64,000 bases of DNA, taken from Miltoncostaea marina. Its GTDB lineage: Bacteria > Actinomycetota > Thermoleophilia > Miltoncostaeales > Miltoncostaeaceae. The notes under the pieces are model-generated. The model was not told where the DNA came from. It saw only the letters and a program-made list of their open reading frames with translations, and did not search any database. Each line of letters opens with the position of its first letter. Within the stretch, counting starts at the first letter, position 1. The stretch lies in contig NZ_CP064655.1 of assembly GCF_018141525.1 (NCBI RefSeq), positions 62,001-126,000 of the forward strand, read 5' to 3'. The position numbers were made by a program, and so were the translations under genes. This document shows positions 1 through 64,000 of the stretch, piece by piece.

Positions 1-311
1 GGGTGGAAGCCCGCGCCGAGCTCCAGCAGCGACGCGACCGTGCCCCCGATCTCCACCGTGCCGGCGTGCGGCGGCACGATGCCCGCCAGGAGCTTGAGCA
101 GCGTGCTCTTGCCGGAGCCGTTCTCACCCACGATGCCGACCGACTGGCCCGGCGCGACGTCGAGGTGGACCTCGCGCACGACCCAGCGCTCCTCGTACGC
201 CGCCCGCCGCCGGCGCAGCAGGGTCTCCTTCAGGGTCTGGTTGCGCTCGTGGAAGACCCGGAAGCTGCGCGAGACGCCGCGCAGCCGGATGGCGCCGCGC
301 TCGGCCGCCAT
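1..311 (-). CDS. Polysaccharide ABC exporter, ATP-binding subunit (Wzt/TagH-like), partial
   Basis: N-terminal 103 residues or so of an ABC ATPase; the rest lies beyond base 1. Walker A reads GENGSGKST at about residues 62-70. It is preceded by an N-terminal helix rich in Arg (about residues 25-42), as in ATPases that energise O-antigen or teichoic-acid export. The ATG overlaps the stop of the upstream permease by one base (TGATG), so the two are translationally coupled and almost certainly form one transporter. The C-terminal part, which decides whether a substrate-binding carbohydrate module is present as in Wzt, is not visible, so the exported glycan cannot be named. Confidence 0.9.
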   Translation of the reverse strand, partial: MAAERGAIRLRGVSRSFRVFHERNQTLKETLLRRRRAAYEERWVVREVHLDVAPGQSVGIVGENGSGKSTLLKLLAGIVPPHAGTVEIGGTVASLLELGAGFH

Positions 312-1099
312 CAGAGCTCCACCGCCATCTCGGGCTCCAGGCGCCGGAACGCCGCCCAGCCCGCGGCGAGCGCGAGCAGCCCCGCGACGGCGCAGTAGGC
401 GAGGTCGCCGGCGGCGGGCCACTCGCCCCAGAAGAGCGCGTCCTGGATCGCGATCACGAAGGGGGCGATGGGGTTGGCGTAGTGCAGGAGGTCGAGCGCC
501 CAGCCGCGGCCCTCGAGCCCCGGGACGGCGTCGAACGAGTAGAAGATCGGCGTCAGGAAGATCCACGGCATGCTCACCGCCGCCACGATGTGCTCCACGT
601 CGCGGAAGTAGACGTTGAGCCCGGCCACCAGCAGGCCGAAGCCCACCGTGAAGGCGCCCAGCAGCACGACGAGCAGCGGCAGGCTCACCAGCGGCAGCGG
701 CGAGCCCTCCGTGAGCCAGGCGCAGAGCGGCAGCGCCACGGCGAGCATGGCCCCGGCGGTGAAGCCGTTGCCCGCGATGGCGGCGAGGGGCACGATCTGG
801 CGCGGGAAGCGCACCTTCGTGACGAGGCTCGCGTTCGCGACCAGGCTGCGCGAGGCGACCTGGGCGCCGCCCATGAAGAACGTCCAGACGGTCAGGCCCA
901 CGAACAGGAACAGGGCGTAGTTCGGGATGTCCAGGCGCAGCAGGAACTTGAAGACGACCGAGTAGGCCCCGACCATGATCGCCGGCGTGATGAGGGCCCA
1001 GGCGAGCCCGAGCACCGAGCCCTTGTACCGCTGGCGCACCTCCCGCCGGGCGAGGTTGCGGAACAGCGGCGCGTGGCGCGCGAGCGCGGATGCCGTCAT
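311..1099 (-). CDS. Polysaccharide ABC exporter permease (ABC-2 type, Wzm/TagG-like)
   Basis: A 262-residue integral membrane protein of the ABC-2 family that moves lipid-linked polysaccharide across the cytoplasmic membrane. The N-terminus has the family signature: a cytoplasmic amphipathic helix, then RQRYKGSVLGLAW (about residues 21-33) entering the first membrane span. Five further hydrophobic segments follow, with the conserved VYFRDVEHI loop near residue 180. The length is normal for Wzm/TagG. Its ATG overlaps the stop of the upstream glycosyltransferase (ATGA), and its stop overlaps the start of the ATPase. It belongs to the leftward operon starting near 7482. Confidence 0.93.
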   Translation of the reverse strand: MTASALARHAPLFRNLARREVRQRYKGSVLGLAWALITPAIMVGAYSVVFKFLLRLDIPNYALFLFVGLTVWTFFMGGAQVASRSLVANASLVTKVRFPRQIVPLAAIAGNGFTAGAMLAVALPLCAWLTEGSPLPLVSLPLLVVLLGAFTVGFGLLVAGLNVYFRDVEHIVAAVSMPWIFLTPIFYSFDAVPGLEGRGWALDLLHYANPIAPFVIAIQDALFWGEWPAAGDLAYCAVAGLLALAAGWAAFRRLEPEMAVEL

Positions 1100-2301
1100 C
1101 GCGCCGAGTGTAGCCCGGCCTCGCCGGCGGCCCCGGCCGCCTCCCGGAGGGCGTCGAGCCAGGCGGCCCGCACCCGCTCCCAGCTGCACTCGCGGCGCAC
1201 GAACCGGCGGCCCTGCCGCCCGATCGCCGCCGCCAGCGGCCGGGCGCGCGCGAGCAGGTCCAGCATGACCGCGTACTCGTCGTCGCCGGCGTACCAGAGC
1301 CCGCCGCCCGAGCGGCGCGACTGGCCGGCGAGCACCGGCGAGGCCGCGTTGGCCAGCGTCGGCCGGCCGTGACTCCACGCCTCGAGCTGGCTGAAGGAGA
1401 GGCTCTCGTACGGCGACGGCACCACCACCACGGCGGCGCCCGCCAGGGCGTCGTGCTTGACCTCCTCGCCCACGAACCCGGTGCGGTGCAGCCACGGGTG
1501 CGACGGCAGGTCGAGCGCCCCGCCGCCCATCAGCACGAGGTCGAGCCCATCGGGGCGGGCGCGACGGTAGCGCGCGTGGGCCGCGACGAGCTCGGGCACG
1601 CCCTTCGAGCCGTCCATCCGGCCGACGTAGAGGGCGTAGGGCCGGCCGCCGGCCGACGCGGCGAACCGGGCCGGCCGGGCGGCCGGCGGCGGGTCGAGGC
1701 CCGCGCCGACCACGCGGGCGCGGTCGGCGGCCACGCCGAAGCGGCGCCCGGCGAACTCGGCCTCCTCGGGGGTGCTGAACAGCAGCAGCCGGGCGGCGTC
1801 GAAGACCTCGTCGAACACGGCGAGCCGCGCGGGCGGCTCGTCGTGGAGGGTCGGGGCGAGCACCGCGCGGTCGCGGACGAGGCCGATCGCCTCGGCGGTC
1901 GTCGCGTAGAGGTAGGTCACGAAGGCGACGGCGTCGTAGCCCCCGTCCGCGAGGTGGTCGAGGAGCCCCGGCGCCACCGGCCCCTGGGCGCGCAGCCAGC
2001 GCCGCCCGAGGTCGACGTCGCCCGGCGCCGCGTACGCGCGGAGCGAGAGGGCGTCGAACGCCTCGGGATCGCGTGGCTCGGGGACGGGGAAGCGCAGCAC
2101 GCGCACGCCCTCCACGCGGTGCTCGCCCGGCGGGTAGTGGTCCTCCCAGGTGCGGTAGTCGAGCGCGCAGGTCGTGACGACCGTCAGATCGACGGCGTCG
2201 GCGATGAGGCCCGCGACGCGCCGCGCGAGGGCCTCCGCGCCGCCGTTGACCTCCGCTCCGTAGCGCTGCACGACGAGCGCCACGCGCAGGGGCGGGCTCA
2301 C
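1096..2301 (-). CDS. Glycosyltransferase family 4 (RYG-GGAE subgroup)
   Basis: A 401-residue GT-B fold glycosyltransferase, expected to be a cytosolic, membrane-associated retaining enzyme using a nucleotide sugar. The N-terminal acceptor domain opens with VVQRYGAEVNGGAEAL (about residues 8-23). The C-terminal donor domain has LYVGRMDGSKGVPEL and the EX7E motif in PSPYESLSFSQLEAW. A late SGGGLWY element near residue 330 is shared with the genes at 3335 and 31335, which mark the same subfamily. The GTG start is chosen because it overlaps the upstream stop (GTGA). Donor and acceptor cannot be read from sequence. Confidence 0.9.
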   Translation of the reverse strand: MSPPLRVALVVQRYGAEVNGGAEALARRVAGLIADAVDLTVVTTCALDYRTWEDHYPPGEHRVEGVRVLRFPVPEPRDPEAFDALSLRAYAAPGDVDLGRRWLRAQGPVAPGLLDHLADGGYDAVAFVTYLYATTAEAIGLVRDRAVLAPTLHDEPPARLAVFDEVFDAARLLLFSTPEEAEFAGRRFGVAADRARVVGAGLDPPPAARPARFAASAGGRPYALYVGRMDGSKGVPELVAAHARYRRARPDGLDLVLMGGGALDLPSHPWLHRTGFVGEEVKHDALAGAAVVVVPSPYESLSFSQLEAWSHGRPTLANAASPVLAGQSRRSGGGLWYAGDDEYAVMLDLLARARPLAAAIGRQGRRFVRRECSWERVRAAWLDALREAAGAAGEAGLHSAR

Positions 2302-3338
2302 GCGCCCAGCACCGGGGCGAGGGCGCTCCGCAGCCGTGCGCCGACCGACTCGGGGTCCAGCTCGCGCAGCCGCCGGGCGGCCGCCGCGGCGAGGCCCCGC
2401 CGGGTCGCATCGGATGCGACCACCTCGTGCAGCGCCTCGGCGGCGAGCGGCAGGTCGCGCTCGATCACCAGCCCCGCGCCGCCCACCGTCTCGCGCACCG
2501 CGCCCGCGTCGCGCGCCACGACCGGCACGCCGCGGGCCATCGCCTCCACGAGCGGCGCGCAGAAGCCCTCGTGCTCGGACATGCACAGGTACGCGTCGGC
2601 CTCCCGGTACGCGGCCTCCAGCGCCTCCTGGGGCACCCAGCCGGTCAGGCGGACGCCCGCGGCGCCCGTCCGCGGAACGAACCGCTCGAGCGCCTCGCGG
2701 TAGCGCTCGAAGCCGCCGGCGCCGCCGACGAGCGTCAGGCGGGCGTCCGGCGCGTGCTCGCGCTGGTAGAGCGCGAACGCCCGGATCACGTCCTCCAGCC
2801 GCTTGTTCGGGACGATGCGGCCGACCGAGACGATCGACGGCGGCCGCCCGGCCGGACGATGCGGCGGCGCGGGCGGCAGGTCGAGCAGCAGCGGCACGAC
2901 GGCCACCCCCGCGCACCCGGCGGCGGTCAGCTCCCGGGCGTTGAAGGTCGAGTCGGCCACGGCCGCCCGCGCGCGCGGCGCCACCGCGGGCAGCATGGCG
3001 CGGGCCCGATCGCAGTCGTCGGCCAGCGCGGCGTTGTGCGCGCGCAGCAGCCGCCCGGGCGTGACGTTGTGGTAGCACACGGCGAGCGGGCCGGGCGCGT
3101 CGAGGGCCGCGGGCACGACGGCGCTCCAGATGGACAGGTGCAGGATCACCGGGCCGGAGCCGTGGTCGCCGGCGTCGGCGAGGCGCCGCACGCGTCCGGT
3201 CAGGTCGGGGTGCACGTGCTCGGCGACGATCTCGCACCGGTGGCCCCACCGCCCGAGCAGCTCGCCCCACGCGAGCGCCTGGCCGGTCACGGCGTCCCCG
3301 GGGGCGGCGGCCGCGAGGAGCTGGCGGACCGTGGTCAC
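2298..3338 (-). CDS. Glycosyltransferase family 4
   Basis: A 346-residue GT-B glycosyltransferase. Visible features are an N-terminal Rossmann-like half containing LHLSIWSAVVPAAL and VCYHNVTPGRLL, and a donor half with VGRIVPNKRLEDVIRAF (about residues 175-190) and the EX7E motif in SEHEGFCAPLVEAMARG. The loop VCYHNVTP is often seen in family members working on cell-surface glycans. Start and stop overlap both neighbours by four bases (GTGA), so it is made as part of the exporter operon. It is not of the RYG-GGAE subgroup that flanks it. The sugar is unknown. Confidence 0.9.
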   Translation of the reverse strand: MTTVRQLLAAAAPGDAVTGQALAWGELLGRWGHRCEIVAEHVHPDLTGRVRRLADAGDHGSGPVILHLSIWSAVVPAALDAPGPLAVCYHNVTPGRLLRAHNAALADDCDRARAMLPAVAPRARAAVADSTFNARELTAAGCAGVAVVPLLLDLPPAPPHRPAGRPPSIVSVGRIVPNKRLEDVIRAFALYQREHAPDARLTLVGGAGGFERYREALERFVPRTGAAGVRLTGWVPQEALEAAYREADAYLCMSEHEGFCAPLVEAMARGVPVVARDAGAVRETVGGAGLVIERDLPLAAEALHEVVASDATRRGLAAAAARRLRELDPESVGARLRSALAPVLGA

Positions 3339-4492
3339 GTCGCCAGGCCGCCGACCACGTCCGCGAAGCGGCGCGCGACGGCGGGCCAGCCGTACACGTC
3401 GAGCACGTACTCGCGACCCCGCCTCCCCATCGCGCGCGCGGCCTCCCGGTCGGCCCGCAGCGCGTCGAGCGCGTCCCGGTAGTCGTCGTAGGAGGCGAAC
3501 GGCACGCCGCCGCCGGAGGCCTCGCAGTGCTCGCGCATCACCTCCGAGCCGGCCGCGACGAGCGCGGGGGTGCCCTCGAGCCAGGACTCCATCAGCACGA
3601 TCGAGAGGCTCTCGAACGGCGAGGGGTTGACCAGCGCGAGCGCCTCGGCGAACGCGCGGCGCTTGTCGTCCTCCGACATGTACCCGAGCCGGGTCACGAC
3701 CCCGGCCGCCGAGGCGGGGGGCTCGTATCCGCCGCTGCCGATGAGCACCAGGCGCGGCGCGCCTGGGCGCTCGCGGGCGTAGCGCACCGCGTGGTCCACG
3801 GCGACGTCGACCCGCTTGCCGTGCTCCAGCCGGCCGGCGTAGAGCACGTACTCGCCCAGGCCCCGCTCGGCCGCGAAGCCGGGCCGGGGCGGGCCGGCCG
3901 GCGGGTCGAAGCCCATGCCGACGACCCCGCCGCCGCGGACGTCGGCGAGCCGGCGCGCCAGCCGCTCCTCCGCGGGCGCGTTGAAGACGCAGCCGCGCGC
4001 GGCGGCCAGCATGCGGCGCACGGTCTCGAGCCGCGCGTAGGGCTCGTCGTGCAGGCACGGCAGCACCGCCGCGCGGTCCGGGTCGGCGAGCGTCCCCCAG
4101 ACCGTCGTGCCGAACAGGTAGGGGCAGAGGATCGCGAGGTCGTGGTCGTCGTCCTCCAGCCAGCGCTCGAGCTCCTCCGACCAGACGCTCTGGGCGAGCC
4201 ACTCCACCTCGTCGAGGTAGGTCGCCCGGCCTTCGAGCACGGCCGCGTGCAGCCGCTCGTAGCGCCCGCGCGCCCGCGGGCTGACCGGGAAGCGCCGCAC
4301 CGTGATCCCGTCCACGACCTCCGCGCCCGCCGGGCGCTCGTTGCGCCAGGTGTCGTGGTCGAGCGCGCAGGTCGTCGCCACCTCGACGCGCCACCCGGGC
4401 GGCGTCGCCCGGCCGGCGAGGCTGCGCGCCAGGGTCTCCGCGCCGCCGACGACCTCGCGTCCGTACCGGGGCACCACCCACACCACCCGCAC
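3335..4492 (-). CDS. Glycosyltransferase family 4 (RYG-GGAE subgroup)
   Basis: A 385-residue GT-B enzyme, paralogous to 1096-2301 and 31335-32519. The N-terminus is VVPRYGREVVGGAETLA, and the donor half has LYAGRLEHGKRVDVAVDH and the EX7E motif in SPFESLSIVLMESWLEG. It also keeps an ASGGGVPF element corresponding to SGGG in the relatives. A GTG start is used; nine bases separate it from the stop of the upstream methyltransferase. It sits in the ABC-exporter operon, so it probably builds part of the exported glycan. The specific linkage is not inferable. Confidence 0.9.
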   Translation of the reverse strand: MRVVWVVPRYGREVVGGAETLARSLAGRATPPGWRVEVATTCALDHDTWRNERPAGAEVVDGITVRRFPVSPRARGRYERLHAAVLEGRATYLDEVEWLAQSVWSEELERWLEDDDHDLAILCPYLFGTTVWGTLADPDRAAVLPCLHDEPYARLETVRRMLAAARGCVFNAPAEERLARRLADVRGGGVVGMGFDPPAGPPRPGFAAERGLGEYVLYAGRLEHGKRVDVAVDHAVRYARERPGAPRLVLIGSGGYEPPASAAGVVTRLGYMSEDDKRRAFAEALALVNPSPFESLSIVLMESWLEGTPALVAAGSEVMREHCEASGGGVPFASYDDYRDALDALRADREAARAMGRRGREYVLDVYGWPAVARRFADVVGGLAT

Positions 4493-4501
4493 GGCGGGGC
4501 G

Positions 4502-5687
4502 CTACCTCCAGGCCAGGACGGCGTAGTCCTGGTGCCCGAAGAGCAGGTCGTTGAGCCGGCCGACCACGGCGTCGAGCCGCTCGGCGAGCGCGCCCTCGCC
4601 ACCGCCGGTGGGCAACAGGCGCTCGGGCGGGGTGGGCGACAGGCGGCGCACCTCCACCCGCCGGAACCCCGCCATGTCGCAGAGGAAGGCCAGCGTGTCG
4701 GGATGCACCGGCGCGAGGTGCGTGGGGTCGCGGTGGAAGTTGACCGACCCCGCGACGAGCGACTCGGGGTTCGGCGTCTCCATCACGAGGACGCCCCCCT
4801 CGGCCAGCCGGTCGTGGGCCAGGCCGATGAGCCGGATCATCACCGCCGCCGGCAGGTGCTCGACGACGTGGCTGGCGACCACGCCGTCGACGGCGCCGGG
4901 CTCGAGCCCCTCCAGGTGGGCGAGCGCGTCGGCCTCGAGCACCTCGAGGCCGTCCTCCTCCAGGCGCGCGACGAAGTCCGCCTCGGTCTCGACCCCGTAG
5001 GCGCCGACGCCGTGCTCACGCAGCAGTCGCAGCAGCTCACCGTGGCCGCAGCCGAGGTCGACGACGCGCCGCCGGCCCTCGAGCGCGTCGAGATACGACG
5101 ACTGCCGGGCGCGGATCTCCTCCGGGGAGCCCCCGAAGCGGGCCTTGAAGGCGGGGTAGTCCATCGGGACGGCGGCGCCGCCGTCCGGGGCGGGCGCGGC
5201 GGGGCCGGGGGGCCGCCGCCGCGCCGGCCGGCCGCGAGCGCTCCAGCCGCGCCAGGCGCACGCCGGTCTCAAGGCGCTCGAGGGCCTCGATCCGCCCCAT
5301 CAGCGACTGCAGGTCGCGCTCCGCCCGGGAGCGGGCCACCGCCTCGGCGGCGAGCGCCTCGTCCGCGTGGCGGCGCACCTCGCGCAGCTCGCCGTCGAGG
5401 CGCTGCACCGCGGTGCTCGTCTGGCGGGCGAGGTCGTCGAAGACGTGCACCAGCAGCCGCAGGATCGCCCGCTTCAGCAGCGTCAGCGGCTTGCCGACCC
5501 CGCGCTTGGTGGAGTATGCGAGCTGCGGGCGGAAGACGACCGGCGCCGACTCGGCCGGGAGCTCCAGGTCGATGCCCGTCAGGTCGTCGGCGTACGCGCC
5601 GGCGGCGCGCATCCGCGCCACGCGCTCGCGCAGCTCGTCCACGAGGCGCTCCACGTCCACGGCGGGCTCCTGGGCGGGCTCGCTCAC
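4502..5687 (-). CDS. Coiled-coil plus SAM-dependent methyltransferase, split by an apparent frameshift
   Basis: Two overlapping reading frames make one familiar architecture. The N-terminal part (GTG at 5687 to about 5215) is acidic, then has FRPQLAYSTKRGVGKPL, a helix LKRAILRLLVHVFDDLARQT and a coiled coil. The C-terminal part (about 5215 to 4502) is a class I methyltransferase with motif I VVDLGCGHGE, motif II-like ALAHLEGL, VVASHVVEHLP and METPNPESL. Such coiled-coil methyltransferases accompany polysaccharide operons and can modify or cap growing chains. The frames differ by one extra base; the likeliest site is the six-G run at 5207-5212. The GTG start overlaps the upstream stop. A sequencing error is at least as likely as a true mutation. 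Confidence 0.8.
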
Positions 5688-7482
5688 CGGCCGCGCCCGC
5701 GGCCGCGCAGCCGGTCGGCCGCCCCGCGCAGCACGCCGAGGCCGAAGGCCACGTGCGAGGCCGCCGCCCCCGCAACCGTCATGCCCGCGAGCACCGGGCG
5801 GCGGTGGAGCACCAGCATCAGCATCCCGAACAGGGCCAGCGCGGCGCCGTACGCGCCGAGGACCGCGGCCCACGCCGTCCGCGCGGCGCCGCCGGCGCGC
5901 AGGGCCGCGGGGCGGCGGCCAGCGCGAGCACGAGCGCGGTCGGGGCCAGGTGGCGCGGGCGCAGCGGGCGCGCGGTGCCGACCCGGCGGCCGCGGTCGCG
6001 GCCCAGCCGGTGGAGCATCCGCAGGTGCGGCCGGAACAGCGGGGTCGGGCGGCTCGCCACGACGACGTCGGGGCTGCACAGCACGACCTGGCCGTGGCGC
6101 CGGCGCATCACGGCGCACAGGTCGTCGTCGAGCGCGTGGCCCTCCTCCAGCGCCCGCTGGAGCGCGGCGGTGCGCACGAACAGGTTCGAGGCCGGGAAGT
6201 CGCCCACCTCGCGCAGCCGGCCGACGTGGTGGCGCACGCGGGCGCCGCCGAAGCCGAGCCGCGACTCGTGCAGGATGCCCGCCGCGTCGCGCCGGTCGTC
6301 GCCGTCGAGCAGCGCGACCGTCGGACCGACGACGGCGCCGACGGTCGGGTCGCCGAAGAGCGCGAGCGCGCTCGTGGCCCAGCCGTCGCTCGGGCGCGCC
6401 TCCTGGTCGACGAACGCCACCACGTCGGTGCCGACCCGCCCGAGGACGCGCGCGATGCGCTCGCTGCGCGATCCCGTCCCCGACGCCACGACCTCGGCGC
6501 CGACCAGGGGCGGCGACCCCTCCGGCGCGCCCGGCGCGGCCACCAGGATCCGCCCGCCCTCCGGCAGCACCCGCCGGACCCGCTCGACGGCGGCCTGCGT
6601 GGCGGCGTCGATCTCCAGCGGCACGAGCACCGCCGTGACCGACGGGGGGCGCTGCGGCCGGGTCGCCGCGACGCGGCGGGCGAGCACCCGGCGGCGCTCG
6701 TAGAAGCGCAGCAGGCGGAGCCGGTAGAAGACCGCCGCGGTGTCCCAGAGGGCCTGGGCGATGGCGCGCCAGTTCACGCCGCTCGACCCGAACTGGTAGT
6801 CGAGCCGGATGGGCGCCTCGGCGATGCGGTCGAAGCCGAACGCGCGGGCGACGGCGAGGATCTCGAGGTCGAACGCGTAGCGCTTCACCAGCACGACCGG
6901 CAGCACCTCGTCGAGCACCTCGCGGCGGAAGAGCTTCATGCCGACCTGCGTGTCCCGCACGTCGAGCCGGAAGAGCGCCCGCACCAGCTGCTGGTAGCCC
7001 CAGGAGTAGAGGCGCCTGCGGGCCGGGTAGGCGACCTGCGACTCCGGGTGGCGCTTCGAGCCCACCACGGCGTCGAGGTCGTGCTCGACCATCAGGTCCA
7101 TGAAGCGCGCGAGGCCGGCCGGGTCGAGGTCGAGGTCGGAGTCGATCCAGGCCACGTAGTCGCCGCGCGCCGCCGCCGACCCGGTGCGCAGGGCGTACCC
7201 CTTGCCCAGGTTCCGGTCGTACGCGAGCACCCGAACGCCCCGGACGGAGTGGCGGTCGAGCTCGTCGCGCGTGCGATCGAGGCTGCCGTCCGAGACCACG
7301 ATCAGCTCGTGGCCGACGCCCAGCGTCTCGAGACGGGCGGCGATCTCGGCGATGTTGGCGTAGATCGTCGCCGCCTGGTTGAAGGCCGGGGCGACGACGG
7401 AGAGCATGGGGCGGGCGCGCTCGGCGGCCGGCGGCGCCTCGGGGATCGGTGAGCGCTCGCGCTGGTTCGCAGCGTCGTGCAT
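5684..7482 (-). CDS. Tandem GT2 glycosyltransferase with C-terminal membrane helices, apparent frameshift
   Basis: First gene of the exporter operon. Residues 1-18 precede a GT-A domain with LSVVAPAFNQAATI, VVSDGSLDRT and the DXD-containing AWIDSDLDLDP (about residues 115-125). A second GT2-like domain follows (about residues 310-500), with VVAFVDQEARPSDGWA. Two hydrophobic C-terminal helices contain GAYGAALALFGMLMLVL and VAGAAASHVAFGLGVL. The last 70 or so residues are in another frame, one base missing near the GGGG at 5909-5912. The length after correction (about 600 aa) and the preserved downstream overlap argue for sequencing error or a very recent mutation. The ATG at 7482 lies 7 nt after TAGAGT. 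The sugar is unknown. Confidence 0.8.
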
Positions 7483-7489
7483 CCGGCCC

Positions 7490-7495
7490 ACTCTA
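7490..7495 (-). promoter_or_regulatory. -10 element, probable leaderless promoter of the exporter operon
   Basis: TAGAGT on the minus strand, 7 nt before the ATG at 7482. The spacing leaves no room for a Shine-Dalgarno site, so transcription likely begins at or next to the start codon. Inferred from the recurrent TANNNT-(6-8)-start pattern in this window. Confidence 0.5.
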
Positions 7496-7514
7496 GAGGT
7501 CCGCGAGGGGCCCC

Positions 7515-9092
7515 TCAGCGCGGCTGCCCGATCTCGCGCGGCGTGCGCCGCTCGGAGAGGTCGAGGAAGAGCACGTAGCCCTCCACCCGGCGCGTGCGGA
7601 ATCGCGTCCCGGTGTCCCGCAGGGAGGCCGCGATCGCCGCCGCGCCGTCGCCCTCGGGGGCCACGTACGCGGGGGGCTCCCGGCTGGCGGCGACCGCGGC
7701 CTCCAGCTCGGGGAACCGCTGGTCGGCGAAGGCGCTGACGGCCAGGCGGTCGCCCGCGGCGTACTGGAGCGGATAGGCCACCCAGTAGTCGGCGTAGACC
7801 GCCGTGACGCGCTCCGCCTCGAGTGCGTCGGCGACCTCGTCGGCGTGCTCGGTGCGCACCACGCCGCCCGCCTGGATCGGCGGGTAGCCGTCCGCGTCGA
7901 TCGCCTCGGCGAGCTGCGCCGCCGAGAGCCCGCCGACCAGCGCGACGAGCAGGCAGGCGACCGCCGCCGCGAGCGCCCGCGGCCGCACCGCGCCCACGGC
8001 GGCGGCGAGCAGCACCGCGAGCACGGGGTACAGCGTGAAGATGTAGCGCGGCTCGCCGGTGAACCAGGTGTAGTCGCTGAGGATGTAGATCGGCGGGCAC
8101 ACGAGCGCCGCGGCGATCAGCAGGTCGACGGGCCTGCGCTCGCCGCGGCGCAGCAGCACCAGGTCGCGCAGCCCGCGGCGGCGCGACCAGGCGGCCGCGC
8201 CGAGGGCGGCGAGCGCGAGCGCGCTCACCAGGGCCGGCGGGATCCATCCGGTCACGGGCGTCACCCCGCCCAGCTCCCTCGCGCCGAGGAACTGGTCCAG
8301 CACCGGGCGCAGCAGGTTCTCGAGCCGGGCCCCCGGCTCGGAGTGCGGCTGGGGTGGCCGGCCGGACGCGGCGAACGGGCCGTGGATCGCGCGGTGCACG
8401 ATGAGCGGGGCCGCCCCGACGACGGCGCCCGCGAGCGCCGGCGGCAGCAGCCGCCGCAGGGCCCCCCGGGCGCTGCCGAGGCCCCAGAGCACGGCCGGGA
8501 TCAGGACGTACGCGGTGAGCGTGCTCTCCCAGAGGGCGAAGCCGCAGGCGATCCCGAGCGCGGCGGCGGTCCAGCGGGACCGCCGGGCGCGCGGATCGAC
8601 GGCCAGGGCGAGCACGGCCACCAGCACGACCGCCAGCGCGGCCGACGCGTACGCCCCGTGGCTGCGGACCCCCTTCACGACGTTGTAGTAGGGGCCCAGC
8701 GCGAAGAGGGCGCCCGCCAGCAGCGCCAGCGCCGTCGATCCGGTCACGCGCCGCCCCAGCACGACGACCGCCGCGGCCGTCGCGGTGGCGATCACGAAGG
8801 GCACGACGCGCAGGGCCGTGTGCGTGTCCGGCGCCACGGCGAGGACGGCGGCCTGCAGGTACTGCTCGAACGCGCCCATGTACGTCTGGCCGGCGAAGAA
8901 GGCGTAGAGCTCCCCGCCGAGGATGCGCTGGGCCATGATCCCGGTGACGGCCTCGTCGCCGTCGAAGCGCCCGGCCGGCGAGAGCATGAACGCGAGGCGC
9001 ATCCCCGCCGCGAGCAGGACCACGAGCACCGTGCCCGCCACCAGGAGGCGGGGCCACCTCGCGCCGGCCCCGCCGGCCCCCGGCGGCGTCAC
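7515..9092 (-). CDS. GT-C type membrane glycosyltransferase (GT39/ArnT-like)
   Basis: A 525-residue polytopic membrane protein with about ten hydrophobic segments and a C-terminal soluble part of about 130 residues. The first extracytoplasmic loop carries FDGDEAVTGIMAQRIL; an Asp-Glu pair at this position is the acidic catalytic signature of lipid-linked-sugar GT-C enzymes. LGPYYNVVKG and SDYTWFTGEPRYIF are further loop elements. It would act outside the membrane, using polyprenyl-phosphate sugars, perhaps those made by the DPM-like GT2 genes at 17546 and 41347. The GTG start overlaps the upstream stop (GTGA), coupling it to the flippase fusion. The acceptor is unknown. Confidence 0.8.
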   Translation of the reverse strand: MTPPGAGGAGARWPRLLVAGTVLVVLLAAGMRLAFMLSPAGRFDGDEAVTGIMAQRILGGELYAFFAGQTYMGAFEQYLQAAVLAVAPDTHTALRVVPFVIATATAAAVVVLGRRVTGSTALALLAGALFALGPYYNVVKGVRSHGAYASAALAVVLVAVLALAVDPRARRSRWTAAALGIACGFALWESTLTAYVLIPAVLWGLGSARGALRRLLPPALAGAVVGAAPLIVHRAIHGPFAASGRPPQPHSEPGARLENLLRPVLDQFLGARELGGVTPVTGWIPPALVSALALAALGAAAWSRRRGLRDLVLLRRGERRPVDLLIAAALVCPPIYILSDYTWFTGEPRYIFTLYPVLAVLLAAAVGAVRPRALAAAVACLLVALVGGLSAAQLAEAIDADGYPPIQAGGVVRTEHADEVADALEAERVTAVYADYWVAYPLQYAAGDRLAVSAFADQRFPELEAAVAASREPPAYVAPEGDGAAAIAASLRDTGTRFRTRRVEGYVLFLDLSERRTPREIGQPR

Positions 9093-12000
9093 CCGCCGCC
9101 CACCGGGGCCGCGATCACGGCGTCGCCGGGCGCAGCCCGCCGGGCCGGCGTGACGGTCCAGCCGGACATCGTGATGCCGACGCTGCGCCCGTCCGGGATC
9201 GGCTGCGGCCCGGGGTCGGTGGACCAGCCGATGCGCGAGCGGCCACGCGGCAGGCGCAGCAGGAGCTCGCGCGGCTCGATGGCGCCGGCCCGGATCGTCC
9301 GCGCCCCCGTCGCGCCGGCGACGGCGACCGACCTGGCCGGTCCGTAGGAGCCCACCTGGAACGTCGCCCGGTACAGGCCGGGCTCCGGGGCGACGACGAT
9401 GATCTCGCCCCTGTCGGCCACGCTCCACTGCATCCACGTGCCCGCGCCCGCCGCCTCGGGCTCGCCGAAGCCGGTGAGGGAGACGGCGACGCCCGGCCGC
9501 GCGGTGACCCGCCACACGGCCACGCCGTTCGCCGCGCGGCCGATCAGCTCGTAGCCGGCGCCCAGCTCCAGGGCCCGCGCCGGGTCGCGCCGGTCGATGA
9601 CCGCCGTGACGCCGAGGGCCGCGAGCGAGCCGGCCGCGCCCGGGGCTGCCGGGTCGAGCACGCCGGCCCGGACGCCGTCGCCCGGGGTGCCCGCCGGCGC
9701 GCCGTTCAGCAGGCGCCGGCCGTGGCCGCGCTGCCACACCAGCGTCTCGGCGCTCGCGGGCTCGCGCGACGCCAGCAGCGGGTACTCGGCGACGATGCCC
9801 GCGGGCGCGCGGTCGAGGAGCGCGTACTCGGGCGGCGCGTCGTCGAGCGGCACGATCGCGGTGCGGTCGGTGCGCAGCTCGAGCTGGCTGGCGGCGATCG
9901 CCAGCAGGCCGAGGCACGCCGCCGCCGCCGTCGCCGCGCCGGCCCGGCCCGTCAGGCGGTGGGCGAGCCCGCCCGCCGACCGGATCGCCATCGCGAGCCC
10001 GAGCGCGGCCATCGGCACGAGTGCGGCCATCAGCACGACGACGAACCGCGACGGCACGCGGAACTCGGTCGCGGCCGCGTGGACGAGCCGCGCCGGCGTC
10101 GTCACCTCGTGCCCCGCGATCGTGAGCGGGCTGGGCAGCGAGAACGCGACCGCCGCGAGGGCGAGCACGGGCAGCACCAGGAGCAGGCGGCGCTCGTCCC
10201 GGCCCAGCGCCCGGCGCCGCAGGATCCCGCGCCCGAGCCAGGCCGCCGCGAGCGCCAGCGTGAGCAGCCCGACGTAGAGCGAGGTCTCGCCGGGGTTGCT
10301 GCCGTGCTGGCGCGCGGCGAGGTAGTCGGCGGTGCGGTCCCCGACGTAGGGGTTGGTCGCGGGCGGGACGACGTACTCGTGGGCCCGCGCGCCGTAGGTC
10401 GCGAGCTCGCCGACGCCGCCGTCGAGGCCGAACGCGCTGTCGCCGGCTCCCAGGCGGCTGATGAGGAAGACCGTGAGCACGGCCGCGGCGGACGCGCCCC
10501 AGGCGATGCCGGCGTCGCGGACCCGCCCGCGCACGGAGCCCTCGGCGCCGGCGAGCATCGCGGCCGGTATCGCGACGCCCACGATCACCAGCCCCATCAG
10601 GCCGTAGTACCCGGAGGTCATCCACAGGGCGCCGAGCGCGCCGGCCACCGCCACCGCGCCGCGCGCGTCGCGCCGGCGGGCCCAGACCACGATCGCCAGG
10701 ATGAGGAGCGGGAACCCCCAGACGTGGGTCAGGGAGGCGTGGTTCTCGGCGCGCGCCAGCAGCCAGGGGAACCCCATGTAGGCGAGGCCGCCCCACGCCG
10801 CGGCCGCCGCGCCCGCGCCGAGCCGCCGCACGAGCCAGTACATCGCGGCTCCCGAGAGGGCGAGGCCCGCGAGCACCACGAGGTTGTAGGCGGCCACCTC
10901 CCCGATCACCGGCGTGAGGAGATGGGCCGGCAGGTACGGCAGCAGCCACTGGATGTTGACGCCGTTGCCCTGCTCCCATCCGAACGGCGCGCCCGTGAGG
11001 GCCACGTGGGTCTGGCCGGCGATCGAGAAACCGCCCTCCTGGGTGGTGCGCCAGAGCCAGGCGACGGTCCCGAGCGGGTCGCCGCGCCCGAGCACGCCGT
11101 GGCCCACGTCCGCGGCCAGCGGCCAGGTCAGGGCCACGGCCGCGAGGGTGGCGCCCGCGAGCACGAGCCCGGCCTCCGCCACGATCGCGCGGCGGGCCGC
11201 CAGGACGCGCATGCCGCTCGCGATCCGCTGCGCCGGCGCGACCTGGCGGTGGACGTGCGCCGCGCCGAGCCAGATGGCGGCGAAGACGCCGCCGCGCTGG
11301 AGCTGGTAGACGGCGAGGATCGCGAGCCCCACCGCGACGTTCACCCAGAGCAGCGCCACGAGGTCGGCCGGCACGACGCAGAGCAGGAGGACGTGGACCG
11401 CGGCGGCCCCGGCGAGCGCGGCCGCGTAGGCATGCCGGCCGAGCGAGAGCTCGTAGCTGACGAGCACGTTCGCCATCGAGAAGCACGTCATCCCGATGCA
11501 GAAGATGACGAGCAGCGACGCCGCCTCCGCGTACTCGTCGCCGAACGACAGCTCGACGATGGTCTCGCCCAGCACCGCGTACGTGCCGAGCAGGAGCGCG
11601 CAGAAGCCCATCGTGACGACCAGCGCGCGGCCCAGGATGTCGATGCTGTCCTCGCCGCGCGCCACCCGCGCCGCGACGCGCGGGAACAGCACGCCGATGA
11701 TCGCGCTGGGCAGGAGCACCGCGAGCTTCGCGAGGTTGGAGGCCGCGCCGTAGATGCCGGCGTCCTCCGGCGACAGCCGGCCCTTCACGACGAGCACGTC
11801 GATGTTCGTGAGCGCCGTCACCGCCAGCACGCCGAGCGCGACCGGGGCCAGGTAGCGGAGGAACGCGACCGAGTCGACGTGGATCTCGGCGACCTTCGCG
11901 CGCAGCGTGTGCCGCGCCCACCACGCGGCCGCCGCCAGCCCGGCGATGGCGGCGACCGCGGTCGCCAGGAGGGCCCCGTACAGGCTCGCGCCGAGCGCCA

Positions 12001-12496
12001 CGAGCGCCGCGAACATCGCCAGGCGCAGCACGGGCGGCAGCGCGACCGCGGCCGACAGCGAGCCGTACCGCTGCAGCCCCTGCAGATCGCCCATCAGGAC
12101 GACGGTCGCGACCGTCGGCAGCAGGCAGAGCCCCGTGATCGCCATCGGCCCGAGGCCGTCGATCTGGAGCATGTGCGAGAGCGGCGCCATGGCCGCCACG
12201 AAGGCCACCGCCATGACGGCGGTCGCCACGCCCGCCATCCGCAGCAGGCGGCCGACGAGCGCCGCCGCGTCGATCTCGCGGCCGCTGGCCGCCCGATGCG
12301 CGACCTCGCGCGACACGGCCATCTGCACGGAGGCCAGCGGCAGCTGGATCAGCATCACGAGCACGAGGAGCGCGGTCAGCACGCCGTACTCGGCCGGCCC
12401 CAGCACCCGCCCCGCGATGATGGTGAAGCCGTAGTTCGTCGCGTTGGCGATCACCATGGCGGCGAAGAGCAGGGCTCCGCCGCGAACGGCCGTCAT
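9089..12496 (-). CDS. Flippase (MATE/MOP-like, Wzx type) fused to a polytopic GT-C/YfhO-like domain
   Basis: A 1135-residue protein in one uninterrupted frame. Residues 1-430 or so form a polysaccharide flippase: 12-14 spans starting with GALLFAAMVIANATNYGFTI, then GRVLGPAEYGVLTALL and NIDVLVVKGRLSPEDAGIYG. Residues 445-990 or so form a second polytopic module with WPLAADVGHGVLGRGDP, APFGWEQGNGVN, THVWGFPLL and YGLMGL; a periplasmic beta-rich tail of about 150 residues ends the protein. The second module runs parallel to the whole protein at 12609-14513, which makes this a fusion of two otherwise separate functions. The ATG at 12496 is the best start; no clear Shine-Dalgarno site is visible. 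A fusion created by lost stop codons cannot be excluded. Confidence 0.75.
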   Translation of the reverse strand: MTAVRGGALLFAAMVIANATNYGFTIIAGRVLGPAEYGVLTALLVLVMLIQLPLASVQMAVSREVAHRAASGREIDAAALVGRLLRMAGVATAVMAVAFVAAMAPLSHMLQIDGLGPMAITGLCLLPTVATVVLMGDLQGLQRYGSLSAAVALPPVLRLAMFAALVALGASLYGALLATAVAAIAGLAAAAWWARHTLRAKVAEIHVDSVAFLRYLAPVALGVLAVTALTNIDVLVVKGRLSPEDAGIYGAASNLAKLAVLLPSAIIGVLFPRVAARVARGEDSIDILGRALVVTMGFCALLLGTYAVLGETIVELSFGDEYAEAASLLVIFCIGMTCFSMANVLVSYELSLGRHAYAAALAGAAAVHVLLLCVVPADLVALLWVNVAVGLAILAVYQLQRGGVFAAIWLGAAHVHRQVAPAQRIASGMRVLAARRAIVAEAGLVLAGATLAAVALTWPLAADVGHGVLGRGDPLGTVAWLWRTTQEGGFSIAGQTHVALTGAPFGWEQGNGVNIQWLLPYLPAHLLTPVIGEVAAYNLVVLAGLALSGAAMYWLVRRLGAGAAAAAWGGLAYMGFPWLLARAENHASLTHVWGFPLLILAIVVWARRRDARGAVAVAGALGALWMTSGYYGLMGLVIVGVAIPAAMLAGAEGSVRGRVRDAGIAWGASAAAVLTVFLISRLGAGDSAFGLDGGVGELATYGARAHEYVVPPATNPYVGDRTADYLAARQHGSNPGETSLYVGLLTLALAAAWLGRGILRRRALGRDERRLLLVLPVLALAAVAFSLPSPLTIAGHEVTTPARLVHAAATEFRVPSRFVVVLMAALVPMAALGLAMAIRSAGGLAHRLTGRAGAATAAAACLGLLAIAASQLELRTDRTAIVPLDDAPPEYALLDRAPAGIVAEYPLLASREPASAETLVWQRGHGRRLLNGAPAGTPGDGVRAGVLDPAAPGAAGSLAALGVTAVIDRRDPARALELGAGYELIGRAANGVAVWRVTARPGVAVSLTGFGEPEAAGAGTWMQWSVADRGEIIVVAPEPGLYRATFQVGSYGPARSVAVAGATGARTIRAGAIEPRELLLRLPRGRSRIGWSTDPGPQPIPDGRSVGITMSGWTVTPARRAAPGDAVIAAPVGGG

Positions 12497-12608
12497 GCCC
12501 GCGGCGGACCGGTCGCGCGCGTGCGCTGAGCCGGATGGCTGGCTCGTTGTGGCGATGGGCTCGTGTCCTCGTCGGGAGACTGCGGTGCCGCGCAGGCGAC
12601 GGCGGAGT

Positions 12609-14513
12609 CTAGATCCCGCCCGCCGGCGACCCCCCGTCCGGCGACGCGCCGGCCGCCGCGAGGCGCGCGACCGCGAAGTCCTCGTCGCGCGCCAGCGGGG
12701 CGAGGCGGGGCCCCGGCCGGCACCGTGCCGGCTGCAGGCCGGCGTCCAGGATGACATAGCGCACGCCCATGCCCTGGAGGCTCCGCAGCGTCTCGCACGA
12801 GCCGACGTCGTCGAGCCCCAGCAGGCGGCCGATCAGGGCCGGGTCGTCGCTGAAGTTGCAGCCGTTGACGAGGGGATGCCCGTGCTGGATCTGCAGGACG
12901 CAGGGGCGCGCGACCCGTCCCACGGCGAGCCCGCCGTACGTCAGCCCCTGATAGTGGATCGCGAGGCCGTCGGGCGCGCCGGCGAGGGCGGTGAGGGCGG
13001 GCGAGGGGGCGACGCGGGTGGTCCCCTCGACGGGCACCGCGGCCACGTCCACCGCCACGACGGCCGCGATCGCCGCGGCCACCGCGGGGACGGCGCGCGG
13101 CGGGATGCGCCGCAGCAGGCGGGCGGCGCCGACACCGGCCAGGACCGCGAGCGCGACCATCGCGAGCATGACGAAGCGCTGACCGGCGCGCAGCGCGGGC
13201 GCGGCCTCCGTCGTGATCATGCTCGGCATCGGCACGTCCACGCCCGCCAGGCCGATCGTCGGCGGCAGCGACCAGACGAGGGCGGCGGCGGCGGTCGCGG
13301 CCGCCAGCAGCCCCGCGGCGGCCGCCCGCGACGGCGGCCGGCGCGCCGGCCGGGGCCGGCGCGCGGACCGGACGGCGCCGCGCGCGAGCCAGGCGCACGC
13401 CACCCCCGCCAGCGCCAGGACGGACAGCCCGAGGTACGAGTTGGTGCCGACCGCGCGCGGCACGGCGTCCACGAGCGCCTCGTAGGGCCCCTCGCCCCAG
13501 GCCCACGCGCTGTGGCCCGGCAGGAGGTACATCAGCGGATGCGCCGACTGGGTGTAGAGGTCCGAGCTCTCGCGGGTGGGGACGTCGGCGAAGCCGTTGG
13601 CCACGCCGATCCCGACGTAGGCGACGAGGCCCGCGACGACCGGGACCGCGGTGAGCGCGACCCGGCCGAGCGCCACGCCCCACCCGCGGGTGTGGGCGAG
13701 CACGGCGAGGGCCACCAGGCCGCAGGCGAGCGCCTCGACCAGCACGTGGAGCGTGAAGTAGGGCGTCCAGAACACGGCCGGGAGGACCGACAGCCCGGCG
13801 AGGAGCGCGCGCCGGCGGTCCGGCCGGCGGATGAGCGCGGTGAACGCCCACAGCACGAGGATGTACGCCCACAGGTGCGTGTAGGTCTGGGCGGCGACGG
13901 CGATCAGGCGGATGTGGGCGAAGAAGCCGGCCGCGATGCCCGCGACCAGGCCGGCGCCCACGCTGCCGGTCAGCCAGCGGACGAACAGGAAGGCCGCGGT
14001 GGCGGTCAGGATCAGCCCGAGCAGCGTGAACAGCCCGTGGGTCGGGATGGCGCCGATCGTGGCGGACCCGAGCCACAGCGGGGCGGACGAGAGCACCGAT
14101 GCCGCGTCGAGGCCGGGCGTCAGCGGGACGCCGCCGGGCGCCGCGATCGAGTGGAGGGTGCCGGACGAGAAGGGCGTCGTCCCCTCGCGGACGATGGCGG
14201 CGAACTTGGCGACGCTTCCGCTGACGTCGTAGCCGATCGGCGCGGTGAGCGTCGTCGCCGGCCGGATGGCGAACGGCCACGTCGCCTCGACCGCCAGCGC
14301 GGCGAACACGCCGAGCGCGAGCACCGCGGCGACGCGGGAGCGGCGCCCCGCGAGCGCCGCCCGCAGGGCGCCCGGCGTCCGGCGCGCGGCCGGGTCGTCG
14401 GCCCGGCTCGCTATGGCAGCCCCTCGCCCGTCCTGCGCAGGCCGGATCCGCTCGTGCTCGGCGACGTCGCCGCCCCCTGCTGCATCGGCGTGAGTATACG
14501 GAGGCCGCCCCAT
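12609..14513 (-). CDS. Polytopic membrane protein, GT-C/YfhO-like, unknown substrate
   Basis: A 634-residue protein with a 50-residue Ala/Arg-rich cytosolic start, about eleven membrane spans from VAAVLALGVFAALAV, and a C-terminal extracytoplasmic part. Motifs in order: WPFAIRPATT, PLWLGSATIG, THLWAYILVLWAF, WTPYFTLHVL, RFVMLAMVALAVLAG, QIQHGHPLVNGCNF and MGVRYVILDAG. The same order occurs in the second half of the neighbouring flippase fusion. YfhO-like proteins glycosylate cell-wall polymers; that function is only suggested here. The ATG at 14513 lies 8 nt after one arm of the divergent palindrome. An out-of-frame ATG at 14485, 7 nt after TATACT, would give a 24-codon ORF instead, so the start is uncertain. 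Confidence 0.65.
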   Translation of the reverse strand: MGRPPYTHADAAGGGDVAEHERIRPAQDGRGAAIASRADDPAARRTPGALRAALAGRRSRVAAVLALGVFAALAVEATWPFAIRPATTLTAPIGYDVSGSVAKFAAIVREGTTPFSSGTLHSIAAPGGVPLTPGLDAASVLSSAPLWLGSATIGAIPTHGLFTLLGLILTATAAFLFVRWLTGSVGAGLVAGIAAGFFAHIRLIAVAAQTYTHLWAYILVLWAFTALIRRPDRRRALLAGLSVLPAVFWTPYFTLHVLVEALACGLVALAVLAHTRGWGVALGRVALTAVPVVAGLVAYVGIGVANGFADVPTRESSDLYTQSAHPLMYLLPGHSAWAWGEGPYEALVDAVPRAVGTNSYLGLSVLALAGVACAWLARGAVRSARRPRPARRPPSRAAAAGLLAAATAAAALVWSLPPTIGLAGVDVPMPSMITTEAAPALRAGQRFVMLAMVALAVLAGVGAARLLRRIPPRAVPAVAAAIAAVVAVDVAAVPVEGTTRVAPSPALTALAGAPDGLAIHYQGLTYGGLAVGRVARPCVLQIQHGHPLVNGCNFSDDPALIGRLLGLDDVGSCETLRSLQGMGVRYVILDAGLQPARCRPGPRLAPLARDEDFAVARLAAAGASPDGGSPAGGI

Positions 14514-14530
14514 GCGGCCTGCGTATACTC
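14492..14530. promoter_or_regulatory. Divergent promoter/operator palindrome
   Basis: Inverted repeat with 17-bp arms (14492-14508 and 14514-14530), one mismatch and a five-base centre. Each arm contains GTATAC, so TATACT hexamers point in both directions. On the plus strand TATACT (14524-14529) lies 6 nt before GTG 14536; on the minus strand TATACG lies 8 nt before ATG 14513. This is both a back-to-back pair of leaderless promoters and a good dimeric repressor site. Confidence 0.6.
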
Positions 14531-14535
14531 GCCGG

Positions 14536-15573
14536 GTGGCCGGGGGGCGGAATCACTCGGCGTCGGAGCGCGCGCCATCGCTGTCCGTCGTGATCCCGGT
14601 CTTCAACGAGCCGGTGTGGATCCGACGGGCCGTGGCGGACCTCGAAGAGGCGGTCCGGCGCTCGCCGTTCGAGGACGTCCGGCTGATCATCGTCGATGAC
14701 GGATCCGATCCGCCGACGCAGGAGGCGCTCGCGACGCTCGAGACGGGCCTCGACCTGACGGTCGTCCGCCAGGCGAACGCGGGCCGCTTCGCCGCGCGTC
14801 GCGCGGGCGTCGCGGCGGCCTCGGGGCAGCTGGTGCTGCTCATCGACAGCCGCGTGTCCCTGGGGCCCGACGCGCTCGCGTTCGTGGCCGAGCGGCTCGC
14901 GGCGGACCCGTCGGCCGTGATCTGGAACGCGCACGTCGACGTGGACGTCGACGGCAACCTCTACGCCCGGTTCTGGAACGTGCTGACCGAGATCGCGTTC
15001 CGGGAGTACTTCGACGACCCCCGGACGACCTCGTACGGGCTCGAGGAGTTCGACCGGTTCCCGAAGGGCACCACGTGCTTCCTCGCGCCGCGCGATGAGC
15101 TGATGGGCGCCATCGAGGCGTTCTCCTCCCACTACGAGGACGTCCGCGACGCGAACGACGACACGGTCATGATCCGGCACCTCGCGGCCCGGCGGCGCAT
15201 CAACATCTCGCCGGGCTTTTCGTGCCTCTACCGGGGGCGCGGCGCGCTGCTGCCGTTCCTCAGGCACAGCCACCACCGGGGCGTCGTCTTCGTCGATGGC
15301 TTCCTCCGGCGCGGGACGCGCTTCCTCGTCCCTCTCCTGCTGTTCTTCCCCGTGAGCGCGCTCGCGGTGGCGGTCGCCGCCGCCCGGCCCCGGGCGGCGC
15401 TGCGGGCGGTCCCCGTCGCCCCGCTGGCCTGCGCGGCGGTCGCGGCCGTCCACCGGCGCCGGCCGGCCGACACGGCCGCGCTGGCGCTGCTCGGCCCGGT
15501 GTGGGCGCTCGTCTACGGCGCCGGGGTGTGGCGCGGCGCGGCCGCCGCGCTGCGAGCGCGGGTGCGCCGGTGA
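14536..15573 (+). CDS. Glycosyltransferase family 2 with C-terminal membrane segments
   Basis: About 345 residues. The GT-A domain shows LSVVIPVFNEPVWI, IIVDDGSDPPTQE, LIDSRVSLGPDAL (a DSR variant of the DXD motif) and DANDDTVMIRHLA. After about residue 250 there are hydrophobic segments (LVPLLLFFPVSALAVAVAA and LGPVWALVYGAGVW), anchoring it to the inner membrane. GTG at 14536 is chosen because it lies 6 nt after TATACT; an in-frame ATG at 14512 lies inside the palindrome and would precede the promoter. The stop overlaps the epimerase start (GTGA), coupling both genes. Donor unknown; UDP-HexNAc would suit the partner. Confidence 0.85.
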   Translation: MAGGRNHSASERAPSLSVVIPVFNEPVWIRRAVADLEEAVRRSPFEDVRLIIVDDGSDPPTQEALATLETGLDLTVVRQANAGRFAARRAGVAAASGQLVLLIDSRVSLGPDALAFVAERLAADPSAVIWNAHVDVDVDGNLYARFWNVLTEIAFREYFDDPRTTSYGLEEFDRFPKGTTCFLAPRDELMGAIEAFSSHYEDVRDANDDTVMIRHLAARRRINISPGFSCLYRGRGALLPFLRHSHHRGVVFVDGFLRRGTRFLVPLLLFFPVSALAVAVAAARPRAALRAVPVAPLACAAVAAVHRRRPADTAALALLGPVWALVYGAGVWRGAAAALRARVRR

Positions 15574-16709
15574 TCGCTGCGATCTACGGCACGACGGGCG
15601 AGCTCATCAAGCTCGCCCCGCTGCTGCGGCGCCTCGCCGAGGCGGGGTGCCCCGCCTTCACCGTGTGCACGGCGCAGCAGCCGGAGCAGATCCCGTCCAT
15701 GCTGGAGGATCTCGGCGTCCCGCCGCCCGACCTCTGGATCGACCGCACGCCGGGCGCGGGCGACCTCGAGCGCGCGGGGCAGATCCCGGGCTGGCTCGCG
15801 GGCGTCGCCCGTGGCGTGATCCGCCACCGCCGGTCGCTGCGCGCCGCGGTGCGCGGCGACGGCCGCCCGCCGCTCGTGCTCGTGCACGGCGACACCTTCA
15901 CCACCGTCATCGGCGCCGTGATCGGCCGGCTGCTGGGCGCCCGCGTCGGGCACGTGGAGGCGGGCCTGCGCAGCGGCGACTGGCGCAACCCCTTTCCGGA
16001 GGAGCTCGACCGGCGCATCACGTCACGTCTGGCGCAGCTGCACTTCGCCCCCGGCTCCTGGGCCGCCGGCAACCTCCGGCGCGCACGGGTCGGCGGCACG
16101 ATCGTCGACACCGGCGGCAACACCATCCGCGACGCCCTCGCGCTGGTCGACGACGACGCGCCGATGCCCGCCGGCGTGCCCCCCGGCCGCTTCGGGCTCG
16201 TCTCGATCCACCGCTTCGAGCTGCTCCGCTCGCGGTCGGCCCTCGCCGCCGTCCTCGAGGTGCTGCGCGAGGAGGCGCAGCGGCTCCCGCTGGTGTTCAT
16301 CGACCACCCGGTCACGGTGCAGGCGCTGCGCTCGCAGGGCCTCGACCACCTCGTCGCCGCCCCGGGCATCCACCGCGTGCCGCGCCAGCGCTACGTGCCG
16401 TTCATCTCGCTGCTGAAGCGCAGCGAGTACCTGGTGACCGACTCGGGCGGATGCCAGGAGGAGTGCGCCGAGCTCGGGCACCCCTGCCTCGTGCACCGGG
16501 CGGCCACCGAGCGTCAGGACGGACTGGACGGCCCCGTCGTGCTCTCGGGGCTGGACGTCGGCGTCCTCCGCGGGTTCCTCGCCGAACGGCCGTCCGGCGC
16601 GCCGGCCGGCGCCACGGTGAGCCCCACCGCCGTCATCCTCGAGTACCTCGTCAGCGCCGGTCACGCGCCGGCCGACGGCCTCGCGCACGGGGAGCGCGCG
16701 TTGCGCTGA
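15570..16709 (+). CDS. wecB: UDP-N-acetylglucosamine 2-epimerase (non-hydrolysing type)
   Basis: A 379-residue enzyme that interconverts UDP-GlcNAc and UDP-ManNAc, or a related UDP-HexNAc pair, in the cytosol. Family motifs: AIYGTTGELIKLAPLL at the start, LVHGDTFTTVIGAVIG (about residues 95-110), GHVEAGLRSG (about 130), FPEELDRRIT, VSIHRFE, and the UDP-binding TDSGGCQEECAELGHP near residue 290. The length is normal for WecB/MnaA. It starts with GTG inside the stop of the GT2 gene, so its product probably feeds that enzyme. The exact HexNAc is inference. Confidence 0.85.
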   Translation: MIAAIYGTTGELIKLAPLLRRLAEAGCPAFTVCTAQQPEQIPSMLEDLGVPPPDLWIDRTPGAGDLERAGQIPGWLAGVARGVIRHRRSLRAAVRGDGRPPLVLVHGDTFTTVIGAVIGRLLGARVGHVEAGLRSGDWRNPFPEELDRRITSRLAQLHFAPGSWAAGNLRRARVGGTIVDTGGNTIRDALALVDDDAPMPAGVPPGRFGLVSIHRFELLRSRSALAAVLEVLREEAQRLPLVFIDHPVTVQALRSQGLDHLVAAPGIHRVPRQRYVPFISLLKRSEYLVTDSGGCQEECAELGHPCLVHRAATERQDGLDGPVVLSGLDVGVLRGFLAERPSGAPAGATVSPTAVILEYLVSAGHAPADGLAHGERALR

Positions 16710-16739
16710 CGCCCGCCGTCGCGGGCGCCCGGGGCGTCA
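16707..16739. terminator. Bidirectional hairpin between wecB and methyltransferase
   Basis: TGACGCCC (16707-16714) pairs with GGGCGTCA (16732-16739). An alternative inner hairpin is GCCCGC/GCGGGC (16711-16716 and 16721-16726). It overlaps both stop codons of the convergent genes. There is no T-tract. Confidence 0.5.
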
Positions 16740-17501
16740 GGCCGGGCCGGGCGGCCTGCGCGTCGCGAGCACGCCGATGAAGTGCGCGTGGCGCGGGAAG
16801 CGGCGGGCGAGCGCCCTCGCCGTCCGTCCCGGCGCGGGGTGGAAGCCGCTCGCGAAGGTCCGGGCGACCTCGAAGCCGTGCGCCTCGAAGATCGCGCAGA
16901 GGCCGTCGAGCGTCAGGACCCGGGTGTGCAGCCACGAGGCGCCGTGCTCGGGGGGCTCGCCGAGATGGAGCGCGAGCGGGTTGCCGATGTTGCCTCGCTC
17001 GCTGACGTTCGTCAGCGAGAACGGCATCCAGCCGGCGGCGAGCGCCGCGACGTTGTGCCAGCTCGCGAGGTTCTCGGTGCAGACGAGCGCCTGCCCGCCG
17101 GGCCGGAGGACGCGCCCGATCTCGCTCACGAAGTGATCGAGCCGGTCGACGTGCTCGATGACCTGGTTCGCGTGGACCAGGTCGAAGGACTCGTCGTCGA
17201 ACGGCCAGCGCTCGTCGAGGTCGCCGGGCCGGACGTCGAAGCCGCGCGCCCGGGCCAGCTCCCGTCGCTCGTCGACGATCTCGATGCCCGAGACCCGCTC
17301 GGGGGCGAAGCCGCCGCTCGACGCGACGCGCGAGGTCCACTCGCCGTCGTCGCAGCCCACGTCCAGCATGGCGGCGCCGGGCCGCCTCGGCACGAGGTCG
17401 AGGATCTGCTGCCGATACGAGCGCTCGGCGTCGTCCCACATCCGCTCCATCCAGCGGCGGAGCGCCGCGCGCGGCTCGATCGATCGCTGGGTGGCCGTCA
17501 C
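16737..17501 (-). CDS. SAM-dependent methyltransferase (class I)
   Basis: A 254-residue methyltransferase: motif I MLDVGCDDGEWTSRV (about residues 44-58), IEIVDERRELARARG, then DLVHANQVIEHVDRLD and GRVLRPGGQALVC. The C-terminal third is typical of enzymes found in surface-glycan loci, but the substrate is unknown. The gene is monocistronic, convergent with wecB. GTG at 17501 is used because TACACT ends 8 nt upstream, fitting the leaderless pattern here. Confidence 0.85.
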   Translation of the reverse strand: MTATQRSIEPRAALRRWMERMWDDAERSYRQQILDLVPRRPGAAMLDVGCDDGEWTSRVASSGGFAPERVSGIEIVDERRELARARGFDVRPGDLDERWPFDDESFDLVHANQVIEHVDRLDHFVSEIGRVLRPGGQALVCTENLASWHNVAALAAGWMPFSLTNVSERGNIGNPLALHLGEPPEHGASWLHTRVLTLDGLCAIFEAHGFEVARTFASGFHPAPGRTARALARRFPRHAHFIGVLATRRPPGPA

Positions 17502-17509
17502 GGCGCGGG

Positions 17510-17515
17510 AGTGTA
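17510..17515 (-). promoter_or_regulatory. -10 element for the methyltransferase
   Basis: TACACT on the minus strand, 8 nt before GTG 17501; no Shine-Dalgarno site lies between. Confidence 0.45.
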
Positions 17516-17545
17516 CGCGATGCGCTCGCGCGGCACGGCGGGCGC

Positions 17546-18346
17546 CTACACCGACCGCAACCGCAGCGAGGGCACCAGCACGGCCGCCTCCCAGACGATG
17601 CGCCCGGACATCTTCGACGTGCCGGCCGTGCGCTCGGTGAACGTGATCGGCACCTCGGCCACGCGCCGTCCCCGGCGCAGCGCCCGGTACGTCATCTCGA
17701 TCTGGAAGCCGTACCCGGCGGCGTTCACCTCGTCCAGGGGGATCTCCTCGAGCACCGCGCGGCGGAAGCACTTGAAGCCGCTCGTCAGGTCCTCGACGTG
17801 GACGCCCAGCACGACCTTCGCGTAGACGCAGCCGAAGCGGCTGATCGCGCGCCGGGGCAGGCTCCAGTCGGTCACCCGGCCGCCCGGGACGTAGCGCGAG
17901 CCGATCACCACGTCCGCGTCGGCCGCCGCCGCGATCAGCGACGGCAGCGCCGCCGGGTCGTGCGAGAAGTCGCAGTCCATCTCCACCAGCAGCTCGGCGC
18001 CCTGCGCCATGGCGTGCCGGAACGCGGCCCGGTAGGCCGGCCCGAGGCCCTCCTTGCGCGGCCGGTGCAGCACGCGCACGTTCGGGTGGCGGTCGGCCAG
18101 CCCGTCGGCGAGCCGCCCGGTGCCGTCGGGCGAGCCGTCGTCGGCCACGAGCACGTGGCCGTCGATGCCCGCCCCGGCCATCACGGCGAGCACCGCCTCG
18201 ACGAAGCGCTCCACGTTCTCGGCCTCGTTGTAGGTCGGCACGCAGACCCACACGGGGCCCGCCGGGGGGCGCGGCCGCGGCTGCGTCAGCGGCGTCGGGG
18301 GGTCGGCTGCGGCACGGCGGGCGATGGTACCCGAGGCCGTCGCCAC
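17546..18346 (-). CDS. Polyprenol-phosphate glycosyltransferase, DPM1-like GT2
   Basis: A 266-residue GT2 enzyme of the dolichol-phosphate mannosyltransferase group, which would load a sugar on polyprenyl phosphate at the inner face of the membrane. Motifs: CVPTYNEAENVERFV, VADDGSPDGTG, VEMDCDFSHDPAALP (DXD), GSRYVPGGRV, LTSGFKCFRRAVL, AGYGFQIEMTYRAL and the C-terminal GTSKMSGRIVWEA. There is no C-terminal membrane domain, as in the soluble bacterial forms. Closely similar to 41347-42147. The first 30 or so residues are Pro/Ala-rich and the GTG at 18346 is the likeliest start. It could supply GT-C enzymes such as 7515-9092. Confidence 0.88.
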   Translation of the reverse strand: MATASGTIARRAAADPPTPLTQPRPRPPAGPVWVCVPTYNEAENVERFVEAVLAVMAGAGIDGHVLVADDGSPDGTGRLADGLADRHPNVRVLHRPRKEGLGPAYRAAFRHAMAQGAELLVEMDCDFSHDPAALPSLIAAAADADVVIGSRYVPGGRVTDWSLPRRAISRFGCVYAKVVLGVHVEDLTSGFKCFRRAVLEEIPLDEVNAAGYGFQIEMTYRALRRGRRVAEVPITFTERTAGTSKMSGRIVWEAAVLVPSLRLRSV

Positions 18347-18349
18347 CCG

Positions 18350-18355
18350 TAGACT
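18350..18355 (+). promoter_or_regulatory. -10 element of rmlC-like gene
   Basis: TAGACT ends 7 nt before the GTG at 18363, consistent with a leaderless transcript. Confidence 0.5.
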
Positions 18356-18362
18356 CGCGCCC

Positions 18363-18920
18363 GTGCGACGCGTGGAGTCCGGCATCCCGGGGCTGGTGAT
18401 CCTCGAGCCGACCGTCCACGCGGATGAGCGCGGCTTCTTCGTCGAGACGTACCGCCAGTCGCTGGCGGACGAGGCCGGGGTCGGCGGGCCGTGGGTGCAG
18501 GAGAACCACGCCCGCTCCGTGCGCGGCGTGCTGCGGGGGATGCACTTCTCCGTCGATCCGGGCCAGGCGAAGCTCGTGCGGTGCGCGCGCGGGCGGGTGC
18601 TGGACGTGGCGGTCGACCTGCGCAGGGGGTCGCCGGCGTTCGGGCGATGGCAGGCGGTGGAGCTCGACGACGCGTCCGCCCGCATGGTCCACGTGCCCGC
18701 GGGCCTCGCGCACGGCTACTACGTGCTCAGCGACGTCGCGGACGTCGTCTACAAGTGCTCCGAGTACTACGACCCCGCCAAGGAGCGGGCGATCGCCTGG
18801 GACGACCCGGACGTGGCCATCGCCTGGCCCGGGGGCGAGCGGATCGTCTCGGACCGCGACCGCGCCGCCCCGCGGCTGGCCGACGTCGCCGGCGAGCTGC
18901 CGTTCGCCTACGCGGGCTGA
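18363..18920 (+). CDS. rmlC: dTDP-4-dehydrorhamnose 3,5-epimerase family protein
   Basis: A 185-residue cupin of the RmlC family, which epimerises dTDP-4-keto-6-deoxy-hexoses on the way to dTDP-L-rhamnose or related sugars. Signature elements: ADERGFFVETYR (about residues 22-33), SVRGVLRGMHFS with the catalytic His, GRVLDVAVDLRRGSPAFG, and HVPAGLAHGYYVLSD followed by YKCSEYYDP with the conserved Tyr. Length is normal. No rmlA, rmlB or rmlD lies in the window, so rhamnose is likely but a different 6-deoxy sugar is possible. The gene starts 7 nt after TAGACT. Its 3' end overlaps the convergent GT4 gene by 13 bp. Confidence 0.85.
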   Translation: MRRVESGIPGLVILEPTVHADERGFFVETYRQSLADEAGVGGPWVQENHARSVRGVLRGMHFSVDPGQAKLVRCARGRVLDVAVDLRRGSPAFGRWQAVELDDASARMVHVPAGLAHGYYVLSDVADVVYKCSEYYDPAKERAIAWDDPDVAIAWPGGERIVSDRDRAAPRLADVAGELPFAYAG

Positions 18921-20017
18921 CGCCCCGCGACGACCTCGCACAGCCGCAGGTAGGCGTCGGCGCAGGCGTCCCAGGAGTAGCGCTCCGCCGCCCGGGCGGC
19001 GGCGCGGCCGCCGAGGTCCGTCCGGCGCGCCCCGTCGCCGATCAGCGCCCCGAGCGCCTCGGCGAGCGCCCCCGCCCGGCCGGTCAGCGGGAACGTCGCC
19101 GCCGCGTCGCCGACCACCTCGAGGTTCGGCGCGTGGTCGCTCACCAGCAGCGGCGCGCCGGCCGCCATGGCCTCGACGATCACCGGGTGGGTGCCGCCGA
19201 CCTCGGTCGGCGCGCACATCACGCCGCAGCGGTGCACCAGCTCGCGGTAGCCGTCGCCGAAGACGTAGCCCGGGAAGCGCACGTCCGGGCCGGCGGCCGC
19301 GCGCAGCCGGGCGATGTAGTCCTCGGCGTACGGGGCGTCGCCCACCACCACCAGCGGCCAGTCCGTCCCGAGGCGCCGGTGGGCCTCCACCAGCAGGTGC
19401 GCGTTGTTCTCGGGCACCAGGCGGCCCACGAACAGCACGAAGCGGCCCGGCTCGAGGCCGAGGCGCGCGCACTGGCCGGCGTCGCCGGGGTCGGGCATCT
19501 CGGCGCCGTACGGGATCCACGGGATGCGCCGGCCGTAGCGGCGCTCGTACGCGTCGGCCACGGCGGCCGAGTCGGTGACCGCGATCGTGGCCGCGGCGGG
19601 CGCGAGCCGCTCGGCCAGCCGCAGGTACGCCTTCGCCGGGCCGGACCACTTCGCCCGCTCCGAGTCGAGGCCGTCGATCTGCAGCACCGACGGCACCCCC
19701 GCCAGGCGCGCGAGCGCCGCCCCCGGCGCGTTGCCCGCGATGAAGTAGAGCGCCACGTCCGGCCGCGCCCGCGTCGCCATGTGGACGGTGCTGACCAGCG
19801 TGTGGGCCAGCGTGTCGAGGTGCTTCGAGCGCACCGTCGGCAGGTGCACCAGCCGGGCGCCCGCGTGGGTGGCGCGACGCTCGGTCATGTGCGGGCGGCA
19901 GTAGACGGTCACCTCGTGCCCGCGGGCGCTGAAGCGCCCGGCCAGGTGCTCGACCGCCGTCTCGAAGCCGCTGTACGCGGCCGGGATGCCGCGGGTGCCC
20001 AGCATCGCGATCCTCAC
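18908..20017 (-). CDS. Glycosyltransferase family 4
   Basis: A 369-residue GT-B enzyme. It begins with LGTRGIPAAYSGFETAVEHL (about residues 6-25), a pattern typical of rhamnosyl- or other deoxyhexosyltransferases of the WsaF/Cps type. The donor half has LFVGRLVPENNAHLLVEAH, VGDAPYAEDYIARL and PTEVGGTHPVIVEAMAAG (EX7E variant). It is the last gene of a three-GT4 operon reading from 22289, with GTGA overlap to the upstream gene. A rhamnosyltransferase role next to rmlC is tempting but unproven. Confidence 0.87.
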   Translation of the reverse strand: MRIAMLGTRGIPAAYSGFETAVEHLAGRFSARGHEVTVYCRPHMTERRATHAGARLVHLPTVRSKHLDTLAHTLVSTVHMATRARPDVALYFIAGNAPGAALARLAGVPSVLQIDGLDSERAKWSGPAKAYLRLAERLAPAAATIAVTDSAAVADAYERRYGRRIPWIPYGAEMPDPGDAGQCARLGLEPGRFVLFVGRLVPENNAHLLVEAHRRLGTDWPLVVVGDAPYAEDYIARLRAAAGPDVRFPGYVFGDGYRELVHRCGVMCAPTEVGGTHPVIVEAMAAGAPLLVSDHAPNLEVVGDAAATFPLTGRAGALAEALGALIGDGARRTDLGGRAAARAAERYSWDACADAYLRLCEVVAGRQPA

Positions 20018-21195
20018 GCGGCGCCCCCGCCCCCGCCCCAGCCCCCGCCCCAGCCCGCGCCCGCGCCCCTGCTCGCGCCCCCGCCCCGCCCGGCACCGGG
20101 GCCGGGGCCGAGCGCCTCGGCCACCGCCGCCCACGCCGCCCGGCCCATCGCCGCCTGGCTGTAGGCGGCCGCCCGCTCCGGTCCCATCGCGCGCAGCCGC
20201 CCGGCCACCCCGGGGTCGAGGGCCAGCGTGAGCCCGTCGGCGATGCCCCGCGCCGACGGCTCGGTCAGCACTGCGGCGCCCCCGGTCACCTCGGGCAGCG
20301 CCCCGCGGTCGCTCGCCACCACCGGGCTCCCGCAGGCCATCGCCTCGACCGCCGGCAGCCCGAAGCCCTCGTAGAGCGAGGGGTACGCGGTCACCGCCGC
20401 CGCCCGGTAGAGGTCCGCGAGCGTCGCGTCATCGACGTGCCCCAGCCACCGCCCGCCCGACTGGGCCGCGATGCGCTCGCCGCCCGGCCCGGGTTTGCCC
20501 ACCAGCGCCAGCTCGAGCTCGGTCCCGCGGGCCCGCACCGCCCGCACCGCGTCGCCGAGCGCGCCGAGGTTCTTGCGCGGCCCCAGGTCGCCGACCGCCA
20601 GGCAGTAGCGGCCCAGGCCGAAGCGCGCCGCCACCCGCGCCGCGGCGCCGCCGGCGTCGCCCGGGTCCTCCGGCGTGAAGACCGGTGCCGGGTGCGGGCT
20701 CACCACCCGCAGCTTGTGCTCCGGCAGGCGCAGGGCGCGCGCGACGTCCGCGGCGGCGGTGGCCGACAGGGCGAGCACGACGCGCGCCCTGCGCGCCGAG
20801 CGCGGCACCAGCCCGCGCAGGACCGCCCGGGCCCGCGCGCCGAGCCACTGCGGGTCGGTCATGAAGGTCGCGTCGTGCACGGCCAGCAGCACCGGGCACG
20901 GGCACCAGCCGGGCGACACGTAGGTGAACACGGCCGCGTCCGCCGCCAGGTCGGCCAGGGCCCGCGGGGCGGCGCGCGCCAGCCGCGCGACGTCGTTGGC
21001 GGGCACGCCGACCGTGCGGCCGAAGCGCTCGAGCGCCCGCGCCCCCTCGGGCGTCGCCACCAGCGCGGCCACGGCGTCGCCGTCGGGCGCCGTCGCGGCC
21101 ATCGCCGCCAGCAGCGTCGCCGCGTAGCGCGCGTTGCCGGCGTCGCCGGCGGCGGCCTGCCCGACCATGTGGCAGTCGATCGCGACCAGGCTCAT
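20014..21195 (-). CDS. Glycosyltransferase family 4 with Gly-rich tail
   Basis: A 393-residue GT-B enzyme. [17 protein letters not shown] and [16 protein letters not shown] are features of mannosyltransferase-like GT4 proteins. The donor half has [31 protein letters not shown] and the EX7E motif [18 protein letters not shown]. The last 31 or so residues are a Gly/Ala low-complexity tail encoded by a C-rich repeat (20018-20103 on the plus strand), not part of the catalytic fold. ATGA overlap with the upstream gene and GTGA with the downstream gene show one operon. Confidence 0.87.
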
Positions 21196-22289
21196 CCCCG
21201 GGCGGCCTCGCGGTGCGCCGCCACGACCGCCCGCGCGGTGGCCTGCCACGAGAAGGCCGCGGCGCGCGCCCGGCCGGCCTCGCCGCGGCGCGCCCGCTCC
21301 GCCGCGTCGCCCGCCAGGCGCGCGATCGCCCGCGCCCAGGGGGCCGGGTCGGCGACCGGCAGGTACTCGGCCGCGGCCCCGCCGACCTCCCGCAGCGCCG
21401 GCGTGTCGGACGCGAGCACCGGCACGCCGGCGGTCATGGCCTCCAGCACGGGCAGGCCGAAGCCCTCCTTGCGCGAGGGCACCAGCACCGCCGCCGCGCC
21501 CGCCCGCAGCGCCGCCAGGCGCCCTGCCGGGACGAGGCCGAGCCAGTCCACCCGCCCCGCCGCGCCCACCCGCGCGGCGTGGCCGCGCAGCCGGGCCGCC
21601 CGCCGCGCGGACCAGGGGCCGGTCATGACGAGGCGCACGCCCGGGTCGGTCGCCGCGATCGCCTCGAGCGCCAGCGCCGCGTTCTTGTGCGGCTCGATCG
21701 CGCTCGCGTAGAGCACGTAGGGCCCCGCGGGCGCCGGCCCCTCGGGCGCCGCGGCCGGGGGCGCCGCGAGCGGCACCACGCGCACCCGCCCGGGGTCCAC
21801 GCCGGCCAGCCGCACGACGTCGTCCGCCGTCTCGCCGGAGGGCACGATCACGAGCGTCGCCTGGCGCAGCCGCCGCTCGAACCGGCGGTAGGCGACGGCC
21901 TGCGCCGCGCGGCCCGGCCCGCCGAGGTACTCCGGCCAGAAGGCCGCCGGGATCATGTCGTAGCAGCTGACCACGGTCCTGCCGGCGGGCACGAGGCTCG
22001 GCTGCGTCGCGTGGAACACCGCGCCCCCGGCGGCCGCCCGCGCCACGCGCTCGCCCCGCGTCGCCGGCCAGGGGTCGGGGATGCGGTGGAGCGGCCACGC
22101 CGGCCACCGCACCGCGCGGGCCGCGAACCCCTCCGGGACCGGCTGCCCCTCCCGCACGAGCAGCCGCGGTCGCTCGCCCTCGGGGAGGGCGCGCAGGCCG
22201 CCGAGCAGCCCCCGGAGGGCGGCGCCGATGCCGCGATCCGAGTGGCCGCCCGCGAGCGGCGTGGCGTCGAGCAGGGCCGGGGCGGGCAT
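21192..22289 (-). CDS. Glycosyltransferase family 4
   Basis: A 365-residue GT-B enzyme, first of the three-gene operon. Motifs: [20 protein letters not shown] at the N-terminus (start-side motif common in mannosyl or fucosyl GT4 enzymes), [36 protein letters not shown] and the EX7E motif [18 protein letters not shown]. The ATG at 22289 is the only sensible start. A TAGGCT lies 10 nt upstream, slightly farther than the leaderless spacing seen elsewhere. Donor and acceptor are unknown. Confidence 0.87.
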
Positions 22290-22338
22290 CGGGCGCGACA
22301 GCCTACTCGCCGGCCCGCTCGCCCCGCGGCAGCGGCGG

Positions 22339-24738
22339 TCAGGACACGCGCACCCGGATGACCGGCGAGCGCGCCTGCTGCAGCGGCCAGCCCACCTCGG
22401 TCGGCACGGTGACGCGCATCGGGTGGGTGAGCCCGCCGACGGCGAACGACCACGGGATCGCGAAGGTGCCGTCGCGGCGGACGCGGGCGTTGACCACCGG
22501 CCGCCACGTGCGGCGGATGGGGTCGAGCCACTCGAGCACCACGCCCTTGCGCGCCCCGTACCCCAGCGCTCGCGGCGCCGGCGTGATGCGGCCGGTGAAG
22601 AGCACCCGGCCCCCGACCGCGACGCCCGTCGCCGAGGCGGCCACGGACAGGCGTGGCCGCACGTCGAGGCGGACGTCGGCGCCCGGCCGCTCCGGCAGCA
22701 GCTCGCGGCCGACGGGCACCCCGATCCGCAGCGGCCCGCCCGCGAGGGGGCGCGCCAGGAGGGCGAAGCCGCCCCGGGCGCCCGTGAGGGCGCGGGCCAC
22801 GACGCGGCCACGGTGGCCGCGGGCCTGCACGTCCGCGCCCGCGATCGGCTGCCCGCCCCGGTCGGTCAGCGTGCCGGTGATCCGCACCGCGCCGCCCGCG
22901 GTCAGCCGGCGGACCAGGAGGGTGCGGCCGTCGCGGCGGACGGCCCGCGCGCCCTGGACCGCGACGCGCAGGCGCGCCGACCGCAGGCGGGCCGCGGGAT
23001 CGGGCGCGCCCGCCGCCGTCGCGCCGGCCGCGAGGCGGACGCTCTCGCCGCGGGTGGCCTCGTTGCCGGCGCGGTCCGTGATCACGAGGCGCAGCGCGCG
23101 CTCGCCGGGCGGCAGGGCGGAGGCGTCCACGCTCAGCGCGTCGGCCCCGTCGCGGCTCGGCGTCGCGGCCAGCGTGCGCCAGGCGTCGCCGTCGCGCCAC
23201 TGCAGCCGGGCGGCCGCCACGCCGGAGTGCTCGTCGTCGGCGGTCCACGCGACCGCCAGCTGGCCGTCGGCGCCGGCGGACGCCGTGAGCCGCGCGATGG
23301 AGGGCCGGACGGCGTCGACGCTCAGCACGACGCGGCGCTCCGCCGCGAGCGAGGCGCCGAAGGCGCCCCCGTTGCGGGCGACGATGCGGACCGCGTGGCG
23401 CCCCGCCGCCAGCCCGGAGAGGTCGATCGGCACGACCCGTCGCCCCGCCGACCCGGCCGACGCCGCCCGCCGGAGCCAGATGCCGCCATCGCCGCCGTCG
23501 GCGGCGGCGTTCACGTCGATCTCGACCGGCCCGACGCCGAGCTCCGACTGGAGGTTGTCGGTGACCGTCAGATCGATCTCCGCCCGCCGCAACCAGCCCG
23601 CGCCGCCGCCGTGGACCTCGAGCGCCGGCGGGGTGGTGTCGACGACCACCCCCGCCGCGCCGGCCGCCACGCCGGTGTTGCCCGCGACGTCGGTCGTCCG
23701 GACCCGCCACGCGTGGAGGCCGTCGGCGATCCCGGCGGCGCGCGCGCTGACCGATCGCGGGCCGGCGCCGCCGGCGGGGCCGACCTGGGTCCACGCGCCC
23801 GCGGTGGAGCCGTCGGGCGCCGCGTTGAGCTCGAGCGCGCCGGCGGCGACGCCCGAGAGGTCGTCGGCGGCCGTCCACGACGCGGCCACCACGCCGGGGG
23901 CGCCCGGCGCCGTGGCCGTGGCGCCGCTCGCCGATGGCGGCGTGCGGTCGATGTGGACCGTGCCGTGCGCGGCGCCCCCGGCCGTCCCGTCGCCGTCCAC
24001 CTCCACGGCGACGGCGTGGGTGCCGTCGGGGAGGCCGTCGAGCGGCAGCTCGACCGCGTGGTCGCCCGCACCCGGGGCGCCGCTCCACCGCGGCTGCCCC
24101 GCGACCACCACGCGCTGGGGGCCCATGCCGTCCGCGCCGAAGTTGTCCGCCGCCGTCCATTCGACCCGCATACGCGAGCCCGCGTTGAGCCAGCCGCCGC
24201 TCAGCGCGCGCAGCGCGACGCCCGGGGCGGTCACGTCGCGCACCAGCACGCCGGGCCCGTCGATGAAGTAGCCGCGCGCGTGCTGGTTGCGCCGCTCGAC
24301 CTGGCGCAGCGCGAGGTGCACGTTGCACTGGCCGCCGGGCAGGCCGACCGAGTACGCGCGCCCGCCGGCCGGCGACTGCGGCATCGCGGCGTCGCCCTCG
24401 GACCAGAGGACGCGGCGGTCGCCCGTGACCTCGATCGCCATCGAGCTCGGCGCCTGCGTGCGCAGGGCGCTGAAGCGCACGACGGCGATCTCCGATCCCG
24501 GGACCGGGCAGCCCCAGTTCATCTCCCAGTGGTTGACGTCGGCGGCGGGGGACAGCGCGGGGCCCTGCACCAGCCACTCGGGCCCGGGGAGCACCGTCGC
24601 GCCGAACTGGCCGCTCGTCGACCAGATCGAGGCGCCGTACGGGTAGAGGTTGCCCTCCGTCGCGGCGGAGGGCGCGACGGCCACGACGAGGGCGGTGGCG
24701 GTCAGGGCGGCGATCAGGATGCGACGCGGGCGCTTCAC
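22339..24738 (-). CDS. Secreted protein with Ig-like/fibronectin-like repeats
   Basis: A 799-residue protein with a Sec signal peptide ([18 protein letters not shown], cleavage after about residue 27, APSAA). Residues 28-180 form a domain with Cys in NWGCPVPGS and GGQCNVHL. Then come four or so beta-sandwich repeats, each opening with a Thr/Pro-Pro or Ala-Pro junction ([37 protein letters not shown]), and two C-terminal domains of a carboxypeptidase-regulatory or Ig type ([31 protein letters not shown]). There is no LPXTG or terminal anchor. The GTG overlaps the stop of the sigma-factor gene, so the two are co-expressed. It may be a surface adhesin or a protein displayed with the glycan; no enzymatic motif is seen. 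Confidence 0.8.
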
Positions 24739-25997
24739 GGTCCGAACTCCAGGGCGACGGCTGACGGTGAGGGTGCGGCAGGCGGCGCGGGCGCCGGCGG
24801 GGGCGTCGCGTGTGCCGAATGCGAGCGGGCCGGCGCCGGCGCGCGCGGTGCCGCGACGGCGACCACGGGCGCGGCGCGCCGGGCGGGCGCCCTGCGGACG
24901 GCGGCCCGCGCGCGCGCGTGGGTCGGCGCCGGCCGCGCCCGCCGGGGCTGCGCCCGGGCGGGCGCCGGGGCGCTCCGGGCGGCGGCGGGCCGCGTCGCCG
25001 CCGACGGAGCGGGCGGGGCCTCGGCGATCCGCTCCACCGTCACGGCGGACGGTCGCGAGGGCGCCGGGCGCACGGCGTCCGCGACGACCGGGGCCCCGGC
25101 CACGCCCGCGACCGCGAGCGCGGCCGTGCCCGCCCCGACCTTGGCCAGCGCGGTGCCCGGCAGCTCCATGGCGGTCTGGATGGCGGTGCCCGCCCGCACG
25201 GTGGCGCCGCCGGCGAGCCGGTCCCACCAGGCGAGCGCGGGCGTCGGGTCGGGCACGCCGGAGAGCGCGCCCCCGCCGACCAGCGCGACCGGCACCAGGC
25301 CCGCCATCCACTCGTTCGACGCCCGGCGGTCGCGCAGGACGGCGCGGCAGGCGCCGCAGTGGCGCACGTGGCGCGACACCGTCCGGCGCTCCTTGGCGGT
25401 CGCCTCGCCGGTCGCCACCCGGGCGATCGCGCCGTCCAGCCGCAGGCAGGCCTCGCCCTCGGCGAGCCGCACCTCCCAGGCCGACAGGCTCGCCCGCCCC
25501 TCGAGGATCGAGCGCTCGACCTTGCGCAGCGAGTAGCCCGTGATCTGGTGGATGCGCTCGTAGCTGACGCCGGCGCTGCGGAAGAGCAGGCAGACCCGCT
25601 GCGCCTCCGTGAGCCCGGCCAGGCCGTCCTGGATCGCGCGGTACCGCTCCCGCCACTCCGCGAGCGCGTCCACCGGCACGGCGTCCTCCAGGCGGTCCCC
25701 GTAGGCCTCGGGGACGTCCGCCTCGGCGCCGGGGCCCTCGCGCCGCCGCGCCCGGCTCACCGCCAGCGCCTCGTGGCGCAGCACCGTGTGGAGCCACGCC
25801 ATGAAGCGGCGGGGCTCGGTGACCGGCGCCCGCGTGAGGGCGATCTCCATCGCGCGCTGGTACGCGTCCTCGGCGTCGTGCAGCGAGCGCGTGAAGCGGC
25901 TGGCGAAGCGGATCAGGCCCGGCGCGGAGGCCATCGCGGCGCAGGCGGCGCGGCGGCGGTCGTCGTCGGTGGGTGGCGGTGTGCGGTCGTCGGTCAT
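24735..25997 (-). CDS. ECF-type sigma factor with fused anti-sigma-like and membrane regions
   Basis: A 420-residue protein. Sigma region 2 occupies about residues 25-85 (FTRSLHDAEDAYQRAMEIAL, FMAWLHTVLRHEALAV). Region 4 occupies about 125-170 (GLTEAQRVCLLFRSAGVSYE, TGYSLRKVERSI). Residues 180-220 include a ZAS-like H-X3-C-X2-C (HVRHCGAC), normally found in separate anti-sigma factors. A hydrophobic segment near residues 270-290 is probably a membrane span, followed by about 130 Pro/Ala/Arg-rich residues. A plain ECF factor is about 190 residues. The gene is divergent from a thioesterase and overlaps the Ig-like protein gene by four bases. A five-codon upstream ORF (MTEPQ) ends inside the start codon region. 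Confidence 0.82.
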   Translation of the reverse strand: MTDDRTPPPTDDDRRRAACAAMASAPGLIRFASRFTRSLHDAEDAYQRAMEIALTRAPVTEPRRFMAWLHTVLRHEALAVSRARRREGPGAEADVPEAYGDRLEDAVPVDALAEWRERYRAIQDGLAGLTEAQRVCLLFRSAGVSYERIHQITGYSLRKVERSILEGRASLSAWEVRLAEGEACLRLDGAIARVATGEATAKERRTVSRHVRHCGACRAVLRDRRASNEWMAGLVPVALVGGGALSGVPDPTPALAWWDRLAGGATVRAGTAIQTAMELPGTALAKVGAGTAALAVAGVAGAPVVADAVRPAPSRPSAVTVERIAEAPPAPSAATRPAAARSAPAPARAQPRRARPAPTHARARAAVRRAPARRAAPVVAVAAPRAPAPARSHSAHATPPPAPAPPAAPSPSAVALEFGP

Positions 25998-26076
25998 TGC
26001 GGCTCGGTCATGGAAAGTTTGCGGTGAACTTGGCAAAAGCTGCAACTGGTCGAACGGACGGCGCGCGCGCCGACCT

Positions 26077-26107
26077 GGACGGGTGAGGGCCCGCGGCCGT
26101 TCTTTCC
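26077..26107 (-). promoter_or_regulatory. Possible ECF-type promoter of the sigma-factor gene
   Basis: On the minus strand GGAAAGAAC (26099-26107) and CCGTCC (26077-26082) are separated by 16 nt, resembling the GGAAC-N16-CGTC layout of ECF promoters. It would give a leader of about 70 nt and allow autoregulation. Single occurrence, so weak. Confidence 0.3.
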
Positions 26108-26181
26108 ACCCCCCCGAGACGGGTGCCCCGCGACGAACGACCCGCAAATTGCGGCGTTCTCCGCGAGGGCGGGCGCGCCGT

Positions 26182-26187
26182 TAGGGT
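26182..26187 (+). promoter_or_regulatory. -10 element of thioesterase gene
   Basis: TAGGGT ends 6 nt before GTG 26194; leaderless arrangement. Confidence 0.45.
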
Positions 26188-26193
26188 GCTGAC

Positions 26194-26598
26194 GTGCCGC
26201 CGCACGTCCACACCGCGCGCTTCCGCGTCGTGATGTCCGAGGTCGACGTGGCCCAGATCCACTTCACGGCCGTCCACCGCTGGATGGACCGGGGCCTCTG
26301 CGAATGGCTGGCCGAGGTCGGCCACCCCTTCGTGGACCTCCTCGAGACGGGGCCCGGGATCCCCATCGTCGAGACGCGCTGCACCTTCGAGGGGCGGATC
26401 ATGCTCGACGACGTGATCGACCAGCGGACCTCGCTCGGCGGGGTGGGGCGCACGTCGTTCCGCAGCCGCCACGCGTTCACACGCGCCGGCGAGCCGATGG
26501 CGCGCGCGGAGCTCGTGCACGTCTGCGTCGACCGCGCGACGCGCGAGCCGGTGCCCGTGCCCGGCTGGCTGCGCCAGCTCGCCGAGCCGGACGGATAG
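26194..26598 (+). CDS. Hotdog-fold acyl-CoA thioesterase (4HBT family)
   Basis: A 134-residue single hotdog domain. The N-terminal strand FRVVMSEVDVAQIHFTAVHR has the Asp position (EVDVAQIHF) that corresponds to the catalytic Asp/Glu of 4-hydroxybenzoyl-CoA thioesterase-type enzymes, followed by the central helix WMDRGLCEWLAEVG. The later strand CTFEGRIMLDDVIDQRTSLG is typical. It would hydrolyse an acyl-CoA in the cytosol, substrate unknown. Monocistronic, with GTG 6 nt after TAGGGT. Confidence 0.8.
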   Translation: MPPHVHTARFRVVMSEVDVAQIHFTAVHRWMDRGLCEWLAEVGHPFVDLLETGPGIPIVETRCTFEGRIMLDDVIDQRTSLGGVGRTSFRSRHAFTRAGEPMARAELVHVCVDRATREPVPVPGWLRQLAEPDG

Positions 26599-26709
26599 CG
26601 CACCCGCCGCCGGCACCGCGGCGTCACAGATCCGTCACGCCCCGGTGTGGTCCCGTGACGGCGTCCCGGCGGAGCCTCCCCTCACGAGTCACCGAGCGAG
26701 GAGGCGGGG

Positions 26710-27184
26710 ATGGAGCCGCTCAGGTACAGCTGGATCCTGCCCGGGCGCCTGGCGGTCGCCGAGCGGCCGGGGCGGGGCGGCCGCAGCCATCGCCGCGCCC
26801 TGCGCGCGGCCGAGATCGCCTGGTGGCGCGAGCAGGGCGTCGAGGCGGTCGTGTCCGCGATGCGCACCCGGCACGCCCTGGCGGACTACGCGGACGCCGG
26901 CCTCGTCGTGCGGTGGCACCCGCTGCGCGACCCCGCGCAGGCACGGGACGAGCTGCACGCGCTGACGCGCTCGGTGCGCGAGCTGCTCGACGAGCCCGGC
27001 GGCGCGGTGCTGGTGCACTGCGACCGCGCGAACGAGTGGCTCGGCGGGGATCGACGCGGCGCTGCGGCTGGCGCTGGGCCTCGCGCGCTCCCGGCGGGCG
27101 GCGCTCCGGGCGGCCGCAGCGGACGGCCTGCCTGTAGGCTCCCTGGCGACGTCGATCGTGGGCCGCCCCATGACGACGGCATGA
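26710..27184 (+). CDS. Dual-specificity-phosphatase-like protein, frameshifted and lacking the catalytic Arg
   Basis: The ATG has a strong GAGGAGG five bases upstream. The first frame reads RYSWILPGRLAVAERPGRGG, then VEAVVSAMRTRHALADYADA, then VLVHCDRANEWLGG. The position of VLVHC matches the P-loop strand of DSP phosphatases, but the HCX5R signature is broken (Trp where Arg belongs). After an extra G in the run 27046-27049 the second frame continues IDAALRLALGLARSRRAALR to a TGA at 27182-27184, matching the helix that follows the P-loop. So the gene is probably one phosphatase-like protein of about 157 residues, inactive in chemistry even if expressed. First gene before a glycan cluster. Confidence 0.6.
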
Positions 27185-27205
27185 CCACCGAGGGGGGCGG
27201 CGCGG

Positions 27206-28447
27206 GTGACCGCTCCGGAGTCGCCCGAGGGGACCGCCCGCATGACCGTCAGACGACCACGCCTCCTGCGCCGCCGCGGCCGATCCGGCGGCGGACCGGC
27301 CGAGGCGGGCCCGCGCGGCCGGCGGACGACCGCGGCCCGGCCCGCCGGTCCGCCGGGCGGGGGCGGCGCTGGCGAGCGCCCGTCGCTCGTGCTGGTGGAC
27401 GGGCGCATGGCGCGGCGCCGCAAGACCGGCATCGGCACCTACATCCACGAGCTGCGGCACGAGATGGAGACGAAGCCGGTCTCGGACCTGCGCGTCGAGT
27501 GGGTCTCGGGTCCCCCCGGGCTGCCGCGGCTCGGCCGGATCACCTCGTGGGGCAACCTGCTGCTCGACGTGCTCTGGCTGCACGTCCTGCTGCCGCTGAT
27601 CGCCTGGCGCCGGCGCGCCGCCGTGCTGCACGCGCCGGTCACGTGGGGCCCGTGGTGGAGCCCCTGCCCGACGGTGGTCACGATGCACGACCTGGCGTGG
27701 GAGCGCGTGCCCGATGCCTTTCCGGAGGGCTTCCGCAGGTACGCGAGGTTCTTCGCGCGGCGCTCGCTGCGCACGGCGACGCGGGTGATCGCGGTGTCGG
27801 AGTCGACGTCGCGCGACCTCCAGGAGCTCTACGGCCTCTCGCCCGAGCGGCTGCGCGTGGTCCCGAACGGCGTCTACCCGGACACGCGCCCGCCCGGGCC
27901 GCGGGAGCCGATCGTGTTGAGCGTGGGCATCCGCGAGCCGCGCAAGCGGATCGGGGTGCTCATCGAGGGGCACGCGCGCTACTACGCCGCGGCCCCCGCC
28001 GACCCGCCGCCCTGCCGCCTCCTGGTGGTCGGCGGACCCGGCGGGGACGAGGAGCACGTCCGCGCGGCGGCCGGGCCGGCGTGCGAGATCCGCGACTTCG
28101 TGCGCCGCGAGGAGCTCCTCGACCTCTACCGGCGGGCGACGCTGCTGGCCTACCCGTCGGCGTACGAGGGCTTCGGTCTGCCGGTGGTCGAGGCGATGGC
28201 GCACGGCTGCCCGGTGCTCTGCGCGCGCAACTCCTCGCTGGTCGAGATCGGCGGGCGCACGGCGCTCTTCCTCGACGAGGACCGGGTCACGCCGGAGGGG
28301 ATCGCCGAGGCGCTGGCGGAGGCGCTCTCGGACCGCGCGGCGCTGCGCGAGCGCGGCGAGGCGGGCCGCGAGGAGGCGGCGCGGTACTCCTGGCCGGCGT
28401 CGGCGACCGCGACCCGCGACGTCTACCGGCAGGCCGTGCGCAGGTGA
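27206..28447 (+). CDS. Glycosyltransferase family 4
   Basis: A 413-residue GT-B enzyme with an unusual 60-residue Arg/Gly/Pro-rich N-terminal extension; the fold starts near SLVLVDGRMARRRKTGIGTY. Motifs: VVTMHDLAWERVPDAFP, VIAVSESTSRDLQELY, LSVGIREPRKRIGVLIEGH and the EX7E motif PSAYEGFGLPVVEAMAHG. These resemble mannosyl- and rhamnosyltransferases of polysaccharide loci. The GTG at 27206 is the first start after the phosphatase-like gene; ATG at 27242 is an alternative. The stop overlaps the methyltransferase start (GTGA). Confidence 0.87.
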   Translation: MTAPESPEGTARMTVRRPRLLRRRGRSGGGPAEAGPRGRRTTAARPAGPPGGGGAGERPSLVLVDGRMARRRKTGIGTYIHELRHEMETKPVSDLRVEWVSGPPGLPRLGRITSWGNLLLDVLWLHVLLPLIAWRRRAAVLHAPVTWGPWWSPCPTVVTMHDLAWERVPDAFPEGFRRYARFFARRSLRTATRVIAVSESTSRDLQELYGLSPERLRVVPNGVYPDTRPPGPREPIVLSVGIREPRKRIGVLIEGHARYYAAAPADPPPCRLLVVGGPGGDEEHVRAAAGPACEIRDFVRREELLDLYRRATLLAYPSAYEGFGLPVVEAMAHGCPVLCARNSSLVEIGGRTALFLDEDRVTPEGIAEALAEALSDRAALRERGEAGREEAARYSWPASATATRDVYRQAVRR

Positions 28448-29304
28448 GCGGCGGCCGGCGCACGCCGGCCTGGGCGCGGCTGATGCTCCACAGCCACCGG
28501 CTCGGCTGGCGGTGGATCGCACGGGCGGCCCGGGCGCGGCGCGGCGGCGGGCACGTGCGCGGCGCGCTCTATCGCGTGCTCGTGCCGCTCGAGCCCTGGC
28601 GCTTCCACGAGCTCGGCCGGGTCGCGGACGAGCGCTTCTGCGGCGCGTGCCTCGACGTGTCGAGCCCGAAGCTGCTGGCGAGCCTCCTGAACGCGGAGGG
28701 CCAGGGGCGCTGGACGGGGATCGACCTCCTGGAGGACGAGATCGAGCTGTGGCGGGCGCTCGACCCGGCGCTCGACCTGCGGGTCGCCGACGCCCGCCGG
28801 CTGCCGTTCGCGGACGCCGCGTTCGACGCGGTGGCGTGCGTCTCGGTGATCGAGCACATCCCTGGCGACGGCGACGTCCGCGCGATGGCGGAGATCTGGC
28901 GCGTGCTGCGCCCGGGCGGCGTCCTGCACCTCACGACGAACGTCGCGGCCCGGCCGGCGGAGGTGCGCACGCCCCGCCCGGTCTACGCCGCGGCGGGGGC
29001 GGCGACCCCGGCGGAGGGCGACGCCGACGACGGGCGCGCGGGCGCCTTCTTCGAGCGTCGCTACGGCCCGGCGACCCTGGACGCCCGGCTGCTGGGGCTG
29101 CCCTGGCGGGAGGAGGCCCGCGAGTACGTCCGCGAGCGGCGCCCGGTGCACGCGCGGTTCTTCGGGGCGCGCCCGCTCTCGTTCCTCGCCGGCAACCTGC
29201 TGCCGCTGGTGGCGGCGCGCAACGTCATCCCGATCGGGGGACCGGCGGAGGTCGGCGGCGCTCCGTTCGGTGTCGTCTACCTGCGATTGCGCAAGCCCGA
29301 CTGA
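28444..29304 (+). CDS. SAM-dependent methyltransferase
   Basis: A 286-residue protein. A basic N-terminal region of about 55 residues is followed by a class I methyltransferase domain in which motif I is degenerate (ACLDVSSPKLLASLLNAEG, without GXGXG). It keeps TGIDLLEDEIELWR, VADARRLPFADAAFDAVACV, SVIEHIPGDGD and WRVLRPGGVLHLTT. The later region RRYGPATLDARLLG is typical of this group. Coupled by overlap to the GT4 gene upstream. The weak motif I could mean altered cofactor binding. Confidence 0.8.
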   Translation: MSGGRRTPAWARLMLHSHRLGWRWIARAARARRGGGHVRGALYRVLVPLEPWRFHELGRVADERFCGACLDVSSPKLLASLLNAEGQGRWTGIDLLEDEIELWRALDPALDLRVADARRLPFADAAFDAVACVSVIEHIPGDGDVRAMAEIWRVLRPGGVLHLTTNVAARPAEVRTPRPVYAAAGAATPAEGDADDGRAGAFFERRYGPATLDARLLGLPWREEAREYVRERRPVHARFFGARPLSFLAGNLLPLVAARNVIPIGGPAEVGGAPFGVVYLRLRKPD

Positions 29305-29342
29305 GCATCGGCGGGGCGCGGACAGTACGATCCGCAGATGCT

Positions 29343-30932
29343 GTGGACGCGACCTCGGCGGCGGTGCGCGGTCCGGAATCCCGCGCGGCGAGCCGTATCG
29401 GTACGGCGGCCCGGGTGACCACCCGGCCCACACGGCACGGCGAGCCGCCCATCGCGACCCCCGCGCCGGACCGCCGGCACGCGCGCCGCGACGCCCGCTT
29501 CCTGCCCCTGCTGTCCGGCCCGGCGGGCGCGGCGGCGGTGCGGCGGGTGCTGTCGGTGGCGGTGCTGGTGACGATCGACGTGACCGCCTGCTTCGCCGGG
29601 GTCTACGCGGCGCTGGCGATCAAGCTGCTCGTGCAGGGGCAGGCGGTCGATTCGGGCGCCATCTGGGCGGTGGAGCAGAAGGCGCTGCCCCTGGCGGCCG
29701 CGACGATGATCCTGGTCTTCGCCAAGAACCGCCTCTACGCGCCGCGCGAGCAGCGCGGCGGCGCGGCGCGGGTGCTGTCGTCGGTGACGCTGTCGACGCT
29801 CGTGGTGCTGGCGGTGACGCTCGTGGCCGGGTGGCGTTTCGACACCTACTACATCTTCTACGCGTCCTGGTTCCTGGTGAGCGTGCTGGTCGTGGCGCTG
29901 CGGGCGAGCTACGACAGCGTGACCGCGCTCGCCCTGGACGCGCTGCGGTTCGAGCGGCGGGCGCTGCTGGTCGGGTCGCCGGCGCTCGTCTCGTCGATCG
30001 CGGCGAGCCTCGAGCGCTCGGAGAGCCGCCAGGGCGTGCCCTACCGGGTGGTCGGCTCGCATCAGCTGATCGCCGGGCTCGGGCGCGAGGGCGCGGGCGG
30101 CGCGGCGGGCGAGCTGCGCCGGGCGCTCGACCCGGAGGCCGTGGACGAGGTGATCCTCACCGGCTGGGCGGGCGACGACGCGCCGGTGCTGGAGCTGCTC
30201 GAGGTGTGCCGCCGGCGCGGCCTGCCGGTGCGGCTCGCGCCCACGACGGCGGAGCTGCTGTCGCACTCGGTGCAGGCCGTGCCGGCCCCGGGCCTGCCGC
30301 TGTTCGAGCTGCGGCCGCCGGTGCTGGGCGGCGCCGCCTTCCTCGCCAAGCGCGCCTTCGACCTGGTGGTGGGCTCGCTGCTCGGCCTGCTGCTGATGCC
30401 GGTGCTCGCGGCGGCCGCGGTGGCGATCCGGCTGGAGGACGGCGGCCCGGTGCTGCACCGCGACCGGCGGGTCGGCGTGGAGGAGCACGAGTTCACCTGC
30501 TTCAAGCTGCGCACGATGCGGGTGGGCGCCCACCTGGAGCAGGACCGGCTCGAGCACGCCAACGAGGCTGACGGCGCCATCTTCAAGATGCGCGCCGACC
30601 CGCGCGTGACCCGGGTGGGCCGGGTGCTGCGGCGGCTGTCGATCGACGAGCTGCCGCAGCTCTGGAACGTCCTGCGCGGCGAGATGTCGCTCGTGGGGCC
30701 GCGGCCGCTGCCGCTACGCGACTACCAGCGGCTGGACGACCTCCACAAGAAGCGATACCTGGTGCTGCCCGGGCTCACCGGGCTGTGGCAGGTGAGCGGC
30801 CGCAGCGAGCTGTCGTTCGACGACCTGGTGCGGCTCGACTTCTATTACATCGAGACGTGGTCGATCTGGCTCGACCTGACGATCATGGCGCGCACGATCC
30901 CGGTGGTGCTGGGCCGCAAGGGTGCCTATTGA
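29343..30932 (+). CDS. Undecaprenyl-phosphate sugar phosphotransferase (polyprenyl glycosylphosphotransferase)
   Basis: A roughly 529-residue initiating enzyme that transfers sugar-1-phosphate from a nucleotide sugar to undecaprenyl phosphate. Four or five N-terminal spans (from VLSVAVLVTIDVTACFAGVY) and a CoA-binding-like central domain precede the PNPT domain: FLAKRAFDLVVGSLLGLLL, CFKLRTMRVGAH, DPRVTRVGRVLRRLSIDELP, QLWNVLRGEMSLVGPRP and LPGLTGLWQVSGRS. It defines this cluster as one that starts a new lipid-linked glycan. The start is uncertain: TACGAT at 29326 sits 6 nt before an out-of-frame ATG; GTG 29343 and GTG 29416 are in frame. Confidence 0.92.
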   Translation: MDATSAAVRGPESRAASRIGTAARVTTRPTRHGEPPIATPAPDRRHARRDARFLPLLSGPAGAAAVRRVLSVAVLVTIDVTACFAGVYAALAIKLLVQGQAVDSGAIWAVEQKALPLAAATMILVFAKNRLYAPREQRGGAARVLSSVTLSTLVVLAVTLVAGWRFDTYYIFYASWFLVSVLVVALRASYDSVTALALDALRFERRALLVGSPALVSSIAASLERSESRQGVPYRVVGSHQLIAGLGREGAGGAAGELRRALDPEAVDEVILTGWAGDDAPVLELLEVCRRRGLPVRLAPTTAELLSHSVQAVPAPGLPLFELRPPVLGGAAFLAKRAFDLVVGSLLGLLLMPVLAAAAVAIRLEDGGPVLHRDRRVGVEEHEFTCFKLRTMRVGAHLEQDRLEHANEADGAIFKMRADPRVTRVGRVLRRLSIDELPQLWNVLRGEMSLVGPRPLPLRDYQRLDDLHKKRYLVLPGLTGLWQVSGRSELSFDDLVRLDFYYIETWSIWLDLTIMARTIPVVLGRKGAY

Positions 30933-31330
30933 GCCCCCGCTGGGGCGCCTCGGCGCGCGGCGCGGGCGCGCGCGGCGACGCGCGGTCGTCGGCGGGGGAG
31001 CCCGGTGGACTCCCGCAGCCGGCGGCGGCCGGCGGGCCCGGCGCGGCCGCGGGGGGCGATCCCGACCCCGACGCGCTGCTCGTGGCGCTGCGGCGCGCGG
31101 GCGGCGAGCCGCCGCTGCCGCCGCTCCGCATCCCCGAGCCCGCCGCCTCGGCGCGGCGCGGGCCGGCGGGCCGGCTGGTCTCGTCCGCGCGGCGCGCGGT
31201 CGTGCGCCTGCTGACCCCCGAGCTCGCGGGCCTGCTCGCCCAGCTCGAGCGCGACCGCCACCGCCAGCGCGCCGAGATCGCCCGCCTCGAGCGCCGGGTC
31301 GCCGACCTGGAGCGCGAGCGGGGCGGCTGA
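30929..31330 (+). CDS. Small protein with C-terminal coiled coil
   Basis: A 133-residue protein with no recognised function. The TTG start overlaps the upstream stop (TTGA). Residues 1-70 are Gly/Ala/Pro-rich. RGPAGRLVSSARRAVVRLL and LTPELAGLLAQLERDRHRQR form an amphipathic helix, then EIARLERRVADLERER is a coiled coil. The arginine-rich helix plus coiled coil resembles the N-terminal module of the methyltransferase at 4502-5687, so this may be a detached version acting as a membrane-proximal scaffold. Inference only. Confidence 0.65.
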   Translation: MSPRWGASARGAGARGDARSSAGEPGGLPQPAAAGGPGAAAGGDPDPDALLVALRRAGGEPPLPPLRIPEPAASARRGPAGRLVSSARRAVVRLLTPELAGLLAQLERDRHRQRAEIARLERRVADLERERGG

Positions 31331-31334
31331 GCGC

Positions 31335-32519
31335 GTGCGGGTCGCGTTCGTCGTCCAGCGGTACGGCGAGGGCGTGGCGGGCGGCGCGGAGGCGCTCTGC
31401 CGCGCCACCGCGCGGGCGCTGGCGGCGCGAGGGGACGAGGTCGAGATCTACACGACCACCGCCCGCGACTACCTGACCTGGGCGCCGCACTTCGCGCCGG
31501 GGACCGAGCGGGACGGCGACGTGGTCGTTCACCGCTTTCCGGCCGAGCCGCCGGACCCGTCGCGGTCGGCCGCGCTCGTGCGGCGCCTGTCGCTGGCCGG
31601 CGGCGGCGACGCCGCCGAGGAGCGGGCCTGGGCGCTGGCGCAGGGTCCCGTGGCCCCGGGCATGCTGCGGGCGCTGGCCGGCGCCCGGGCGCGTCACGAG
31701 GCGCTCGCGCTGTGGACCTACCTGTACGCCACCTCGCAGCTGGCGTTGCCGCTGGCCCGGGAGCGCTCCGTGCTCGTGCCGCTGGCCCACGACGAGCCGA
31801 TGCTGCGCTTCGCGCTCAGTCGCGGCCTGGTGCGGATGGCGGCGGGGCTGGCGTTCATGACGCCCGAGGAGCGGCGGCTGGTGGACGACCTGCACGGCAT
31901 CCGCGGCCGGCCGGAGGCGATCGTGGGCGCGGGGCTCGACCCCGCCCCGGCCGGCGACGGGGCGCGGGCGCGCGCGCGGCTCGCCGCCCTGCCGCCCCGG
32001 TTCGCGCTCTACGTGGGGCGGGTGGACGCCGCCAAGGGCCTCGACGCGCTCGTGCGCGCCCACGCCCGCTACCGGGCCGCGGGCGGCAGCCTGGCGCTGG
32101 TGCTGGCCGGCCGGCCGGCCGGCCAGCTGGCGCTGCCGGCCTGGGTGCGGACGACCGGGTTCGTGGACGAGGCGACCCGCGCCGACCTGCTGGACGCCGC
32201 GGAGGTCGTCGTGGTGCCCTCGGCCAACGAGAGCCTCTCGCTGCTCGCGCTGGAGGCCTGGGGCGCCGGCCGGCCGACGCTCGCCACGGCGCGCTCCGAC
32301 GTGCTGGCCGGGCAGACGGCCCGCTCGGGCGGCGGCCTGCTCTACACCGACGACCTCACCTACGCGCGCCAGCTCTCGCGCCTCGCGGCCGACCCCAGAT
32401 TGCGCGAGGCGCTCGGCGGGATGGGCCGGCGCTGGGTCGCCGGGCAGACCTGGGACGCGTGCGCCCGCCGCTGGCGGGGCCTGCTCGCGCGCGTCCGGCG
32501 TCCCCTGGCCGCCCGCTGA
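31335..32519 (+). CDS. Glycosyltransferase family 4 (RYG-GGAE subgroup)
   Basis: A 394-residue GT-B enzyme. The N-terminus VVQRYGEGVAGGAEALC and the late QTARSGGGLLYTDDL place it with 1096-2301 and 3335-4492. The donor half shows LYVGRVDAAKGLDALVRAH and VVPSANESLSLLALEAWG with EX7E. It is the last gene of the rightward cluster, four bases after the coiled-coil gene. The presence of the same subfamily in two separate operons suggests that both make related repeat units. Confidence 0.9.
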   Translation: MRVAFVVQRYGEGVAGGAEALCRATARALAARGDEVEIYTTTARDYLTWAPHFAPGTERDGDVVVHRFPAEPPDPSRSAALVRRLSLAGGGDAAEERAWALAQGPVAPGMLRALAGARARHEALALWTYLYATSQLALPLARERSVLVPLAHDEPMLRFALSRGLVRMAAGLAFMTPEERRLVDDLHGIRGRPEAIVGAGLDPAPAGDGARARARLAALPPRFALYVGRVDAAKGLDALVRAHARYRAAGGSLALVLAGRPAGQLALPAWVRTTGFVDEATRADLLDAAEVVVVPSANESLSLLALEAWGAGRPTLATARSDVLAGQTARSGGGLLYTDDLTYARQLSRLAADPRLREALGGMGRRWVAGQTWDACARRWRGLLARVRRPLAAR

Positions 32520-32521
32520 CG

Positions 32522-32559
32522 CCGACGGCCCCGCCCAGGTGGGCGGACGGGGCCGTCGG
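32522..32559. terminator. Bidirectional terminator-like hairpin
   Basis: Perfect 12-bp arms CCGACGGCCCCG (32522-32533) and CGGGGCCGTCGG (32548-32559) between the convergent GT4 and glutamine synthetase genes. No T-tract, as is usual for terminators of GC-rich actinobacteria. Confidence 0.7.
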
Positions 32560-32582
32560 GGCGGGGGCTCGGGGCGCCCGGG

Positions 32583-34727
<2,145 letters not shown>

Positions 34728-34769
34728 GGCTTGGCGGGGCCCTCCTTGTGTGTGCTCGGGCGGCACCGG

Positions 34770-34775
34770 ATGGTA
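34770..34775 (-). promoter_or_regulatory. Possible -10 element of glnN
   Basis: TACCAT on the minus strand about 43 nt before the ATG, giving a leader that contains AAGGAGGG. No convincing -35 was seen. Confidence 0.3.
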
Positions 34776-34896
34776 CGACCGGGTACCCATCGGACGTCTT
34801 GTGACCATGGGCCAAACGCGGCGGCGGATCTTTCGCCGCGTGGACAAACGTCGCCGACCGGGCCGGGGCCTGCTTGAAACCCGGTTCCCCGCCGCC

Positions 34897-34902
34897 CATT
34901 GT
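34897..34902 (+). promoter_or_regulatory. -10 element of the PucR-family gene
   Basis: CATTGT ends 7 nt before GTG 34910; the spacing fits the leaderless pattern and decides this start over upstream TTG 34874. Confidence 0.4.
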
Positions 34903-34909
34903 GGTGGCC

Positions 34910-36547
34910 GTGACCGCCCACGCACCGATCGCAGCGCCCGCCGGCGAGGCCGCCACCCTGGCCGACCTGATGCGCCTGGCGGCCCTCGCGGGGACCCGCC
35001 TGGTGCCGCCCAGGGCCCCGCTCGACGCCGCGGTCACCTCCATCGTGCTGGCCGACGCCGACGCCCCGGCCGAGGCGGGCGCGCTGCTCGTCGCGCCCGA
35101 GCCGCCGGCCGAGGTGCCCGCCGGGTGCGTGGCCGTGCTCTGCCGCGCCGCGCCGCCCCGCGGGGTCGGCGTGCCGGCGCTCGTGCTGCCGCCGGGGGCC
35201 GCCTGGGGCGAGGTGATCGCCGCGCTGGCGAGCGCGGTGACCGGCGGCGGCGCCCAGGCGGCGGCGGCCCGGGCCCGGGCCGGCCTGCGCGCCCCGCTCG
35301 TGGAGGGGCGCGGCCACGCGGGCATCGCCGAGGCGGCCGCGACGATGCTCGGCACCCCGGTGGCGATCCTCGACGAGTACCTCGACGTGCGCGGCGCGCA
35401 CGGGCTCGACGCGGAGCAGGAGGCCTTCCTCGCCGAGGCCATCGTGCGCGCCCGCGGCCACGGGCCGGCCTCGGTGATGGGCCCGTTCGTCGAGGAGCGC
35501 ATGCCGGGCGTCCGCCGCGATGCCATCACCGGGCCCGCGGGCCCGGTGGGCGTGCTCGTCGCCTGGCTGGGCGACCCGCTCTCGCCGGTGGAGCGGGGCA
35601 TCGTCACCGAGGTCTGCGAGGCCGCCGTGATGGAGCGGGCGCGCGAGGAGGTCGTCACCGCGACCGAGTCGCGGCTGCGGGGCGACCTCATCGAGGAGCT
35701 GATGGCCGGCGAGGCGGTCAGCCGCGAGTCGATCGTGCGCCGGGCCCGCCACCTGGGCGCCGACCTGTCGGACGGCGCCGTCGCGCTCATCGGGACGCTG
35801 CAGGACCCCCACACGGAGGGGCGCCTGATCACCGACCCGCGCCTCGTGCGGCGCTTCCTGCAGCAGGCGCGCGCGGCGATCGACCTGCACTGGCCGCGCT
35901 CGCTGGTCGACTGGAACGAAGGCCGGCTGCTCGCCCTGCTGCCGCCCGCGGGCCGGGGCGCGGGGGGCGACCCCACCCGCGAGGAGATCGAGGCCCAGGC
36001 GTTCACGCTCGGCAAGCGCCTGCTCGGCGCCACGCGCGCCACCGTCCCCGGGCTGGCGCTCACCCTCGCGCTCTCGCGCTACACGCCCGAGCCCGAGCGC
36101 CTCGGCGTGGCGCTCGACGAGTCGCGCCTCGCGCTGTCGATCGGCGAGCGGCTGGGGCGCATCGGCGAGGTCGTGACCTTCGAGGAGACCGGCACCTACA
36201 AGCTGCTCTTCCAGATCTTCGCGGACCGCCCGGAGGAGCTGATCGCCTTCTACGACCAGACCATCGCGCCGCTCGTCCGCTACGACGAGCAGTACCAGAC
36301 GGAGCTCGTCGGCACGCTCTCCACCTACCTGGGCAACGACTGCAACCTGGCCGCCACGGCGAGCACCCTCTACACGCACCGCCACACGGTGCGGTACCGG
36401 CTCGACCGCATCGCGGAGCTGTCCGGGCTCGACATCGGCAGGACCGACGACCGCGAGAAGCTCTCGCTGGGCCTGAAGGCCATGCGGTTGCTCGGCCGGC
36501 GCGTCGCGGTCCCCGCCGGGAAGGCCGCCAGGCGCAAGGCGAGTTGA
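34910..36547 (+). CDS. PucR-family helix-turn-helix transcriptional regulator
   Basis: A 545-residue regulator. The N-terminal part (about residues 15-105) resembles a PucR-type ligand domain ([17 protein letters not shown]). The middle holds a GAF-like and a GGDEF-like region ([36 protein letters not shown]). The C-terminus is the Puc[44 protein letters not shown], then [13 protein letters not shown]. PucR-like proteins act on purine or amino-acid nitrogen metabolism; its divergent placement beside GSIII suggests it senses nitrogen state and controls glnN. That regulation is inference. Confidence 0.88.
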
Positions 36548-36561
36548 CCCGGGCGGGCCGC

Positions 36562-36567
36562 TACCCT
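36562..36567 (+). promoter_or_regulatory. -10 element of the zinc-ribbon gene
   Basis: TACCCT ends 6 nt before ATG 36574, inside the short gap after the PucR gene. Confidence 0.35.
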
Positions 36568-36573
36568 GTGGCC

Positions 36574-36924
36574 ATGCGCGATCCCTCCACCCGTCCCCAC
36601 CGCGGCGAGCCGATGCGCTGCCCGTCGTGCGGCACCCGCCTGGTCGAGCTCGAGCGCAGCGACGTGCTCATCGACGCCTGCCCGGAGTGCCGCGGCGTCT
36701 GGCTCGACCGCGGCGAGCTCGACCGCATCCTCGACCGCGAGCGGCGCGCCGCCGCCGGCGTGCGCGACGACGACGAGGACTTCTTCGTCGAGATGGAGGG
36801 CCGGCGCGGCGGTGGGCGCCGCGAGGCGCCGCGCGACGACGACCGCGACCGCGACCGGGACCGCGATCGGCCCAGGCGCCGCCGCAAGGGCCTGCTCGAG
36901 GACCTCTTCGACCTCGACTTCTAG
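36574..36924 (+). CDS. Zinc-ribbon protein (zf-TFIIB family)
   Basis: A 116-residue protein with one zinc ribbon at about residues 15-52: MRCPSCGTRLVELERSDVLI, then ACPECRGVWLDRGELDRIL. This is the zf-TFIIB motif of small bacterial proteins of unknown role. It is followed by an acidic stretch (DDDEDFFVEMEG) and a run of alternating Asp-Arg (about residues 88-98), with DRDRDRDR, then a basic patch RPRRRRK and an acidic end. Its stop TAG shares the palindrome CTAG (36921-36924) with the stop of the convergent aminotransferase gene. Confidence 0.82.
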   Translation: MRDPSTRPHRGEPMRCPSCGTRLVELERSDVLIDACPECRGVWLDRGELDRILDRERRAAAGVRDDDEDFFVEMEGRRGGGRREAPRDDDRDRDRDRDRPRRRRKGLLEDLFDLDF

Positions 36925-37757
36925 GCCGTCGCGGCGCGCAGCAGCGCCGCCAGGCGCGCCGCCCAGGGGCCCGGGCGGCCGTCGCCGACCGGCGCGCCGT
37001 CGACCGCCACGACGGCGGTCGCCCCGCGCAGCGCGCTGACGAGCACGATCTCGTCGGCCCCGCGCCAGCCCGCCTCGTCGAGCGCGGCCTCGCGCACCGG
37101 CAGCGACTCCATCACCAGCTCGCGCGCGACGCCCGGCAACAGCCCGTCGGCCGGCGCGGTCACGAGCGCGCCGCCGACCGCGCAGACCACGTTGGCGACC
37201 GCGGCCTCGCCCAGCCGGCCGCGGTCGTCGAGCAGCAGCGCGTGGTCGGCGCCGGCGGCCTCCGCGCGGCGCTGGCTCCAGCGGTGGCCCGCGTAGGAGA
37301 GCGTCTTGTGCTCGGCGATCCGGTTGCCGGGCAGCCAGGCGCCGCGCACGGCCGCCGCGCGCGCCGTCCCGGGGGCCTCCGGCAGCGGCGCCTCGGGCGC
37401 GGCCTCCACCAGCACGGAGGGCAGCGCCGTCACCCGCAGCCGCACCCGCAGGTCGCCCCCCCCGGCCGCCGCGACCGCCTCCGCGACGGCCCGCTCCAGC
37501 GTCCCGCGGCCGGGCAGCGGCCCGATGCCGAGCGCGCGCGCGGAGCCCTCCATGCGCCGCAGGTGGCGCTCCAGCAGCGGCACGCGACCGCCCGCGCCGC
37601 GCATCGTCTCGAACAGCCCCTCGCCCCAGCGGACGCCCGGGTCGGCGATCGGCAGCGCCGCCGCGGCCGGGTCGACCAGCGCGCCGTCGAGCCAGACGAC
37701 CGGTGTGTGAGAATGCCCCGCCAGAGATCCCGGTCCCCGGCTCGAGGAGCGCAGCAT
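36921..37757 (-). CDS. pabC: PLP-dependent class IV aminotransferase, aminodeoxychorismate lyase-like
   Basis: A 278-residue fold-type IV PLP enzyme. Motifs: GVRWGEGLFETMRGAGGRVP (about residues 42-61), LERHLRRMEGSARALG, RLRVTALPSV, the lysine region IAEHKTLSYAGHRWSQR with the Schiff-base Lys, LLLDDRGRLGEAAVANVVCA and the C-terminal DEIVLVSALRGATAV. Aminodeoxychorismate lyase (folate pathway), D-amino-acid and branched-chain aminotransferases share these features; PabC is preferred by length and the ETMRG motif. The ATG at 37757 overlaps the divergent gene's ATG in GCATGC; TAGTCT lies 5 nt upstream. Start uncertain. Confidence 0.75.
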   Translation of the reverse strand: MLRSSSRGPGSLAGHSHTPVVWLDGALVDPAAAALPIADPGVRWGEGLFETMRGAGGRVPLLERHLRRMEGSARALGIGPLPGRGTLERAVAEAVAAAGGGDLRVRLRVTALPSVLVEAAPEAPLPEAPGTARAAAVRGAWLPGNRIAEHKTLSYAGHRWSQRRAEAAGADHALLLDDRGRLGEAAVANVVCAVGGALVTAPADGLLPGVARELVMESLPVREAALDEAGWRGADEIVLVSALRGATAVVAVDGAPVGDGRPGPWAARLAALLRAATA

Positions 37758-38235
37758 GCGGCAGACTATCGCCTTCCAGGCGACCAACTTCGACTGCTCG
37801 CCGGTGCAGGTGGAGATCGAGGACGACGGCGAGGTCCCCGACCCCGAGAGCCTGCCGGTGGCGCTGCTCGCCTTCGAGAGCGGCCCGAACGTCGTGCTCA
37901 CGCTGCCGCTCGCCACGGCCGACGCCGAGAACATGATGAACGCGTTCACCCAGGCCGAGCCGTACCGCCAGGAGACCGCCGACGCGGGCGGCTGGCAGCC
38001 GCAGCCGTCGGGCCTGCCGGAGGGCCTGTTCTGGGCCCTGCAGCCCAACGTGGTCGGCGTCTCGGTCACGCCGCCGCAGGACACGCCGGACGGCCTGGTG
38101 CCGCACTGGACGCTCGCGTTCGACGACGAGGACGGCAGCCAGGTGCAGGTCGCGGTCAGCGACCCCATGTGCGTCCAGATCGTGCGCGCGCTCGCCGACG
38201 TGGCGAACGGCGAGCTGGGGGCGCAGGAGGACTGA
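37756..38235 (+). CDS. Conserved hypothetical protein
   Basis: A 159-residue soluble protein that I do not recognise. The ATG follows GAGGAG at 37744-37749 by six bases. It is acidic, with no signal peptide or membrane span: QTIAFQATNFDCSPVQVEIE, FESGPNVVLTLPLATADAEN, GLFWALQPNVVGVSVTPPQD, then HWTLAFDDEDGSQVQVAVSD. The alternating hydrophobic strands suggest a beta-sandwich. It is divergent from the pabC-like gene and convergent with an alpha/beta hydrolase behind a 15-bp hairpin. Confidence 0.7.
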   Translation: MRQTIAFQATNFDCSPVQVEIEDDGEVPDPESLPVALLAFESGPNVVLTLPLATADAENMMNAFTQAEPYRQETADAGGWQPQPSGLPEGLFWALQPNVVGVSVTPPQDTPDGLVPHWTLAFDDEDGSQVQVAVSDPMCVQIVRALADVANGELGAQED

Positions 38236-38237
38236 GG

Positions 38238-38270
38238 GGGCGGCGGGGCGGGGCGCCCGCCCCGCCGCCC
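38238..38270. terminator. Perfect bidirectional hairpin
   Basis: Arms GGGCGGCGGGGCGGG (38238-38252) and its exact complement (38256-38270) with a three-base loop, between convergent genes. No T-tract. Confidence 0.75.
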
Positions 38271-38282
38271 GGTCCCGCGGGG

Positions 38283-38984
38283 CTACGCCGCGACCGGCTC
38301 CCGGTCGAGGGAGCGCGACAGCCGGCGGATGGCCTGGACGAGCTCGTTGGGCCGCTCGACGGCCACGTTGTGGCCGGCCTCGCGCACCACGTGGAAGCGC
38401 GCGTTCTGCATCCACGCCGACAGCTCGCGCTGCACCTCGGCCGGGACCGCCCGGTCGGCGGCGCCGGCGACGACGATCACCGGCGCGTCGACCTGGGCCA
38501 GCGCGCCGCGCCAGTCCGGGCGCGTGCCCATGGCCTCGGCGGCGAGCGCGGCGCCCTCGGCGCCGGCACGCTCGCGCAGCGCCCGCGCGGCCCGCGCCCA
38601 GCGGTCCTGGCCCTCGGGGTCCTCGCCGCGCGGGCCGACGCCCGACACCACCAGGCCGGAGATCAGCCCCGGGTGGCCCAGGGCCAGCGCCAGGCCGGTC
38701 GCCGCGCCCAGGCCGACGCCCACCAGCAGCGCGTCGCCGCCCTCGGCGGCGACCAGCCGGGCCACGTCCGACGCGAAGTCGTCGACGCTCCAGGGGCCGT
38801 GCGGGGTGGGCGAGGCGCCGTGGCCCCGCAGGTCCGGCGCCACGATCTCGAACTCGCCGCTGACGGCGGCGAGCGCGTCGATCATGCTGCTGCCCGTCTG
38901 TCCCAGGTCGTGCAGGGCCACGAGCAGGGGCCCCTCCCCACGACGGTGGACGGCGAGCTCGATGGCGGGCGGCAGTGAAGGCAT
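38283..38984 (-). CDS. Alpha/beta hydrolase-fold protein lacking the nucleophile serine
   Basis: A 233-residue alpha/beta hydrolase. The oxyanion region LVALHDLGQTGSSM, the strand EIVAPDLRGHGASPTPHG, the acid strand VIVVAGAADRAVPAE and the catalytic His in VVREAGHNVAVERPNE are all present. The nucleophile elbow, however, reads GVGLG instead of GXSXG (Gly at the Ser position; codons at about 38712-38726). The protein therefore probably does not work by a serine esterase mechanism, and may bind a ligand or use a different chemistry. It has an AGGAG eight bases before the ATG and a good promoter. Divergent from a CGNR regulator. Confidence 0.8.
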   Translation of the reverse strand: MPSLPPAIELAVHRRGEGPLLVALHDLGQTGSSMIDALAAVSGEFEIVAPDLRGHGASPTPHGPWSVDDFASDVARLVAAEGGDALLVGVGLGAATGLALALGHPGLISGLVVSGVGPRGEDPEGQDRWARAARALRERAGAEGAALAAEAMGTRPDWRGALAQVDAPVIVVAGAADRAVPAEVQRELSAWMQNARFHVVREAGHNVAVERPNELVQAIRRLSRSLDREPVAA

Positions 38985-39027
38985 CAGCGGCGCTCCTGTA
39001 AACCACTGTGATACACGTTTGCTGGTG

Positions 39028-39056
39028 AGAGTAGCCCCAATTGCTGGACCGGTCAA
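39028..39056 (-). promoter_or_regulatory. Sigma-70-like promoter of the alpha/beta hydrolase gene
   Basis: TTGACC (39051-39056) and TACTCT (39028-39033) on the minus strand with a 17-bp spacer. The predicted leader of about 37 nt carries AGGAG. Direct repeats TTGCTGG at 39019 and 39041 (22 bp apart) and inverted CGTTTG/CAAACG (39016-39021, 39054-39059) surround it. Confidence 0.55.
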
Positions 39057-39059
39057 ACG

Positions 39060-39626
39060 TTGACGACCGGCAGCGAGTTCGTCCTCCTCGCCGGGCGCCC
39101 TGCGCTCGACCTCTGCAATACCCAGTACGGGGGCCGGGATCTCCTCGGATGTGCCGACGACCTCGCGCGCTGGTTCGTGGCCGCCGGGCTTGCCGACGTG
39201 CCGCCGGGCGTGTCGCGGCGCGACCTGGGCGCCGCGCGGGGGCTGCGCGACGGCCTGCGGACCGCGCTGCTCGCCTCCGACGGGCCCGCGGTCGCGACGC
39301 TGGCGCAGGGCTGGCTGCTCCGGGCGCCCGGGCGCCTCGCCGTGGAGCCCGGCACGCTCGAGCCGCGCTTCACGCCGCAGGACCAGACCTGCGCCTGCCT
39401 GCTGGTGGCGGCGGTCCTCGACGCGCTCGAGCTGGTGCGCGACCTGCCCGGCCGGGTGCGCGAGTGCGCCGCGCCCGGGTGCGGCGTGGTCTACCTCGAC
39501 ACCAGCCGCAACCGCAGCCGGCGCTGGTGCTCGATGGAGCGCTGCGGGGCGCGGGCGAAGGCCTCGGCCTACTACCAGCGCCACCGCGGCGAGGCCGGCG
39601 GACGGGGCGCCGACGCCGCCGGCTAG
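39060..39626 (+). CDS. ABATE/CGNR zinc-finger transcriptional regulator
   Basis: A 188-residue protein with the usual layout. The N-terminal ABATE stress-binding-type domain (EFVLLAGRPALDLCNTQYGG, ADDLARWFVAAG) is followed by the C-terminal CGNR zinc finger: CAAPGCGVVYLDTSRNRSRR, WCSMERCGARAKASAYYQRH. The CGNR motif itself is CGAR here. These proteins are DNA-binding regulators of unknown ligand. It starts at TTG 39060; no better start lies upstream. Divergent from the hydrolase, which it probably controls through the repeats in the intergenic region. Its stop shares CTAG (39623-39626) with the next gene. Confidence 0.85.
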   Translation: MTTGSEFVLLAGRPALDLCNTQYGGRDLLGCADDLARWFVAAGLADVPPGVSRRDLGAARGLRDGLRTALLASDGPAVATLAQGWLLRAPGRLAVEPGTLEPRFTPQDQTCACLLVAAVLDALELVRDLPGRVRECAAPGCGVVYLDTSRNRSRRWCSMERCGARAKASAYYQRHRGEAGGRGADAAG

Positions 39627-40363
39627 GGCAGCCGCCGCACCAGGAAGCCGCGCACGGCGGCCGCGAACTCCTCCGGGCGCTCCAGCGGGGCCAGGTGGCC
39701 GGCCCCCGGCAGCACCACGAGCTCGGCGTCGGGCAGGCCGGCCGCCAGCGCCTCGGCCATCGCCGGCGGGGTGAGCGCGTCCTGGGCGCCCACCAGCACC
39801 AGCGCCGGCGCGGCGATGCGGGGCAGGTCGGGCCGCCGGTCGGCGCGCCCCGCGAGCGCGGCGAGCGCTCCGGCCACGGCCTCGGGCGACTGCCGGCCGG
39901 CGATCGCGCGGACGGCCCGCGCGGCGTCGTCGGCGTCCGGGGCCACCGCGCCGGGCACGAACTCGTCGAGCCAGGCGGCCGTGCCCTCGGCGAGCACGCG
40001 CTCGGCGGTCCGCGCACGCCCCGCGGCGGCCTCGGCCGTGTCGGGCTCCGCCCGGGTGTCGGCGAGCACGAGGGCGGCGACGCGCTCGGGGTGCCGCGCG
40101 GCCAGCGACAGGGCGACGTAGCCGCCCAACGAGCACCCGGCCACGACGGCGCGCCCCGTCGGGGAGGCGTCCGAGATGCGGGCGGCGACGGCGTCGGCGA
40201 AGCCGTCGACGCCCGCCCCCCGCTGCGGTGGCGCCGCGCCGAAGCCCGGGAACTCGGGGACGAGGGCCGGCCGGGCGTCCCCCAGTGCCCGCCGCGCGGG
40301 TTCCCAGAAGCCCGCGTCGAGCGGGAACGGGTGGAGCAGCACGATGGGCTCGCGCGGGGGCAT
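39623..40363 (-). CDS. Alpha/beta hydrolase (enol-lactonase/esterase type)
   Basis: A 246-residue alpha/beta hydrolase with an intact triad: nucleophile elbow VVAGCSLGGYVALSLA (GXSXG, about residue 83), acid VLVGAQDALTPPA and His PGAGHLAPLERPEEF. The N-terminal IVLLHPFPLDAGFWEPARRA is the oxyanion strand. The family includes 3-oxoadipate enol-lactonases and many esterases; substrate unknown. The ATG at 40363 lies 7 nt after TACGGT. Its stop shares CTAG with the CGNR gene. Confidence 0.85.
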   Translation of the reverse strand: MPPREPIVLLHPFPLDAGFWEPARRALGDARPALVPEFPGFGAAPPQRGAGVDGFADAVAARISDASPTGRAVVAGCSLGGYVALSLAARHPERVAALVLADTRAEPDTAEAAAGRARTAERVLAEGTAAWLDEFVPGAVAPDADDAARAVRAIAGRQSPEAVAGALAALAGRADRRPDLPRIAAPALVLVGAQDALTPPAMAEALAAGLPDAELVVLPGAGHLAPLERPEEFAAAVRGFLVRRLP

Positions 40364-40370
40364 CCGCGAC

Positions 40371-40376
40371 ACCGTA
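40371..40376 (-). promoter_or_regulatory. -10 element of the alpha/beta hydrolase gene at 39623
   Basis: TACGGT on the minus strand, 7 nt before ATG 40363. Confidence 0.5.
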
Positions 40377-40419
40377 CCCGGCGCGCCCGCCCGGCGCGAC
40401 GCGGGGCGGGCCGGGGCGC

Positions 40420-40425
40420 TACGGT
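40420..40425 (+). promoter_or_regulatory. -10 element of the two-repeat protein gene
   Basis: TACGGT, 7 nt before GTG 40433. It is the same hexamer and spacing as the divergent promoter 50 bases away. Confidence 0.5.
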
Positions 40426-40432
40426 TGTCCGC

Positions 40433-41350
40433 GTGAGCACCCGGACACCCGTCGCGACCGTCGGGCCGGAGCGTCGGCGCCAGGGCAGCCTCGGCGGCCT
40501 GGTCCCGAGCTCCGCCGTCGCCCGCGACGGCGACACGCTGGTCGTCGCGCTCTGCGTCGAGCTGCACGCCGAGGGCGCCGTGCTGCCCCTGCTGGTGCTC
40601 TCCGACGCCCCCGGCCTGCTGGGCTGGGACCCCGTCACGGGGCTGCGCGTGCGCGACGACGGCGGCCGCGAGTACGAGGTCGCCAACCTCGCCCAGCAGG
40701 CCGGCCTGGGCGCCCTCCAGACGGCCGTCTGGATCGCCCCTTCACCGCCCCCCGAGGCCCGCCGGCTCGTGCTCGAGGTGAGCGGGCTCGTGCGCACGGC
40801 CGTCTCGCGCGGCGGCGGGGTGGAGCGGCCGCTGGCGGGCGCGACCTGGTCGCTCGAGATCGACCTGGTGCCGCCGCGCACCGCGGCCCCCCTGCCGGAG
40901 GAGCCGGCCGGCGGCGCCCCCGCGCCCCGCCCGGCCCGGGTCCCGGCCCGCCGGTTCGCCGGCTTCCGGGGGCTGCTGCCCATCGGCCAGGCGCGGGTCG
41001 CGCGCAACGCGACCGTCTGCCTCTGGGCGCTCGAGCGCTACGACGACCGGGCGGTGCTGAGCGTCGGCACGCTCGCCGACGAGCCGCTGCGGGTCGCGCC
41101 GCTCACGCCGGGGGCGGGCGAGGTCGAGGTGTGGGACGACCGCGGCACCCGGTACGAGGTCACGCCGATCCACGGCGCCGCCCGCCCGGGCTGGAGCGAG
41201 ACGAGCCTCGAGGTGACGCCGGGCGTCGCCCCGGACGCCGCGGTGCTGGGGGTGCGGCTGCGCGACCTGCCGGGCCAGGGCCCGGACGACGCGGCCGGCG
41301 GGCTGGCGGGACCCTTCGAGTTCGGCGTCGCCGGCCCCGCCGCGCGGTGA
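40433..41350 (+). CDS. Hypothetical protein with an internal duplication
   Basis: A 305-residue soluble protein of unknown function made of two similar beta-rich halves joined by a Pro/Ala-rich linker (about residues 155-180). Half one has LVVALCVELHAEGAVLPLLV and LRVRDDGGREYEVANL. Half two has ATVCLWALERYDDRAVLSVG and VEVWDDRGTRYEVTPI. Each then ends in a strand with a L-V-pattern (RRLVLEVSGL; AAVLGVRLRDL). There is no signal peptide or membrane span. The GTG at 40433 is set by the TACGGT. Its stop overlaps the GTG of the DPM-like gene, so the pair is co-translated and may share a glycan role. Confidence 0.72.
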   Translation: MSTRTPVATVGPERRRQGSLGGLVPSSAVARDGDTLVVALCVELHAEGAVLPLLVLSDAPGLLGWDPVTGLRVRDDGGREYEVANLAQQAGLGALQTAVWIAPSPPPEARRLVLEVSGLVRTAVSRGGGVERPLAGATWSLEIDLVPPRTAAPLPEEPAGGAPAPRPARVPARRFAGFRGLLPIGQARVARNATVCLWALERYDDRAVLSVGTLADEPLRVAPLTPGAGEVEVWDDRGTRYEVTPIHGAARPGWSETSLEVTPGVAPDAAVLGVRLRDLPGQGPDDAAGGLAGPFEFGVAGPAAR

Positions 41351-42147
41351 CCGGCCCGCGGGGGCCCGTCTGGGTCGTCCTGCCGACCTACGAGGAGGCG
41401 GAGAACGTCCAGTTGATGCTGCGGGCCGTGCTGGCCACGGCGGACCGCGCCGGCCTCGACCTGCGCGTGCTGGTGGTCGACGACGGCTCGCCGGACGGCA
41501 CGGCGGACCTCGCCGCGGCGGTCGCCGCCGCCGACGGCCGGGTGGCGGTGCTGCGGCGGGCGGCGAAGGAGGGGATCGGGCCGGCCTACCGGGCCGGCTT
41601 CCGCCGGGCGCTCGACGAGGGCGCGCGGCTCGTGGTCGAGATGGACTGCGACTTCTCCCACGACCCGGCCCGCCTGCCGGCGCTCGTGGCGGCGGCCGCC
41701 GACGCCGACCTCGTGCTCGGCTCGCGCTACGTGCGCGGCGGCGGCGTCGCCCGCTGGGGGCCGCTGCGCCGCGCGATCAGCCGCGGCGGCTGCCTGTACG
41801 CGCAGGCCGTGCTGCGGGTGCCCGTGCGCGACCTGACCGGCGGCTTCAAGTGCTTCCGGCGCGAGGTGCTCGAGGCCATCCCGCTCGACGAGGTGACGGC
41901 GGCGGGCTACGGCTTCCAGATCGAGATGACCTACCGCGCGCTCGTGCTCGGCTTCCGGGTGGCCGAGGTGCCGATCGTCTTCACGGAGCGCGAGCGCGGC
42001 ACCTCGAAGATGAGCCGGCGCATCGTGTGGGAGGCCGCCGCGCTCGTGCCGCGCCTGCGCCGCCGCCTCGGCGGGGCACGGGCGGCCGCCGCGGCGGCGA
42101 CGCCGACGCCGACGCCGGAGCCGGACCCGGCCGCGCCCGCGCCCTAG
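41347..42147 (+). CDS. Polyprenol-phosphate glycosyltransferase, DPM1-like GT2
   Basis: A 266-residue GT2 enzyme, paralogue of 17546-18346: VVLPTYEEAENVQLML, VVDDGSPDGTADLA, VEMDCDFSHDPARLP (DXD), GSRYVRGGGVARW, LTGGFKCFRREVLEAI, AGYGFQIEMTYRAL and ERGTSKMSRRIVWEA. The C-terminus ends in a Thr-Pro/Ala-Pro tail (TPTPTPEPDPAAPAP). It would make a polyprenyl-phosphate sugar used by extracytoplasmic transferases, such as the neighbouring O-antigen-ligase-like protein or the GT-C proteins at the left end. The GTG overlaps the upstream stop; the stop shares CTAG (42144-42147). Confidence 0.9.
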   Translation: MTGPRGPVWVVLPTYEEAENVQLMLRAVLATADRAGLDLRVLVVDDGSPDGTADLAAAVAAADGRVAVLRRAAKEGIGPAYRAGFRRALDEGARLVVEMDCDFSHDPARLPALVAAAADADLVLGSRYVRGGGVARWGPLRRAISRGGCLYAQAVLRVPVRDLTGGFKCFRREVLEAIPLDEVTAAGYGFQIEMTYRALVLGFRVAEVPIVFTERERGTSKMSRRIVWEAAALVPRLRRRLGGARAAAAAATPTPTPEPDPAAPAP

Positions 42148-44135
42148 CCCCGCAGGGCCGCCTCGGGGTCCTGCGGGTCGAGCCGGCGCACCTCGCGCCA
42201 GGCCGCCACCGCCCGCCGGTCGGGCCCCAGGAACACCGCGAGCGCCCGCCACGGCATGGGGTTGTCCGGCTGGAGCCGGGTCGCCTCGTGCAGCGCGCCG
42301 AGCGCGCGGGCGGGCTGCCCCAGCGCGTCGTAGGCGCGGGCCCGCAGGAGCAGGGGCGCCACCGAGAGCGGGTTGGCGGCGTGGGCGTCGCTCGCCTGGC
42401 GCAGGGCGGCGCGCTCCCGCCCGGCGGCCAGGGCGTCCTCGCCCGAGGCGGTCAGGCGCGCCGACCACCAGGGCAGGGCCGCGCTGAAGACGGCCGCGAG
42501 CGTGACCGCTGCGACGGCGGCCGCCGCGGCCCGGCCGGGCCGGCGACGGCCGGGCGCGAGGCCGGGGTCGGCCGCGGCGAGGACCACCCCGGCGGCGGCG
42601 AACGCCGGGACCGTGAGCGCGGGGACGGCCCAGGTCCAGTCGACGGCCGCCTGCAGGATCACGGCCGCCAGCATGGCGAGGGGCAGGCCTGTCTCGGGTC
42701 CCGCGCCGCGGCCGCCGGCGCGCAGCGCGGCCCACGCCACCGCCGCCACGAGCGCGGCGAACAGGGCCAGGCCCACGAGGCCGGTGCCCGAGAGCACCCG
42801 CAGCACCACCCCGTGCGGCTCGCGGGTGTTGAGCAGGTCGTCGCCCACCTCGCGCTCGGCCAGGTGGACGAGGGCGAACCCGCCGGCGCCCTGGCCGGTG
42901 AGGGGCGCGTCCGCGAAGCCGCGCCACGCCTCGCCCCACCAGCCGAGCCGCTGGTTGCCCGACGCGCTGACCAGCCGGGCCGGGTCGTTGGCGACCGCGT
43001 CGCCGCCCTCCCCGCGCAGCTCGGCGACCCGGTCGCCGGCCCAGTCCCGGCCCGCGGGCGTCGCCGCCACGGCGACGGCGCCGATCAGCACGAGCGCGGC
43101 GCCCGTCGCGGCCGCACGGCGGGCCGCCCGTCGCGGGTCGGCCGGCGGGCGCCGTCGCACGGCCTCGAGCGCGCCCCGGGTGATGAGCGCCGCCACCGCC
43201 ATCCCCAGCGCGAGGCGCCAGCCCAGCCCCGCCCCGGCGCCCTCGCGCAGCGCGGCGGGCAGGCCGTCGGTGGAGAGGGCGGGGTCCGTGAGCGCGTGGG
43301 CCGCCGGCAGCGCCGCCCCGGCGGCGCCCGCGAGGAGCGCGGCCACGCCGGGGCCGCGGCGGGGCAGCACGGCCACCGTCACGCCCGCGGCCATCAGCAG
43401 CGACAGCACGCCGCCGCGCGAGTAGGTCAGCAGCACCGTCGTGGCCACGACGGCCACGCCGGCCGCGGCGGCGGGGGCGGTGCGGGCCGCCGGCCGCTCG
43501 CCGCCGGCCAGCCAGAGCAGCCCGGGCAGGGCGAGCACCGCGACCAGCGCGAGCGCGTTCCAGTAGCCGAGCGGCGCCGACATCCGCGCCAGCTCACCGT
43601 CCTCGCCGAGCACGCCCGGCAGGATCTTGGTGGCGAGCGCCGCGCCCACCGGCACGACGGCGGCCGCGGCCAGCCCCAGGGCGATCAGCCGCCCGGCGCG
43701 GGGCAGCACGGCGCCGAGCGCCGTCCCGGTCACGAGGGCGCAGAGCGCGATCGCCTGGCGGTTGGCGTCGGACCACGCCAGGTCGGGCGCCGCCGCCCAG
43801 AGGATCGACAGGGCCGCCCAGGCGGTCGACCCCGCCGCCGCGGCCAGCGCCAGGCGGCCCGGCCCCGAGCGGAGCGCCCGCGCCCGCCACCCCACGAGCA
43901 GGGCCGCCGCGGCGAGGGGCGCCCCGGCCGCCAGGGCGAGGAAGGCGCCGAGGGCGCCGCCGGTCTCCGCGGGCGCGAGGTCGATCCCGCCGCCGCCGAG
44001 CGCGAGGAGCGCCCATCCGGCCAGCGCGCCGGCGCCCAGCCACCAGGCCGCCGCGGGGACGGCCTCCGGCCGGGTGAGGCGTTCTTGTCGCCCCTCGGGG
44101 GCGCGGCTAGGATGCCCGGCGCCCTGGGGGCGCAC
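42144..44135 (-). CDS. O-antigen ligase/polymerase-like membrane protein with C-terminal TPR-like region
   Basis: A roughly 663-residue polytopic protein with 12 or so spans. The Wzy_C/WaaL-type core lies around residues 190-420: LSILWAAAPDLAWSDANRQA, LLTYSRGGVLSLLMAAGVTV, SASGNQRLGWWGEAWRGFAD and LTGQGAGGFALVHLAERE, NTREPHGVVLRVL (large periplasmic loop with Arg and His). The C-terminal 110 residues are soluble and TPR-like (LRARAYDALGQPARALGALH, EATRLQPDNPMPWRALAVFL). It would join or polymerise lipid-linked glycans outside the membrane. The start is uncertain: GTG 44135 is the best in-frame candidate. Confidence 0.82.
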   Translation of the reverse strand: MRPQGAGHPSRAPEGRQERLTRPEAVPAAAWWLGAGALAGWALLALGGGGIDLAPAETGGALGAFLALAAGAPLAAAALLVGWRARALRSGPGRLALAAAAGSTAWAALSILWAAAPDLAWSDANRQAIALCALVTGTALGAVLPRAGRLIALGLAAAAVVPVGAALATKILPGVLGEDGELARMSAPLGYWNALALVAVLALPGLLWLAGGERPAARTAPAAAAGVAVVATTVLLTYSRGGVLSLLMAAGVTVAVLPRRGPGVAALLAGAAGAALPAAHALTDPALSTDGLPAALREGAGAGLGWRLALGMAVAALITRGALEAVRRRPPADPRRAARRAAATGAALVLIGAVAVAATPAGRDWAGDRVAELRGEGGDAVANDPARLVSASGNQRLGWWGEAWRGFADAPLTGQGAGGFALVHLAEREVGDDLLNTREPHGVVLRVLSGTGLVGLALFAALVAAVAWAALRAGGRGAGPETGLPLAMLAAVILQAAVDWTWAVPALTVPAFAAAGVVLAAADPGLAPGRRRPGRAAAAAVAAVTLAAVFSAALPWWSARLTASGEDALAAGRERAALRQASDAHAANPLSVAPLLLRARAYDALGQPARALGALHEATRLQPDNPMPWRALAVFLGPDRRAVAAWREVRRLDPQDPEAALRG

Positions 44136-44156
44136 GCCCCCGATCCCCCTCACCGG

Positions 44157-44567
44157 GTGGCTGCCCTGCTCCGACGCCCCGTATGGGTGATCATCTCTGT
44201 CGCGATGCTGCTCCTCGGCGTGACGGCCTCGGCGCTCGCCGGGGGGCGGGACGTGCTGGCCGACGCGCAGGATAGCCGCATCGACGGGTGCTATACGCGC
44301 GCGGAGTACCGCGAGGCGCTGCGCCTCGCGGGCGCCGACGAGGTGCTCTACGGCAACACGATCGAGATGATCGAGCTCGCCCAGTCGTCGCGCGTGGCGC
44401 GGCCGGGGCGCCCGTGCGGGGAGGCCGCGACCGTGCCCCGGCGGGCGGTGGAGGACCCCTCCGGCAGCCCGCGCGGCCTGCTCGCCGGCATGGCGCTGGC
44501 CGTGGGCCTGGTGGCCGTCGGCGCGGGCGCGCTCGCCGGCCGGCCCTCCCGCCGCGACGACGGCTGA
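44157..44567 (+). CDS. Small membrane protein of unknown function
   Basis: About 136 residues, N- and C-terminal membrane spans (VWVIISVAMLLLGVTASALA; LLAGMALAVGLVAVGAGALA) and an extracytoplasmic middle with two Cys (GCYTRAEYREALRLAGADEV; RPGRPCGEAA). The middle, with EYREALR, looks like a small helical domain held by a disulphide. GTG 44157 is preferred; ATG 44112 is an in-frame alternative that would add 15 residues. Divergent from the O-antigen-ligase-like gene. Confidence 0.62.
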   Translation: MAALLRRPVWVIISVAMLLLGVTASALAGGRDVLADAQDSRIDGCYTRAEYREALRLAGADEVLYGNTIEMIELAQSSRVARPGRPCGEAATVPRRAVEDPSGSPRGLLAGMALAVGLVAVGAGALAGRPSRRDDG

Positions 44568-44657
44568 CGGCGCCCGCCGGCGGCGCCGGCGGCGGGACGT
44601 CCGGCCGATGTGCGACAACTGATGGACGCTGCGGGGAGATCCCTCACGGGAGGGCTT

Positions 44658-44685
44658 GCATCCTCCGCCACGTGTGGAAGGATGC
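44658..44685. other. Stem-loop in the nrdR upstream region
   Basis: GCATCCT (44658-44664) pairs with AGGATGC (44679-44685); inside it CCAC pairs with GTGG around a two-base loop. A second hairpin, CCCTC/GAGGG (44641-44645 and 44650-44654), lies just upstream. It is upstream of the predicted promoter, so it is either a terminator of the previous gene or an unrecognised regulatory element. Confidence 0.45.
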
Positions 44686-44694
44686 CCGCCCACG

Positions 44695-44710
44695 ACACTG
44701 AATATGGGGT
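44695..44710 (+). promoter_or_regulatory. NrdR box 1
   Basis: ACACTGAATATGGGGT matches the ACACTATATATAGTGT consensus at 12 of 16 positions. Confidence 0.6.
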
Positions 44711-44725
44711 CGTGGCACTCGTTCT

Positions 44726-44741
44726 ACACCAGGGATAGCGT
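44726..44741 (+). promoter_or_regulatory. NrdR box 2 overlapping the -10 of nrdR
   Basis: ACACCAGGGATAGCGT matches the NrdR-box consensus at 11 of 16 positions and begins exactly 31 bp after box 1, the canonical three-turn spacing. Its right end (TAGCGT, 44736-44741) is the -10, 8 nt before GTG 44750. Confidence 0.6.
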
Positions 44742-44749
44742 CTCAAGTC

Positions 44750-45358
44750 GTGATCTGCCCATTCTGCGAACACCCGGAGCACCGCGTCGTCGAGTCGCGC
44801 GTGGCCGACACGAAGGACGCCATCCGGCGTCGTCGCGAGTGCCAGGCGTGCGGGCAGCGCTTCACCACGTACGAGCGCTTCGAGGAGCTGCCGCTCATGG
44901 TCGTGAAGGCGTCCGGCGAGCGGCAGCCGTTCGACCGCGACAAGCTCCTGCGGGGGCTTCAGCGGGCCTGCCACAAGCGGCAGGTGTCGACGGCCTCGCT
45001 CGAGCTGGCCGTGCGCGACATCGAGGCCGAGCTGCGCAACCGGCTGCGCCGGGAGGTGGGCAGCACCGTGATCGGCGAGCTCGCCCTGCGCCGGCTGAAG
45101 GAGATCGACGCGGTCGCGTACGTGCGCTTCGCGTCCGTGTACCGCCAGTTCGCCGACGTGGACGAGTTCGAGGACGAGCTCGCCCGCCTCGAGCGGGAGC
45201 CCCCGCTCCCGCGCGGCCAGTACCCGCTCGACGACGAGCTGTTCCAGACATTCGACGCGGGGCCGCCGGCCGCGCGCGCCGGCCTGCGGGCGCTGCCCGG
45301 CGGGCGCGCCGCGGCCGCCGCCCCGACGACCGCCCAGGAGGCACACGATGGCGACTGA
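44750..45358 (+). CDS. nrdR: Transcriptional repressor NrdR
   Basis: A 202-residue ribonucleotide-reductase repressor. The zinc ribbon (ICPFCEHPEHRVVESRVADT, RRRRECQACGQRFTTYERFE) spans residues 1-45 with paired Cys. The ATP-cone follows (VVKASGERQPFDRDKLLRGL, ELALRRLKEIDAVAYVRFAS). It binds dATP/ATP and represses nrd genes. The last 40 residues are a Gly/Ala-rich tail longer than in most NrdR proteins (about 150-160 aa). GTG is the first codon after the -10, with no Shine-Dalgarno site. nrdJ starts inside its 3' end. Two NrdR boxes upstream indicate autoregulation. Confidence 0.95.
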   Translation: MICPFCEHPEHRVVESRVADTKDAIRRRRECQACGQRFTTYERFEELPLMVVKASGERQPFDRDKLLRGLQRACHKRQVSTASLELAVRDIEAELRNRLRREVGSTVIGELALRRLKEIDAVAYVRFASVYRQFADVDEFEDELARLEREPPLPRGQYPLDDELFQTFDAGPPAARAGLRALPGGRAAAAAPTTAQEAHDGD

Positions 45359-48242
45359 CGCGCCGCCCACGATGACCGATCGGGCGCTCGGGATCACCCG
45401 GCGCTTCACCCGTCCGGGGGTCCACCCGTACGACGAGGTCGCCTGGGGCCCGCGCGACGCCCGCATCGTCGAGCCCGCCCGCGACGGCAGGCCGGAGCGG
45501 GTGGTGTTCGAGCAGCTCGGGTGCGAGTTCCCGCTCGGGTGGTCGGACACGGCGGTCCGCATCGTCGCCTCGAAGTACTTCCGCTACGGGATGGACGACC
45601 CGCGCCGCGAGCGCAGTCTGCGCGAGGTCATCGACCGCGTGGTCGACACCATCCGCCACCACGGCGCGAAGGGCGGCTACTTCGCCGACGACGCCGAGGC
45701 CGAGACGTTCGCCCAGGAGCTGCGGCACATCCTCGTGACGCAGAAGGCGGCCTTCAACTCGCCGGTCTGGTTCAACTGCGGCGTCGCGGCCGCCACCCGC
45801 GAGCACGACGCCGACCGCATCCTCGACGTCGACGACCCGCCGGTCGAGGGCGACGAGCCGCAGGTCAACCAGGCCTCCGCCTGCTTCATCCTGTCGGTCA
45901 ACGACACCATGCCGTCGATCCAGCGCTGGATCGCCTCCGAGTCGGAGATCTTCCGCGGCGGCTCGGGCGCCGGCGTCAACCTGTCGCGCCTGCGCAGCGA
46001 CGGCGAGCCGCTGTCCAACGGCGGGCAGGCCTCCGGGCCGGTCAGCTTCATGCGCTGGGCCGACTCGGGCGCCGGCTCCATCAAGTCCGGCGGCGGCACG
46101 CGCCGGGCGGCGAAGATGGTGATCCTCGACGGCGACCACCCGGACATCCTCGAGTTCGTGCGCTGCAAGGCCCACGAGGAGGCGAAGGCCTACGCCCTCG
46201 GCGAGATGGGCTACGACCTCGGCCTCAACGGCGACGCCTGGCGCTCGATCCAGTTCCAGAACGCGAACAACTCCGTCCGGCTCACGGACGACTTCTTCCG
46301 CCGCGCGGAGGCGGGCGGGTCGTGGCAGACCCGCTACGTCGCCTCGGGCGAGGTGCAGGGCGAGATGCCCGCCGCCGACCTGCTGCGCGAGATCGCCGAG
46401 GCGGCGTGGGCGTGCGGCGACCCCGGCGTGCAGTACGAGGACACGATCCAGCGCTGGCACACCTCGCCGAACGCGGGGCGCATCTCGGGCTCGAACCCGT
46501 GCTCGGAGTACATGCACATCGACGACTCGGCCTGCAACCTGGCGTCGATCAACCTCATGCGCTTCCTCGACGAGGACGGCACCTTCCGGGTCGACGACCT
46601 CCGCCACACGGTGCGGGTGGTGCTGACGGCGCAGGAGATCATCGTCACGCCGGCCAGCTACCCCACCAAGCGCATCGGCGACAACGCGCGCGCCTACCGC
46701 CAGCTCGGGCTCGGCTTCACGGCGCTCGGCTCGCTGCTGATGTGCCAGGGCCTCGCGTACGACTCCGACGAGGGCCGCGCCTGGGCCGGCTCGATCACCG
46801 CGCTCATGCAGGGCGAGGCCTACGCGCAGTCCGCCCGGCTGGCCGCGCGGGTGGGGGCCTACGACGGCTACGAGGCCGACCGGGAGGCCCAGGACCGGGT
46901 GGTGCGGATGCACCGCGACGCCGCCCTCGACCTGCCCGTGGCCGGCTCGCGCGCCAACTACGCCGAGGTGCGCTCGGCGGCCGCGGCCGCGCTCGACGAC
47001 GCCGTGGCGCTGGGCCAGTCCGACGGCCGCATCGGCGCGCCGGGCTACCGCAACGCCCAGGTGAGCGTGATCGCGCCCACCGGGACCATCTCCTTCATGA
47101 TGGACGCCCAGACGACCGGCATCGAGCCGGCCATCGGCCTGATCAGCTACAAGACGCTGGTCGGCGGCGGCCACATGAAGCTGGTCAACACCGACGTCGA
47201 GCGGGCGCTGCGCGCGCTGGGCTACGACGAGGCCGAGCGCGCGGCGATCATGGCCCACATCGACACGGCCGGCTCCATCGAGGGCGCGCCGGGCCTGCGC
47301 GACGAGCACCTGCCGGTGTTCGACTGCGCCTTCGGCGTCCCCGGCAGCCGCACGATCGCCCCCGAGGGGCACGTGCGCATGATGGCCGCGGTGCAGCCCT
47401 TCGTCTCCGGGGCGATCTCGAAGACGGTCAACCTGCCGAACTCGGCCACCGTCGAGGACGTCGCGGAGATCTACAAGCTCGGCTGGCGCCTCGGCCTGAA
47501 GGCGATCGCCATCTACCGGGACGGCTCGAAGCGCACGCAGCCGCTGTCCACCTCGGACGGCTCGGCGACCACGGCCGGCGCCGCGGCCGCGGGCGAGCCG
47601 GCCAAGCCGGTGCGCCGGCGCCTCCCGGACGACCGCGCCGCGCTCACCCACAAGTTCAGCGTGGGCGGCCAGGAGGGCTACATCACCGTCGGCCTCTACG
47701 AGGACGGCACCCCCGGCGAGGTCTTCGTCAAGATGAGCAAGCAGGGGTCCACCGTCTCCGGGCTGATGGACTCCGTCGCGATCGCGTGGTCGATGGCGCT
47801 GCAGCACGGCGTGCCGGTCGAGAGCCTGATCGCCAAGTACATCGACCACCGCTTCGAGCCCTCGGGCTTCACGGGCAACCCGCGCATCCCGATGGCGCGC
47901 TCCGTGGTGGACTACCTCGCCCGCTGGATGGCGTCGAAGTTCCTGTCCGAGGAGGACCAGCGCACGGCGGGCGTGCTGCCGAGCGTCGAGGCGCCCGCCG
48001 ACGACCCGGTCGCCGAGGAAGCCCCGGAGGGCCAGCTCGCCTTCGGCGCCGTGGCCGACCCGCCGGTCAACGGCAACGGCAACGGGCACGCCCACGCGGC
48101 CGACCCGCCCGCGGGCGGCCGGGCCCGGCTGGTGCTCGACACGACGGGGCAGGTCTGCACCTCGTGCGGCAGCTCCGACATGGTCCGCTCGGGCACCTGC
48201 CTCACGTGCCGCACGTGCGGCGCCACGAGCGGCTGCGGATGA
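45348..48242 (+). CDS. nrdJ: Adenosylcobalamin-dependent (class II) ribonucleotide reductase
   Basis: A 964-residue class II reductase that makes deoxyribonucleotides without oxygen, using adenosylcobalamin to form the thiyl radical. Motifs: FNSPVWFNCGV, NQASACFILSVNDTMPSIQ with the first redox Cys, SGAGVNLSRLRS, SGSNPCSEYMHID (the NXCXE active site, about residue 386) and APTGTISFMMDAQTTGIEP. The C-terminus has a TSCPD-like region (GLMDSVAIAWSMALQHGVPV) and a four-Cys zinc ribbon (CTSCGSSDMV, CLTCRTCG). AGGAGG lies inside nrdR six bases before the ATG. Coupled with nrdR; ends at a 14-bp hairpin. Confidence 0.96.
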   Translation: MATDAPPTMTDRALGITRRFTRPGVHPYDEVAWGPRDARIVEPARDGRPERVVFEQLGCEFPLGWSDTAVRIVASKYFRYGMDDPRRERSLREVIDRVVDTIRHHGAKGGYFADDAEAETFAQELRHILVTQKAAFNSPVWFNCGVAAATREHDADRILDVDDPPVEGDEPQVNQASACFILSVNDTMPSIQRWIASESEIFRGGSGAGVNLSRLRSDGEPLSNGGQASGPVSFMRWADSGAGSIKSGGGTRRAAKMVILDGDHPDILEFVRCKAHEEAKAYALGEMGYDLGLNGDAWRSIQFQNANNSVRLTDDFFRRAEAGGSWQTRYVASGEVQGEMPAADLLREIAEAAWACGDPGVQYEDTIQRWHTSPNAGRISGSNPCSEYMHIDDSACNLASINLMRFLDEDGTFRVDDLRHTVRVVLTAQEIIVTPASYPTKRIGDNARAYRQLGLGFTALGSLLMCQGLAYDSDEGRAWAGSITALMQGEAYAQSARLAARVGAYDGYEADREAQDRVVRMHRDAALDLPVAGSRANYAEVRSAAAAALDDAVALGQSDGRIGAPGYRNAQVSVIAPTGTISFMMDAQTTGIEPAIGLISYKTLVGGGHMKLVNTDVERALRALGYDEAERAAIMAHIDTAGSIEGAPGLRDEHLPVFDCAFGVPGSRTIAPEGHVRMMAAVQPFVSGAISKTVNLPNSATVEDVAEIYKLGWRLGLKAIAIYRDGSKRTQPLSTSDGSATTAGAAAAGEPAKPVRRRLPDDRAALTHKFSVGGQEGYITVGLYEDGTPGEVFVKMSKQGSTVSGLMDSVAIAWSMALQHGVPVESLIAKYIDHRFEPSGFTGNPRIPMARSVVDYLARWMASKFLSEEDQRTAGVLPSVEAPADDPVAEEAPEGQLAFGAVADPPVNGNGNGHAHAADPPAGGRARLVLDTTGQVCTSCGSSDMVRSGTCLTCRTCGATSGCG

Positions 48243-48296
48243 CCTGAGCGGGCCCGCCCCCCGTCCCCCGAGGACGGCGGGACGGGCCCGCTCAGG
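48243..48296. terminator. Bidirectional terminator-like hairpin
   Basis: Perfect 14-bp arms CCTGAGCGGGCCCG (48243-48256) and its complement (48283-48296), with a 26-base loop that has its own CGTCC/GGACG pairing. It ends in the last codons of the convergent flavoprotein gene. No T-tract. Confidence 0.7.
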
Positions 48297-49227
48297 GATG
48301 CTCGGGCAGGCCGTGGTCCTCGGCCACGAGGCTGTGGACCACCCCGGCGGCGGCCGCGTGGCCGGCGGCGATCGCGCCCGCCACGGACTGCATCGCCCCG
48401 GTGACGTCGCCGGCGGCGAGGACGACGGGGGACGTGGTCCGGCCGAGCGGGCCGACCGCCAGGCCGTCGGCGACGACGGCGGTGGGCGGCGAGGTGGCCA
48501 GGCCGAGGCGCTCGGCGAGCGGCGACCGCTGGTGCAGCGGCGCGGGGACCATGAGGCCCTCGCAGGGCACCACGTCCCCGCCGTCGAGCGCCACGCCCGT
48601 CAGCGCGTCGCCGGGCCCGCGCAGGCCGACGACCGTGCGCTCCTCCACGGCGACGCCCGCGGCGCGAAGGCGGGAGGCGTCGGCGTCGTCGAGCTCGGCG
48701 GGCCCGTCCGCGAACAGGGTCACGTCGGCGCTCCACATGCCGAGCAGCAGGGCCCGCCGGGCGCCCGACGCGCCGCGGTCCAGCACGCCGAGCGCGCGGT
48801 CGCGGACCTCCCAGCCGTGGCAGAAGGGGCAGTGGAACACCGAGTGCCCCCACCGCTCCGCCACCCCCGGCAGCGCGGGCGGGCGGTAGTCCATGCCCGT
48901 CGCCAGGATGGCGCGCCGCGCCCGCTCGCCGCCGCCGCCCGCCAGGCGCAGCGACACGCCGTGCGCGTCGGCGGCGCCGTCCACGACCTCGCCCGCGCGC
49001 ACCTCGACGGAGGGCAGCCGGGCGAGCTCGGCACGGCCCATCGCGTACAGCTCGGCGGGCGGGCGGCCCTCGTGCCCGAGCAGGCCGCCGACGCCGTGGG
49101 CGGGCAGGTTGCTCTGGCGCCCGGCGTCGATGACGAGCGTGCGCCGCCGCGCGCGCCCGAGCACGAGGGCGGCGCTGAGGCCCGCGGCCCCGGCGCCCAC
49201 GACGATGCAGTCCCATGTGGTGTCCAT
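48292..49227 (-). CDS. Thioredoxin-reductase-like FAD/NAD(P) oxidoreductase
   Basis: A 311-residue low-molecular-weight flavoprotein. FAD binding: CIVVGAGAAGLSAALVLGRA (about residues 7-26). The redox motif FHCPFCHGWEVRDRAL has two Cys (CPFC, about residues 132-135) at the place where TrxR carries CATC. The C-terminal FAD contact is VVLAAGDVTGAMQSVAGAIA. The CPXCHGWE variant is typical of actinobacterial TrxR-like proteins whose partner is not thioredoxin. It faces an XRE-cupin regulator across a palindrome (49256-49275), a common pairing, so it is probably repressed by that protein. Confidence 0.87.
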   Translation of the reverse strand: MDTTWDCIVVGAGAAGLSAALVLGRARRRTLVIDAGRQSNLPAHGVGGLLGHEGRPPAELYAMGRAELARLPSVEVRAGEVVDGAADAHGVSLRLAGGGGERARRAILATGMDYRPPALPGVAERWGHSVFHCPFCHGWEVRDRALGVLDRGASGARRALLLGMWSADVTLFADGPAELDDADASRLRAAGVAVEERTVVGLRGPGDALTGVALDGGDVVPCEGLMVPAPLHQRSPLAERLGLATSPPTAVVADGLAVGPLGRTTSPVVLAAGDVTGAMQSVAGAIAAGHAAAAGVVHSLVAEDHGLPEHP

Positions 49228-49255
49228 GGGGCCAGCGTGACGGGCGGCGGGGCGC

Positions 49256-49275
49256 ATGGCAAGATGCATTGCCAT
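49256..49275. promoter_or_regulatory. Operator palindrome of the XRE-cupin regulator
   Basis: ATGGCAA-GATGCA-TTGCCAT, a perfect seven-base inverted repeat with a six-base centre between divergent genes. The right arm overlaps the ATG at 49274, so binding would block expression of the regulator; the left end is 28 bp from the flavoprotein ATG. Confidence 0.65.
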
Positions 49276-49852
49276 GTCGGCAAATGCGCCCGGGGAGACG
49301 ATCGACGCGCGGGTGCGCCGGCGGCTGCGCGAGCTGCGGCTGGAGGCGGGCCTGACGCTGGCCCAGGTGGCGGAGCGGGCGGGCATGGACGTGTCGACGC
49401 TCAGCCGCCTCGAGGCGGGCAAGCGGCGCCTGGCGCTCGACCACGTGCCGCCGCTCGCCGCCGCGCTCGGCGTCAGCGCCGACGGGCTGCTCGGCGCGCC
49501 GCCGCCCCGCGACCCGCGCGTGCGCGCCGAGCCGCGCACCGCCGGCGGGCTGACGATGTGGCGCCTCACCGACCGCGCGCGGGCGGGCGGCGCGCACGCC
49601 TACCGCATCCGCGTGAGCGCCGGGCGCGACACCCCGCCCGACCCCCTGCCCGTGCACGACGGCCACGACTGGATGTACGTGCTCGGCGGACGGCTGCGCC
49701 TGATCCTGGGCGACGAGGACATGGTGATCGAGCCCGGCGAGGCGGTCGAGTTCACCACCTGGACCCCGCACTGGTTCGGCGCCCTCGACGGGCCGGTCGA
49801 CCTGGTCGCGATCTTCGGCCGGCACGGTGAGCGCTCCCACCTGAGCGGTTGA
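49274..49852 (+). CDS. XRE-family regulator with C-terminal cupin
   Basis: A 192-residue repressor. The HTH occupies about residues 10-65 (RRLRELRLEAGLTLAQVAER, MDVSTLSRLEAGKRRLALDH). The cupin domain occupies about 95-185 (PVHDGHDWMYVLGGRLRLIL, VIEPGEAVEFTTWTPHWFGA) with His residues that can hold a metal or small ligand. ATG 49274 is chosen; ATG 49256, 18 bases upstream, lies at the other end of the palindrome. It probably controls itself and the divergent TrxR-like gene in response to a ligand or redox state. Confidence 0.87.
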   Translation: MSANAPGETIDARVRRRLRELRLEAGLTLAQVAERAGMDVSTLSRLEAGKRRLALDHVPPLAAALGVSADGLLGAPPPRDPRVRAEPRTAGGLTMWRLTDRARAGGAHAYRIRVSAGRDTPPDPLPVHDGHDWMYVLGGRLRLILGDEDMVIEPGEAVEFTTWTPHWFGALDGPVDLVAIFGRHGERSHLSG

Positions 49853-49862
49853 GGACCCGCCC

Positions 49863-50799
49863 GTGCGCGCCATCGTCGTGGGCGCCGGGGCCGCCGGCCT
49901 CGCCCTCGCCCGGAGCCTCCGCCGCCGCGGCGCCGGGCCGCTCGCGCTCGACCGCGGCGCCCCCGGCCAGTGGCTCCCGCGCCCCTCCGTGCCGCCGTGC
50001 CACGGCTCCGGCGCGCCGGCCGACGCGGGCGTGCCCGACGCCCGTCCGCGAGGTCTCGCGGGAGATCGCCCCGACCGGGCGCCGTGCCGGTCGCGCTCGC
50101 GACGCCCTCCATCCGCGTCATGGAGATCCACGCCGACGGCGTCGAGGTGGGGCACGGGCAGGAGGTGGCCGGCCTCGCGCGCGGCGATGCCGGCCGGGTG
50201 CGGGGGGGGGTGCGGGCGCGCGACGGGCCGGCGAGGGCGACGAGCCGGCCGGCCTCTGGTGGCCTGCGGCGGGTGCGCCCGCCGCTGCGGGCGATGGCCG
50301 GCGTCGAGGCCCGCCTGGAGCTCGCGGAGGGCGCCCACCCGTCGTTCATCAGCCCGGCGGAGATCGACCGCACGTTCGCCCTCCACCAGGCCGACGGCCG
50401 CCTGGTGGGGCTGCTCGGCCGGCCGGGCTGCTCGGCCGGCTGGTGGGACATCGACCGCTCGAGCGCCGAGGCGGTGCGCGCCCCGGCCTCGACGCCGTCC
50501 GCCGCGCCGTTGGGCGCTGCCGCCGCCCGGCCGAGCCGGCGCTCGCCGGGCTGACGTCGGTGGATCAGCTCGTCCACCCCGAGGGCAGCGAGGTGCGCGC
50601 GGGCCTCGGCCCGGGCGCCGCCCTCGCCCTGGGGTCGCGTTCGAGGGCGCGGGCGGCGACCCCGACCGCGCGCGCGCCGTGGCGGCGCCCGCCGCCGGCG
50701 CCCGACGAGCAGACCGGCGCGGCGGGCGCGCGCATCGCGCGCGGCGGCGAGCGGTCGCCGGGGGGAGCGCCGGCCCCGCCGGAGGGCGCCGCGCCCTAG
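49863..50799 (+). pseudogene. Decayed FAD-dependent monooxygenase (UbiH-like)
   Basis: Fragments of one flavoprotein are scattered over all three plus frames. GTG 49863 gives an N-terminal FAD site (AIVVGAGAAGLALARSLRRR), which is lost after about 50 codons. From about 50270 another frame reads MAGVEARLELAEGAHPSFIS, then LHQADGRLVGLLG and GWWDIDRSSAEAVRA. The next frame has LAGLTSVDQLVHPEGSEV and GLGPGAALALG. The first frame returns with FEGAGGDPDRARAVAA. At least three frame changes and no GD motif block make function impossible. It ends in TAG, sharing CTAG (50796-50799) with the reductase. Too many shifts for sequencing error alone. Confidence 0.65.
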
Positions 50800-51929
50800 T
50801 GGGTCTTCACGAGGTCGCGCTCGGGGTGGATGCTCCACCGCGTCGCGACCGTGCGCAGCTCCTCGGTCATCGGCCACGAGTCGGCGCGCTCGTCGCCCTC
50901 GTGGGCGGGCGTCCCGCCCTTCAGGACCATGCAGCCCGCGTTCTCGCCGATGGCCTCGATGCCGGCGACCTCGTCGGCGCTCAGCACCACCTCGCGCGGC
51001 ACGCCTGCGAGGTCGGCGCGCTTGGCCTCGATCGGCCGCGCCCCCGCGCCGGGCTCCTGGATGAGGGTGGGGACCACGCAGGCGACGGGCGCCTGGGCGA
51101 GCGTCCACTGGCAGGCGAGCTGGAGGGTCGACAGGCCGTGGCGCTCGGCGTAGGGCCGCAGACGCGCGAGGCGCTCGCGGCCCGCGGCCACCCAGCCGGC
51201 CGGGCGGAACGCGCGATGGTCGCGCTCGGGCAGCTCCGGCTCGTCCGGGACGTCGCCGTGGAAGACGCCCCCGTGGTCGACGACCCGGGCGATGCCGCGG
51301 ATGTGGTGCTGCTGCAGCGCTGGCAGCAGCAGCCGCGACGGCCAGGGCTCGAAGGGGCTCAGGATGATCATGGCCCAGTCGATCCGGTCGCCGAAGCGCT
51401 CGAAGCAGGCGATCAGGTCGAGCGTGAACCCGTTCGCCGGGCCCGGGGCGACGCCGATCGCGCCGGCCAGCCCCTCGTCGCGCAGCCCGGCCATGGCGTC
51501 CCAGACGACCTCGGACGTGTAGCCGACCCGGTCGGGGTTGTGCAGCAGCAGCAGGTCGAAGCGGTCGGTGCCGCACCGCTCGAGGCTCGCCTCGGTCGCT
51601 CGGCGCAGGTAGCCGGCGTAGCCCTCGGGGCCGCGCAGCGCGGGGTCGGTGAAGCGCGGGTAGCCCTTCGCGCCCTGGCGCGTGCCCTCGTAGAAGTCGT
51701 GCCCGACGGCGCCGACCAGGCAGTAGGCGTCCCGCTCCAGGCCGGCCAGGGCCCGGCCCACGAGCCGGTCGGCCGCGCCGGCGCCGTAGGCGTCGGCGGT
51801 GATCACCGTGTCGATGTCGTCGCCCGGGCGCAGCAGCGCGACCAGCCGGTCCTCGTCGATCGGCAGGCCGAAGTGCATGTGGAGGCCGCCGCTCCAGGAG
51901 CCGAGGGCCACGTGTCCGGGGTCGCGCAC
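50796..51929 (-). CDS. Aldo/keto reductase family protein
   Basis: A 377-residue NAD(P)H-dependent oxidoreductase of the aldo/keto reductase fold. The N-terminal strand has FGLPIDEDRLVALL and IDTVITADAYGAGAADRLVG, where the Asp and Tyr (DAYG) correspond to the catalytic D-X4-Y. The next motif DRFDLLLLHNPDRVGYTSEV is the family's DLYLLHNPD block. AIGVAPGPANGF, LACQWTLAQAPVACVVPTLI and the C-terminal EVAGIEAIGENAGCM follow. It is longer than typical members (about 330). GTG 51929 is the likely start. Substrate unknown. Confidence 0.82.
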   Translation of the reverse strand: MRDPGHVALGSWSGGLHMHFGLPIDEDRLVALLRPGDDIDTVITADAYGAGAADRLVGRALAGLERDAYCLVGAVGHDFYEGTRQGAKGYPRFTDPALRGPEGYAGYLRRATEASLERCGTDRFDLLLLHNPDRVGYTSEVVWDAMAGLRDEGLAGAIGVAPGPANGFTLDLIACFERFGDRIDWAMIILSPFEPWPSRLLLPALQQHHIRGIARVVDHGGVFHGDVPDEPELPERDHRAFRPAGWVAAGRERLARLRPYAERHGLSTLQLACQWTLAQAPVACVVPTLIQEPGAGARPIEAKRADLAGVPREVVLSADEVAGIEAIGENAGCMVLKGGTPAHEGDERADSWPMTEELRTVATRWSIHPERDLVKTH

Positions 51930-52089
51930 GGCGCCATCTTCGCACGTGCGGGGCGGTCGGTCGCGGCAGCGGCTGCATTCCGGGTCGGCCATCCCCCGCG
52001 GAGGCGGATCCATGTCCGTCGCCCGGTGCCGGCGACGGTTTGACCGCCGCCGCCCGGCTCGGTGAGACTCGGGGTGCCTGGGGGGTCCC

Positions 52090-52323
52090 GTGGACGACGC
52101 CGAGCGCATCGCCGAGATCACCGCGCGCTTCCGCGCCGCGGGCTACGAGCTGCGCTTCTCGGAGTCCGTGCCGGGCGCGTGGGACGCGATCTGGCACCCC
52201 CATGGGCGCGGCAGCGGCCTCGCGCGCGACGCGGCGCGCACGGCGGTGGGCGCGACGCTGCTCGAGGCGGCCGAGCGGGCGCTGGCGGCGCTGGAGGCGG
52301 CAGGCGGGGGCGCCGGCGGCTGA
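52090..52323 (+). CDS. Small hypothetical protein
   Basis: A 77-residue acidic, Ala-rich protein, no function recognised. It begins MDDAERIAEITARFRAAGYE, continues LRFSESVPGAWDAIWHPHGR and ends in a helical Ala-rich tail. The WDAIWHP strand suggests a small mixed alpha/beta fold. GTG 52090 follows a G-rich stretch (GGGGGGT). Convergent with another small gene across a hairpin. Confidence 0.5.
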   Translation: MDDAERIAEITARFRAAGYELRFSESVPGAWDAIWHPHGRGSGLARDAARTAVGATLLEAAERALAALEAAGGGAGG

Positions 52324-52361
52324 GGCCCGCCCGCCCGCCCGGCCGCGCCGGCCTGCGGGCG
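52324..52361. terminator. Bidirectional hairpin
   Basis: Arms GGCCCGCCCGC (52324-52334) and GCGGGCGGGCC (52351-52361), just after the stop of the plus-strand gene. Confidence 0.6.
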
Positions 52362-52370
52362 GGCCGGGGG

Positions 52371-52592
52371 TCAGCCCTCCGGGTCCTCCAGCTCGCGCAG
52401 CTCGTGGCCGTACTTCGAGCGCATCGCCGCGACGACCTCCCGGCCGGCGGCATCGACCTCCCCGCCGCCCGCGGCGGCCGCGGCGACGGCGCGAAGGCGC
52501 TCGACCACCTCGTCCGGCTCGCGCCCCTTCACCAGGCCCGCCAGCGCGCCGGCCTCCGCCGCGAGCGGGCGCGTCCTGTGGACCTCGCTCAT
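52371..52592 (-). CDS. Small hypothetical protein
   Basis: A 73-residue charged helical protein, no match recognised: MSEVHRTRPLAAEAGALAGL, VKGREPDEVVERLRAVAAAA, then AMRSKYGHELRELEDPEG. GGAGGAG lies six bases before the ATG. The 182 bases upstream to 52774 hold no gene I can support. Confidence 0.55.
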   Translation of the reverse strand: MSEVHRTRPLAAEAGALAGLVKGREPDEVVERLRAVAAAAAGGGEVDAAGREVVAAMRSKYGHELRELEDPEG

Positions 52593-52774
52593 CTCGGTCT
52601 CCTCCCCCCGGGTGGGTCGGCGACCGGTGCGGCCGCCGCGTGGTGGCCCGATCCTCGCGGCCCGGCCCGTACGCCGCATCCGGGCGGCCGCCGGGCGCGG
52701 TTGCGAGGAGCCCGCAGGACCCGGGCGGTGAGGGAGCGGCCTGCGGTGCCCAGCCGTCCGCCGCCGGCCGGCGC

Positions 52775-53779
52775 CTAGTCGATGCCGGGACGCGTCCGCA
52801 CGGGGATGCCGTGCGTGCGCGCCAGCGCCTCGCCGCCCCCGGCGCGGATCGCCGCCGAGACCCGGGCGGGCTCGAGCCCCGCCTCGATCAGGCGCTGGCT
52901 CAGCTCGCCCTCGCGCGCCTGGCGGAAGAAGAGGTAGGTGATGGCGCCGAACGCCAGCAGGCAGTGCAGGATCATCATCACGGTGCCGGCGTTGGCCTGG
53001 TCCTCGAGGGCCTCGAACCCCCACGCGTCGGCCGCCGCGGCGTGCGACTCGTAGAAGGCCGTGCCCGAGAACCAGTAGACGTTGGCGATGAACAGGCCGA
53101 GCGTCCACACGCCGTTCATGTAGCCGCCCTTCCATCCGGTCGAGAACCACGCCGGGGCGGGGATCGACTCCACCACCGGCGCCCAGAGCAGCAGGCCGAA
53201 CAGCGCGAAGCTGAACTGCTGCACGATCCAGATCGCCGAGTTGTGGAGCACCTCGTGGTGGACCGCGGGCACCAGCCAGAGCACGGTGCTCACCGCCCAC
53301 ACCGGGTAGGCGACCGCCGGGTGCTGCAGCCGCTGCAGCCGCCGCATCGCGACCGGGCCGACCAGCCGCGTGGCGAAGTCGCGCGGCAGGCCCAGCAGCA
53401 GCAGCAGGGGGGCGACCGCGCCGATCAGCGTGTGCTGGAGCATGTGGGCCGTCAGCAGGCCCTGCTGGGCCATGCCGGTGAGCGGCGAGACCACCGCGGC
53501 GAGGATGATCAGCAGCCCGGCGGCGAAGCTCAGCCGGCGGCGGCCCGACACGCCGCCCAGGCGCCGCACCGCGAGCGCGTAGAGCACCGCGGCGACGGCG
53601 ATCGCCGACGTCTCGATCGGCGGCACGGCCCACAGCTCGCCCGGGTCGGTGGACGGGCCGGTGATCGGCGCCAGGTGGTCGGCCGCGAACAGGCCGGCCC
53701 CGGCGAGCGCGGCGAGCACGATCGCCAGCGCCAGGCCGGCCGCGACCACGATCAGGACGAGCGGGCGCCTGGTGCTCAT
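52775..53779 (-). CDS. ctaG: Cytochrome c oxidase assembly protein (CtaG, caa3 type)
   Basis: A 334-residue membrane protein of the caa3_CtaG family, needed for copper insertion or assembly of cytochrome oxidase in actinobacteria and bacilli. About seven spans, with the first at residues 8-33 (LVLIVVAAGLALAIVLAAL). Conserved pieces: VSPLTGMAQQGLLTAHMLQH and PLLLLLGLPRDFATRL, HPAVAYPVWAVSTVLWLVPA, HHEVLHNSAIWIVQQFSFAL, then a C-terminal cytosolic tail. The His-rich loop is the likely metal region. CACCAT lies 7 nt before the ATG. It stands alone, next to metal-regulation genes. Confidence 0.9.
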   Translation of the reverse strand: MSTRRPLVLIVVAAGLALAIVLAALAGAGLFAADHLAPITGPSTDPGELWAVPPIETSAIAVAAVLYALAVRRLGGVSGRRRLSFAAGLLIILAAVVSPLTGMAQQGLLTAHMLQHTLIGAVAPLLLLLGLPRDFATRLVGPVAMRRLQRLQHPAVAYPVWAVSTVLWLVPAVHHEVLHNSAIWIVQQFSFALFGLLLWAPVVESIPAPAWFSTGWKGGYMNGVWTLGLFIANVYWFSGTAFYESHAAAADAWGFEALEDQANAGTVMMILHCLLAFGAITYLFFRQAREGELSQRLIEAGLEPARVSAAIRAGGGEALARTHGIPVRTRPGID

Positions 53780-53840
53780 GCCGTCGATGGTGACAGACCG
53801 CCGGCCGCCGCCGGGCGCCGACTGTCCCCGGAAACCGGGG

Positions 53841-54308
53841 TCACGCCGCCCGGCAGTCGGGGCAGCGGCCGCGCAGCACCACGTCGTGGGCCACCACGCT
53901 GAAGTCCGACCCGCGCGCGGTGCCCTCGAGCGCCCGCTCCAGCCCGGGGTCCTCGAACGGCTGCACCTCGCCGCAGTCCACACACACCAGGTGGTGGTGA
54001 TGCTCGCCGCCGGGCAGGGCCGGCTCGTAGCGCGCCCCGCCGCCGCCCAGGTCGAGCCGCTGCACCAGCCCCAGGCTCACCAGCAGGTCGAGCACCCGGT
54101 AGACGCTCGCGATGCCGACGCGGCGCCCGTCGGCGCGCAGCTGGTCGAAGATCTCCTGCGCGGAGCGACAGCAGGTCTGCGCGGCGAGCGACTCGATCAC
54201 GGCGCGGCGGGCGCCGCCGGAGCGGTGGCCGGCGCTCGCCACCCGGTCGAGCGCGTGCGCGGCCCAGTCGTCGTGGCCGCCGGGGGTGTGGCCGTGCGCG
54301 CGTATCAT
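53841..54308 (-). CDS. Fur-family metal-dependent regulator 1
   Basis: A 155-residue Fur/Zur-type repressor. Winged helix: SGGARRAVIESLAAQTCCRS, AQEIFDQLRADGRRVGIASV, YRVLDLLVSLGLVQRLDLGG. Dimerisation and metal domain: GGEHHHHLVCVDCGEVQPFE, then RGRCPDCRAA, giving HHHH and two CXXC pairs for structural zinc. Either this or the divergent gene at 54317 could be Zur, acting on the box at 57606. The start region overlaps the palindrome CATCGGATCCTATG (54306-54319). Confidence 0.87.
   Translation of the reverse strand: MIRAHGHTPGGHDDWAAHALDRVASAGHRSGGARRAVIESLAAQTCCRSAQEIFDQLRADGRRVGIASVYRVLDLLVSLGLVQRLDLGGGGARYEPALPGGEHHHHLVCVDCGEVQPFEDPGLERALEGTARGSDFSVVAHDVVLRGRCPDCRAA
54303..54308 (+). promoter_or_regulatory. 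-10 element of fur-family gene 2
   Basis: TATCAT ends 8 nt before ATG 54317. Confidence 0.45.
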
Positions 54309-54319
54309 CGGATCCTATG
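54306..54319. promoter_or_regulatory. Palindrome between divergent Fur-family genes
   Basis: CATCGGATCCTATG is an inverted repeat CATNGGATCCNATG, with one mismatched pair, covering both start regions. It is a candidate operator for one or both regulators. Confidence 0.4.
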
Positions 54320-54946
54320 CCGGTACCGGTCACCGAGACCGTCTGGCGCCGCCTCAGCGCGGGCGGCCTGCGCCGGACGCCGCAGCGCGAGGCGATCCTC
54401 GACGCGCTCGGTGACGCGGACGCGGGGCTGCCGCTGCCGGTGCTGCTCGCGCGCGGCCGTCGCCGCGCGCCCGGCCTCGGCGAGCGCACCGCCGAGCGCA
54501 CGGTGGCCCTGCTGGTCGAGCACGGCGCCGTCGACGCCATCGCCCGCCCGGGCGGCGAGGTCGTCTATCGCCTGTGCGGCCGTGGCCACCACCACCACAT
54601 CGTCTGCACCGCGTGCGGCGCCGTCGCGGAGATCGCCGAGTGCGACGTCGCCCGCTGGGCGGCGGGCGAGGCGGCGCGCCACGGGTTCATCGTGGAGGGC
54701 CACGACGTCACCGTGCACGGCCGCTGCGCCGCCTGCCGGGCGGCCCGAGGCCGGGGTCAGCCCCGGGGCGGGCGCCCCTCGCGGACGGCGACGAGCAGCA
54801 GCGCCGCCGCCAGGGCGAGGGTGACGAGCGGGACGCGGAGCGCCCATGCCACGGTGCCGGTGCCGGCCGCCCGGCGCAGGCGCCGGCGCGCGGCGCGCAC
54901 CGCGAGGCGGGCGAGGAGTCGGGAGGTGATCACCCCCGGAGCATGA
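54317..54946 (+). CDS. Fur-family metal-dependent regulator 2
   Basis: A 209-residue Fur-family protein with a longer end than its neighbour. Winged helix: GLRRTPQREAILDALGDADA, AERTVALLVEHGAVDAIARP, VVYRLCG. Metal domain: RGHHHHIVCTACGAVAEIAE, then HGRCAACRAARGRG, so both CXXC pairs are present. The fold is complete by about residue 150; the last 60 residues are basic low complexity and lie antisense to the small membrane ORF at 54757-54933, so the extension may be non-native (lost stop). It is divergent from fur gene 1 and upstream of the zinc ABC genes on the other strand. Confidence 0.8.
   Translation: MPVPVTETVWRRLSAGGLRRTPQREAILDALGDADAGLPLPVLLARGRRRAPGLGERTAERTVALLVEHGAVDAIARPGGEVVYRLCGRGHHHHIVCTACGAVAEIAECDVARWAAGEAARHGFIVEGHDVTVHGRCAACRAARGRGQPRGGRPSRTATSSSAAARARVTSGTRSAHATVPVPAARRRRRRAARTARRARSREVITPGA
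54757..54933 (-). CDS. Small single-span membrane protein (possible)
   Basis: A 58-residue ORF: a basic amphipathic start (RLLARLAVRAARRRLRRAAG) and one membrane span (WALRVPLVTLALAAALLLVA), then a short basic end. GTG 54933 lies 6 nt after CATGCT on the minus strand. It is antisense to the tail of the Fur-family gene. It may be real; coding evidence is the clean basic-plus-span pattern only. Confidence 0.4.
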   Translation of the reverse strand: MITSRLLARLAVRAARRRLRRAAGTGTVAWALRVPLVTLALAAALLLVAVREGRPPRG

Positions 54947-54990
54947 CGGCGCGCTCGGACCCCACGCGCCCGCGGCCGGCGTGGCCGCCG

Positions 54991-55785
54991 TCACGGCGCG
55001 TGCCCGTGGCCGTCGTCGCACCGGTGCACCGGGTCCATCACCAGCTCGCCGCCGCCCCCCGGCGCCTCGCCCAGCACGAGGCCGAAGGTGTCCATGAGCG
55101 CGTCGCGGGTCATGGCCTCGCCGGGCGCCCCGTAGGCGACGACCCGCCCGGCCAGCAGCAGGCAGCGCTCGGCGGCGGTGGCGTCGCGCACGTCGTGCGT
55201 GCACATGACGACCGCCGCGCCGCGGGCGCGCTCCTCGTCGAGGGCCGCCAGCAGCAGCGCGCGACCGGCCACGTCGAGCCCGGCGGTGGGCTCGTCGAGC
55301 ACCAGCAGGTCGGCCTGCCACGCGAGCGCCTGCGCGATGTGCACCCGCTGCCGCTGCCCGCCGGAGAGGTCGGCGACCGGGGCCTCGGCCAGGTGCGCGA
55401 CGCCCATCCGCTCCATGCCGCGGTCGATCGCCAGCCGGTCCGCGGCGCGCATGCGCCCCAGCAGCCCGCGGGCGGCGAAGCGGCCCATCGCCACCACGTC
55501 GCGGGCGCGGATCGGCAGGGCGAGCCCCGATCCGGTCGTCTGGCCGAGGTACGCCACCCGCGCCGGCGCGCCGCCCGGCGGCCCGCCCAGCACGCGCAGC
55601 TCGCCGGCCACGGGCGGGCGCAGGCCCACGATCGTGGTGACGAGCGTCGACTTGCCCGAGCCGTTGGTGCCGAGCACGGCCAGCGTCTCGCCCGGCAGCA
55701 GCTCGAGGGCGAGGCCGTCCACCACCGCGCGGCCGTCGTGGCCCACGGCCAGGCCCGCGGCCCACAGGGCGGCGGGCGGGCTCAC
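54991..55785 (-). CDS. znuC: Zinc ABC transporter, ATP-binding protein
   Basis: A 264-residue ABC ATPase: Walker A LGTNGSGKSTLV (about residues 38-49), Q-loop YLGQTTGSG, signature DLSGGQRQRVHIAQALAW, Walker B DLLVLDEPTAGLD and H-loop MCTHDVRD. The last residues include a His-rich end (HRCDDGHGHAP), suited to a metal importer. It overlaps the permease gene by GTGA and is the last gene of the znuABC operon. Confidence 0.9.
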   Translation of the reverse strand: MSPPAALWAAGLAVGHDGRAVVDGLALELLPGETLAVLGTNGSGKSTLVTTIVGLRPPVAGELRVLGGPPGGAPARVAYLGQTTGSGLALPIRARDVVAMGRFAARGLLGRMRAADRLAIDRGMERMGVAHLAEAPVADLSGGQRQRVHIAQALAWQADLLVLDEPTAGLDVAGRALLLAALDEERARGAAVVMCTHDVRDATAAERCLLLAGRVVAYGAPGEAMTRDALMDTFGLVLGEAPGGGGELVMDPVHRCDDGHGHAP

Positions 55786-56630
55786 GCCGTCGCCGCCCGC
55801 GCCGCGGGGCGCCGCAGCCCGCGGGCGGCGAGCACGACGAAGAACAGGGCCACCTCGACCAGCACGATCGTGGCGCCGGCGGCCAGGTCGTGGTGGTAGC
55901 TCAGCAGGAGCCCCGCCGCCACCGAGACGACGCCGATCACGGCCGCCCCGGCCATGGTGGCGCCGATGCGGCGGGCGACGAGCGCCGCCGTGGCCGGCGG
56001 GGCCACGAGCATGCCGAACACGAGCAGCGTGCCGACGGTGCCGAACGAGACGATCACCGTCGCCGCGACCGCCGCCAGCAGCAGCCACTCGTACCGCGCG
56101 GGCGGGTAGCCGGCCACGCGCGCCTGGGCCGGATCGAAGGCGAGCATCAGGAACGGCCGGGCGCAGACCGCGGCCAGGGCCGCCACCGCGGCCGTCGCGG
56201 CGGCCTGCAGCCAGACGTCCCCCCACGAGATGCCGAGCACGTCGCCGAACAGGATGCGGGTGAGGTCGCCGGAGAAGGAGTCCGAGCGCGACACCAGCAC
56301 CACGCCGAGGGCCAGCATGCCCACGAACAGCAGGCCGATCGCCGTGTCGCCCGACAGCCGGGTGCGGCGGCGCACCAGGTTGACGCCGCCGATCATCACC
56401 ACGGCGCCCACCACCGCGCCCGCGGTGGTGGGCAGGCCCAGCAGCACGGCGCCGGCGATGCCCGGCAGCACCCCGTGCGCGAGTGCGTCGCCGATGAAGG
56501 CCAGCCCGCGCAGCACCACGAAGGTGCCCGCCACCGCGCAGGCCAGCGCCACGAGGCAGCCGGCCACGAGCGCGCGCAGCATGAACTCGTTGTCGGCGAA
56601 GGGGCGCACGAGGGCGTCGACCGGGTCCAC
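55782..56630 (-). CDS. znuB: Zinc ABC transporter, permease
   Basis: A 282-residue permease of the ABC-3 (metal) family with eight or nine spans. Family elements: EFMLRALVAGCLVALACAVA, GTFVVLRGLAFIGDALAHGV, LPGIAGAVLLG, RVAGYPPARYEWLLLAAVA, then FGTVGTLLVFGMLVAPPATA. GTG start, two bases after the znuA stop. It forms the transporter core with the ATPase and receives metal from the lipoprotein at 56633. Confidence 0.92.
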   Translation of the reverse strand: MDPVDALVRPFADNEFMLRALVAGCLVALACAVAGTFVVLRGLAFIGDALAHGVLPGIAGAVLLGLPTTAGAVVGAVVMIGGVNLVRRRTRLSGDTAIGLLFVGMLALGVVLVSRSDSFSGDLTRILFGDVLGISWGDVWLQAAATAAVAALAAVCARPFLMLAFDPAQARVAGYPPARYEWLLLAAVAATVIVSFGTVGTLLVFGMLVAPPATAALVARRIGATMAGAAVIGVVSVAAGLLLSYHHDLAAGATIVLVEVALFFVVLAARGLRRPAARAATA

Positions 56631-56632
56631 CC

Positions 56633-57568
56633 CTACGACCGCCCGGTGAGCCCGTCACGCACGGCGGCGGCGACGGCGCGGACGAAGGCGCCGTACGAGC
56701 CGTCGCCCGGCATGTCGAGGGTCGCGATCGGCACCACCCGTGCGCCGGTCTCGTCGGCGATCGCGCGGGCGATGCCCGCCGGCGTGCCGGGCTCGTCGAA
56801 GATCGCCGGGACGCCGGCGGCCTGCACCTGCGCCCGCAGCGCGGCTAGCGTGCCCGCCGAGGCCTGGGCCTGCGAGCTGAACGATGGGATGATCGCGCCG
56901 ACCACCTCCAGGTCGTAGCGGTCGGCGAAGTAGCCCATGGAGTCGTGGCCGGTCACCATGCGCCGCCGCTGCGGCGGGATGGCCTCGAGCATCGCGCGCA
57001 CCTGCGCGTCGAGGCGCTCCAGCCCGCGGGCGACCCGCGCCGGGCGGCCGCCCAGGTCCACGGCGAGCTCGCGCTCGAGCGCCGGCCCGAGCGCCGCGAC
57101 GACGTCGCGCATCGCGATCGGGTCGGTCCAGATGTGCGGGTCGGGCGCCTCGTCGCCGTGGTCGTGGCCGTCCCCGTCGGCGTGCGCCTCGCCGTCGCGC
57201 ACGCCGCGGCGCACGTTCACGTGGTCGCCCGCCGTGAACACGGCCACCCCGTCGTCGCGCGCCCGCCCGAGCGTGTCCTCCAGGCCCTGCTCCAGCCCGA
57301 GGCCGTTCTCGACCACCAGGTCGGCCTGCAGCAGGCGCGCGGCCTGCCGCGCGGACGGCTGGAACTCGTGGGGGTCGGCGCCCTCCGGCAGCAGCACCTC
57401 CACGGCCGCCACGTCGCCGGTCACCTCGCGCACGACCGCGCCGAGGGCCGGCGTGGTCACGACGACCGACGGCCGGCCGTCGCCGGCCGCCCCGTCGCCG
57501 CAGCCCGCGACGACGGCCAGCGCGGCGGCGAGCGCCGCGAGCGCGGCGAGCGCTCTGGGCACGGTCAC
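56633..57568 (-). CDS. znuA: Zinc-binding lipoprotein, substrate-binding component
   Basis: A 311-residue cluster A-I solute-binding protein. It starts at GTG 57568, with GGAGG five bases upstream; the lipobox VVAGCG gives a lipid-anchored Cys at about residue 23. Metal ligands are visible: DPHEFQPS, DPHIWTDPIAM, VTGHDSMGYFADRY and IFDEPGTPAG. The His-rich loop DGEAHADGDGHDHGDE before DPHIW is typical of zinc-specific proteins. The Zur-like box at 57606-57620 is 38 bp upstream. Mn transport is possible but less likely given the loop. Confidence 0.93.
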   Translation of the reverse strand: MTVPRALAALAALAAALAVVAGCGDGAAGDGRPSVVVTTPALGAVVREVTGDVAAVEVLLPEGADPHEFQPSARQAARLLQADLVVENGLGLEQGLEDTLGRARDDGVAVFTAGDHVNVRRGVRDGEAHADGDGHDHGDEAPDPHIWTDPIAMRDVVAALGPALERELAVDLGGRPARVARGLERLDAQVRAMLEAIPPQRRRMVTGHDSMGYFADRYDLEVVGAIIPSFSSQAQASAGTLAALRAQVQAAGVPAIFDEPGTPAGIARAIADETGARVVPIATLDMPGDGSYGAFVRAVAAAVRDGLTGRS

Positions 57569-57605
57569 GGGGTCCTCCGGGGCGAGGGGGCGGCGATCAC
57601 GCGGA

Positions 57606-57620
57606 TGAGAATACTTATCA
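57606..57620. promoter_or_regulatory. Fur/Zur-type operator
   Basis: TGAGAATACTTATCA is a 7-1-7 inverted repeat (TGANAANNNTTNTCA, five of seven pairs matched). It is AT-rich in a very GC-rich region, lies between znuABC and lgt, and is the best Zur site in the window. Confidence 0.65.
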
Positions 57621-57634
57621 ATGGGGGCGCCCGC

Positions 57635-57640
57635 TAGGAT
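57635..57640 (+). promoter_or_regulatory. -10 element of lgt
   Basis: TAGGAT ends 6 nt before GTG 57647; leaderless arrangement. Confidence 0.5.
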
Positions 57641-57646
57641 CGCGCG

Positions 57647-58531
57647 GTGAACGCCGCCGGCCTCGTCGCCACGATCCCCGCGCCCTCGATCCGCGACATC
57701 GAGCTGGGGCCGTTCGAGATCCGGCTGTACGCGCTCTGCCTGCTCGCAGGCGTCGCGGTGGCGTCGTGGCTCACCGTGCGGCGCTGGGCGGCGCGCGGCG
57801 GCGCGCCGGACGTGGTGCTCGAGGTCACCCTCTGGTCGGTGCTCGCCGGGCTCGTGGGCGGCCGGCTGTACCACGTGGTCACGAGCTGGGACCAGCTCGG
57901 CGACGAGTGGTACGCCCCGTTCGCGATCTGGGAGGGCGGCCTCGGCATCTGGGGCGGCGTGCTGTTCGGCGTGCTCGCGGGCGCGCTCGTGTGCCGCCTG
58001 CGCGGCGTCAGCGTGCTCGAGATGATGGACGCGGCGGCGCCCGGGATCCTGATCGCCCAGGGCATCGGGCGGCTCGGCAACTACTTCAACCAGGAGCTGT
58101 TCGGCGGTCCCACCGACCGGCCCTGGGGCCTCGAGGTCGACCGCTCGCGCCGCCCGGACGAGTACATCGACGCGCTCACGTTCCACCCGACGTTCCTCTA
58201 CGAGATGCTCTGGAACTTCGGCGGCGCGGCGCTGATCATCTGGGCCGGCCACCGCTTCCGCATCCGCCCGCCCGGGGTCTTCTGCCTCTACGTGGCGGTC
58301 TACTCGCTGGGCCGCATCTTCTGGGAGCAGCTGCGCGTCGACCCCTCCCGCGAGCTCCTGGGGCAGCGCCTCAACTTCTACGTGGCGCTCGCCCTCCTCC
58401 TCGGCGCCATCGCGGTCTTCGTGTGGGACCGCCGCCGCCGGGGGCCGGAGGAGGAGCGCCGCCCGCCGCCGCGGGCCGGCGTGCCGCGCGCGCCGGGCGG
58501 CCGGGCCCGCCCCGCGGGCGGGCGCCGCTAG
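57647..58531 (+). CDS. lgt: Prolipoprotein diacylglyceryl transferase
   Basis: A 294-residue membrane enzyme that attaches diacylglycerol to the lipobox Cys of prolipoproteins, such as the zinc-binding protein next door. Seven spans; the hallmark region is IAQGIGRLGNYFNQELFGGP followed by TDRPWGLEVDRSRRP (about residues 140-172). Also HPTFLYEMLWNFGGAALIIW, with the conserved His-Pro, and YSLGRIFWEQLRVDPS. A 40-residue Arg/Pro-rich cytosolic tail ends the protein. Its stop shares CTAG (58528-58531) with the MFS gene. Confidence 0.96.
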   Translation: MNAAGLVATIPAPSIRDIELGPFEIRLYALCLLAGVAVASWLTVRRWAARGGAPDVVLEVTLWSVLAGLVGGRLYHVVTSWDQLGDEWYAPFAIWEGGLGIWGGVLFGVLAGALVCRLRGVSVLEMMDAAAPGILIAQGIGRLGNYFNQELFGGPTDRPWGLEVDRSRRPDEYIDALTFHPTFLYEMLWNFGGAALIIWAGHRFRIRPPGVFCLYVAVYSLGRIFWEQLRVDPSRELLGQRLNFYVALALLLGAIAVFVWDRRRRGPEEERRPPPRAGVPRAPGGRARPAGGRR

Positions 58532-60516
58532 GCCCGCGAGGTCGCCGGCCGGGGGATCTCGCTGACGAAGGCGCCGAGCAGGCGGTCGGCGAGGGCTCGC
58601 ACCTCGGGCTGCTCGGGGTCCCACCCGGTGAAGATCTCGGCCAGCGCCGCGCGGCGGCCGGCCGCGAGGCGGTCGTGGGCCGCGCGGCCCTCGCGGGTGA
58701 GCCGCGCGCCGGTCGCGCCGGCGCGCACCAGGCCGCGCCGCTCGAGCCCCCCGAGCGCCGCGCGCACCCCGTCGGGGTCGGCGCCGAGCTCGGCCGCGAG
58801 CCGGTCGGGCGGCACGGGCGGCCGGTCGCCCAGGCGGCCGAGCAGCCACAGCTCCGGGGGCGGCAGGGTGACGCCCACCCGCGCCGCCAGCCGCTCGTAC
58901 GCCTCCCAGCGGTTGTCGCGCTCGGCGACGCGGCTGACCGCCCGCTCGAGCTCGCGCAGCGGGTCGTCGTCGCGCGGCGAGGCGAAGCTCTCGCCCACCC
59001 CCTCCGCGCCGGCGGTGCGGCGCAGCGGCAGCTCGCGCAGGGTCCAGGTCAGCGCGAACGCGAGCGCGGCGATGACGGCGGCGGCCAGGAAGATCGGCGC
59101 GAGCGCGTCGGCGAACGCGGTCACGTAGGGCTCGCGCACCGCGTCGGGCAGCCGGTGGATCGCCGCCGGGTCGGCGTCGGCCGGCACCGAGGCGCCCGGC
59201 GGCAGCCGGCCGGCGAGCTCGCCGGCCAGCCGGTTGGCGAAGATGGCGCCGAACGCGGCGACCCCGATCGAGCCGCCGACCATCCGGGCCAGCGCCGAGC
59301 CCGACGTCGCCACGCCGAGCAGGCGGTAGTCGACCGCGTTCTGCGCCGCCAGCACGAGCACCTGCATCACCATCCCGAGCCCCAGGCCGAGCACCAGCAT
59401 CCCGAGCGCGGTGCGCCAGGCCGGCGTGTCGACCGCGATGCCCGCCAGGATCGCGCAGCCGGCGGTCATGAGCGCGGTCCCGGCGATGGGGAACGGCTTG
59501 TAGCGGCCGATCCGGCTGATGATCGTGCCGCTGCCGATGGAGGTCGCGAGCACGCCCGCCATCATGGGCGTCATCAGCAGGCCCGACTCGGTCGGGGTGT
59601 GGCCGCGCACCACCTGCAGGTACAGCGGCAGGTAGGTCACCGAGCCGAACAGCGCCAGGCCCACGATGAAGCCGATCGCGCTCGTCGTGGCGACGACGTG
59701 GTTGCGGAAGAGCGCCATCGGCAGGATCGGCTCGGACGCCCGCATCTCCACGAACGGGAAGAGCGCCGTCAGCACCGCGCCGGCCGCGATCATCCCGATG
59801 ATCTGCGGCGAGTCCCACGCCAGGGTCGTCCCCCCGAGCGAGGTGGCGAGCACGATCGCCGAGAGCGCCCCGGTCAGCACGCTCGCGCCGAGGTAGTCGA
59901 TGCGGTGGTGCACCTGCCGGGACCGGGCGCGGAAGGCGACCGCGATCACCGCCAGCGCGGCGCCGCCGATCGGCAGGTTGACGTAGAAGATCCAGCGCCA
60001 GGAGAGGTGGTCGACGAAGAACCCGCCGGCCAGCGGGCCGACCACCGTCGAGACGCCGAAGACCGCGCCCAGGTACCCCTGGTAGCGGCCGCGCTCGCGC
60101 GGGGAGAGGATGTCGCCCACCACCGCCATCGTCGTGACCATCAGCCCGCCGCCGCCGAGCCCCTGCACCGCCCGGAAGGCGATGAGCTCCGGCATGTTCT
60201 GCGCCACGCCGCAGAGCACCGAGCCGACCAGGAAGATCGCGATCGCCGCCTGCAGCACGACCTTGCGGCCGTAGAGGTCCCCGAGCTTGCCGTACAGCGG
60301 CCCCGCCACCGTGGAGGCGAGCAGGTAGGCGGTCACCACCCACGAGAGGTGCTCGTAGCCGCCCATCTCGCCGACGATCGTCGGCAGCGCCGTCGACACG
60401 ATCGTCTGGTCGAGCGACGCCAGCAGCAGCACCATGATCAGCGCGCCGAAGATCAGGCGCACGCGCGGGCGCTCGCCGGCCGTGGCGGCCGGCACGGTTG
60501 TGGGATCGCTCGTCAC
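58528..60516 (-). CDS. DHA2 family MFS transporter fused to a MarR-like winged helix
   Basis: A 662-residue protein. Residues 1-490 are a 14-span DHA2 drug:H+ antiporter: LLASLDQTIVSTALPTIVGE (motif in span 1), LSWVVTAYLLASTVAGPLYG, GKLGDLYGRKVVL, RWIFYVNLPIGGAALAVI and VRGHTPTESGLLMTPMMAGV. Residues 510-655 form a soluble C-terminal domain with MarR-like WH motifs: PPELWLLGRLGDRPPVPPDR, LAAELGADPDGVRAALGGLE, RRGLVRAGATGARLTREGRA. MarR proteins bind drugs and DNA; here the module is tied to the pump, so it may be a cytosolic drug-sensing or gating domain. GTG start with GGGAGG two bases upstream. Confidence 0.88.
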   Translation of the reverse strand: MTSDPTTVPAATAGERPRVRLIFGALIMVLLLASLDQTIVSTALPTIVGEMGGYEHLSWVVTAYLLASTVAGPLYGKLGDLYGRKVVLQAAIAIFLVGSVLCGVAQNMPELIAFRAVQGLGGGGLMVTTMAVVGDILSPRERGRYQGYLGAVFGVSTVVGPLAGGFFVDHLSWRWIFYVNLPIGGAALAVIAVAFRARSRQVHHRIDYLGASVLTGALSAIVLATSLGGTTLAWDSPQIIGMIAAGAVLTALFPFVEMRASEPILPMALFRNHVVATTSAIGFIVGLALFGSVTYLPLYLQVVRGHTPTESGLLMTPMMAGVLATSIGSGTIISRIGRYKPFPIAGTALMTAGCAILAGIAVDTPAWRTALGMLVLGLGLGMVMQVLVLAAQNAVDYRLLGVATSGSALARMVGGSIGVAAFGAIFANRLAGELAGRLPPGASVPADADPAAIHRLPDAVREPYVTAFADALAPIFLAAAVIAALAFALTWTLRELPLRRTAGAEGVGESFASPRDDDPLRELERAVSRVAERDNRWEAYERLAARVGVTLPPPELWLLGRLGDRPPVPPDRLAAELGADPDGVRAALGGLERRGLVRAGATGARLTREGRAAHDRLAAGRRAALAEIFTGWDPEQPEVRALADRLLGAFVSEIPRPATSRA

Positions 60517-60550
60517 GGCCTCCCGGCGACGCTGCCGTCGGGGTACCCGC

Positions 60551-60582
60551 GCCCGGGGGCGGCGACACCGCCGCCCCCGGGC
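60551..60582 (-). terminator. Hairpin after ilvD
   Basis: Perfect 14-bp arms GCCCGGGGGCGGCG (60551-60564) and complement (60569-60582), with loop ACAC, eight bases after the ilvD stop and before the MFS gene. Confidence 0.7.
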
Positions 60583-60589
60583 CGGCCGG

Positions 60590-62290
60590 TCAGCGGGGGC
60601 GGGTGACCGCCCCCTCGGAGGCCGACGACACCAGCGCCGCGTACTTGGCGAGCACGCCGCGGGTCTCGCGCGGCTCCGGCGCCGTCCAGGCGGCGAGGCG
60701 GGCGGCGAGCTCGTCGTCGGGGATCTCCAGGCGCAGCTCGCGCGCGTCGACGTCGAGCACGACGGTGTCGCCCTCCTGCACCGCGGCGATCGGCCCCCCG
60801 CGCGCGGCCTCGGGGGCCACGTGGCCCACCATCAGGCCGTGGGTGGCGCCCGAGAAGCGGCCGTCGGTGATGAGCGCCACCTCGTCCCCGATGCCCTCGC
60901 CCACGATCGCCGCGGTCACGTGCAGCATCTCGCGCATGCCGGGGCCGCCTGCCGGGCCCTCGTAGCGGATCACCACCACGTCGCCCGGCTCGATGAGGCG
61001 CCGCTTGACGGCGGCGAAGGCCTCCTCCTCGCTCTCGAAGACGCGGGCCGGCCCCACGTGCAGGCGGCGCTCGTGGCCGGCGAGCTTCACCACGCAGCCC
61101 TCGGGGGCGAGGTTGCCCCGCAGGATCGCCAGGCCGCCGGTCAGCGACAGGGGGCGGTCGGCGGGCACGACGACCTGCTGGCCGGGCGTCTCGCGGGCCG
61201 CCTCGGCGATCTCGGCGAGGGTGCGCCCGTCGACGTTGCGCGCCCCGGGGTGCACCAGCCCGGCGCCGACCAGCTCGCGGGTGATGAGCGCGACGCCGCC
61301 CGCCTCGTGCAGGTCGGTGGCGACGTACCTCCCGCCCGGGGTGAGGCTCGCGACGATCGGCGTGCGGTCGGCGATGGCGTCGAAGTCGTCGATCGTCAGC
61401 GGGATGCCGAGCTCCCAGGCGATCGCGAGCAGGTGCAGCACGCCGTTCGTGGAGCCGCCGCTCGCCGCGATGCCGGCGATGGCGTTGTCGATCGAGTCGC
61501 GCGTGACGATCTGGGAGGGGCGCACGTCGTCGCGCACCAGCCGCATCGCGAGGCGCCCGGCCTCGACGGCCGCCGCCGCCTTGTCGGGGTGGGCCGCCGG
61601 CACGCCGTTGAGCCCGGCCGGGCTGATCCCGAGGATGTCGAGCGCCATCGACATCGTGTTGGCGGTGAACTGGCCGCCGCACGCCCCGGCGCCGGGGCAG
61701 GCGACGCTCTCGAGCGCGTGCACCTCGCCCGCGCTGGCCCTGCCGGCCGCGTGGGCGCCGACCACCTCGAAGACGTCCTGGATGGTCACGTCGCGGCCGC
61801 GGAAGCGGCCCGGCGCGATCGAGCCGTTGTAGAGCACGAGCCCGGGGATGTCGAGGCGCGCCAGGGCCATCACGGCGGCCGGGATGGTCTTGTCGCAGCC
61901 GACCAGGCAGACGAGCCCGTCGAACGAGTGGCCGCGCGCGGCGAGCTCGATCGAGTCGGCGATCACCTCGCGCGACACGAGCGACGCGCGCATGCCGTCG
62001 GTGCCCATCGACACGCCGTCGGAGACGGCGATCGTGTTGAGCTCCATCGGCGTGCCGCCGGCCTCGCGCACGCCGCGCTTCACGTGCGTGGCCAGCTCGC
62101 GCTGGTTGAGGTTGCACGGCATGGTCTCGATCCACGTCGTGGCCACGCCGACGATCGGCCGTGCGAGGTCCTCGTCCGTGAACCCGGTCCCCTTCAGCAT
62201 CGCCCGGGCGGGCGCGCGGTCGGGGCCGTCGGTCATGGCCGCGCTGCGGCGCTTGGCCGGGTCGGAGGGTCCGTACGGGTCAGTCGTCAT
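60590..62290 (-). CDS. ilvD: Dihydroxy-acid dehydratase
   Basis: A 566-residue Fe-S dehydratase of branched-chain amino-acid synthesis, making 2-keto acids from 2,3-dihydroxy acids. Cluster cysteines: TMPCNLNQRELATHVKRG, LVCLVGCDKTIPAAVMALAR and CPGAGACGGQFTANTMSMA. C-terminal motifs: DGRFSGATHGLMVGHVAPEA, and the final DDELAARLAAW. An alternative ATG lies 18 residues downstream, but ATG 62290 is 6 nt after TATCCT. Monogenic; ends at a 14-bp hairpin. Confidence 0.97.
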   Translation of the reverse strand: MTTDPYGPSDPAKRRSAAMTDGPDRAPARAMLKGTGFTDEDLARPIVGVATTWIETMPCNLNQRELATHVKRGVREAGGTPMELNTIAVSDGVSMGTDGMRASLVSREVIADSIELAARGHSFDGLVCLVGCDKTIPAAVMALARLDIPGLVLYNGSIAPGRFRGRDVTIQDVFEVVGAHAAGRASAGEVHALESVACPGAGACGGQFTANTMSMALDILGISPAGLNGVPAAHPDKAAAAVEAGRLAMRLVRDDVRPSQIVTRDSIDNAIAGIAASGGSTNGVLHLLAIAWELGIPLTIDDFDAIADRTPIVASLTPGGRYVATDLHEAGGVALITRELVGAGLVHPGARNVDGRTLAEIAEAARETPGQQVVVPADRPLSLTGGLAILRGNLAPEGCVVKLAGHERRLHVGPARVFESEEEAFAAVKRRLIEPGDVVVIRYEGPAGGPGMREMLHVTAAIVGEGIGDEVALITDGRFSGATHGLMVGHVAPEAARGGPIAAVQEGDTVVLDVDARELRLEIPDDELAARLAAWTAPEPRETRGVLAKYAALVSSASEGAVTRPR

Positions 62291-62296
62291 GGCGGG

Positions 62297-62302
62297 AGGA
62301 TA
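62297..62302 (-). promoter_or_regulatory. -10 element of ilvD
   Basis: TATCCT on the minus strand, 6 nt before ATG 62290; leaderless arrangement. Confidence 0.5.
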
Positions 62303-62342
62303 CGCGGCGTCCCCGGCACGGAGCGCGGCGCGGCGCCCTCGC

Positions 62343-64000
62343 TCAGCCGGTGTTGCGCAGGCCCGCCGCGATGCCGCTGACGGTCAGCAGCAGGGGGTGC
62401 TCCAGCTCGGCCCGCCGCGCCGGGTCGCGCTCGGCGCGCAGCTCGCGCAGCAGGCGGATCTGGATGGCGTGCAGCGGGTCGACGTAGGGGTTGCGCAGCC
62501 GGATGGAGCTCTGCAGCCACGGGACGTCGTCGAGCAGCCGCTCGCGGCCCACAACGGCCAGCAGCCCCTCCGTCGTGCGCCGGTACTCGTCCGTGACCGT
62601 GCCCAGCATGCGCTCGCGCAGGGCGTCGTCCCCCACGAGCCCGGCGTAGAGGCCGGCCACGCGCATGTCGGCCTTGCCGACGGCCATGTGGCAGGTGTCG
62701 ACCACCACCCGCCACCACGGCCAGCCGGCGTACATCTCGCGAAGCACGCCGGCCGCGCCGCGATAGCGGCCGGTGAACGCCCGCAACGCGGTCCCGACCC
62801 CGTACCACGACGGCAGCAGGTGGCGGTTCTGCGTCCAGGCGAACACCCAGGGGATCGCGCGCAGGTCCTCCACCCGCAGCGCGCCGTCGCCGGCGCGCCG
62901 CGCCGGCCGGGAGCCGATGTTCAGCAGGCCCAGCTCCTCGATGGGGCTGGCCTGGGTGAAGTAGGGGATGAAGCCGGGGTCCTCGTAGACCAGCCCGCGG
63001 TAGGCCGCCATCGAGGCCGCGGCGAGCTCGGCCGCCGCCTCGTCCCACACCGGCTTGCGCTCGGAGAAGCCCCGCGCCTCGTCCTCCTCGAGCGTCCGCT
63101 CCAGGACGGCGGCCACCACGGAGTCGAGGTTGCGCTCGGCGATCGGCGGCAGGCCGTACTTGGACGACAGGTTCTCGCCCTGCTCGGTGATGCGGATGCG
63201 CCCGTCGAGGGTGCCGAGCGGCCCGCCCTTCACCGCCCCGTAGGTCGACGCGCCGCCCCGGCCGGCGCTGCCGCCGCGGCCGTGGAACAGCGTGAGGTGC
63301 ACCCCGTCGAGGCGGCACGCGTCGGCGATGCGCTGCTGGGCGAGGAACAGCTCCCAGTTGGAGGCGAGGTAGCCGCCGTCCTTGTTCGAGTCGGAGTACC
63401 CCACCATCACGGTCTGCCGGTCGCCGCGGGCCTCGACGTTGCGCCGGTAGGCCGGGGTGCCGAGCAGCGTGCGCATCATCTCGGGGGCGCGGCGCAAGTC
63501 GTCGATGGTCTCGAACAGCGGCACCAGGTCGACGTCGGAGCGCAGCGCGCCGTCGCCGTCGTCGCGCACCAGCCCGGCGTGGCGGGCCAGGGCGAGCGGC
63601 GCGAGCAGGTCCCCGGCCTCGTGGGTGAAGCTCACGATCACCGTGCCGGCCGCCTCGGGGCCGTGCTCGTCGATCGCCTCGCGCAGGCGCCGGAACGTCT
63701 CGACCACCTCGGCGGCGCGGCCCTCCGGGGCGCCGCCGCCCGCGACGGCCGCCGCGGCCTCGCGCAGGATCGACGAGTGCTGGCGCACGTCGAGCCGGGC
63801 CAGGTGGAAGCCGAAGCTCCGCACCCGGCGGTGCAGGCGGGCGAGGCCCCGGCGCGCGATCCGCTCCCCGCGGTGCTCCTCCAGCGACGCCCGGATGACG
63901 TCGAGGTCGGCGATCATCTCGTCCGGCGAGGCGTAGGGCGCCTCGCCGCCGGGGTCGAGCCGCTCCCACACGAACGAGAGCTTGCGGCGGTAGGGCTCGC
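62343..64000 (-). CDS. ppc: Phosphoenolpyruvate carboxylase, partial (C-terminal part)
   Basis: The C-terminal 550 or so residues of PEP carboxylase, which makes oxaloacetate from PEP and bicarbonate; the start lies beyond base 64000. Catalytic pieces: FHGRGGSAGRGGASTYGAVK (about residue 250 of the visible part), VGYSDSNKDGGYLASNWELF, FGFHLARLDVRQHSSIL and the C-terminus RNTG, which is universal in the family. The visible length fits a normal enzyme of about 900 residues. It reads leftward, ending 50 bases before ilvD's promoter. Confidence 0.96.
   Translation of the reverse strand, partial: EPYRRKLSFVWERLDPGGEAPYASPDEMIADLDVIRASLEEHRGERIARRGLARLHRRVRSFGFHLARLDVRQHSSILREAAAAVAGGGAPEGRAAEVVETFRRLREAIDEHGPEAAGTVIVSFTHEAGDLLAPLALARHAGLVRDDGDGALRSDVDLVPLFETIDDLRRAPEMMRTLLGTPAYRRNVEARGDRQTVMVGYSDSNKDGGYLASNWELFLAQQRIADACRLDGVHLTLFHGRGGSAGRGGASTYGAVKGGPLGTLDGRIRITEQGENLSSKYGLPPIAERNLDSVVAAVLERTLEEDEARGFSERKPVWDEAAAELAAASMAAYRGLVYEDPGFIPYFTQASPIEELGLLNIGSRPARRAGDGALRVEDLRAIPWVFAWTQNRHLLPSWYGVGTALRAFTGRYRGAAGVLREMYAGWPWWRVVVDTCHMAVGKADMRVAGLYAGLVGDDALRERMLGTVTDEYRRTTEGLLAVVGRERLLDDVPWLQSSIRLRNPYVDPLHAIQIRLLRELRAERDPARRAELEHPLLLTVSGIAAGLRNTG

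Follow-up and report, generated by a model that had tools for sequence, protein, structure and literature searches.

One-chain ECF sigma factors of Thermoleophilia often end in a conserved Glu-Phe-x-Pro tag that may dock on a secreted Ig-like partner

Introduction

What would a sigma factor sense if it carried its own anti-sigma domain, a membrane segment and a long tail in one chain, and if its gene overlapped that of a secreted protein? One-chain sigma/anti-sigma sensors have been catalogued, and what their outer ends sense is known just for IutY and, in part, for SCO4117. We analysed a locus that raises this question in a 64,000-nucleotide stretch of Miltoncostaea marina DNA (the window, to which all plain coordinates refer), starting from a sequence-only reading that had picked out the chain and its neighbour.

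Results

The fusion gene encodes sigma and zinc anti-sigma domains in one chain

The fusion gene (P0001) lies on the minus strand at 24735–25997 and encodes 420 residues, from an ATG at 25997 to a TGA stop at 24735–24737. The sequence-only reading had placed it at 24735–26107; the gene itself was correctly located, but the upper bound overshoots, as comparison of homologues backs the ATG at 25997. Sigma region 2 (residues 25–86; 25740–25925, minus strand) matched Pfam PF04542 (Sigma70_r2) above the cut-off at 8.7e-9 and was modelled by AlphaFold2 with pLDDT values mostly >90, and sigma region 4 (residues 120–171; 25485–25640, minus strand) matched PF08281 (Sigma70_r4_2) below the cut-off at 0.02. 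A profile built from an 11-member fusion alignment matched the solved chains of SigE and SigH across both regions, and a chain with regions 2 and 4 but no region 3 is of the ECF (group IV) type. The ZAS-type zinc anti-sigma motif that follows (residues 184–218; 25344–25448, minus strand) matched PF13490 (zf-HC2) at 0.0064, with 17 bits compared to a cut-off of 22.2; it has the H-x3-C-x2-C arrangement together with an upstream ligand, and the complete set of C184, H210, C214 and C217 is invariant in the alignment of 11 homologues. AlphaFold2 models of six sequences had high confidence for most of residues 1 to ~230, showed the tail as disordered, and left the span and tail of the fusion without resolved structure. 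Thus, the domain matches, the invariant zinc ligands, the SigE/SigH profile match, the AlphaFold2 model and the overlap with a gene for a secreted Ig-like protein lead us to regard the fusion as real, and the earlier description of a 420-residue chain with sigma regions 2 and 4, a ZAS motif, a span and a Pro/Ala-rich tail is borne out by Pfam, alignment, AlphaFold2 and hydropathy.

The fusion occurs across Thermoleophilia

A search profile built without the fusion tail was matched at E<=1e-20 in 109 of the 299 Thermoleophilia genomes sampled; among 397 genomes sampled across the phylum, a single weak match fell outside this class. The genome of M. marina itself encodes a single such fusion, and the named relatives that carry it are all Thermoleophilia, including one member of the Miltoncostaeaceae and several Thermoleophilaceae MAGs. 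Sigma, ZAS and span are joined in one chain throughout the class, which agrees with what the sequence-only reading had proposed to look for among homologues. That reading had also named separate sigma and anti-sigma genes in homologues as evidence against its interpretation. Three apparent pairs of this kind were found, and all three trace to insertions by integrative elements; the remaining sigma-only matches resemble stand-alone ECF factors of normal length.

The three interrupted genes are in family-f7 genomes of different genera and are split at the same codon, within the sequence TKVN of the region 4 helix-turn-helix, at a core AC(C/G)AAGGT. The split fusions (L190/L269 in G055, L267/L275 in G183 and L264/L268 in G247) contain elements of about 9, 40 and 18 kb, respectively. 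At its sigma-side junction, each element encodes a large serine integrase (Pfam Resolvase, Recombinase and Zn ribbon; PHROG 95), and the three integrases share just 26–38% identity. The arrangement is reminiscent of the skin element in sigK (PMC5025042), here in an ECF sigma gene.

Fusion tails share a C-terminal tag

The most informative feature of the chain was missing from the sequence-only reading. Among 76 non-redundant complete fusions from Thermoleophilia, 43 end in Glu-Phe-x-Pro (E-F-x-P), mostly as EFGP, compared to 0 of 656 other ORFs of at least 150 residues from the same loci, many of these ORFs being mechanical; in the window, the EFGP tag lies at 24738–24749 on the minus strand. 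The dipeptide EF is present within the last 15 residues of 58 of the 76 fusions and recurs further inside the tails (37 observed versus 3.7 expected), although the fusions are related to one another, so that counts of tags and of partners are of non-independent events. The fusion tails are otherwise freely variable, with a mean length of ~120 residues and with A, P, S, R and G as their prevalent residues. Related tags continue into further residues, as in EFxPGPWNxGG, EFGFEGS and EFTPEGR. A C-terminal EFxP can also be used as a genome marker to find members of the system.

The fusion is coupled to a secreted Ig-like protein

The next gene, P0002 (22339–24738, minus strand; 799 residues), starts with a GTG at 24738, and the fusion stop and the P0002 start overlap by 4 bp as GTGA at 24735–24738, confirming the overlap reported earlier and supporting translational coupling as judged from the gene arrangement. 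P0002 has a signal-peptide-like stretch at its N-terminus and matches to Ig-like and CarboxypepD_reg families just below the Pfam cut-off, and AlphaFold2 models of three sequences were all-beta and multidomain with a mean pLDDT of 66. A structure search with the P0002 model returned nothing more specific than Ig, fibronectin and macroglobulin chains of generic type, with query-normalised TM-scores of about 0.1–0.3, and the model thus gives no function. The N-terminal beta domain of P0002 (about residues 28–170; 24229–24657, minus strand) is a candidate tag-binding part and falls within the stretch that is best conserved in the paralogues described below.

We took as the partner group those secreted proteins that are connected with P0002 by BLAST; representatives matched Big_13 and/or CarboxypepD_reg-like families, many below the cut-off. 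In family f1, the P0002 orthologues whose upstream region could be read (those of 15 relatives and of the window) all stand behind a fusion that ends in LEFGP and has the same 4-bp overlap. A related secreted Ig-like gene is directly downstream of 44 of the 76 fusions. The sequence-only reading had asked whether such a gene is always adjacent; it is not, with adjacency in 19/22 loci of f1, 11/12 of f5 and 7/7 of f10 but only 7/25 of f7 and 0/10 of f9. The tag is retained in 23 fusions that have no adjacent Ig-like gene, most of family f9 among them, and in these it may bind something else. Conversely, nine fusions with an adjacent partner have no EF in the last 15 residues. Where three fusions of family f1 have non-EF tails (GIGMGPGP, GIGVGPGP and ISIGPSGP), the N-terminus of the partner differs too. 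In one genome (G014), no partner adjoins the tagged fusion, and a homologue of the partner (L048) is encoded elsewhere with no tagged neighbour.

A family-f7 subgroup (L114, L115, L123, L124, L145 and L147) has fusions without an EF tail, ending in AEMGLE and other sequences; apart from L123, the next gene found in each codes for a LCFIEPQDAIRVIAESVG-type protein that looks cytosolic.

Related tags occur on tethers that have no sigma domain

Two P0002 paralogues in the M. marina genome and four in two congeners each stand behind an overlapping gene for a single-span, non-sigma protein of ~250 residues that ends in REF[ET]PGPWN. A search of 42 genomes with a DNA pattern for EFxPGPWN gave six sites, exactly the six tethers just upstream of the P0002 paralogues, and the control gave no match. 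A pattern for EFGP followed by a stop gave two sites in the M. marina genome, one being the fusion gene and the other encoding a further single-span protein of 244 residues that has no sigma domain and ends in WLEFGP. These tagged non-sigma proteins, together with the altered partners of the non-EF tails in family f1 and with the arrangement in G014, point to a contact between EF tags and Ig-like partners, as read from sequence comparisons.

At the two paralogue loci of the M. marina genome (L003/L056 at C1:2840755 and L004/L057 at C1:521545), the tether ends in REFEPGPWN and its gene overlaps that of the P0002 paralogue, and a gene for a two-HTH, excisionase-like DNA-binding protein is located divergently upstream of the tether. 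At the locus of the second EFGP protein (L192 2155–3850, near C1:2111374), the gene for that protein is followed, 193 nt downstream, by one for a 255-residue secreted protein.

A proposed docking model and its alternatives

We propose, with about an even chance of being right, that this one-chain, membrane-tethered ECF sigma factor reads the state of its secreted partner through docking of the EF tag, which would block proteolysis. Under this proposal, which takes in the masking as one of its parts, the sigma domain would be membrane-held, with the ZAS domain of the same chain masking it, a single span would carry the disordered tail to the outside, and the E-F-x-P end would dock on the co-translated Ig-like protein and so guard the tether against site-1 cleavage. 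For the direction of the switch and the nature of the signal, we infer that loss or titration of the partner, or its binding to an envelope ligand, would expose the tail, whereupon site-1 and site-2 (M50) proteases would cut the tether and allow the sigma domain to reach RNA polymerase. Shielding and proteolysis are modelled on IutY, which is cut by Prc and then RseP, and on the shielding of FoxR by FoxA. Genes for M50 proteases are present in the M. marina genome and likewise in all 14 control genomes, and are thus compatible with such a pathway.

The EFxP terminus might instead be a recognition tag for an extracytoplasmic protease, either a PDZ-type site-1 enzyme or a tail-specific one, with the Ig-like protein merely a co-expressed product or a target of the sigma factor. 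Such proteases prefer an extreme C-terminus, which is where the tag lies in 43 of the 76 fusions; its persistence in the 23 fusions that lack an adjacent partner, and the fact that Prc makes the first cut in IutY, fit this explanation as well. However, the related tags run on into further residues, EF is repeated inside the tails, and the tagged non-sigma proteins adjoin paralogues of the very same partner, so that we give a protease tag a small but appreciable probability.

A tether rather than a sensor is another interpretation, in which the tail would anchor or display the Ig-like protein on the cell surface and sigma signalling would be a by-product. The EF-tagged non-sigma tethers beside partner paralogues favour this interpretation, as they indicate a tag that functions in chains lacking a sigma domain. 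Sigma and ZAS domains are nevertheless conserved across the class with invariant zinc ligands, which would be superfluous for a mere anchor, and we consider simple anchoring unlikely.

The docking model also depends on the tail being outside, and a second hydrophobic stretch in the chain could place it inside. The fusion has one such stretch immediately after the ZAS motif (residues 230–248; 25254–25310, minus strand; Kyte-Doolittle 1.59) and another ~70 residues past it (residues 287–305; 25083–25139, minus strand; Kyte-Doolittle 1.76). If both crossed the membrane, the tail would be cytoplasmic and the EF tag would act there on the sigma domain or on another protein; the hydrophobicity of the first stretch in the window fusion, and its strong hydrophobicity in one genus (g10), favour this topology. 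The second stretch, however, reaches a Kyte-Doolittle value of at least 1.6 at similar spacing in 65 of 81 homologues, compared to just 23 of 81 for the first, which is probably no span in most homologues. We therefore take the second stretch, weakly hydrophobic in the window fusion yet conserved, as the span, and this assignment would put the Pro/Ala/Arg-rich tail (residues 311–420; 24738–25067, minus strand; pLDDT mostly <50) outside. This placement is supported by seven non-sigma proteins whose tails are of the same type: each has one clear span and a positive-inside bias, with a net charge of +3 to +6 over the 20 residues that precede the span and of 0 to −2 beyond it. The adjacent partner, moreover, is secreted. 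With moderate confidence, then, the tail is predicted to be extracytoplasmic, and a two-span topology appears very unlikely.

A purely DNA-level role for the tag, as a ribosome-binding site for the overlapping gene, is almost certainly wrong as a whole explanation: a Shine-Dalgarno-like GGAG (24747–24750, minus strand) does lie 8 nt ahead of the partner GTG and in overlapping pairs is partly supplied by the E codon of the tag, but EFGP is equally retained in fusions that lack an overlapping gene and have a preceding codon yielding no GGAG, third codon positions vary, and EF also occurs at internal and non-sigma sites, so that selection acts on the tag as a peptide.

The docking model suggests a broader proposal, which we advance tentatively and rate somewhat below an even chance. 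An envelope-sensing system would extend throughout Thermoleophilia, in which secreted Ig-like partners would read short Glu-Phe-x-Pro tags borne outside the cell by single-span tethers, with or without a sigma domain, and transcription would report the assembly state of one family of surface proteins.

The upstream region and the exopolysaccharide neighbourhood

The sequence-only reading had placed a weak ECF-type promoter upstream of the fusion. A candidate sequence does exist at 26077–26107, but a genome search allowing up to 2 mismatches, of the kind proposed with it, gave 3 matches (one of them the sequence itself) compared to 4 for a reversed control. The pattern GAAC-N15-18-CGT was not enriched in 82 upstream regions of homologues (6 observed versus 4.9 expected), and the motif was absent from both same-genus relatives examined; the promoter assignment is thus unsupported. 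Upstream of the fusion, the three congeners (window 26140–26155, L031 and L032) all have a near-palindrome like CCGCAAATTGCGG, imperfect in two of them, which is a possible regulator site.

Genes for exopolysaccharide-type glycosyltransferases and a WcaJ-like sugar transferase flank the locus on both sides (16737–22811, minus strand; 26710–30932, plus strand). A WcaJ-like transferase is encoded within the 20-kb region of 12 of 13 loci in families f1 and f9, compared to 2 of 20 control regions, and at 0 of 27 loci in the other families. A general link to exopolysaccharide fails in f5, f7 and f10, and a polysaccharide-related signal is thus a guess that we confine to f1 and f9.

Comparison with known systems

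In the sigma-E system of E. coli, the secreted co-regulator RseB is encoded beside the membrane tether RseA and guards it from site-1 cleavage. RseB is not Ig-like, and sigma-E and its anti-sigma factor are separate proteins, unlike the window fusion. A similar logic to that proposed for the fusion and its partner operates in Pseudomonas aeruginosa, where the extracytoplasmic domain of FoxA binds the outer part of the anti-sigma factor FoxR and shields it from proteolysis (PMC11637429); there too, sigma and anti-sigma are on separate proteins, and the partner is unrelated to P0002.

The sequence-only reading had considered the one-chain architecture unusual, but this type of chain is already known from ECF48, ECF52, ECF53 and IutY. 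IutY of Pseudomonas putida (ECF243) is a proven one-chain sigma/anti-sigma protein that is activated by proteolysis, by Prc and then RseP (PMC5411451). Like the window fusion, it is a membrane protein that unites a sigma with an anti-sigma part, and its outer part senses via a partner. IutY, however, has a FecR-type outer domain and a TonB-dependent receptor as partner, whereas P0001 gave no Pfam match to a FecR-type domain; its tail is disordered and tagged, and its adjacent partner is Ig-like. ECF48, ECF52 (SCO4117 of Streptomyces coelicolor) and ECF53 combine a sigma factor, a zinc finger (ZAS), one or two transmembrane helices and a long, proline-rich extension, and activation by proteolysis has been proposed for them (PMC8999054, PMC5826349). 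The window fusion likewise unites sigma domain, zinc finger, transmembrane segment and a long proline-rich extension in one chain. Its disordered tail gave no Pfam match of any kind, and hence none to the carbohydrate-binding module that is a C-terminal trait of ECF52, and we therefore do not place it in that group.

In the literature that we searched, mostly non-subscription papers, we found no description of a class-wide EFxP tag, a coupled Ig-like partner or tagged non-sigma tethers, nor of any such system in Thermoleophilia. Compared to known one-chain sigma proteins, these three features appear to be new, and together they define a concrete contact that is open to mutation and testing. 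If the proposal is correct, sigma-factor signalling would gain a new docking principle in this code of tag and partner. Thus, unlike the ECF48, ECF52 and ECF53 proteins as described (PMC8999054, PMC5826349), the window fusion combines a familiar one-chain design with an EFxP terminus that is conserved and with an Ig-like partner encoded by a separate, coupled gene.
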